Origin: a virus
Strand: one strand, 5' to 3'
IMG/VR virus record: IMGVR_UViG_3300028925_002833
Coordinates: 1-20,344 of that record
DNA: 20,344 bases
Part shown: piece by piece, positions 1 through 20,344 of the stretch
Position numbering within the stretch: position 1 is the stretch's first letter
Layout: each line of letters starts with the position of its first letter
Program-made: the position numbers and the translations under genes
Notes under the pieces: generated by a model
What the model was told of the DNA's origin: nothing
The model's database searches: none
What the model saw: the letters and a program-made list of their open reading frames with translations, nothing else

Positions 1-1
1 A

Positions 2-340
2 AGCGAAGAAAAGATATTAGGTTCAAAATTTACTTTATCTTTACAAACTATGATAGCTGGGGGAATGGGACTTAGTAGCCTTATCGGAATGTGGTTTGCC
101 CTTCAAGCAGACATCCAAGAAGCTAAGGAATTGCCTGTACCTCTATCTTTATTCTCTCAAGAGTATCCAAGTAAGGGCATTAGTGATTTCAATTGGAGTC
201 CTTCTTACGAACAATATAAACAACAGATCTCTCAGCTCCAAAACGACAATGACGAGATTTTTGAGACGATTGAAGAATTACAAGCTGAAGTAAATAGCTT
301 AAACCAACAGGTTATTAATTTGAGAATTAAAGTTAAATGA
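2..340 (+). CDS. 5'-truncated small membrane/coiled-coil protein
   Basis: The reading frame is already open at base 2 and runs to a TGA at 338-340, so the window cuts the gene's 5' end; the first ATG at 50 is probably internal. The visible part has a Gly-rich hydrophobic stretch (MIAGGMGLSSLIGMWFAL) that could be one membrane segment, a Pro-containing linker, and a C-terminal Gln/Glu/Leu-rich helix with heptad character, probably a coiled coil. It overlaps the next gene by 4 bases (ATGA), which suggests translational coupling. The layout resembles small phage membrane proteins near virion genes, but I recognise no family and assign no function. Confidence 0.7.
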   Translation, partial: SEEKILGSKFTLSLQTMIAGGMGLSSLIGMWFALQADIQEAKELPVPLSLFSQEYPSKGISDFNWSPSYEQYKQQISQLQNDNDEIFETIEELQAEVNSLNQQVINLRIKVK

Positions 341-708
341 GATTACTTCTTTTATTCTCATTGATTTTTGGTCAACAGCAAGTAACAGATAAAAACTTTT
401 ACGGTGCTATTTACCAGGGCATCCACATGGTGAGATTCACAGCGGAATGGTCTGAAGATAATAAGAAAAACTTTTACCAGGGGAAATTTATTGTAGATGG
501 CGATAGTGCTTTTCACGGAACAGTAATGACTATCCTTCCTTCAAAGAACGTACCTGAAACTGTTAGAAAATTAAGATTAAGAAACTTCCCAAGTGTTGTT
601 TTATTTAAAGATGGTAAAAAGCAGAAAGTTTGGAAAGCTGATTTTGATGGCAAGCTTGATTTATCTACAGATGAATTAAGAAAAGCAATAGAAAAAATAG
701 TTAAATAA
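337..708 (+). CDS. exported thioredoxin-fold protein lacking the CxxC active site
   Basis: 123 residues. The first 15 (MRLLLLFSLIFGQQQ) look like a signal peptide or N-terminal anchor. The rest fits a thioredoxin fold: strand HMVRFTAEW (30-38), a helix, then LRNFPSVVLFKDGKK (81-95), whose Pro85 occupies the cis-proline position, and a final helix. Thioredoxins normally have WCxxC here; this protein has W38 followed by SEDN, and no cysteine at all. It cannot do dithiol chemistry, so a binding, chaperone or structural role is more likely. It is coupled to the preceding gene through an ATGA overlap. Fold assignment is fairly firm; function is open. Confidence 0.75.
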   Translation: MRLLLLFSLIFGQQQVTDKNFYGAIYQGIHMVRFTAEWSEDNKKNFYQGKFIVDGDSAFHGTVMTILPSKNVPETVRKLRLRNFPSVVLFKDGKKQKVWKADFDGKLDLSTDELRKAIEKIVK

Positions 709-723
709 TTAATTTCTTAGAAA

Positions 724-739
724 AAAGCCAGTAGGCTTT
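724..739 (+). terminator. hairpin in the gap after the thioredoxin-fold gene, possible weak terminator
   Basis: AAAGCC and GGCTTT form a perfect 6-bp stem around an AGTA tetraloop. Six A precede it and only three T are in the 3' arm, followed by G, so the U-tract is poor. It lies in the 65-base gap between two co-directional genes and may be a weak or bidirectional terminator or an RNA processing/stability hairpin. Confidence 0.4.
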
Positions 740-773
740 GTAACTAATAACAAAAACAGAAAGTAGGAGTTAA

Positions 774-998
774 ATGTCAAAAAAAGAAAAACAAAACGAA
801 CCAACTCTTGTCCTTGATGATAAAGAATATGTAATCAATGACCTGGGTGACGATGAAAAGCTAATGGTAGCTCACATCAATTCATTAAATCAAAAGGTCG
901 ATAATGCTCGCTTTAATCTTCAACAGATTGAAATGGGTAGGCAGGCGTTTGTAAGTAGCTTAAAAGCTAAGTTAGAAGCACCAGCCGTAGAGGCTTAA
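774..998 (+). CDS. small acidic phage protein, DUF6447-like
   Basis: 74 residues, preceded by AGGAG at 765-769 with 4 bases to the ATG. A charged N-terminus is followed by a short strand pair (LVLDDKEYVINDL) and one long helix rich in Leu, Gln and Asn that probably forms a coiled coil. This plan (small beta element, 'DL..e.k', long helix of roughly 45 residues) matches small proteins often found next to structural genes in marine phages and labelled DUF6447. That family match is from memory and was not searched. No catalytic residues are apparent. It stands between the hairpin at 724-739 and the lysis cassette and may be the first gene of that transcription unit. Confidence 0.7.
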   Translation: MSKKEKQNEPTLVLDDKEYVINDLGDDEKLMVAHINSLNQKVDNARFNLQQIEMGRQAFVSSLKAKLEAPAVEA

Positions 999-1013
999 GC
1001 GTTGGGGGGGAGC

Positions 1014-1277
1014 ATGGAAAAACTACTAATACAAGAGTGGGGTATTGTTGGTTGTCTTTTGGCCTTATTCTTTGGCCAGATCATGTTCCTCCAAAAAACG
1101 CTTTTAAAAAAACTTCAAGAGACTGACGAAAAAGTCATAGCCTTAATCAATAGATGGAATCGGTCTGATGAGATAAATTCATCAGCTCGTGACCGCAGAC
1201 ATGAACAAATTTTAGAACAGGTTAATAGAATCACGGATAATCAAAACTTTATCAAAGGAAAGATTAATTCAAGATGA
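1014..1277 (+). CDS. single-pass membrane protein with coiled coil, lysis cassette
   Basis: 87 residues from ATG 1014. A TTG at 1002 would add four residues, but the run of G just before 1014 favours the ATG. Residues 8-30 (EWGIVGCLLALFFGQIMFL region) form one hydrophobic segment, followed by a charged, probably coiled-coil, soluble region. The topology (short N-terminus, one TM, long charged tail) is seen in holin-associated proteins and in inner-membrane spanins. It overlaps the next gene by 4 bases and lies three genes upstream of the endolysin, so a role in membrane lesion formation or spanning is inferred from context; no family is recognised. Confidence 0.7.
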   Translation: MEKLLIQEWGIVGCLLALFFGQIMFLQKTLLKKLQETDEKVIALINRWNRSDEINSSARDRRHEQILEQVNRITDNQNFIKGKINSR

Positions 1278-1507
1278 AAAGGTCTGAAGTAGATGACTAT
1301 CGGGATGAGATGCTAGAGCGAATGACACGCCTAGAAACTAAGTACGATTCTCATGTAGAGATTACAAAAGAGATTCGTGTTGATGTTAAGGCTCAAAATG
1401 GCCGAGTGCGTTCTTTAGAGAACAAACAGTCTTGGTTCACAGGCATCCTAGCATCGCTTACTTTTATCTTTAGTAGTCTTTTTGCTTTCTTTAAAGGAGA
1501 ATATTAA
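1274..1507 (+). CDS. tail-anchored holin-like (XhlA-type) protein
   Basis: 77 residues: a charged amphipathic N-terminal helix with heptad pattern (about 1-50) and one C-terminal hydrophobic segment (WFTGILASLTFIFSSLFAFF, about 54-73) ending in KGEY. This arrangement, including a basic turn just before the membrane segment, is typical of XhlA-like hemolysin/holin helper proteins of phages and prophages. It starts inside the stop of the preceding membrane gene (ATGA). With the adjacent tiny membrane proteins and the M15 endolysin it forms the lysis cassette. Which of the small proteins is the pore-forming holin cannot be told from sequence. Confidence 0.7.
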   Translation: MKRSEVDDYRDEMLERMTRLETKYDSHVEITKEIRVDVKAQNGRVRSLENKQSWFTGILASLTFIFSSLFAFFKGEY

Positions 1508-1651
1508 ATGGAATTTTTACAAAACAATTGGGAATATGCAATCATCGCAATCTTAGCTATAGATAAAGCAGTCGCGTTAAGTCCTTCCACATGGGATGAT
1601 TTAATCTGGACCGCAGTTAAGAAGTCGATATATAAGGTAGCAGGGAAATAA
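1508..1651 (+). CDS. 47-aa hydrophobic lysis-cassette protein, holin candidate
   Basis: A small gene beginning directly after the previous stop, with AAAGGAGA upstream of the ATG. The product starts MEFLQNNWEYAIIAILAIDK, has one hydrophobic segment (about 8-24), then SPSTWDDLIWTAVKKSIYK, an amphipathic stretch with a basic C-terminus. Short proteins of the pattern 'NW..v..ilaiDK.va.tPt.wDDl.wt..k' are common beside phage endolysins as I recall, and are often left unannotated. A holin or antiholin role is inferred from size, topology and position. Confidence 0.7.
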   Translation: MEFLQNNWEYAIIAILAIDKAVALSPSTWDDLIWTAVKKSIYKVAGK

Positions 1652-1652
1652 T

Positions 1653-1808
1653 ATGATCAAAAGAGTAATTGGGCGCTTAGTCAAAAAACATGGTATGAAG
1701 AAATTGCTTATTATGGTAGGCGATTGGGCAGTTGGAGCTTCTAAGTCAGATAAAGATGATGAAGCTTGGGAGATGGTAGTAAAGCCATTTATTGAAGAGA
1801 ACTTTTAA
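1653..1808 (+). CDS. 51-aa basic/amphipathic lysis-cassette protein
   Basis: Starts one base after the preceding stop and ends with TAATG shared with the endolysin start, so translation of the endolysin is probably coupled to it. The product begins MIKRVIGRLVKKHGMKKLL, has a short hydrophobic core (LLIMVGDWAVGA) and an acidic C-terminus. It is the usual partner of the preceding 47-aa protein type in phage genomes (from memory). No enzyme motif is present; a membrane-active helper role is inferred only from composition and context. Confidence 0.65.
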   Translation: MIKRVIGRLVKKHGMKKLLIMVGDWAVGASKSDKDDEAWEMVVKPFIEENF

Positions 1809-2197
1809 TGCCTAGATTTGGCAGTCGCTCAAAGCGAAGGTTGCAAGGCGTAGATGCAAAGCTAATTAGTGTCTTGAATGAGGTTGTAAAACATTATGAC
1901 CTTACGGTACTTGAAGGAAAGCGAAGTAAAGAACGTCAAGAAGAGCTTGTGGCTAAGGGCGCATCTAAAACTATGAAGAGCAAACACCTGGAAGGTAAAG
2001 CTGTTGATATTGCGCCTTATCCAATCCCAGACTGGGAAGATACTTATCAGTTCATTTATATGGCTGGCAGGATAATGCAAGAAGCTGATCGCTTAGGTGT
2101 AACTTTAAGGTATGGGGGCGATTGGGACATGGACGAGACAGTAGTTTCAGACCAGACATTCCAAGACCTTGTGCATTTTGAAATTTATGAAAAGTAG
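1808..2197 (+). CDS. endolysin, M15-family zinc peptidase (L-Ala-D-Glu or D-Ala-D-Ala type)
   Basis: 129 residues, the usual length for compact M15_4/VanY-type phage endolysins. Zinc-site motifs are complete: SKHLEGKAVDIAP (58-70) supplies His60 and Asp67 of SxHxxGxAxD, and LVHFE (121-125) supplies the third ligand His123 and probable catalytic Glu125. An R-S-x-x-R-Q-E-E-L segment near 39-47 matches the conserved N-terminal substrate loop region. It would cleave the peptide stems of peptidoglycan at the end of infection. There is no signal peptide, so export must depend on a holin; four tiny membrane-linked genes upstream fit that. The start overlaps the preceding stop (TAATG). Confidence 0.92.
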   Translation: MPRFGSRSKRRLQGVDAKLISVLNEVVKHYDLTVLEGKRSKERQEELVAKGASKTMKSKHLEGKAVDIAPYPIPDWEDTYQFIYMAGRIMQEADRLGVTLRYGGDWDMDETVVSDQTFQDLVHFEIYEK

Positions 2198-2215
2198 TCG
2201 AAAAGGGTTTAAGTA

Positions 2216-2446
2216 ATGACATTATCTGAACAGATGCAATCTATGATGGATGAGGTAAAAGCAATTCAGTTATTAACCAAGAGTATTTCAAAGGACATGG
2301 AAAACGATATGTCAATAAATGGAGTACGGAAGATTGCAAATCTAATGGCAATGATTGAAGGTTTAAAAGTCCCTGAGATAGTTTGTTCATTTGAAGAAGT
2401 TAATGGTATGGAATATTTTGATGAAACACAAAGTGGAATAGCGTAA
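2216..2446 (+). CDS. small helical protein of unknown function between endolysin and head-tail gene
   Basis: 76 residues, start supported by AAGGG 8 bases upstream. Mostly helical by composition (many Met, Glu, Lys, Leu), with an acidic C-terminus. It has no recognisable motif, signal or membrane segment. The stop overlaps the next gene's start (TAATG), so it is probably translated at a fixed ratio with the head-tail adaptor. It might be a small virion or assembly factor, but this is context only. Confidence 0.7.
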   Translation: MTLSEQMQSMMDEVKAIQLLTKSISKDMENDMSINGVRKIANLMAMIEGLKVPEIVCSFEEVNGMEYFDETQSGIA

Positions 2447-3423
2447 TGGCAACATACTTAGAATCATTTTGCAATATAACTACGGACCTTATGGGCGTAG
2501 AACCTAATATTGACAACTATGATCGCAAGCGTTTAATTCAGAATTTTCAAAGTTATGCATCGAATGTATATGTGGCTTTTAACAGCGGTTATGTATCGCA
2601 AAGTTATATTGATGGTAAAGAGATGAACATGCAAACTTCATTAGGAGCTGTTGATTCTTCAGATGATGCGTATTTTGATTCTGCTGCTGATGCTTTATAT
2701 GTTTATAGTTCTGTAGATCCAGATAATTTAGTTTATGAAGCAGCAGAGGATTGGGCTACAATTAAACAACGTGTAGTTAATGAACAAGCGGACCGCATTC
2801 GCTCTTATATCAATCGACCAATATTTAAACGTACTAAAGCAGAAGATCAAGGTGCATCTAGTCGTGAATACGACTTTGTATTGATTAATGGAAACGCAGG
2901 GTTAGCCTGTGCAGATTTAGTTAGATCCGTTGACCCAGAGAGGGCTAAGGACATCGAAGAGCGCTATATCTCTCCTGAAGGCGATGGTATGTTAGACTTA
3001 TTAAAAAGAGGCGATTACGCTCTTTGGCATGAGGCAACTTACGCAAAGAACGAGGGTCTACTTAGACCTATAAGTCTAAATGCAAACACTACAGGCGGTA
3101 TCCTAGATACTAAGATAACTGCTTTACCTTCTGTAGATTATGATGATGTGCGTGTAAAAATTACGGCTGGTGGTACATTTACTTCTGGTACAGCGAATAC
3201 ATCTGTAAAATATTCAGTATTTGTTAAGAATGATACTGGACTTGCCATAACTGAGGTTGTTCAATCTGAAGAAATCAATGGTGATTATCAAGGGTTGGCT
3301 TATGGGATGTATATAAGATTTAGTGAAGGGGTTTATACTACAAATGACCAATGGGGCATTATTGTTGTAGGGCAGCCAGAGGAACATGGTTCAGTTAAAT
3401 CAGAGCAAGTAAGTAGGAGATAG
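2446..3423 (+). CDS. putative head-tail adaptor/connector protein with C-terminal beta domain
   Basis: 325 residues. About 1-200 is mainly helical, with a helix-rich section (AEDWATIKQRVVNEQADRIR) and IRSYINRP-like turns seen in phage connector proteins of the gp6/gp15 type, which sit under the portal. About 215-315 is strand-rich (repeated short V/T/G strands), like an added Ig-like or beta-sandwich domain. Position between the lysis cassette and the two tail-completion paralogs, just before the tail tube gene, supports a role at the head-tail joint. No signature residue proves it; a minor structural protein of another kind is possible. Confidence 0.6.
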   Translation: MATYLESFCNITTDLMGVEPNIDNYDRKRLIQNFQSYASNVYVAFNSGYVSQSYIDGKEMNMQTSLGAVDSSDDAYFDSAADALYVYSSVDPDNLVYEAAEDWATIKQRVVNEQADRIRSYINRPIFKRTKAEDQGASSREYDFVLINGNAGLACADLVRSVDPERAKDIEERYISPEGDGMLDLLKRGDYALWHEATYAKNEGLLRPISLNANTTGGILDTKITALPSVDYDDVRVKITAGGTFTSGTANTSVKYSVFVKNDTGLAITEVVQSEEINGDYQGLAYGMYIRFSEGVYTTNDQWGIIVVGQPEEHGSVKSEQVSRR

Positions 3424-3425
3424 GT

Positions 3426-3506
3426 ATGCCAAAAGGTAAAGGTTACGGAGATGCAACAAGTAAGAAGAAAAAAAAGAAGAAAGTCCGCGTTACTAAACGT
3501 AAATAG
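3426..3506 (+). CDS. 26-aa poly-lysine miniprotein
   Basis: A very short ORF placed exactly between two structural genes: MPKGKGYGDATS, seven consecutive lysines, then VRVTKRK. The MPKGKGYG beginning is one I associate with tiny basic proteins inside the head-tail gene block of many phages (memory, not searched). Start lies 2 bases after the preceding stop, with GTAAGTAGGAGATAGGT upstream providing AGGAG. It could bind DNA or an acidic virion surface. The Lys run is partly encoded by an A-rich tract, so slippage is conceivable. Confidence 0.6.
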   Translation: MPKGKGYGDATSKKKKKKKVRVTKRK

Positions 3507-3512
3507 AGCTTT

Positions 3513-3956
3513 GTGGCTACACAATACACTTCAGTTCTTCGAGTCAATGTAATAGAACCTCTAGAGTCCTTAATCAAGGGCGAGTTCAACAAAATTCCAA
3601 TATATTATGATAGAGATTTTCAGAACAGAGGAAACTTTTTCTTAAGACTTATCCCTGTTCAAGACAAACTAGACCAACCCACCACTGAAGATCAAATTAG
3701 AGTTTATGGAATATTGCTTAGACTATACAGAAGAACACCTGGAGTATTTAGTAGGCGTAATAATCTTGAACAATTAATGAACTATGCAGATAGAATAAAG
3801 CGCTTGATTGGCAATAATTCAAACTACAGCCCTTCGTCAAGTTATAAATGGAATGATGCGGTAATAAGCTTTGTGAATTATGAACCACAATTAGAAGATA
3901 AAGAAATGGATTACCAGGTAGTAGATATTATGTTTAATTGCAATGTCTTAATATGA
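3513..3956 (+). CDS. putative tail completion/terminator protein, paralog 1
   Basis: 147 residues starting at GTG 3513; no ATG is available in frame near there, and the SD is weak (GAG at 3506-3508). It is clearly related to the next gene: shared features are a helix before 'EFNKIPIYYD', 'GNFFLRLIPVQD', 'R.Y.ILL', and the C-terminal 'YKWNDAVISFVNYEPQ' and 'FNCNV'. Two small alpha/beta proteins immediately upstream of the tail tube gene usually act as tail-completion and tail-terminator factors that cap the tube and join it to the head. The exact assignment is inferred from gene order. Confidence 0.65.
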   Translation: MATQYTSVLRVNVIEPLESLIKGEFNKIPIYYDRDFQNRGNFFLRLIPVQDKLDQPTTEDQIRVYGILLRLYRRTPGVFSRRNNLEQLMNYADRIKRLIGNNSNYSPSSSYKWNDAVISFVNYEPQLEDKEMDYQVVDIMFNCNVLI

Positions 3957-4540
3957 TCTCTTATAATAAAACCTATAACGAAAACGTATTAGATAATTTA
4001 AGACTAATTGTAGCTCAAGAATTTAGAAACGTCCCTATCCGTTATGACAAAGTTTATCGAGGTAACTCATTCTTTCAGCTCACACCTCAAAGAGATGAGA
4101 TTGTAGAATTGCGCTCTAACGGAGCGATTAGAGAGTATTCGATACTTTTAACCTATAATGAAAAAGAACGTGGTAGGTACACCAAGAAACGCAGTTTAGA
4201 TACACGCATTGATATTATAGAGCGATTAAAGGAAGTATTGAGAGTTAATGTAGCAAGTATTGACGAATTCTCTACTTTCGTTACTTCCACTGGTAGTAAT
4301 TTCCTTACTAGCGATGGCGATGAATTAAGGTTAGTTAAAAGACCGATAATGATTACGAGTTTAGATCGGTTCTTTATTGCCTCAGATGGACTAGCGTTTA
4401 CGGTCTTTCCAGCAGCCAATTCATATGAATGGCATAACGCAAGATTGGATTCTGTAAACTATGATTTAGAAAGTGAACACCCTTCTTACTTAACTGCGAC
4501 TGTAGAGTTTAAATGTTTAGTAGAAGAGGCCTATGCGTAA
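3953..4540 (+). CDS. putative tail completion/terminator protein, paralog 2 with inserted segment
   Basis: 195 residues from ATG 3953, which overlaps the previous stop (ATGA); an ATG at 3938 lies inside the upstream gene and is less likely. It matches paralog 1 at 'EFRNVPIRYD' (23-32), 'GNSFFQLTPQRDE' (37-49), 'REYSILL' (60-66), 'NSYEWHNARLDSVNYD' (156-171) and 'EFKCLV' (185-190). Between the two conserved halves it carries about 55 extra residues (100-155), strand-rich with repeated S/T-x-D-G turns, absent from paralog 1. The pair is best explained by duplication followed by insertion or loss of this segment. A role at the tail-head interface is inferred. Confidence 0.65.
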   Translation: MISYNKTYNENVLDNLRLIVAQEFRNVPIRYDKVYRGNSFFQLTPQRDEIVELRSNGAIREYSILLTYNEKERGRYTKKRSLDTRIDIIERLKEVLRVNVASIDEFSTFVTSTGSNFLTSDGDELRLVKRPIMITSLDRFFIASDGLAFTVFPAANSYEWHNARLDSVNYDLESEHPSYLTATVEFKCLVEEAYA

Positions 4541-4555
4541 ACGATTAAGGTATTA

Positions 4556-4732
4556 ATGATGGCAAAATATAAAGCAATTAAATTTATAGATCAGTTCGAT
4601 AGTTATAAAGGTTTAAAGAAAGACGACTGGGAAGCTTTAAATCGAGGAGAAGCGGTAGAGCTTGATAAAATACCAGAAACAGCAAAAGATTTTTTAGAAC
4701 AAGTAAATTCCAGGAAAAAGGAGTCTAAGTAA
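4556..4732 (+). CDS. 58-aa charged protein upstream of the tail tube gene
   Basis: Begins ATGATG (4556 or 4559), preceded by AAGG at 4547-4550, and ends with TAATG shared with the tail tube start, so it is likely co-translated with the tube protein. The product is charged and helical: MAKYKAIKFIDQFDSYKGL, then 'DDWEALNRGEAVELDKIPETAKDF', then KKESK (pieces quoted separately; no enzyme motif). The 'W..L..Ge.vel..ip' pattern is reminiscent of short phage assembly proteins, but I recognise no named family. Confidence 0.65.
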   Translation: MMAKYKAIKFIDQFDSYKGLKKDDWEALNRGEAVELDKIPETAKDFLEQVNSRKKESK

Positions 4733-5742
4733 TGTCATTAGACGGAGCAGCATATTCACCAAAAGAGTTTCAATTAGCAATAAAAGTTGATTCTACTATT
4801 GGTGCGCAAAGCAGTACAGGATCAATGAACCTTGTCAATGTAGACAGTGTTGAGATGCCTAATTTTAATTTAACCCAAGTCTTGGATGTCAGAAGCGGTT
4901 CAGACGGTCGAGTGTTTGATGTAGCTGATGCCTTAACAGATGAAAAAGGCGTATCTAAAGAGATAACATTCTCTGGTATCTTTGATGAAACTGTCGGTTC
5001 TTTATTGCTTCAGAATTGTACAGGAGTCGCTCAAGCAACTGATGTAGTGACCGTTCCTGCTACTTATACACCACCAGAGCTTGAGACTGGAGCAGCTTCT
5101 GCAATTAATAAAACAATTACTATAGCAGTTATCGCACCAGCTACTTCTGCTGGAAATAGATCTATTATATTTCCTGGCTGTACAATAACAAGCTTAACAA
5201 TCTCTGGTGACATGTCGAATGAATCGGGTCGTTTGAAATTTTCAGCTACAGCTAAAACAGGATATATTAGTAGTTTTACACAAGCTGCGCCATCATCTCC
5301 AACTGCTTATTCAACAACTTTTTATTCACTAGCTACTTTAGCAGGCACAGAACAAAAAACAATTGCTGGTGCTACAAATTGTGTTATTCAAAGCTTCTCA
5401 TTAAATTTAGAAAATCCATCTGAATATATTGGACAGCATGATGCTAACGGAAATCCAGAGGCTATTGTTCGCGCAATTCCTGAGTTATCAGCCACTTTAG
5501 ATGCTACAGTAAAATATGACAATCAAACAGCAGAATTTCCAACCACTATGAAAGCTGGTGGAGATGTTATTTGCAATCTAGCTAACGATTCAACTATTGC
5601 TGATGCTACAGGCTTTGGATTTATAGGAAGTTTTGGTAAAATTACAAGCGTAGCTTATAATGAAGCGAATGCGATGATGTATGATGTATCCGTTAAGTTT
5701 GGTGCATCTGGTGCAAATCCGATGATTGCTATTACAACTTAA
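4732..5742 (+). CDS. major tail tube protein
   Basis: 336 residues, strand-rich and low in charge, with repeated Ser/Thr/Gly/Ala segments, as expected of a tube-forming tail protein. It has the canonical neighbours: tail-completion genes before it and a frameshifting chaperone plus tape measure gene after it. A duplicated architecture is suggested: two beta halves each containing an 'I.S....E.S...L...A' type strand (about 150-170 and 225-250), with an Ala/Thr-rich linker. The start uses the TAATG overlap and an upstream AAAAAGGAG. Expected to be among the most abundant virion proteins. Its length is greater than single-domain tube proteins, so an additional Ig-like domain is possible. Confidence 0.8.
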   Translation: MSLDGAAYSPKEFQLAIKVDSTIGAQSSTGSMNLVNVDSVEMPNFNLTQVLDVRSGSDGRVFDVADALTDEKGVSKEITFSGIFDETVGSLLLQNCTGVAQATDVVTVPATYTPPELETGAASAINKTITIAVIAPATSAGNRSIIFPGCTITSLTISGDMSNESGRLKFSATAKTGYISSFTQAAPSSPTAYSTTFYSLATLAGTEQKTIAGATNCVIQSFSLNLENPSEYIGQHDANGNPEAIVRAIPELSATLDATVKYDNQTAEFPTTMKAGGDVICNLANDSTIADATGFGFIGSFGKITSVAYNEANAMMYDVSVKFGASGANPMIAITT

Positions 5743-5751
5743 TAAAGAATT

Positions 5752-6024
5752 ATGATAAAAACCCCACATGGTGAATTTGAAATTCGCCCTATCACCTTTG
5801 GTGAACGTAGAGAATTACATCGATTGGAAATGAAAGTGTTTTGGGATGACGAAATAGAACGAGATGCTTACTTTGATCTTTTAAATTGGTGCATGACTAA
5901 AGCCTTCCAAAATCCAGAAGAAACCCTAAAAGACCTAGATGATGCACAAATAGATGAAGTGCTAAATGAAGTCTATTTAGAATATAAAGGTTTATCTAAA
6001 AAAAAGAACTTAAAGTCAGGATAG
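5752..6024 (+). CDS. tail assembly chaperone, short (gpG-like) product
   Basis: 90 residues, acidic and helical after a short N-terminal beta element (TPHGEFEIRPITFGERRELH). It lies between the tube and tape measure genes, where dsDNA phages encode a pair of chaperones, gpG and gpGT, that coat the tape measure protein during tail assembly and are absent from the virion. Just before its stop (TAG 6022-6024) it reads AAA AAG at 6001-6006, preceded by A, giving the classic slippery heptamer in the correct phase. Most ribosomes should finish here; a minority shift to make the long form. Confidence 0.85.
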   Translation: MIKTPHGEFEIRPITFGERRELHRLEMKVFWDDEIERDAYFDLLNWCMTKAFQNPEETLKDLDDAQIDEVLNEVYLEYKGLSKKKNLKSG

Positions 6025-6422
6025 CAACCTGGTGTAACTTCTTCGGATGGGGAAATAGTCTTTTCCCTGTAAAATTTAAAGCTTATGAAGCTCAGAGTCC
6101 AACTTTGTCTGAGGTAATAACATTTACTAAAGACGAAATCTGGAATGAGTGTAGGCGCATCGTAGCAGAAGATAATCATAATAAATTCTCTTTAGGCCAA
6201 AACTTATACTATAACCTCAATTTCTTTTGTAACCCTAAGTTCTTTATGGATAGAGAGATAGAAGGATATATAGAAGATTATTTTGTATCTACGAGGTTTA
6301 ATTTGCCCCTTTCACAAACTCTACATGAAGCCGATGCTAAGACTATTGACATCTTTCGTGTTATTAGTGAGGAGATTAGTGCTTGTGAGAAACGATCAGG
6401 GGAAATAAATAATGGCAAATAA
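5752..6422 (+). CDS. tail assembly chaperone, long frameshift fusion (gpGT-like), join 5752-6006 and 6006-6422
   Basis: The -1 shift fuses the first 85 residues of the short chaperone to 138 residues encoded from G6006 onward, for about 223 in total. The second part begins ELKVRIATWCNFFGWGN and ends EISACEKRSGEINNGK. No good independent start exists for it: the only nearby option is TTG at 6105 without an SD, and the frame is open right back to the slippery site. The fusion's C-terminal T domain would recruit tube subunits to the chaperone-coated tape measure protein. The stop overlaps the tape measure start by 11 bases, matching the conserved order tube, G/GT, tape measure. Confidence 0.85.
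6000..6006 (+). promoter_or_regulatory. programmed -1 ribosomal frameshift site A AAA AAG
   Basis: The heptamer is in the zero-frame phase X XXY YYZ of the short chaperone frame. Shifting by -1 lets ribosomes re-read G6006 and enter a frame that stays open to 6422. Likely stimulators are visible on both sides: AAAGG at 5986-5990, 9 bases upstream, an SD-like element as in dnaX, and a short hairpin CAGG/CCTG (6017-6020 with 6028-6031) about 10 bases downstream. A AAA AAG is the most efficient known bacterial slippery sequence. Confidence 0.88.
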
Positions 6423-8262
6423 ATTTGTAATTGAAGTCAGAGCTAAGGGGTTTTCTAACCTAGATGATCAGCTAAATAAATCAAACGATGCGATGGGTAG
6501 GTTTGGCGCAGGGAGTCAAAGGGCAGGAAGACACGCAAGTGGATTTAAGAGAAGCATAGCTTTAGTTCGTAATAGCGTTTTATTATACACGTTTGCTATT
6601 GGAGCAGCTGCCAAAGCGACTACTATCTTTGTTAGTAACGCTTCAAAATTTGAACAAGTAAAAACACGTTTAGTCGGTTTAACTGGATCAGTAGTAAAAG
6701 CAAATAAAGCTTTTGACACCTTTAATTCAGTAGCTGCTACTACGCCTTTTAGTTTAGATGATGTAGTAAATGCTGGAGCGCAATTAAAAGCATTTGGAGC
6801 AGATGCTGAAGCATTAATTAAACCAGTTACAGACCTTGCAGCGTTTATGGGTACAACGGCTACGGAAGCAGCTAACTCTTTTGGCCGAGCTTTTGCTGGT
6901 GGCGCTGGAGCTGCGGATATTTTGCGTGAGCGTGGTATATTAAATATAATAAAATCTTCTCAAGGTTTAACCGACTTAGCTAATACTTCTTTACCTCAAT
7001 TTAGAGAAGCTTTAATAAAGTCACTTCAAGATCCAGTAGTGGGGATTGCTGGTAGTACCGATAGGATGTCGAGAACTTTTTCAGGTGCGATGTCTAATAT
7101 GCAAGACAGTCTAACAAGACTAACTGCTGAAATAGGCGATACAATGCTACCAAGCTTAAAAGAAGCAGCTAAAGGTGTCGGTTCATTAGCAAACAAGATT
7201 GGTGATGCCATTCGAAGCTTTACAGAGAGCGAAGCAGAGGCTATGCTTAGGAATTTAAAAGCTATAGGCGTAGAGTCAAAATCATTATCAGCTTTAGAAA
7301 TACTTGTATTTAAGGAAAGGACTGCTGAAAGTATAGAAGACATGAATTCAAGTATTGCTGGAATACTTGAAAAAAACTCAGGATTAAAAGATACCTTTCT
7401 ACTTCTTGGTGGTACTTTTGATCAAAAGGTTTTTAAAAGCTATAGGAATCTTGATGGTGCAATAAGAAATGTTAATATAAGCTCAGAAGACGCAGTAGAG
7501 CTTTTAGTTGTTTTAGCTAACCAAATGAATGAGTCTAAGATTAAGGCTACTGCTATGGGTGATGCTGTGGGAAAAAATGGTAAGGCAACGTCAGAATCTA
7601 CTGAAAAAGTAAAAGAACAATTTTTAGCTTTAGCTTCATTATCAGCTATACTTACACATCAAGAGAATACATATAAACAACTGGCTGATGTCATTGCCGA
7701 GTTAAGTATCAACCAAGATGAAGTCACTGTTAAGATTGTTACATTTAAATCAGCTATGGCTGATATTGGTAAAGGTGGTAGATTAGCAGTAAAAGCCTTT
7801 GATCAGCTAGGAGATGCTTTTGCGCAAGCAGCTTTAACAGCAACTACCTTCGAAGAAGCTGGTCAAAAAGCTCTTAATAGCATAGCTGCGACCATATTAA
7901 GTAAAGCTGCTACATTCGCTTTGTTAAAAACATTTTTTGCTCCAGCAACCGCAGGGTTGACTTTTGGTAAATTTTTAATGGGATCAATGGGCATTAAACA
8001 CGAAGGCGGTCCTGTTCAAAAGTTTGCAACTGGTGGCATGATACAGGGAAAAGATAATGTACCTATCTTAGCTGAAGCTGGAGAATTTGTTATGCGCAAA
8101 GAAGCGGTTCAAAACATTGGATTAGATCAATTACATCAAATGAATCAATCGGGGCAAAGTAATAATATGACTATTAATATTTCTGCACCTCTGGTAGATG
8201 AGACTGTTATAGACCACATTATCCCAGCTATTGAAAAAGCCTCAAGGTTTAATTTAGCATGA
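6412..8262 (+). CDS. tail tape measure protein
   Basis: 616 residues, alanine-rich and largely helical. About 45-75 is a hydrophobic segment (SVLLYTFAIGAAAKATTIFV). About 85-190 has the pattern of the tape measure N-terminal domain ('GLTGSVVKANKAFDTF', 'TTPFSLDDVVNAGAQLKAFG'). The C-terminus carries the common motif GGPVQKFATGGMIQGKDNVP followed by ILAEAGEFVMRKEAVQNIG. It sets tail length and is processed or extruded at DNA entry. At 616 residues it predicts a tail of roughly 90 nm, using the usual rule of about 1.5 angstrom per residue. The start overlaps the chaperone fusion; the stop overlaps the next gene (ATGA). Confidence 0.93.
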   Translation: MANKFVIEVRAKGFSNLDDQLNKSNDAMGRFGAGSQRAGRHASGFKRSIALVRNSVLLYTFAIGAAAKATTIFVSNASKFEQVKTRLVGLTGSVVKANKAFDTFNSVAATTPFSLDDVVNAGAQLKAFGADAEALIKPVTDLAAFMGTTATEAANSFGRAFAGGAGAADILRERGILNIIKSSQGLTDLANTSLPQFREALIKSLQDPVVGIAGSTDRMSRTFSGAMSNMQDSLTRLTAEIGDTMLPSLKEAAKGVGSLANKIGDAIRSFTESEAEAMLRNLKAIGVESKSLSALEILVFKERTAESIEDMNSSIAGILEKNSGLKDTFLLLGGTFDQKVFKSYRNLDGAIRNVNISSEDAVELLVVLANQMNESKIKATAMGDAVGKNGKATSESTEKVKEQFLALASLSAILTHQENTYKQLADVIAELSINQDEVTVKIVTFKSAMADIGKGGRLAVKAFDQLGDAFAQAALTATTFEEAGQKALNSIAATILSKAATFALLKTFFAPATAGLTFGKFLMGSMGIKHEGGPVQKFATGGMIQGKDNVPILAEAGEFVMRKEAVQNIGLDQLHQMNQSGQSNNMTINISAPLVDETVIDHIIPAIEKASRFNLA

Positions 8263-10304
8263 GTCTAAGCTTTAACGGTTCTCAAAACGCACATGGAGTT
8301 GAAGAGAATTGGCTTTTTAATATTACGCACTCTGGTGGCAATTTATACTTAGCACTCGCTGATATAACTTATAGTTCTAATTTTTACTATGGTGCTATAA
8401 CTAATAACCCAAGTATTCGCGAAAGCATAGATGTTATAAAGTCAAAAACAAGCACCTCAAATATTACTTTAAGAATTGCTGATTTTGAATATAATGGAAG
8501 CCCTATTTCTGAAGAGTTTTTTGGTGGCTCTAATCATTATATAAACAGAAGTGTATCTACGTCTATTAAGATTGGGGCTGATAACCCAGTAGTGGTTGGC
8601 ACTTTTCGTATTTTAGACATAAGCCATGATGGAGATGCCATTAAAATACAGATGGCAGCTAAAAGACCTTGGGACGGTATAGAATTGCCAGTAGACAAAA
8701 GTACAACTGGTGTGTATGTGCCTGTGGTCTATGGTAATTATACAGGGCATGCATCTAATGTTTTTATGACAGGAAAAGCTCTGTACCCATCCCCAAGAAC
8801 CAGTCACTCTGGTCAAAATATTTATTTCTTAGCAGCTAAGAGCGAAGGGAGTGGAGTTGTCGCAAATTATTATGATTCCAGAGGTGATATGTTTGTGTAT
8901 CTTGAGCCTAATAATGCCGCTACACAAACTAGAGATGGTAAACCTTCTTTTGAAATCAAAGGTAAAGTAAAACGAACTTATCGATTTAGACCTCAAGCCA
9001 CTGCAACTGGCACAGGCTTTACTAACCCAGGTAATGCTATTAACACTAACGCTAGCGATGGTGCGACACAATCTTTTACCGCAGCTAGTAATGCTCAGTC
9101 AGCGGATTTAAAGCTTGAGCTACCTACTATCTCAGGAAAACTTACAAGCGCTTATCTTTACTATTCAGCAGTTATAGTAGTTTCTAATGAGACAGGAGAC
9201 TCAGAAGCCATTATATATGATCGCTCTTTTGGAGCAGATACTGCACTGATTGCAAGGCAAACAGATGGCACTACTACTGAAGCTTCTGGTGAGAGGAATA
9301 TACTATCTGATTGTGCGAATCAGCTTCCAAATCAGTATATATTAAGATTTCAATTATCAAGTACAGATGATGGGACTCAAGCCACTTGCACAATTAAAGA
9401 TGTTTATTTAACATTTACTGCTGAAGAGGATTATGTAAACGAACCAAGTGCCGCTGCTTTACAAGAGATCAGTCTAGATACAATATACTCTGGTAACGAT
9501 GGCTTAACTAATTCTTGGGATTCTTCAGCAATCACTTACATCCATGACATACATCGAGATATGCTCATAAGATATGGTGGGGTTACGACCGCCACTCCTA
9601 GTAATTATGCAACCCTTAACACAGCTCGTTCTCAGTCAAATAAAGAATGGTATGCTAGGCTTTGGCAATTAAAACCAAAAACACTCAAACGGACGTTAGA
9701 GAAGATTCAATTTGAAGGCGGGTTTACCTTTAGATTTAAAGCAGATGACAGTCCTCAATATATCTATGTTAAAGACTCTTATAGTAGTGCTGATTACACT
9801 TTAGCAAAAGATGATTTAGCCAATATTTCAGTTAGTAACACTTCTATTGGTAATTTAGTAAGTAAGTTTGAAGTAAACTATGAAAAGCATCCTGGAAATG
9901 CATCTTATGTAAATTCTCAGACTTGTACAAATGGGACTACTAGGACTAATTATAATATCGCAGCTAAAGAAAATATTGAACAAGTTAATTTAGATTATAT
10001 TGTGCAGAATGGCGCTGGTACAGTAGGCGCTACCGATCTTACTGGAGGAAGCCCTAATGATGGCTTTGCTAATTATTATGGACATCTAGTTTCTAATGTA
10101 AAGTTGATAGTAGAAGCCGAAGTAGTTAACCCTGCTCATATAGGTATTGAAGTAGGTGATATAGTCACATTTAATAATAGTGATATGTATCCAGAGAAAG
10201 CTTTTGGATCTGCCTGGACCAATAAAGCTTTTATGGTTATTTATTTATCACGCACTCCAGGTAAACTAAAAATTAAGGTAAGAGAAGTAGGCGTTATTTC
10301 TTAA
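8259..10304 (+). CDS. large tail hub / tail-tip baseplate protein
   Basis: 681 residues. The N-terminal third is strand-rich with a 'NPVVVGTFRILDISHDGDAI' segment and 'AAKRPWDG', typical of tail-tip proteins that sit below the tape measure. The middle contains a Ser/Thr/Ala-rich beta region. The C-terminal third ('NISVSNTSIGNLVSKFEVNY' and, near the end, 'HIGIEVGDIVTFNN', 'FMVIYLSRTPGKLKIKVREV') resembles the hub part of marine siphophage tail proteins as I remember them. Position immediately after the tape measure gene supports this. It probably plugs the tube tip and anchors receptor-binding proteins. No lytic enzyme motif was seen. Confidence 0.75.
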   Translation: MSLSFNGSQNAHGVEENWLFNITHSGGNLYLALADITYSSNFYYGAITNNPSIRESIDVIKSKTSTSNITLRIADFEYNGSPISEEFFGGSNHYINRSVSTSIKIGADNPVVVGTFRILDISHDGDAIKIQMAAKRPWDGIELPVDKSTTGVYVPVVYGNYTGHASNVFMTGKALYPSPRTSHSGQNIYFLAAKSEGSGVVANYYDSRGDMFVYLEPNNAATQTRDGKPSFEIKGKVKRTYRFRPQATATGTGFTNPGNAINTNASDGATQSFTAASNAQSADLKLELPTISGKLTSAYLYYSAVIVVSNETGDSEAIIYDRSFGADTALIARQTDGTTTEASGERNILSDCANQLPNQYILRFQLSSTDDGTQATCTIKDVYLTFTAEEDYVNEPSAAALQEISLDTIYSGNDGLTNSWDSSAITYIHDIHRDMLIRYGGVTTATPSNYATLNTARSQSNKEWYARLWQLKPKTLKRTLEKIQFEGGFTFRFKADDSPQYIYVKDSYSSADYTLAKDDLANISVSNTSIGNLVSKFEVNYEKHPGNASYVNSQTCTNGTTRTNYNIAAKENIEQVNLDYIVQNGAGTVGATDLTGGSPNDGFANYYGHLVSNVKLIVEAEVVNPAHIGIEVGDIVTFNNSDMYPEKAFGSAWTNKAFMVIYLSRTPGKLKIKVREVGVIS

Positions 10305-10316
10305 AGAGGTATAATT

Positions 10317-11090
10317 ATGGCAAAGTATTTTATTTATCCAACTGAAGGTCGTGAGACATCTGCATCTGTAGATAGTGGCTCTATCCCTGACGGTGGTGGG
10401 TCTTACACTTCTAACTCAGGTAAAGTAACTAACGATGAGCGATTAGTTGATGGGAACTTAGGTGCAGCAGCAAATTTTACTGCGCAACATGCTACTATCA
10501 GAGTAGACAAGGGAAGTGGATCAGTCGGTAAAATAGACAGTATTGCTTATTACTCTACCGCGGCCGATGCTGGTGGATTTAGAATATATACAAATAGCGC
10601 ATCTGATAATTCTACTACTACAGAAAGAGCGACTTTTAATGCTACTACCGCTGGATGGAATGTGGATGTCGATATGACATTAGGGAATGCTTTACGATTT
10701 TGGTATATGTCAGCGCACGAAGAAGCGGTAGCAACTGTTACCCAAATGATTTTAGGTACAAAACTAAATTTAACTAACGTAGAATTGTCTGGAGCAGAAG
10801 GTAAGGTGCTTGGGAATAAAATACTTACTAGTCAAGGTGGTGTAGAATATTCAAACAAAAGACATGACGGTAAGAAGTTTTGGAATTTTAATCTAAAGTT
10901 TGTTAGTTCTAGTTATAAAACAAGTCTAGAAACAATGAGGAATGCTTTATATGGCTCGCATGATAAATTTTTATATTATGATGGGTCTGCCTATTACTAT
11001 GTGCGAATGTCTAGCAATTCGCTACAATTTAAAGAAATAGCTTTTGGTGTTTATGATGCTAAGATAGAATTAACAGAGCAATTAAGCTGA
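10317..11090 (+). CDS. distal tail / receptor-binding protein with beta-sandwich N-terminal module
   Basis: 257 residues, SD AGAGG upstream. Residues about 15-125 look like a jelly-roll carbohydrate-binding (discoidin-like) module: 'VDGNLGAAANFTAQHATIRV', 'KIDSIAYYSTA', 'FRIYTNSASD'. The last ~90 residues ('WNFNLKFVSSSYKTSLETM', 'KFLYYDGSAYYYVRMSSN', 'YDAKIELTEQL') follow the strand pattern of distal tail proteins. As the last gene of the tail block it is a good candidate for host-surface recognition. Its stop codon overlaps the integrase stop on the other strand by 9 bases, leaving no room for a terminator between them. Confidence 0.65.
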   Translation: MAKYFIYPTEGRETSASVDSGSIPDGGGSYTSNSGKVTNDERLVDGNLGAAANFTAQHATIRVDKGSGSVGKIDSIAYYSTAADAGGFRIYTNSASDNSTTTERATFNATTAGWNVDVDMTLGNALRFWYMSAHEEAVATVTQMILGTKLNLTNVELSGAEGKVLGNKILTSQGGVEYSNKRHDGKKFWNFNLKFVSSSYKTSLETMRNALYGSHDKFLYYDGSAYYYVRMSSNSLQFKEIAFGVYDAKIELTEQLS

Positions 11091-12185
11091 TCTTTTTAAA
11101 CCCTTAATAATAGAAGCTGATGACTTTCTCTTGTCATCCATAATCCAATCAGCGTAAGCATCTTCCGTATCTTTTACATTAGCATGACCTAAATGTTCTT
11201 TAACTGCATAGATATTTCCAGACTCTCTTAGCAGAATTGTCGCAGAAGTATCTCTAAGGTCGTGTGGTGTAAATTTAAATCCAACAGTATTACTTGCTAT
11301 TATAATCCTATCGTAAATATTCTTTGCACTTATAGGAATAGGGTAAATGTGTGCCTCATCATGGATAGGTTTAAAGTGGTTATTAATAGACTTAACTAAT
11401 CGCTGGTGATGGTCTTTTAAGAAAGGAATCTCTAAGGGTGTATCTAGTTTTTTCTTATGCCCTTTGTTTTTAATATAAGCGACTTCACCTTCCACATCAA
11501 TTTGACTCCAAGTAAAATCTGGCCTACACAATTCACTAATCCGACATCCAGTTAATATATAAAGTTCAATGATAGATTTTGTTATGGGACATATCTCAGA
11601 ATGCTCAAATATCATATCTAACTGATAAGGCTTTAAAGCGTTCTTTTTACTCTTGGTTACCTTTGGTAGCTTTATTTGCTTTGCGTTGATTGTACCCCTA
11701 ATGTTGCCCTCAGAAATCTGTTCTCTTGCCCAGTTTCCGATATGGTTTAAACATCGCAAGTCTGACAACCCAGAATTCTTTTTATTTGGATTTCCGTAAC
11801 GCTTAAAATAGAAAGGGTAATTCAATTTAGAGAATGGAAAGTCCATCCCTAAGCTATTTTCCAGTTTACGCATTAAGCCTTCATATCGCTTAACTGTTTT
11901 TACAGCATACTGTTTGTAAGGGATAGCATTTATTCTAAAGGCTTTAAATATAGAACCAATAGTTAACTCTGGAATAATGATATTAACGGAACTGATCTTA
12001 CCATTAAGCCTAAGACTTATGCGGTCACGTTCTTCAATTAACCCTGCATCCTTATATATAGTATAAGCTTGGTCTTTTCCTCTAATAGTAATAGAGCGAT
12101 AAGGATTTTTATATAAACTCCTATATCCCTCTGGGATGTACTTTATTAAGTACCGATTATCATTTAATTGTGTAATTTTTGCCAT
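11082..12185 (-). CDS. int: tyrosine recombinase (phage integrase)
   Basis: 367 residues from ATG 12185; GTG 12191 would add two. The N-terminal part (about 1-75) resembles an arm-binding region, then a SAM-like core-binding domain (about 75-180) and the catalytic domain. In the numbering from GTG, the catalytic set is complete: Arg217 (TGCRISEL), Lys near 243-248 (KNKGHKKK), His310 and Arg313 (TPHDLRDTSAT), His336 (EHLGHANV) and the nucleophile Tyr346 (DAYAD). It should integrate and excise the phage at an attachment site. It is the only gene on the minus strand. An excisionase is not recognisable nearby, and the attP core could not be identified with certainty. The SD (GAGG) lies in a hairpin loop. 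Confidence 0.95.
   Translation of the reverse strand: MAKITQLNDNRYLIKYIPEGYRSLYKNPYRSITIRGKDQAYTIYKDAGLIEERDRISLRLNGKISSVNIIIPELTIGSIFKAFRINAIPYKQYAVKTVKRYEGLMRKLENSLGMDFPFSKLNYPFYFKRYGNPNKKNSGLSDLRCLNHIGNWAREQISEGNIRGTINAKQIKLPKVTKSKKNALKPYQLDMIFEHSEICPITKSIIELYILTGCRISELCRPDFTWSQIDVEGEVAYIKNKGHKKKLDTPLEIPFLKDHHQRLVKSINNHFKPIHDEAHIYPIPISAKNIYDRIIIASNTVGFKFTPHDLRDTSATILLRESGNIYAVKEHLGHANVKDTEDAYADWIMDDKRKSSASIIKGLKRSA
11313..11332. repeat. 20-bp exact direct repeat, copy inside integrase gene
   Basis: GTAAATATTCTTTGCACTTA occurs here, within the integrase catalytic domain coding region, and again exactly at 12260-12279 in the control region, same orientation, 947 bases apart. Flanks differ. 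On the minus strand this copy encodes part of a SAKNIYD segment. Confidence 0.9.
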
Positions 12186-12189
12186 TTCC

Positions 12190-12205
12190 ACTAATCCTCA
12201 TTAGT
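12190..12205 (-). promoter_or_regulatory. hairpin presenting the integrase Shine-Dalgarno in its loop
   Basis: ACTAAT and ATTAGT form a perfect 6-bp inverted repeat around 4 bases. In the integrase mRNA the loop is GAGG, the only plausible SD, 10 bases from ATG 12185 and 4 from GTG 12191. The stem's 3' arm runs into the GTG. This could modulate integrase translation. Confidence 0.55.
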
Positions 12206-12259
12206 TTGTTACTTAAAAGTTATAACACATATTACATCTATGCAACTATTATCTTAATT

Positions 12260-12279
12260 GTAAATATTCTTTGCACTTA
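12260..12279. repeat. 20-bp exact direct repeat, copy in the control region
   Basis: Second copy of the sequence at 11313-11332. It contains TTGCAC (12271-12276), which is also the best -35 candidate for the rightward early promoter, so the repeat may be a regulatory site, a recombination core or a duplicated fragment of the integrase gene. Confidence 0.9.
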
Positions 12280-12299
12280 AATTATATTTGTATTAATAT
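12271..12299 (+). promoter_or_regulatory. candidate sigma70-type promoter for the early genes
   Basis: TTGCAC (12271-12276), 17-base spacer, TAATAT (12294-12299). Matches to consensus are 3/6 and 4/6, with ideal spacing and very AT-rich surroundings. It lies 27 bases before the Cro-like gene's ATG, whose SD is TAAGGA (12311-12316). A leftward promoter for the integrase is less clear: on the minus strand TTGCAT, 15 bases, TATAAC (near 12245 to 12220). Confidence 0.45.
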
Positions 12300-12325
12300 T
12301 TGTTACCAAATAAGGAAACATTTTA

Positions 12326-12565
12326 ATGGGTAGACCAAAGATTGATACACCGATAAAGCCACAGCTAAAAATTAAAGAAGTTTTAGCTAGGCCTAATGTT
12401 CAAAGAAATTTATTCTGGTTAGCAAAGCAATCTAAGATTAACCATACTTTGTTACATCAGATTGTTAACGGTAAACGTAGGCTACAAGAGTACCAGGCTA
12501 ATCAAATTTTACATACATTACACACTTTTAATGTAGACGTTACTTACGATGAGGTGTTTATTTGA
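12326..12565 (+). CDS. Cro-like helix-turn-helix DNA-binding protein
   Basis: 79 residues. Residues about 28-53 (RNLFWLAKQSKINHTLLHQI and following VNGKRR) fit an XRE/Cro-type helix-turn-helix with the 'IvnGkr.l' recognition-helix end. There is no C-terminal protease or dimerisation domain of the LexA/CI kind, so it is Cro-sized. It is the first rightward gene, facing the integrase, where the genetic switch of a temperate phage is expected. A palindrome (12573-12584) just after its stop, found again at 17666-17687, is a possible operator. Whether it acts as lysogenic repressor, Cro or both is not decidable here; no full-length CI is present in the window. Confidence 0.8.
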   Translation: MGRPKIDTPIKPQLKIKEVLARPNVQRNLFWLAKQSKINHTLLHQIVNGKRRLQEYQANQILHTLHTFNVDVTYDEVFI

Positions 12566-12584
12566 GAATTCCTTACTTAAGTAA
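12562..12584. promoter_or_regulatory. putative operator element, copy 1 (12-bp palindrome)
   Basis: GAGAATTCCTTACTTAAGTA (12564-12583) includes the perfect 12-bp palindrome TTACTTAAGTAA (12573-12584). It overlaps the Cro-like gene's TGA. A near copy, matching at 20 of 22 positions over 12562-12583, lies at 17666-17687, upstream of the second early block. Partial matches (TTACTTAA) also occur at 12209-12216. Confidence 0.5.
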
Positions 12585-12606
12585 ACTTTAACATGAGCCA
12601 CATACC

Positions 12607-12831
12607 ATGAGTAAAGTCAAAATACTTTCCGCAGATAAGTTAAATAAAAAAGACTTCTTTTCCTACATAGGGTCGCTAGGTGCTTCTTTTTACGTCTCTC
12701 CGCCAAGCGACCCTTCTATCGATGTGGCTTTTGAAATTATAAGCCAATCCGAAATACATCGACATCACCTTATAACTGAAGTGTGTCGAAAGCTAGATAC
12801 ATTAAATATACAATATGAGGTAACTAAATGA
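12607..12831 (+). CDS. 74-aa early protein of unknown function
   Basis: An alternating alpha/beta pattern (SKVKILSADKLNKKDFFSYI, then 'ASFYVSPPSDPSIDVAFEII', then a helix with 'HRHHLITEVCRKL'). No SD is obvious before the ATG. The stop overlaps the next start (ATGA). It sits second in the early operon, where anti-repressors, excisionases or host-takeover proteins are often found, but no such family is recognisable. Confidence 0.65.
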   Translation: MSKVKILSADKLNKKDFFSYIGSLGASFYVSPPSDPSIDVAFEIISQSEIHRHHLITEVCRKLDTLNIQYEVTK

Positions 12832-12926
12832 ATCATCTCTGGTGGTATATCAAAAATTATTTCATTGAGGCATTGATTGTCTTGATGTTACTCGCAGTTT
12901 TAATTAATAATAGGAGTCTACTATGA
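12828..12926 (+). CDS. 32-aa single-pass membrane miniprotein
   Basis: Very short gene locked between neighbours by ATGA overlaps at both ends. The product starts MNHLWWYIKNYFIEA and has one hydrophobic stretch (LIVLMLLAVLI) before NNRSLL. Overlap at both ends argues that it is translated. Small membrane proteins in early phage operons sometimes act in superinfection exclusion, but nothing here proves that. Confidence 0.6.
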   Translation: MNHLWWYIKNYFIEALIVLMLLAVLINNRSLL

Positions 12927-13468
12927 CTGTAAAGAAAAAAGCAGAGAGTGTCCCTAACTCTGTAAAAATGGGAAAAATGATGGTAAGTGGATTAATTGTA
13001 AAGTGGTCACACTTACTTAAGCCAGACCTTGAATACAATTCTGGTCACAGTGTTACTGTTGAAATAAACAAAGAGTTAGCTAATATCTTTAAAGAGTTAA
13101 TTGCTCAGACTGGCGTTAAGACAATTAATGGCTTAAAAGAGTTTGAAGGTACAAAACTTGCTAGCTTTAAAAACAAGATCCATAGTAATGAAGGTGTTGA
13201 ACGCTTTCCAAAAATCTTTGACAAAGAAGGTCAAGTGACTGGCGATTGTCCTTTTGGTGGCGATGAGGTAAATGTAGTGATCAAGCCTAAAGTTTGGGAG
13301 ATGAATGGCAAACAGTCTATTAGTTGCTACCTAGAGCAAGTTCAATGGGTAGAGAAAAATAGCGGAGATTCTGTCACTTTTGAAAAGCCAAGTAATAAAA
13401 CGGATGAGGTGAGTTTTGAAAATAGTAACAACGACACTAACTCTAGCGGAGAAGATTTACCGTTCTAA
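12923..13468 (+). CDS. ssb: single-stranded DNA-binding protein
   Basis: 181 residues, SD AGGAG with good spacing. The N-terminal ~145 residues form a strand-rich OB-fold-like domain ('MMVSGLIVKWSHLLKPDLEY', 'QSISCYLEQVQWVEK'). The end is a flexible Asn/Ser/Asp/Glu tail finishing GEDLPF, the classic acidic tip ending in Pro-Phe by which SSBs contact partner replication and repair proteins. It looks like DUF2815 or gp2.5-type phage SSBs rather than bacterial tetrameric SSB. It lies upstream of nucleases and replication genes, consistent with a role in replication and recombination. Confidence 0.75.
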   Translation: MTVKKKAESVPNSVKMGKMMVSGLIVKWSHLLKPDLEYNSGHSVTVEINKELANIFKELIAQTGVKTINGLKEFEGTKLASFKNKIHSNEGVERFPKIFDKEGQVTGDCPFGGDEVNVVIKPKVWEMNGKQSISCYLEQVQWVEKNSGDSVTFEKPSNKTDEVSFENSNNDTNSSGEDLPF

Positions 13469-13526
13469 ATTAGAAGGTGTTGACCCTTTTATCATACAAA
13501 GAATGCAACAAGAATGGGATGAAATA

Positions 13527-13832
13527 ATGGCGAATAGAAGTAAAGCAAAAGGCACAGGCTACGAGAACGAGCTGGTAAGAAAGCTTGAAGACTCTGGGTT
13601 TAAGAATGTCAAAAGAGCTTGGGGTAGCGATGGGCGTAGCATGGGGGAAACTCCAGATGTAGATATATTAGCCAGTGGCATAAAGATACAAGCCAAGCGC
13701 AGAAAATCTATTCCTAAATGGCTAAACCTAGGTAATTGTGATGTAGTGATGTACCGAGAAGATAGGGGTATCACTTTTGTTTCGATGACCTTTGATGATT
13801 GGATACGGTGTTTGAAAAGTGTCCTCTTGTAG
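13527..13832 (+). CDS. Hjc-like PD-(D/E)XK Holliday-junction nuclease
   Basis: 101 residues from ATG 13527 (MANRSKAKGTGYENEL), chosen because GGGAT lies about 7 bases upstream and this is the usual beginning of the family; ATG 13503 is an alternative. Active-site residues are in place: Glu13 (GYENEL), Asp44/Asp46 (TPDVDI), Gln55 and Lys57 (IKIQAKRR). The single compact domain matches archaeal-type Holliday junction resolvases and related phage endonucleases. It would resolve branched DNA made during replication or recombination. The 5' part of a longer open frame overlaps the end of the SSB gene and is probably not translated. Confidence 0.75.
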   Translation: MANRSKAKGTGYENELVRKLEDSGFKNVKRAWGSDGRSMGETPDVDILASGIKIQAKRRKSIPKWLNLGNCDVVMYREDRGITFVSMTFDDWIRCLKSVLL

Positions 13833-13969
13833 GGGATAAACAATGTGCTTATGCAGTATATGATAAACAGGAAAAACTCAGATGTGGATTTGCAAAACAT
13901 CCAAATTTTGTTTCGGAGCTAAGAGTATGTCCTCTGAAACTAATAAAGGCGAGACGAAAAAGACGATAG
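13808..13969 (+). CDS. 53-aa four-cysteine protein, hidden between overlapping genes
   Basis: Starts at GTG 13808 inside the end of the nuclease gene and ends inside the next gene. The translation is VFEKCPLVGDKQCAYAVYDK, then QEKLRCGFAKHPNFVSELRV, then CPLKLIKARRKRR. Four cysteines (5, 13, 26, 41) plus His31 suggest a small zinc-binding fold, and the basic tail suggests nucleic-acid contact. Composition is protein-like, unlike shadow frames around it. No strong SD is seen, so the start is uncertain. Confidence 0.5.
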   Translation: MFEKCPLVGDKQCAYAVYDKQEKLRCGFAKHPNFVSELRVCPLKLIKARRKRR

Positions 13970-14208
13970 CACTTGGTTGGCGCTTAGTGGTTGGTCTTCT
14001 CGCCTATATTTATTCCGCGTTGTGTGATGGTGTACTTTCTATAATGAACCTCCACTCATCCTCAAGACTGTCGCGCAGCGCAGAAATTTGTGAACATAAA
14101 CCTCAAGACATTGTGCAAGGTGAGACTTATTATGGTCCAGAAGAGAACCAATATACGACTTACTGGTATTGCGAAGAGTGTGGCGAGGAAATGCCAAACG
14201 AAGAATAG
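13927..14208 (+). CDS. 93-aa protein with membrane segment and C-terminal zinc-ribbon-like motif
   Basis: ATG 13927 has GGAG 8 bases upstream (13915-13918); an upstream ATG at 13882 lacks an SD. A hydrophobic segment (about 16-40, GWRLVVGLLAYIYSALCDGV) is followed by a soluble part with CEH (about 63-65) and YWYCEECGEEMP near the end, giving a C-x-H plus C-x2-C cluster. The start overlaps the preceding small gene. Alternatively translation begins at ATG 14044, giving only the zinc-binding part. Function unknown. Confidence 0.6.
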   Translation: MSSETNKGETKKTIALGWRLVVGLLAYIYSALCDGVLSIMNLHSSSRLSRSAEICEHKPQDIVQGETYYGPEENQYTTYWYCEECGEEMPNEE

Positions 14209-14216
14209 GAGATAGT

Positions 14217-14462
14217 ATGTATAAGTGTAGATTTTGCGATAATATAGGTATTAGGACAATACATAGCCTTGCTATATGCCATGATCATAGTAAAAGCCCA
14301 GTCCTAGAAGGCCTTATTGCTGATCACTACGAAAAAGAAAATAAGCGTATGGATAAAAACTATGATTTAATAAAGAGGCAACGTGATGAAACTTTATCAA
14401 GGCCTTGGAAAAGCTTAATCAATTATTATAAATACAAGTTTAAGGTTTGGATAAAAAGATGA
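14217..14462 (+). CDS. 81-aa small zinc-finger-like protein
   Basis: ATG 14217 has AGGAG 5 bases upstream. The product begins MYKCRFCDNIGIRTIHSLAI and continues CHDH, giving C-x2-C and C-x-x-H, a likely zinc site. The remainder is a charged helix rich in Lys/Arg/Asp and an aromatic basic end (NYYKYKFKVWIKR). The stop overlaps the following start (ATGA). It is one of three consecutive small Cys-containing genes; such proteins often bind nucleic acid or modulate host machinery, which is only a suggestion here. Confidence 0.65.
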   Translation: MYKCRFCDNIGIRTIHSLAICHDHSKSPVLEGLIADHYEKENKRMDKNYDLIKRQRDETLSRPWKSLINYYKYKFKVWIKR

Positions 14463-14599
14463 GGTGGTACTTTATATACTTATATCGATACTTTGAAAGC
14501 GGAAGAAGCTCTAGAGAGATGGAAAATGTAGATTGGTTCTTAAGAGTTTGCGGACATAAACGGTTATTAAAACTATGGAGATGGATACATGGAAGATAA
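14459..14599 (+). CDS. 46-aa aromatic/basic miniprotein
   Basis: Starts within the preceding stop (ATGA). The product (MRWYFIYLYRYFESGRSSRE, then MENVDWFLRVCGHKRLLKLW, then RWIHGR) is very rich in Trp, Tyr, Phe and Arg, without a clean membrane segment. It may be an amphipathic peptide or a small globular protein. Support is the tight coupling and good codon content; no family is known to me. Confidence 0.55.
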   Translation: MRWYFIYLYRYFESGRSSREMENVDWFLRVCGHKRLLKLWRWIHGR

Positions 14600-14601
14600 A
14601 T

Positions 14602-14946
14602 ATGTTAGTTAAAGATTTTTTTGATTGGGCTAATGAAGAGTTTAAGACTGAAATGTCTTTAATGAAGGTTAAGGGTAAAGAATATACTGTAAGCGATGAA
14701 GATAAATTAAAGAATTTTAAATCTATTGGAGAGCGCCTTGGCTTATCTCCAGAAATGGTAGCAACGGTTTACTTACTAAAGCATATGGATAGCGTTAGAA
14801 ATTACGTTATTAAGGGCGTTGAATCTTCTAATGAGCCGATTGAAGGTCGGTTGCAAGATATAAGAAATTACTGTTTATTGCTTGGGGCTTTAATTAAAGA
14901 GCGTAAGAAATTAGAAGAAAATTTTGATGGAAATATTTTAAGATAA
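14602..14946 (+). CDS. DUF1599-like protein (nucleotide modification associated domain)
   Basis: 114 residues from ATG 14602, which has GGAAG (14591-14595) at 6 bases; an upstream ATG at 14575 lacks this support. All-helical, with the pattern 'DEDKLKNFKSIGERLGLSPE', 'LLKHMDSVRNYV', 'NEPIEGRLQDIRNYCLLLGA'. I recognise this as the phage family DUF1599, renamed nucleotide modification associated domain 1, whose Ser/Asn-Glu-Pro-Ile-Glu-Gly-Arg segment and Asp-x-x-Asn-Tyr helix recall all-alpha NTP-pyrophosphatase folds. It may act on nucleotides or modified DNA, and lies in the same operon as a DNA methyltransferase. The family call is from memory. Confidence 0.6.
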   Translation: MLVKDFFDWANEEFKTEMSLMKVKGKEYTVSDEDKLKNFKSIGERLGLSPEMVATVYLLKHMDSVRNYVIKGVESSNEPIEGRLQDIRNYCLLLGALIKERKKLEENFDGNILR

Positions 14947-15077
14947 TGAATAAAAGTAAAAGAACAAAGTTAAAAGGTCATCCAGTAAAAAAAATGATTA
15001 CTCTTAAAATGATGATTGCAAGGTCCGTTTATAATAATAGAGTTAAAAAGTCTAGACTAAACAGAAGAGGTAAATGA
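14946..15077 (+). CDS. 43-aa highly basic miniprotein
   Basis: Begins at TAATG with the previous stop and ends at ATGA with the next start. The product starts MNKSKRTKLKGHPVKKMITL and ends NRRGK; about a third of residues are Lys or Arg. Probably binds nucleic acid or is a small ribonucleoprotein-like factor; no specific evidence. The double coupling supports real translation. Confidence 0.6.
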   Translation: MNKSKRTKLKGHPVKKMITLKMMIARSVYNNRVKKSRLNRRGK

Positions 15078-15481
15078 TGTGGAATTTACTTAAAGCCTCA
15101 ATGCATGACCCATTTGTTGGGTTATATGCTTTATACGATAAAAGAGATGAACTTTTGTATATTGGCCACTCAACAGAAGTGCCTAAGAGAGTCCGCCTCC
15201 ACGATAAAAAACATGAATATGCTAAATATAAAAAGATAAAAAGCTTAACTGAAGCTAGAGCTTTAGAGGAAAAATTAATTAGAAGACTAAAGCCTTGGCT
15301 CAATAAAGACTTTACACGAGTAGAGTCAGAGACTAAGCGATTCTCTTGTTTTTTAGATTTAGATGTATGGAGAGCAATAAAGATTAAACACGCATTAAAA
15401 GACGTTACTGTATCCGATATAGTAAACGAAGCATTACGAGAACAACTTGAAAGGTGGGTAGAAATTGGTAACAAAGCATAA
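15074..15481 (+). CDS. GIY-YIG nuclease fused to a ribbon-helix-helix domain
   Basis: 135 residues; ATG 15074 or, with better spacing from GAGG (15066-15069), ATG 15077. Residues 15-78 form a GIY-YIG nuclease core: GLY (16-18), YIG (29-31), Arg39/Arg41 (PKRVRLH), Glu65 (ALEEKLIRRLKP) and Asn77. Residues about 89-129 (RFSCFLDLDVWRAIKIKHAL then KDVTVSDIVNEALREQLERW) match a ribbon-helix-helix strand and two helices, the CopG/Arc-type DNA-binding fold. RHH domains bind DNA as dimers, so this is probably a sequence-targeted nicking or cleaving enzyme. It could be a free-standing homing-type nuclease, a nuclease against competing phages or a processing enzyme. Confidence 0.75.
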   Translation: MMWNLLKASMHDPFVGLYALYDKRDELLYIGHSTEVPKRVRLHDKKHEYAKYKKIKSLTEARALEEKLIRRLKPWLNKDFTRVESETKRFSCFLDLDVWRAIKIKHALKDVTVSDIVNEALREQLERWVEIGNKA

Positions 15482-15623
15482 TAGACATTACCAAGTGGTA
15501 GAAGTTTATAAAAAAATAATTAGAAAGAGAACTCAACTAGGAAAGGATAGCTTGTCTTTGAGAAAAAGACTATTAGCTATATTGGTGAAACATGGCGAAA
15601 ACAAAAGCGCATACAGCGTATAA
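15465..15623 (+). CDS. possible 52-aa basic protein bridging two genes
   Basis: In the 110-base space after the GIY-YIG gene a frame starting at TTG 15465 (AGGTGG about 8 bases upstream) reads MVTKHNRHYQVVEVYKKIIR, then KRTQLGKDSLSLRKRLLAIL, then VKHGENKSAYSV, ending at 15623 inside the next gene. GTG 15495 is an alternative start. The sequence has protein-like amphipathic helices. Evidence is limited to composition and the way it fills the gap. Confidence 0.4.
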   Translation: MVTKHNRHYQVVEVYKKIIRKRTQLGKDSLSLRKRLLAILVKHGENKSAYSV

Positions 15624-16239
15624 GCTTAAAGATGGTTCGAGGGTTAAAGGGGTTACGACAATCCTTAATAACCTAGGTTGGAATAAGAATGTATTAATTG
15701 CTTGGTCTAGGAGAATGGCTTTATCTGGAGAAGATCCAGATGCGGTGTTGAAGGAAGCTGGAGCGATTGGGACACTGACTCATTATCTATGTGAGTGTGA
15801 TATAAAAGGCGAGGAAGCAGACACCGAAGATTATTCGGCAGAGCAGATAGAAAAAGCAGAGAATGCTTTTCTAGGCTACCTGGAATGGAAGAAGATTACT
15901 AAGCCCAAGTATGAAGCTATCGAATTAAAGATGGTGTCTGAAAAATATAAAGTAGGCGGAACTACCGACTTCATTGCAAATATAAATGGGTCTTTAGTTC
16001 TTGGCGATTTTAAAACTAGCAAAGGTCTGTACCCAGAGATGACTGCTCAATTAGCAGCTTATCGTAAGATGTATCTGGAGATAAATCCAAAGGTAAAGAT
16101 TGAGTCGGCTATGGTCTTAAGGCTTGATAAGAATAATGGTGCTTTTAGCCATCACTTTATTGGAAAGCCACAGTTAGACTGGGGTTGGAAAGTATTTAAG
16201 TGTTGCCTGGAATTAGAAGAATTGCATAAGGAAGTATAA
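15592..16239 (+). CDS. RecB/Cas4-like PD-(D/E)XK exonuclease
   Basis: 215 residues. Motifs in order: His64 (LTHYLCE), an acidic residue around Glu111-Glu117, Asp126 (VGGTTDFIANI), Asp139 and Lys141 (LVLGDFKTSK), and Gln153 with Tyr157 (TAQLAAYRKM), the last being the QxxxY motif of RecB-type nucleases. Lambda exonuclease and Cas4 relatives share this order, but no Cys cluster for an Fe-S centre is evident. With the SSB and Hjc-like genes it forms a recombination/repair set. An annealing protein partner is not recognisable in the window. The stop TAA shares its last base with the following ATG. Confidence 0.8.
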   Translation: MAKTKAHTAYKLKDGSRVKGVTTILNNLGWNKNVLIAWSRRMALSGEDPDAVLKEAGAIGTLTHYLCECDIKGEEADTEDYSAEQIEKAENAFLGYLEWKKITKPKYEAIELKMVSEKYKVGGTTDFIANINGSLVLGDFKTSKGLYPEMTAQLAAYRKMYLEINPKVKIESAMVLRLDKNNGAFSHHFIGKPQLDWGWKVFKCCLELEELHKEV

Positions 16240-17318
16240 TGTGGATAATACCCAAGAACTTACCCATCTATCGTTATGCACAGGATACGAAGGCATTGGG
16301 AGTGGACTCAGAAGAGTTTTCCCAAATGTCAGAGAACTCGCTTATGTGGAGATCGAAGCCTTCGCTATCGCAAACTTGGTTGCGAAGATGGAAGAGGGTT
16401 TCTTACATCCAGCGCCTATCTACACAAACCTTAAAACCTTCCCATACAAAGAGTTTTGTGGAAAAGTGGACTTCCTCTCTGCGGGATTCCCATGTCAACC
16501 CTTCTCACAGGCTGGTCGCAGAGCTTCCACAGACGATCCTCGACACCTTTACCCCCACATCGCAAAGGGAATCTCGCAGTGCAGACCAACTTATGTTATT
16601 CTCGAAAATGTCCAGGGGATTATCAGTAGCAAAACAGCCGATGGGGAGTCGGTACTCCAGTATGTCCTCGGAGATCTGGAAGAAAGAGGTTATAGAACAT
16701 CGTGGGGAATATTCTCTGCGGCTGAAATTGGCGCTCCACACCAGCGGAAGAGAGTCTTTATCATGGCCTACAGCGAGACTGAGTGATGGTGAGGGCGGTA
16801 GAATTGAGACTGTTCTCAATAAGACTGGTTTTAAAAGCAAAAGGAAAGCATCCAATCAATACTTTGGTGCAAAACTGAGGGATGCGGTGGAGACTTATGA
16901 GGAAACAAAATGGATAGAGTGCAAAGAATCGTCAACAGACTGCAAGGAGAAATCATGGCCGACACCAGCAGCACACGAAGCGAGATTGGGGTATCAAAGG
17001 AGACACGCAGGAGCGAAGGGTACTCAGAAGTCACTAACGACAGTAGTAATCGAGGATGGCCTGCAAGACCGGGACAAGAGCAGTACGAATGGGAAGAGCC
17101 AAGAGTCGTGGGCGACACCAACGCACCAAGACTCAAGGATCGGACCAAACAATATAGGGGGGTCGAAGCATCGGAGAGAAAGGGGGAGCGAGGCATTGGC
17201 AGATCAAGCGATAAAGCCAAGCCCGAAAGCTACAGGGAAGCTCAATCCGAATTGGGTGGAACAGATGATGGGACTTCCGGTGGGGTGGACTCAGCTTCCA
17301 ACCGAGTGGATAGATTGA
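16239..17318 (+). CDS. 359-codon overprinted ORF with Trp-Pro-Thr repeats, on top of the methyltransferase
   Basis: ATG 16239 follows AAGGAAG (16228-16234) and overlaps the preceding stop (TAATG), the coupling used throughout this operon. The frame is open for 1080 bases. The C-terminal half looks like a real protein: WPTARLSDGEGG (176-187), SNQYFGAKLRDAVETYEE (205-222), WPTPAAHEARL (240-250), WATPTHQDSR (291-300) and KLNPNWVEQMMGLPVGWTQL (334-353). Earlier parts such as RRWKRVSYIQRL and SFVEKWTSSLRDSHVNPSH are also familiar to me from phage proteins of unknown function carrying such W-P-T repeats. It overlaps both methyltransferase pieces almost completely. Function unknown; a methyltransferase-associated factor is a guess. 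An alternative is frameshift scrambling of one ancestral gene. Confidence 0.6.
   Translation: MWIIPKNLPIYRYAQDTKALGVDSEEFSQMSENSLMWRSKPSLSQTWLRRWKRVSYIQRLSTQTLKPSHTKSFVEKWTSSLRDSHVNPSHRLVAELPQTILDTFTPTSQRESRSADQLMLFSKMSRGLSVAKQPMGSRYSSMSSEIWKKEVIEHRGEYSLRLKLALHTSGRESLSWPTARLSDGEGGRIETVLNKTGFKSKRKASNQYFGAKLRDAVETYEETKWIECKESSTDCKEKSWPTPAAHEARLGYQRRHAGAKGTQKSLTTVVIEDGLQDRDKSSTNGKSQESWATPTHQDSRIGPNNIGGSKHRRERGSEALADQAIKPSPKATGKLNPNWVEQMMGLPVGWTQLPTEWID
16241..16786 (+). CDS. C5-cytosine DNA methyltransferase, catalytic part (motifs I-VIII)
   Basis: 181 residues starting at GTG 16241. Visible motifs: I, LSLCTGYEGIGSGL (10-23, SAM binding); II, the acidic pair near 37-39; IV, AGFPCQPFSQAG with catalytic Cys85; VI, ENV (122-124); VIII, QRKRVF (168-173). 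The frame then meets TGA 16784-16786, so target recognition, IX and X are absent from this polypeptide. Six more in-frame stops follow (16790, 16799, 16805, 16820, 16832, 16898) before the same frame reopens as the C-terminal piece at 16955. It is richer in G+C than its neighbours (28 of 60 bases at 16561-16620, against 20 of 60 at 18241-18300). Split enzymes of this kind exist (M.AquI); decay is the alternative. Confidence 0.85.
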   Translation: MDNTQELTHLSLCTGYEGIGSGLRRVFPNVRELAYVEIEAFAIANLVAKMEEGFLHPAPIYTNLKTFPYKEFCGKVDFLSAGFPCQPFSQAGRRASTDDPRHLYPHIAKGISQCRPTYVILENVQGIISSKTADGESVLQYVLGDLEERGYRTSWGIFSAAEIGAPHQRKRVFIMAYSETE

Positions 17319-17404
17319 GATTATTAGGGAATGGGGTAGTGCCGCAAGTGGCAGAAAGAGCAATCAGAGTTTTATTAAGGAGACTACACGATGAACATAT
17401 GTGA
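16955..17404 (+). CDS. C5-cytosine methyltransferase, C-terminal piece (target recognition and motif X)
   Basis: 149 residues in the same frame as the catalytic part. ATG 16955 has AAGGAG at 16944-16949 with 5 bases spacing, a near-perfect SD; ATG 16910 is also in frame. The segment GWPARPGQEQYEWEEPRVVG (34-53) is the kind of sequence found in the C-terminal region of phage cytosine methyltransferases, and RVDRLRLLGNGVVPQVAERA (117-136) is the motif X region that completes the SAM-binding fold. Co-expressed with the 16241-16786 product it could rebuild an active enzyme, as the two subunits of M.AquI do. It overlaps the 359-codon frame to 17318 and ends 14 bases into the next gene. Confidence 0.7.
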   Translation: MADTSSTRSEIGVSKETRRSEGYSEVTNDSSNRGWPARPGQEQYEWEEPRVVGDTNAPRLKDRTKQYRGVEASERKGERGIGRSSDKAKPESYREAQSELGGTDDGTSGGVDSASNRVDRLRLLGNGVVPQVAERAIRVLLRRLHDEHM

Positions 17405-17483
17405 CCACCATCTATTTGGATTGACAATACTATTTATTATAATGTTGTTGGGGATTATTTCAGTTATAAGGGAAGAAAAATGA
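17391..17483 (+). CDS. 30-aa single-pass membrane miniprotein
   Basis: ATG 17391 has AAGGAG (17377-17382) 8 bases upstream. The product is MNICDHHLFGLTILFIIMLL then GIISVIREEK: a short His-containing N-terminus, one membrane segment and a charged end. It overlaps the end of the methyltransferase C-terminal piece and shares ATGA with the next gene. Function unknown. Confidence 0.6.
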   Translation: MNICDHHLFGLTILFIIMLLGIISVIREEK

Positions 17484-17602
17484 TGCCGAATAAAGAAGCA
17501 AAGCTTAGAAAAAGAAATAAGATTTTAAAGCGCAAGGAAATCGCTGAGTATAAATCAAAGAAACGTAGGGAACGGAAGAATCTTAGGGAAGAAAACAAAT
17601 AA
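17480..17602 (+). CDS. 40-aa Lys/Arg-rich helical miniprotein
   Basis: Begins ATGATG overlapping the preceding stop, with AAGGGAAGAA upstream as SD. The product (MMPNKEAKLRKRNKILKRKE, then IAEYKSKKRRERKNLREENK) is nearly all charged and should be one long helix, plausible as a DNA- or RNA-binding peptide. It is the last gene of the first early block; a hairpin and operator-like element follow. Confidence 0.6.
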   Translation: MMPNKEAKLRKRNKILKRKEIAEYKSKKRRERKNLREENK

Positions 17603-17641
17603 ACTTAAGGTCAAAAGTGCTATTCCAAAATAAAACAAAAA

Positions 17642-17657
17642 GCCTCAAATATGGGGC
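17642..17657 (+). terminator. hairpin ending the first early block, weak terminator candidate
   Basis: GCCTC, loop AAATAT, GGGGC: a 5-bp stem with one G-U pair in the plus-strand RNA. Only ATTT follows, so termination rightward would be inefficient. On the minus strand the arm is followed by a T-rich tract, but the stem then has a C-A mismatch. It sits in the 128-base gap 17603-17730 that separates the two early blocks. Confidence 0.35.
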
Positions 17658-17665
17658 GATTTAAG

Positions 17666-17687
17666 TTGAGAATACCTTAATTAAGTA
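17666..17687. promoter_or_regulatory. putative operator element, copy 2
   Basis: GAGAATACCTTAATTAAGTA (17668-17687) matches copy 1 at 12564-12583 in 18 of 20 positions and also has a palindromic centre, CTTAATTAAG. Both copies are preceded by TT. It lies upstream of the small gene, primase and helicase, so a shared regulator, possibly the Cro-like protein, could control both blocks. Confidence 0.5.
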
Positions 17688-17730
17688 GGTGGAGGCTACC
17701 TTGACCTTAGAATTTAAAAGGAAAAATTTA

Positions 17731-17901
17731 ATGGCGAATGATTACGACTGGCAAAAGACTAGAGATAAAAAAATGAGATGGCCTTATACTGGGGATGTAG
17801 AAAATAAGAAATATCTTAAGGATAGGTCTAAGCTTTTTGCAGAGGGTGGGAATGGTTGGTGGCGTTTTGTAGGATACCAAATAAGAAAGAAAGAACAGTG
17901 A
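17731..17901 (+). CDS. 56-aa charged protein upstream of the primase
   Basis: ATG 17731 with AAAAGG about 9 bases upstream is preferred over GTG 17689. The product starts MANDYDWQKTRDKKMRWPYT and ends WWRFVGYQIRKKEQ; it is charged and aromatic with no cysteines. The stop TGA overlaps the GTG start of the primase. The first gene of the replication block, function unknown. Confidence 0.6.
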   Translation: MANDYDWQKTRDKKMRWPYTGDVENKKYLKDRSKLFAEGGNGWWRFVGYQIRKKEQ

Positions 17902-18632
17902 TTGACCTTTTTCAAAGGCATGTCCATAATATAAAAGAAACTGGTAATGGTCAGTTTATAGGATTGTGTCCATTCCATGATGATCGGACTCCAAGTTTTA
18001 GTTTTAACGAGGAAGGGGCTTTCTTCTGCCATGCATGTGAAATTAAGGGAAATGCTGTAAATTTTGCAAAGTTGGTCGGAGAAAGTGCTTCTAATTTGCC
18101 CAAGGTGGTCGTTTCTAAGCGAAAGGTTAACCTATGGTCGATGCCATTACCCCTTAAAGAGAGTTTTATTATAACTGCGATGGATGCCAATGATCATCTA
18201 TTATTAAACTATGAAAAATATACAAAAGGCTTATGTTGGCATAAGTCTATCGTTGAAAAATTATGGATAGGCTGGGATGAAGGGTTTACATTTCCTTATA
18301 TAAATGACTTAGGCCAGATGGTAAATATTAAGTGGCATAAGAGAAAACAGGTTAAAGGCCATGCGAATACTTTTATATATCCTTATTGGCAGATGGTCCA
18401 TAAATATAAAGGGAATAAGACATTATATATAGTAGAAGGAGAAAAGGATTGTGTCTCTGCGATATGCGGAGGTAAACAAGCAATCTCCTTTAACAATGGA
18501 GCGAACACAAATGTTCCAAAAGAATTAGTGGATATTATAAAAAGTAAGTTCAACGATATTGCAGTGATATTTGACCAAGACGATGCTGGTCGAAAAGCTA
18601 CATTAAAAATAACAGGGATGTTTAATGCGTAA
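17898..18632 (+). CDS. DNA primase: CHC2 zinc finger plus incomplete TOPRIM domain
   Basis: 244 residues from GTG 17898, which overlaps the preceding TGA. The zinc-binding domain is at about 20-56: CPFHDDRTPSF (Cys24, His27) and FFCHACEIKGNAVNF (Cys44, Cys47). TOPRIM motifs are LYIVEGEKDC (Glu180) and IAVIFDQDDAGRKAT (Asp226, Asp228). It should make RNA primers on template recognised by the zinc finger. The protein stops right after the 'DxDxAGRKA' helix; the usual final TOPRIM strand and the 'GeDlnDyl' end appear instead at the start of the next gene. It is much smaller than bacterial DnaG and resembles phage primases that partner or fuse with a helicase. Confidence 0.88.
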   Translation: MIDLFQRHVHNIKETGNGQFIGLCPFHDDRTPSFSFNEEGAFFCHACEIKGNAVNFAKLVGESASNLPKVVVSKRKVNLWSMPLPLKESFIITAMDANDHLLLNYEKYTKGLCWHKSIVEKLWIGWDEGFTFPYINDLGQMVNIKWHKRKQVKGHANTFIYPYWQMVHKYKGNKTLYIVEGEKDCVSAICGGKQAISFNNGANTNVPKELVDIIKSKFNDIAVIFDQDDAGRKATLKITGMFNA

Positions 18633-19740
18633 AGCGAATATAGAGCTAAGGGAAGGTGAAGATCTAACAGATTACCTGGTGAGGGGTGGAGAGATAACCG
18701 ATGAGAGGACTGATGTAAAGGAAAAAATAAATATTATTAACGGCCTGGACATTTGGAATACAAAGTATAAAACAATAGAATGGGCTATACAAGATATGAT
18801 TCCTATGCGTAAGAAAACGGTAGCGGTCGGAGATTTTGAGGCAGGTAAAAGCTATTTATACTTAGGCGCTGCTTTATCGTTAGCCTCTGGTAAACCTGAC
18901 TACTTAGGTTTTGAGATTCCAAGGCAACGGAAGGTTTTATATGTTGATCTAGAGAATGGTCAAGATGAAACGCTTAAGCGAATACAAGATTTAACAATTG
19001 GTCATAATATAGATAAAGAGAATTGTAAGGATACGCTTAGGTTGGTGACCAAACCAGGTGACTTTTCTGACGTGTTTACGATGATTGTTGGTCAAACGGA
19101 AGCTTTTAAGCCAGATGTAATTATTATAGATAATCTTTATCAGCTTTCTGGTGCAAATAATATAGCGGATGCAGATAAGATAAAGCCGTTGTTGGCTAAA
19201 GTGGAGAATCTTAGGTCTAGCAGTGAGGCTGCAATTGTACTAATCCATCATTTTAATAAGAATACCCAAGAGCAAGGTATTACGGAAGAGCGCATGGCTG
19301 GTTCGAGTACAATCAACTGGTGGTATGAATATTGTGTGATGTTGTGTAAAACTAATCAACCCTTTAGTATGTATGCGGTGGGTAAGAGTCGCATGGGTGC
19401 GAAGAATCCTGGTATTTACGGAATAGAGATTAATGATAAGACAGGCGGTGGGGTGGCGGTGGAGCGTGGTGGCTTGATTTCTAGTGAGCATGTGAAGGGA
19501 TTAGTGATTCCAGAGCGAAGAAAGACTAAGTGGGAACCTAATCTTAATCGAATGGCTGATGAGTTTACTGCGAATGAATGGCTGAATGTGTGCGGTGATC
19601 AAGATGGGGAGTCCGTTACAGATATGACAGCTTACCGATGGTTAAAGGAAATAATTTCTATAGGGATGGTAAAGAAGCTAAGTTATGGTAAATATGTTAA
19701 AACAGAGCTTGAATTTTACAAAAATGATAGTTGGGAGTGA
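18625..19740 (+). CDS. RecA-fold replicative helicase/ATPase (RepA/AAA_25-like)
   Basis: 371 residues. Walker A is GDFEAGKS (69-76), followed by YVDLEN (106-111), Walker B DVIIID (164-169) and the sensor-like VLIHHFNK (205-212); MAGSSTI (224-230) matches the conserved 'GSs.i' turn. These are the marks of hexameric RepA-like helicases (AAA_25). The first ~25 residues (NIELREGEDLTDYLVRGGEI) belong to the end of a TOPRIM primase fold, not to the ATPase. The start overlaps the primase stop by 8 bases, with AGGG 8 bases upstream. After about 300 a helical, winged-helix-like C-terminus follows. Primase and helicase probably act as one complex at the phage fork. Confidence 0.85.
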   Translation: MRKANIELREGEDLTDYLVRGGEITDERTDVKEKINIINGLDIWNTKYKTIEWAIQDMIPMRKKTVAVGDFEAGKSYLYLGAALSLASGKPDYLGFEIPRQRKVLYVDLENGQDETLKRIQDLTIGHNIDKENCKDTLRLVTKPGDFSDVFTMIVGQTEAFKPDVIIIDNLYQLSGANNIADADKIKPLLAKVENLRSSSEAAIVLIHHFNKNTQEQGITEERMAGSSTINWWYEYCVMLCKTNQPFSMYAVGKSRMGAKNPGIYGIEINDKTGGGVAVERGGLISSEHVKGLVIPERRKTKWEPNLNRMADEFTANEWLNVCGDQDGESVTDMTAYRWLKEIISIGMVKKLSYGKYVKTELEFYKNDSWE

Positions 19741-20017
19741 GGATGTTAGTTGTGTTAGTTGTGTTAGTCTAGAGAGAGAGACTAACAAGACTAACAAGAC
19801 TAACATGCCTTCACCCCTAAAATCATACCCTTTTGTAATAAATATAATAACATTTACTCTATAATATAAAAATGAAACTAACATTTAGTAAAAAAGGTAC
19901 AAGTAGGTGATTTTTTACACTTTCATCTACAAAATGTAAATAATGTAAATAATGAAGTACCCTTACCCTGATAATATAAATATAAAAATACCCTTTGTAA
20001 AATAATATAAGCAGCCT
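19741..20017. other. AT-rich non-coding region, candidate replication origin
   Basis: A 277-base gap directly downstream of the primase-helicase genes. It holds the 9-bp-unit inverted repeat, then very AT-rich DNA with a second 9-bp tandem (ATGTAAATA, 19934-19951) and two copies of ATACCCTTT followed by TGTAA-type sequence (near 19825 and 19988). Iteron-like repeats next to an easily melted AT-rich tract beside replication genes are the usual look of a phage origin. No protein-like frame is present on the plus strand; minus-strand frames consist of repeat translations. Confidence 0.45.
19743..19806. repeat. large imperfect inverted repeat built of six 9-bp units
   Basis: Left arm 19743-19770 and right arm 19779-19806 (28 bases each, 24 matching) flank an 8-base AG loop. 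Each arm holds three units with core TGTTAGT (left) or ACTAACA (right) at 9-bp period. It begins 2 bases after the helicase stop. The left arm also contains a 9-codon frame, MLVVLVVLV, ending at TAG 19770-19772, preceded by GGGAG. Another ACTAACA lies at 19877-19883. Confidence 0.85.
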
Positions 20018-20344
20018 ATGGATAAAGATATAAAAAACTACAACAACCTTTTCAGTCAAATTATAAAAGAAACTGATCTTAAAGACAAAGACCCTTTGGG
20101 ATCTGATATAAAAGAATCTTTAACAGATTACTTCAATCACAACCAATGCCCTCATGGTAGGCCAGAATTAGATAGTTACTGTATTTTAGCTTACAAGGAT
20201 AGTAATAAGGATTTACTTTGTATGGCTATGTATGATTGGTCAAAGCATATAAAAGTAGAGGGTTTACGCTCTTGCTTCTTGACCATGAAGTATGATATGA
20301 AATTAGCTGAGGTTAATCGTAGGCGTAAAGGTAACTTTAAAGGT
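20018..20344 (+). CDS. unknown protein, 3'-truncated by the window end
   Basis: Open from ATG 20018 to the last base (109 codons) without a stop. Begins MDKDIKNYNNLFSQIIKETD; later CPHGRPELDSYCILAY and 'LCMAMYDWSKHIKVEGLRSC' include several cysteines and a CPH element that could bind metal. The SD is weak. It follows the candidate origin, so it may start a further operon. No family recognised. Confidence 0.65.
   Translation, partial: MDKDIKNYNNLFSQIIKETDLKDKDPLGSDIKESLTDYFNHNQCPHGRPELDSYCILAYKDSNKDLLCMAMYDWSKHIKVEGLRSCFLTMKYDMKLAEVNRRRKGNFKG

Follow-up and report, generated by a model that had tools for sequence, protein, structure and literature searches.

The small subunit of the cytosine methyltransferase M.EcoHK31I is reportedly read in another frame within the gene for the large subunit. 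M.EcoHK31I is a two-polypeptide C5-methyltransferase in which the alpha chain carries motifs I-VIII and X and the beta chain carries motif IX (PMC3404938, citing Lee et al. 1995). M.AquI is split between two genes, with motifs I-VIII on the first and motifs IX and X on the second (PMC3404938). Phage methylase genes of the ShiLan type hide an out-of-frame HNH endonuclease (PMC11855218). The principle of a methyltransferase split by reading frame is already known, both from M.EcoHK31I and from pairs of Paenibacillus phage genes annotated in two frames. Escherichia phage ESSI2 gp30/gp29 was also considered as a split pair and was dropped, as gp30 resembles an adenine methylase.

The locus described here lies in a viral DNA of 20,344 nucleotides (IMG/VR record IMGVR_UViG_3300028925_002833), referred to below as the window. 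It consists of a methyltransferase frame, A, and a second frame, B, which overlaps it; in the window, frame A is broken into two pieces, A1 and A2. If the frame arrangement reported for M.EcoHK31I is correct, that enzyme and this locus have in common a second subunit that lies in an alternative frame and overlaps the first; at this locus the overlapping frames are under dual constraint. B differs from the M.EcoHK31I small subunit in overlapping all of A from a common ATGTG start and in being as long as A, and in the clade of the window A itself is split, with motif X on a third open reading frame. Motif IX is placed on the second subunit in both. A subunit with motifs I-VIII and X and without IX is seen in the relatives with intact A, and the window has A1 and A2 instead. 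The joint placement of motifs IX and X on the second subunit, as in M.AquI, is absent from the window and occurs in two relatives (L176 and L132). The ShiLan-type proteins are likewise hidden in the other frame of a phage methylase gene, but they are encoded by a mobile insertion, are nucleases and form no part of the enzyme. What is new at this locus is that the overprint runs the full length from a start common to both frames, that there is a third piece (A2) with a putative ribosome-binding site of its own, and that evidence of dual coding extends across the family.

Related arrangements are found among phages. In Paenibacillus phage Bloom, genes 56/57 are annotated as two overlapping methyltransferase coding sequences in the same relative frames as in the window, one with motifs I-VIII and X and the other with WPT repeats and LNPDWVECLMGFPIGWT; the profiles of window B and Bloom B align with an hhalign probability of 99.2. 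Bloom differs in that A is continuous and B starts inside A, about where residue 74 of window B aligns. In other Paenibacillus larvae phages, too, the corresponding place holds a pair of "DNA cytosine methyltransferase" features. Mycobacterium phage Phasih gp65, a single-chain DNA methylase, matches phrog_363, the A family, over residues 1-405 and phrog_1008 over residues 249-407 (E 2e-48). It shares with the locus the A family, LPTP/STP repeats, HPAFPEWMMGWPAGW and GNGVVP, but everything lies in one frame and one chain and no overlapping partner is needed. In Streptomyces phage RemusLoopin, gp34 carries motifs I-VIII, while gp35 begins with the first LPTP and contains motifs IX and X. The two genes overlap by only 32 nt and X is with IX, whereas X in the window is in the A frame.

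Layout of the locus and assignment of the motifs

An initial annotation had proposed that a second full-length frame is overprinted on a DNA methyltransferase gene. Re-inspection of the open reading frames located that frame on the plus strand, as are all features of the locus given below. Frame B is open throughout, from an ATG at 16239 to a stop at 17318 (359 residues), and its start is well placed, 6 nt after a Shine-Dalgarno-like AAGGA (16228-16232) common to the B and A1 starts; the same pattern was matched in 32 of 47 loci. The three W-(P/A)-T repeats claimed for it are all present (W-P-T at 16764-16772 and 16956-16964, W-A-T at 17109-17117), as is its C-terminal end, KLNPNWVEQMMGLPVGWTQL / LNPNWVEQMMGLPVGWTQLPTEWID. 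Frame A is offset by two bases from B and starts with GTG at 16241. The B and A1 starts share a base in the overlapping ATGTG (16239-16243), and the ATG of B in turn shares sequence with the TAA that ends the exonuclease gene upstream, so that the string TAATGTG holds one stop and two starts. Elsewhere in the window, a protein with a GIY-YIG nuclease domain (15074-15481; Pfam E 6e-7) lies upstream of the exonuclease and methyltransferase, and a weak thioredoxin-like protein (337-708; Pfam E 0.0014, below the cut-off) lies near tail and lysis genes.

The motifs by which frame A had been recognised are in place (PCQ at 16490, ENV at 16604, QRKRV at 16742, GNGVVP at 17327). The frame is not continuous, however. 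It is broken up by seven stops (16784, 16790, 16799, 16805, 16820, 16832 and 16898) into two pieces, A1 (16241-16786), with motifs I-VIII, and A2, which carries motif X, is open from 16901 and ends at 17404. The initial annotation missed this break, and also the precedent of a two-subunit, frame-split methyltransferase. Its GNGVVP end (17327-17344) does belong to frame A but sits just beyond the stop of the 359-residue frame, outside the overlap. A1 contains the catalytic domain of a C5-cytosine DNA methyltransferase, with PCQ, ENV and QRxR (PF00145, E 1.3e-32), and its profile matches M.HhaI and M.HaeIII as far as motif VIII. The same two enzymes are the best structural matches of an AlphaFold model of an intact A protein (L048), in which residues 10-185 and 335-353 are mostly confident and residues 195-290 and 309-332 are poor.

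Motifs IX and X do not share a chain in the window; X is on A2 after the stops and IX is only in B (16239-17318), which reads as a beta-like subunit with a variable region containing the WPT repeats. Residues 72-353 of B match phrog_1008, annotated as DNA methyltransferase (E 4.5e-12). The motif-IX-like LNPNWVEQMMGLPVGWTQL (17241-17297) aligns with the same stretch of Phasih gp65, and LNPNWVEQMMGLPVGW in B is taken as the motif IX of the second subunit through phrog_1008 and Phasih gp65. A direct match between B and the motif IX of single-chain enzymes extends over no more than 22 residues (hhalign probability 21-49%); the link therefore depends on phrog_1008 and on the position next to motif X. 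Among the loci examined, motif IX was never found in frame A and was found in frame B only. Motif X is inside frame B in L096, L132 and L176, and such freedom to lie on one chain or the other makes little sense if the two chains are not parts of a single enzyme.

B could nevertheless be a gene in its own right, such as an inhibitor, an anti-restriction factor or a regulator, and share no more than its DNA with the methyltransferase. Roughly half of B covers the catalytic core, and its first ~175 residues, unlike anything in the known cases, have no counterpart in the single-chain enzymes, so a different role for part of B is possible. No Pfam family was found for B and no solved structural relative in a PDB profile search, and an AlphaFold model of B alone (pLDDT 50) is not confident and is uninformative. 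This reading is nevertheless very unlikely, for the locus has no other motif IX than that in B, B falls within a methyltransferase family, Phasih gp65 unites that family with the A family in one chain, and B takes up motif X in three relatives. Among the roles first guessed for B, a partner or specificity factor fits best, because motif IX is missing from A and present in B, and the two are united in the single-chain relative; no observation suggests an inhibitor.

Several relatives vary in these regions. In L178:1771-3261, a Paenibacillus plasmid, B has two LNPxWVECLMGFP copies and A has a matching duplicated SLGRVxDGLS, as if the motif IX segment had been duplicated, to judge from the sequence. 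Frame B of L151:4136-4461 has two NPRWVEVLMGL motifs about 290 bases apart. The variable region of B in L007:3001-4563 has an extra stretch, TSIKELDDKTDIKKSTIEHWFRYDTSGFSYPSIEDW, which resembles an insertion in other methylases.

Evidence for coding in both frames

A scan of viral contigs with B returned 80 loci, and both frames, with motif IX in B, were located in 72 of those examined; the ATGTG start is present in 70 of the 72. A narrow scan of bacterial genomes with the B profile gave 14 loci. An alternate frame on the same strand as a conserved protein may stay open and seem conserved, and B could in principle be a shadow ORF arising in this way from the conservation of frame A. When the codons of the window were shuffled without altering the A1 protein or its codon usage, B remained open in 0.2% of shuffles (P = 0.002), and shuffles preserving the A protein gave P <= 0.017 for an open B in each of 47 non-redundant loci. 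Because these 47 loci had been chosen by B, the test was repeated on loci fetched with the A alignment alone. Across the catalytic core, B was open in 54 of 56 non-redundant loci selected in this manner, against 2.75 expected from shuffles, and the third frame was open in none of the 56.

The third position of an A codon is the second position of a B codon, so four-fold sites of A are expected to be conserved if B is constrained. Among A codons with the same first two bases, 0.66 of the four-fold sites in the overlap were identical at 70-80% protein identity. Within A1, the identical fraction was 0.46 even below 50% protein identity, where 0.24 was expected. Some wobble bases in the A1 overlap are invariant (CCT 47/47, GCT 42/42). 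In the single-frame control, motif X beyond the end of B, four-fold identity was only 0.27. This control is a short region from 15 loci; it was used in place of a synonymous control from upstream genes, which was dropped because those genes differ in most loci.

The explanation of B as a shadow ORF is already contradicted, as the constraint exceeds that of the host frame alone: openness in the loci chosen by A is far above that of codon shuffles, wobble conservation exceeds that of the motif X control, and B keeps its frame where A is broken. On this comparative evidence frame B is a genuine gene, and purifying selection acts on both frames. The initial proposal of a stable overprinted gene pair is strongly supported by the homologs, the overlap conserved across them, and the four-fold sites and substitution positions, which indicate dual coding. 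In L139, L165 and L059, a stop interrupts B inside the A1 overlap and the remainder of B is recognisable; these interruptions could be sequencing errors or a split B.

Alternation of the frames and the break in frame A

Judged by the codon positions at which nucleotides differ, the frame that governs substitutions changes along the region after motif VIII. The variable region evolves as B, with a fraction of 0.58-0.63 of the differences at the third position of B whether A is open or broken. Substitutions in the WPxRPGxxQYxWEEPR box (WPARPGQEQYEWEEPR in frame A of the window, 17057-17104) follow A (0.53 at A position 3), those in motif IX follow B (0.65) and those in motif X follow A (0.57). 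In most relatives A is free of stops. Where A is intact, its variable region contains no stops although shuffles preserving B expect 3-13 (P <= 0.024 each), while in the window seven are found and 10.8 are expected, so A is no longer kept open in that region. The stops are not a sequencing error, because a 99%-identical copy from another metagenome (L001) has the same ones, and a number of diverged relatives are likewise broken directly behind motif VIII.

A number of stops close to that of B-preserving shuffles between motif VIII and the WP box is also what would be seen if the methyltransferase were decaying in the clade of the window, with A broken and only B still useful. Such decay is very unlikely, since A1 and A2 are both open and conserved in diverged relatives that share the break (L002, L006-L009, L015, L016, L058 and L143), and A2 often has an ATG and an upstream AAGGAG. 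In the window, A2 (16955-17404, with the WPARPG box and motif X) is preceded by AAGGAG at 16944-16949, likely its ribosome-binding site, 5 nt before the ATG at 16955; an alternative ATG is at 16910. The assignment of A2 is supported by its A-frame substitution pattern and, when tested from 16910, by matches to phrog_363 (E 1e-6) and to phrog_1008 (E 4.4e-6), the latter at the end of the profile. AAGGAG also stands ahead of an A2 ATG in L002, L006 and L143. Independent translation of A2, as inferred from these start and ribosome-binding signals, is likely and not certain because the sole start codon available ahead of the WP box in L008 and L009 is TTG.

The pieces could alternatively be joined by ribosomal frameshifting into a single chain of A1, B and A2 like Phasih gp65, and passing from A to B and back to A would restore the motif order of a single-chain enzyme. 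An inspection by eye, which was not systematic, showed no slippery sequence at 16784 or near 17310. Frameshifting is hard to reconcile with the conserved ATG and Shine-Dalgarno sequence that B owns, with A1 and B being open along one and the same stretch, a feature that frameshifting would not require, and with the lack of any stop in A in most relatives; it has little to recommend it.

Proposed enzyme and history of the overlap

The locus is best explained as one phage C5-cytosine DNA methyltransferase split by reading frame (probability roughly 0.85), with expression, assembly and activity inferred. A1, as the catalytic domain, would provide cofactor binding and catalysis. B, starting from the ATG that overlaps the GTG of A1, would be its partner, with a variable target-recognition region and motif IX. 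Motif X would be supplied by the A frame: most relatives have it at the C-terminal end of an unbroken A protein, and the clade of the window probably has it on a small protein apart, A2, which has a ribosome-binding site to itself. The pieces may assemble into an active enzyme as in M.EcoHK31I, and the one ribosome-binding site at TAATGTG could set the ratio of B to A1 protein. Methylation would probably guard the DNA of the phage against restriction by the host; the 20 kb window has no recognised gene for a restriction enzyme. That all three pieces are translated and assemble, and that the methylation is protective, is inferred. A more specific proposal is tentative, at somewhat less than even odds: A1, B and A2 are three proteins of a two-frame enzyme made from 1.17 kb, and the N-terminal ~175 residues of B are new protein sequence, written over the catalytic core of the partner of B and kept for a role that single-chain methyltransferases lack, such as subunit docking or a stoichiometry set by the start codons.

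The overprinted partners would then be two parts of one enzyme and not two unrelated proteins, in a case that is widespread. The relatives show apparent intermediate stages, namely a single chain, a split with a short overlap, a partial overlap, a full overlap and three pieces, which makes the origin of a long overprinted gene traceable. A history from single chain to split to partial overlap to full overlap is plausible, with the direction inferred and without a tree. Two near-identical Synechococcus phage genes (L082 and L177) are annotated in one frame only in each record, the B frame in Ssp-JY39 ("hypothetical protein") and the A frame in Yong-M2-251 ("cytosine-specific DNA methyltransferase"), and half of many phage methyltransferases is therefore probably missing from databases or called hypothetical.
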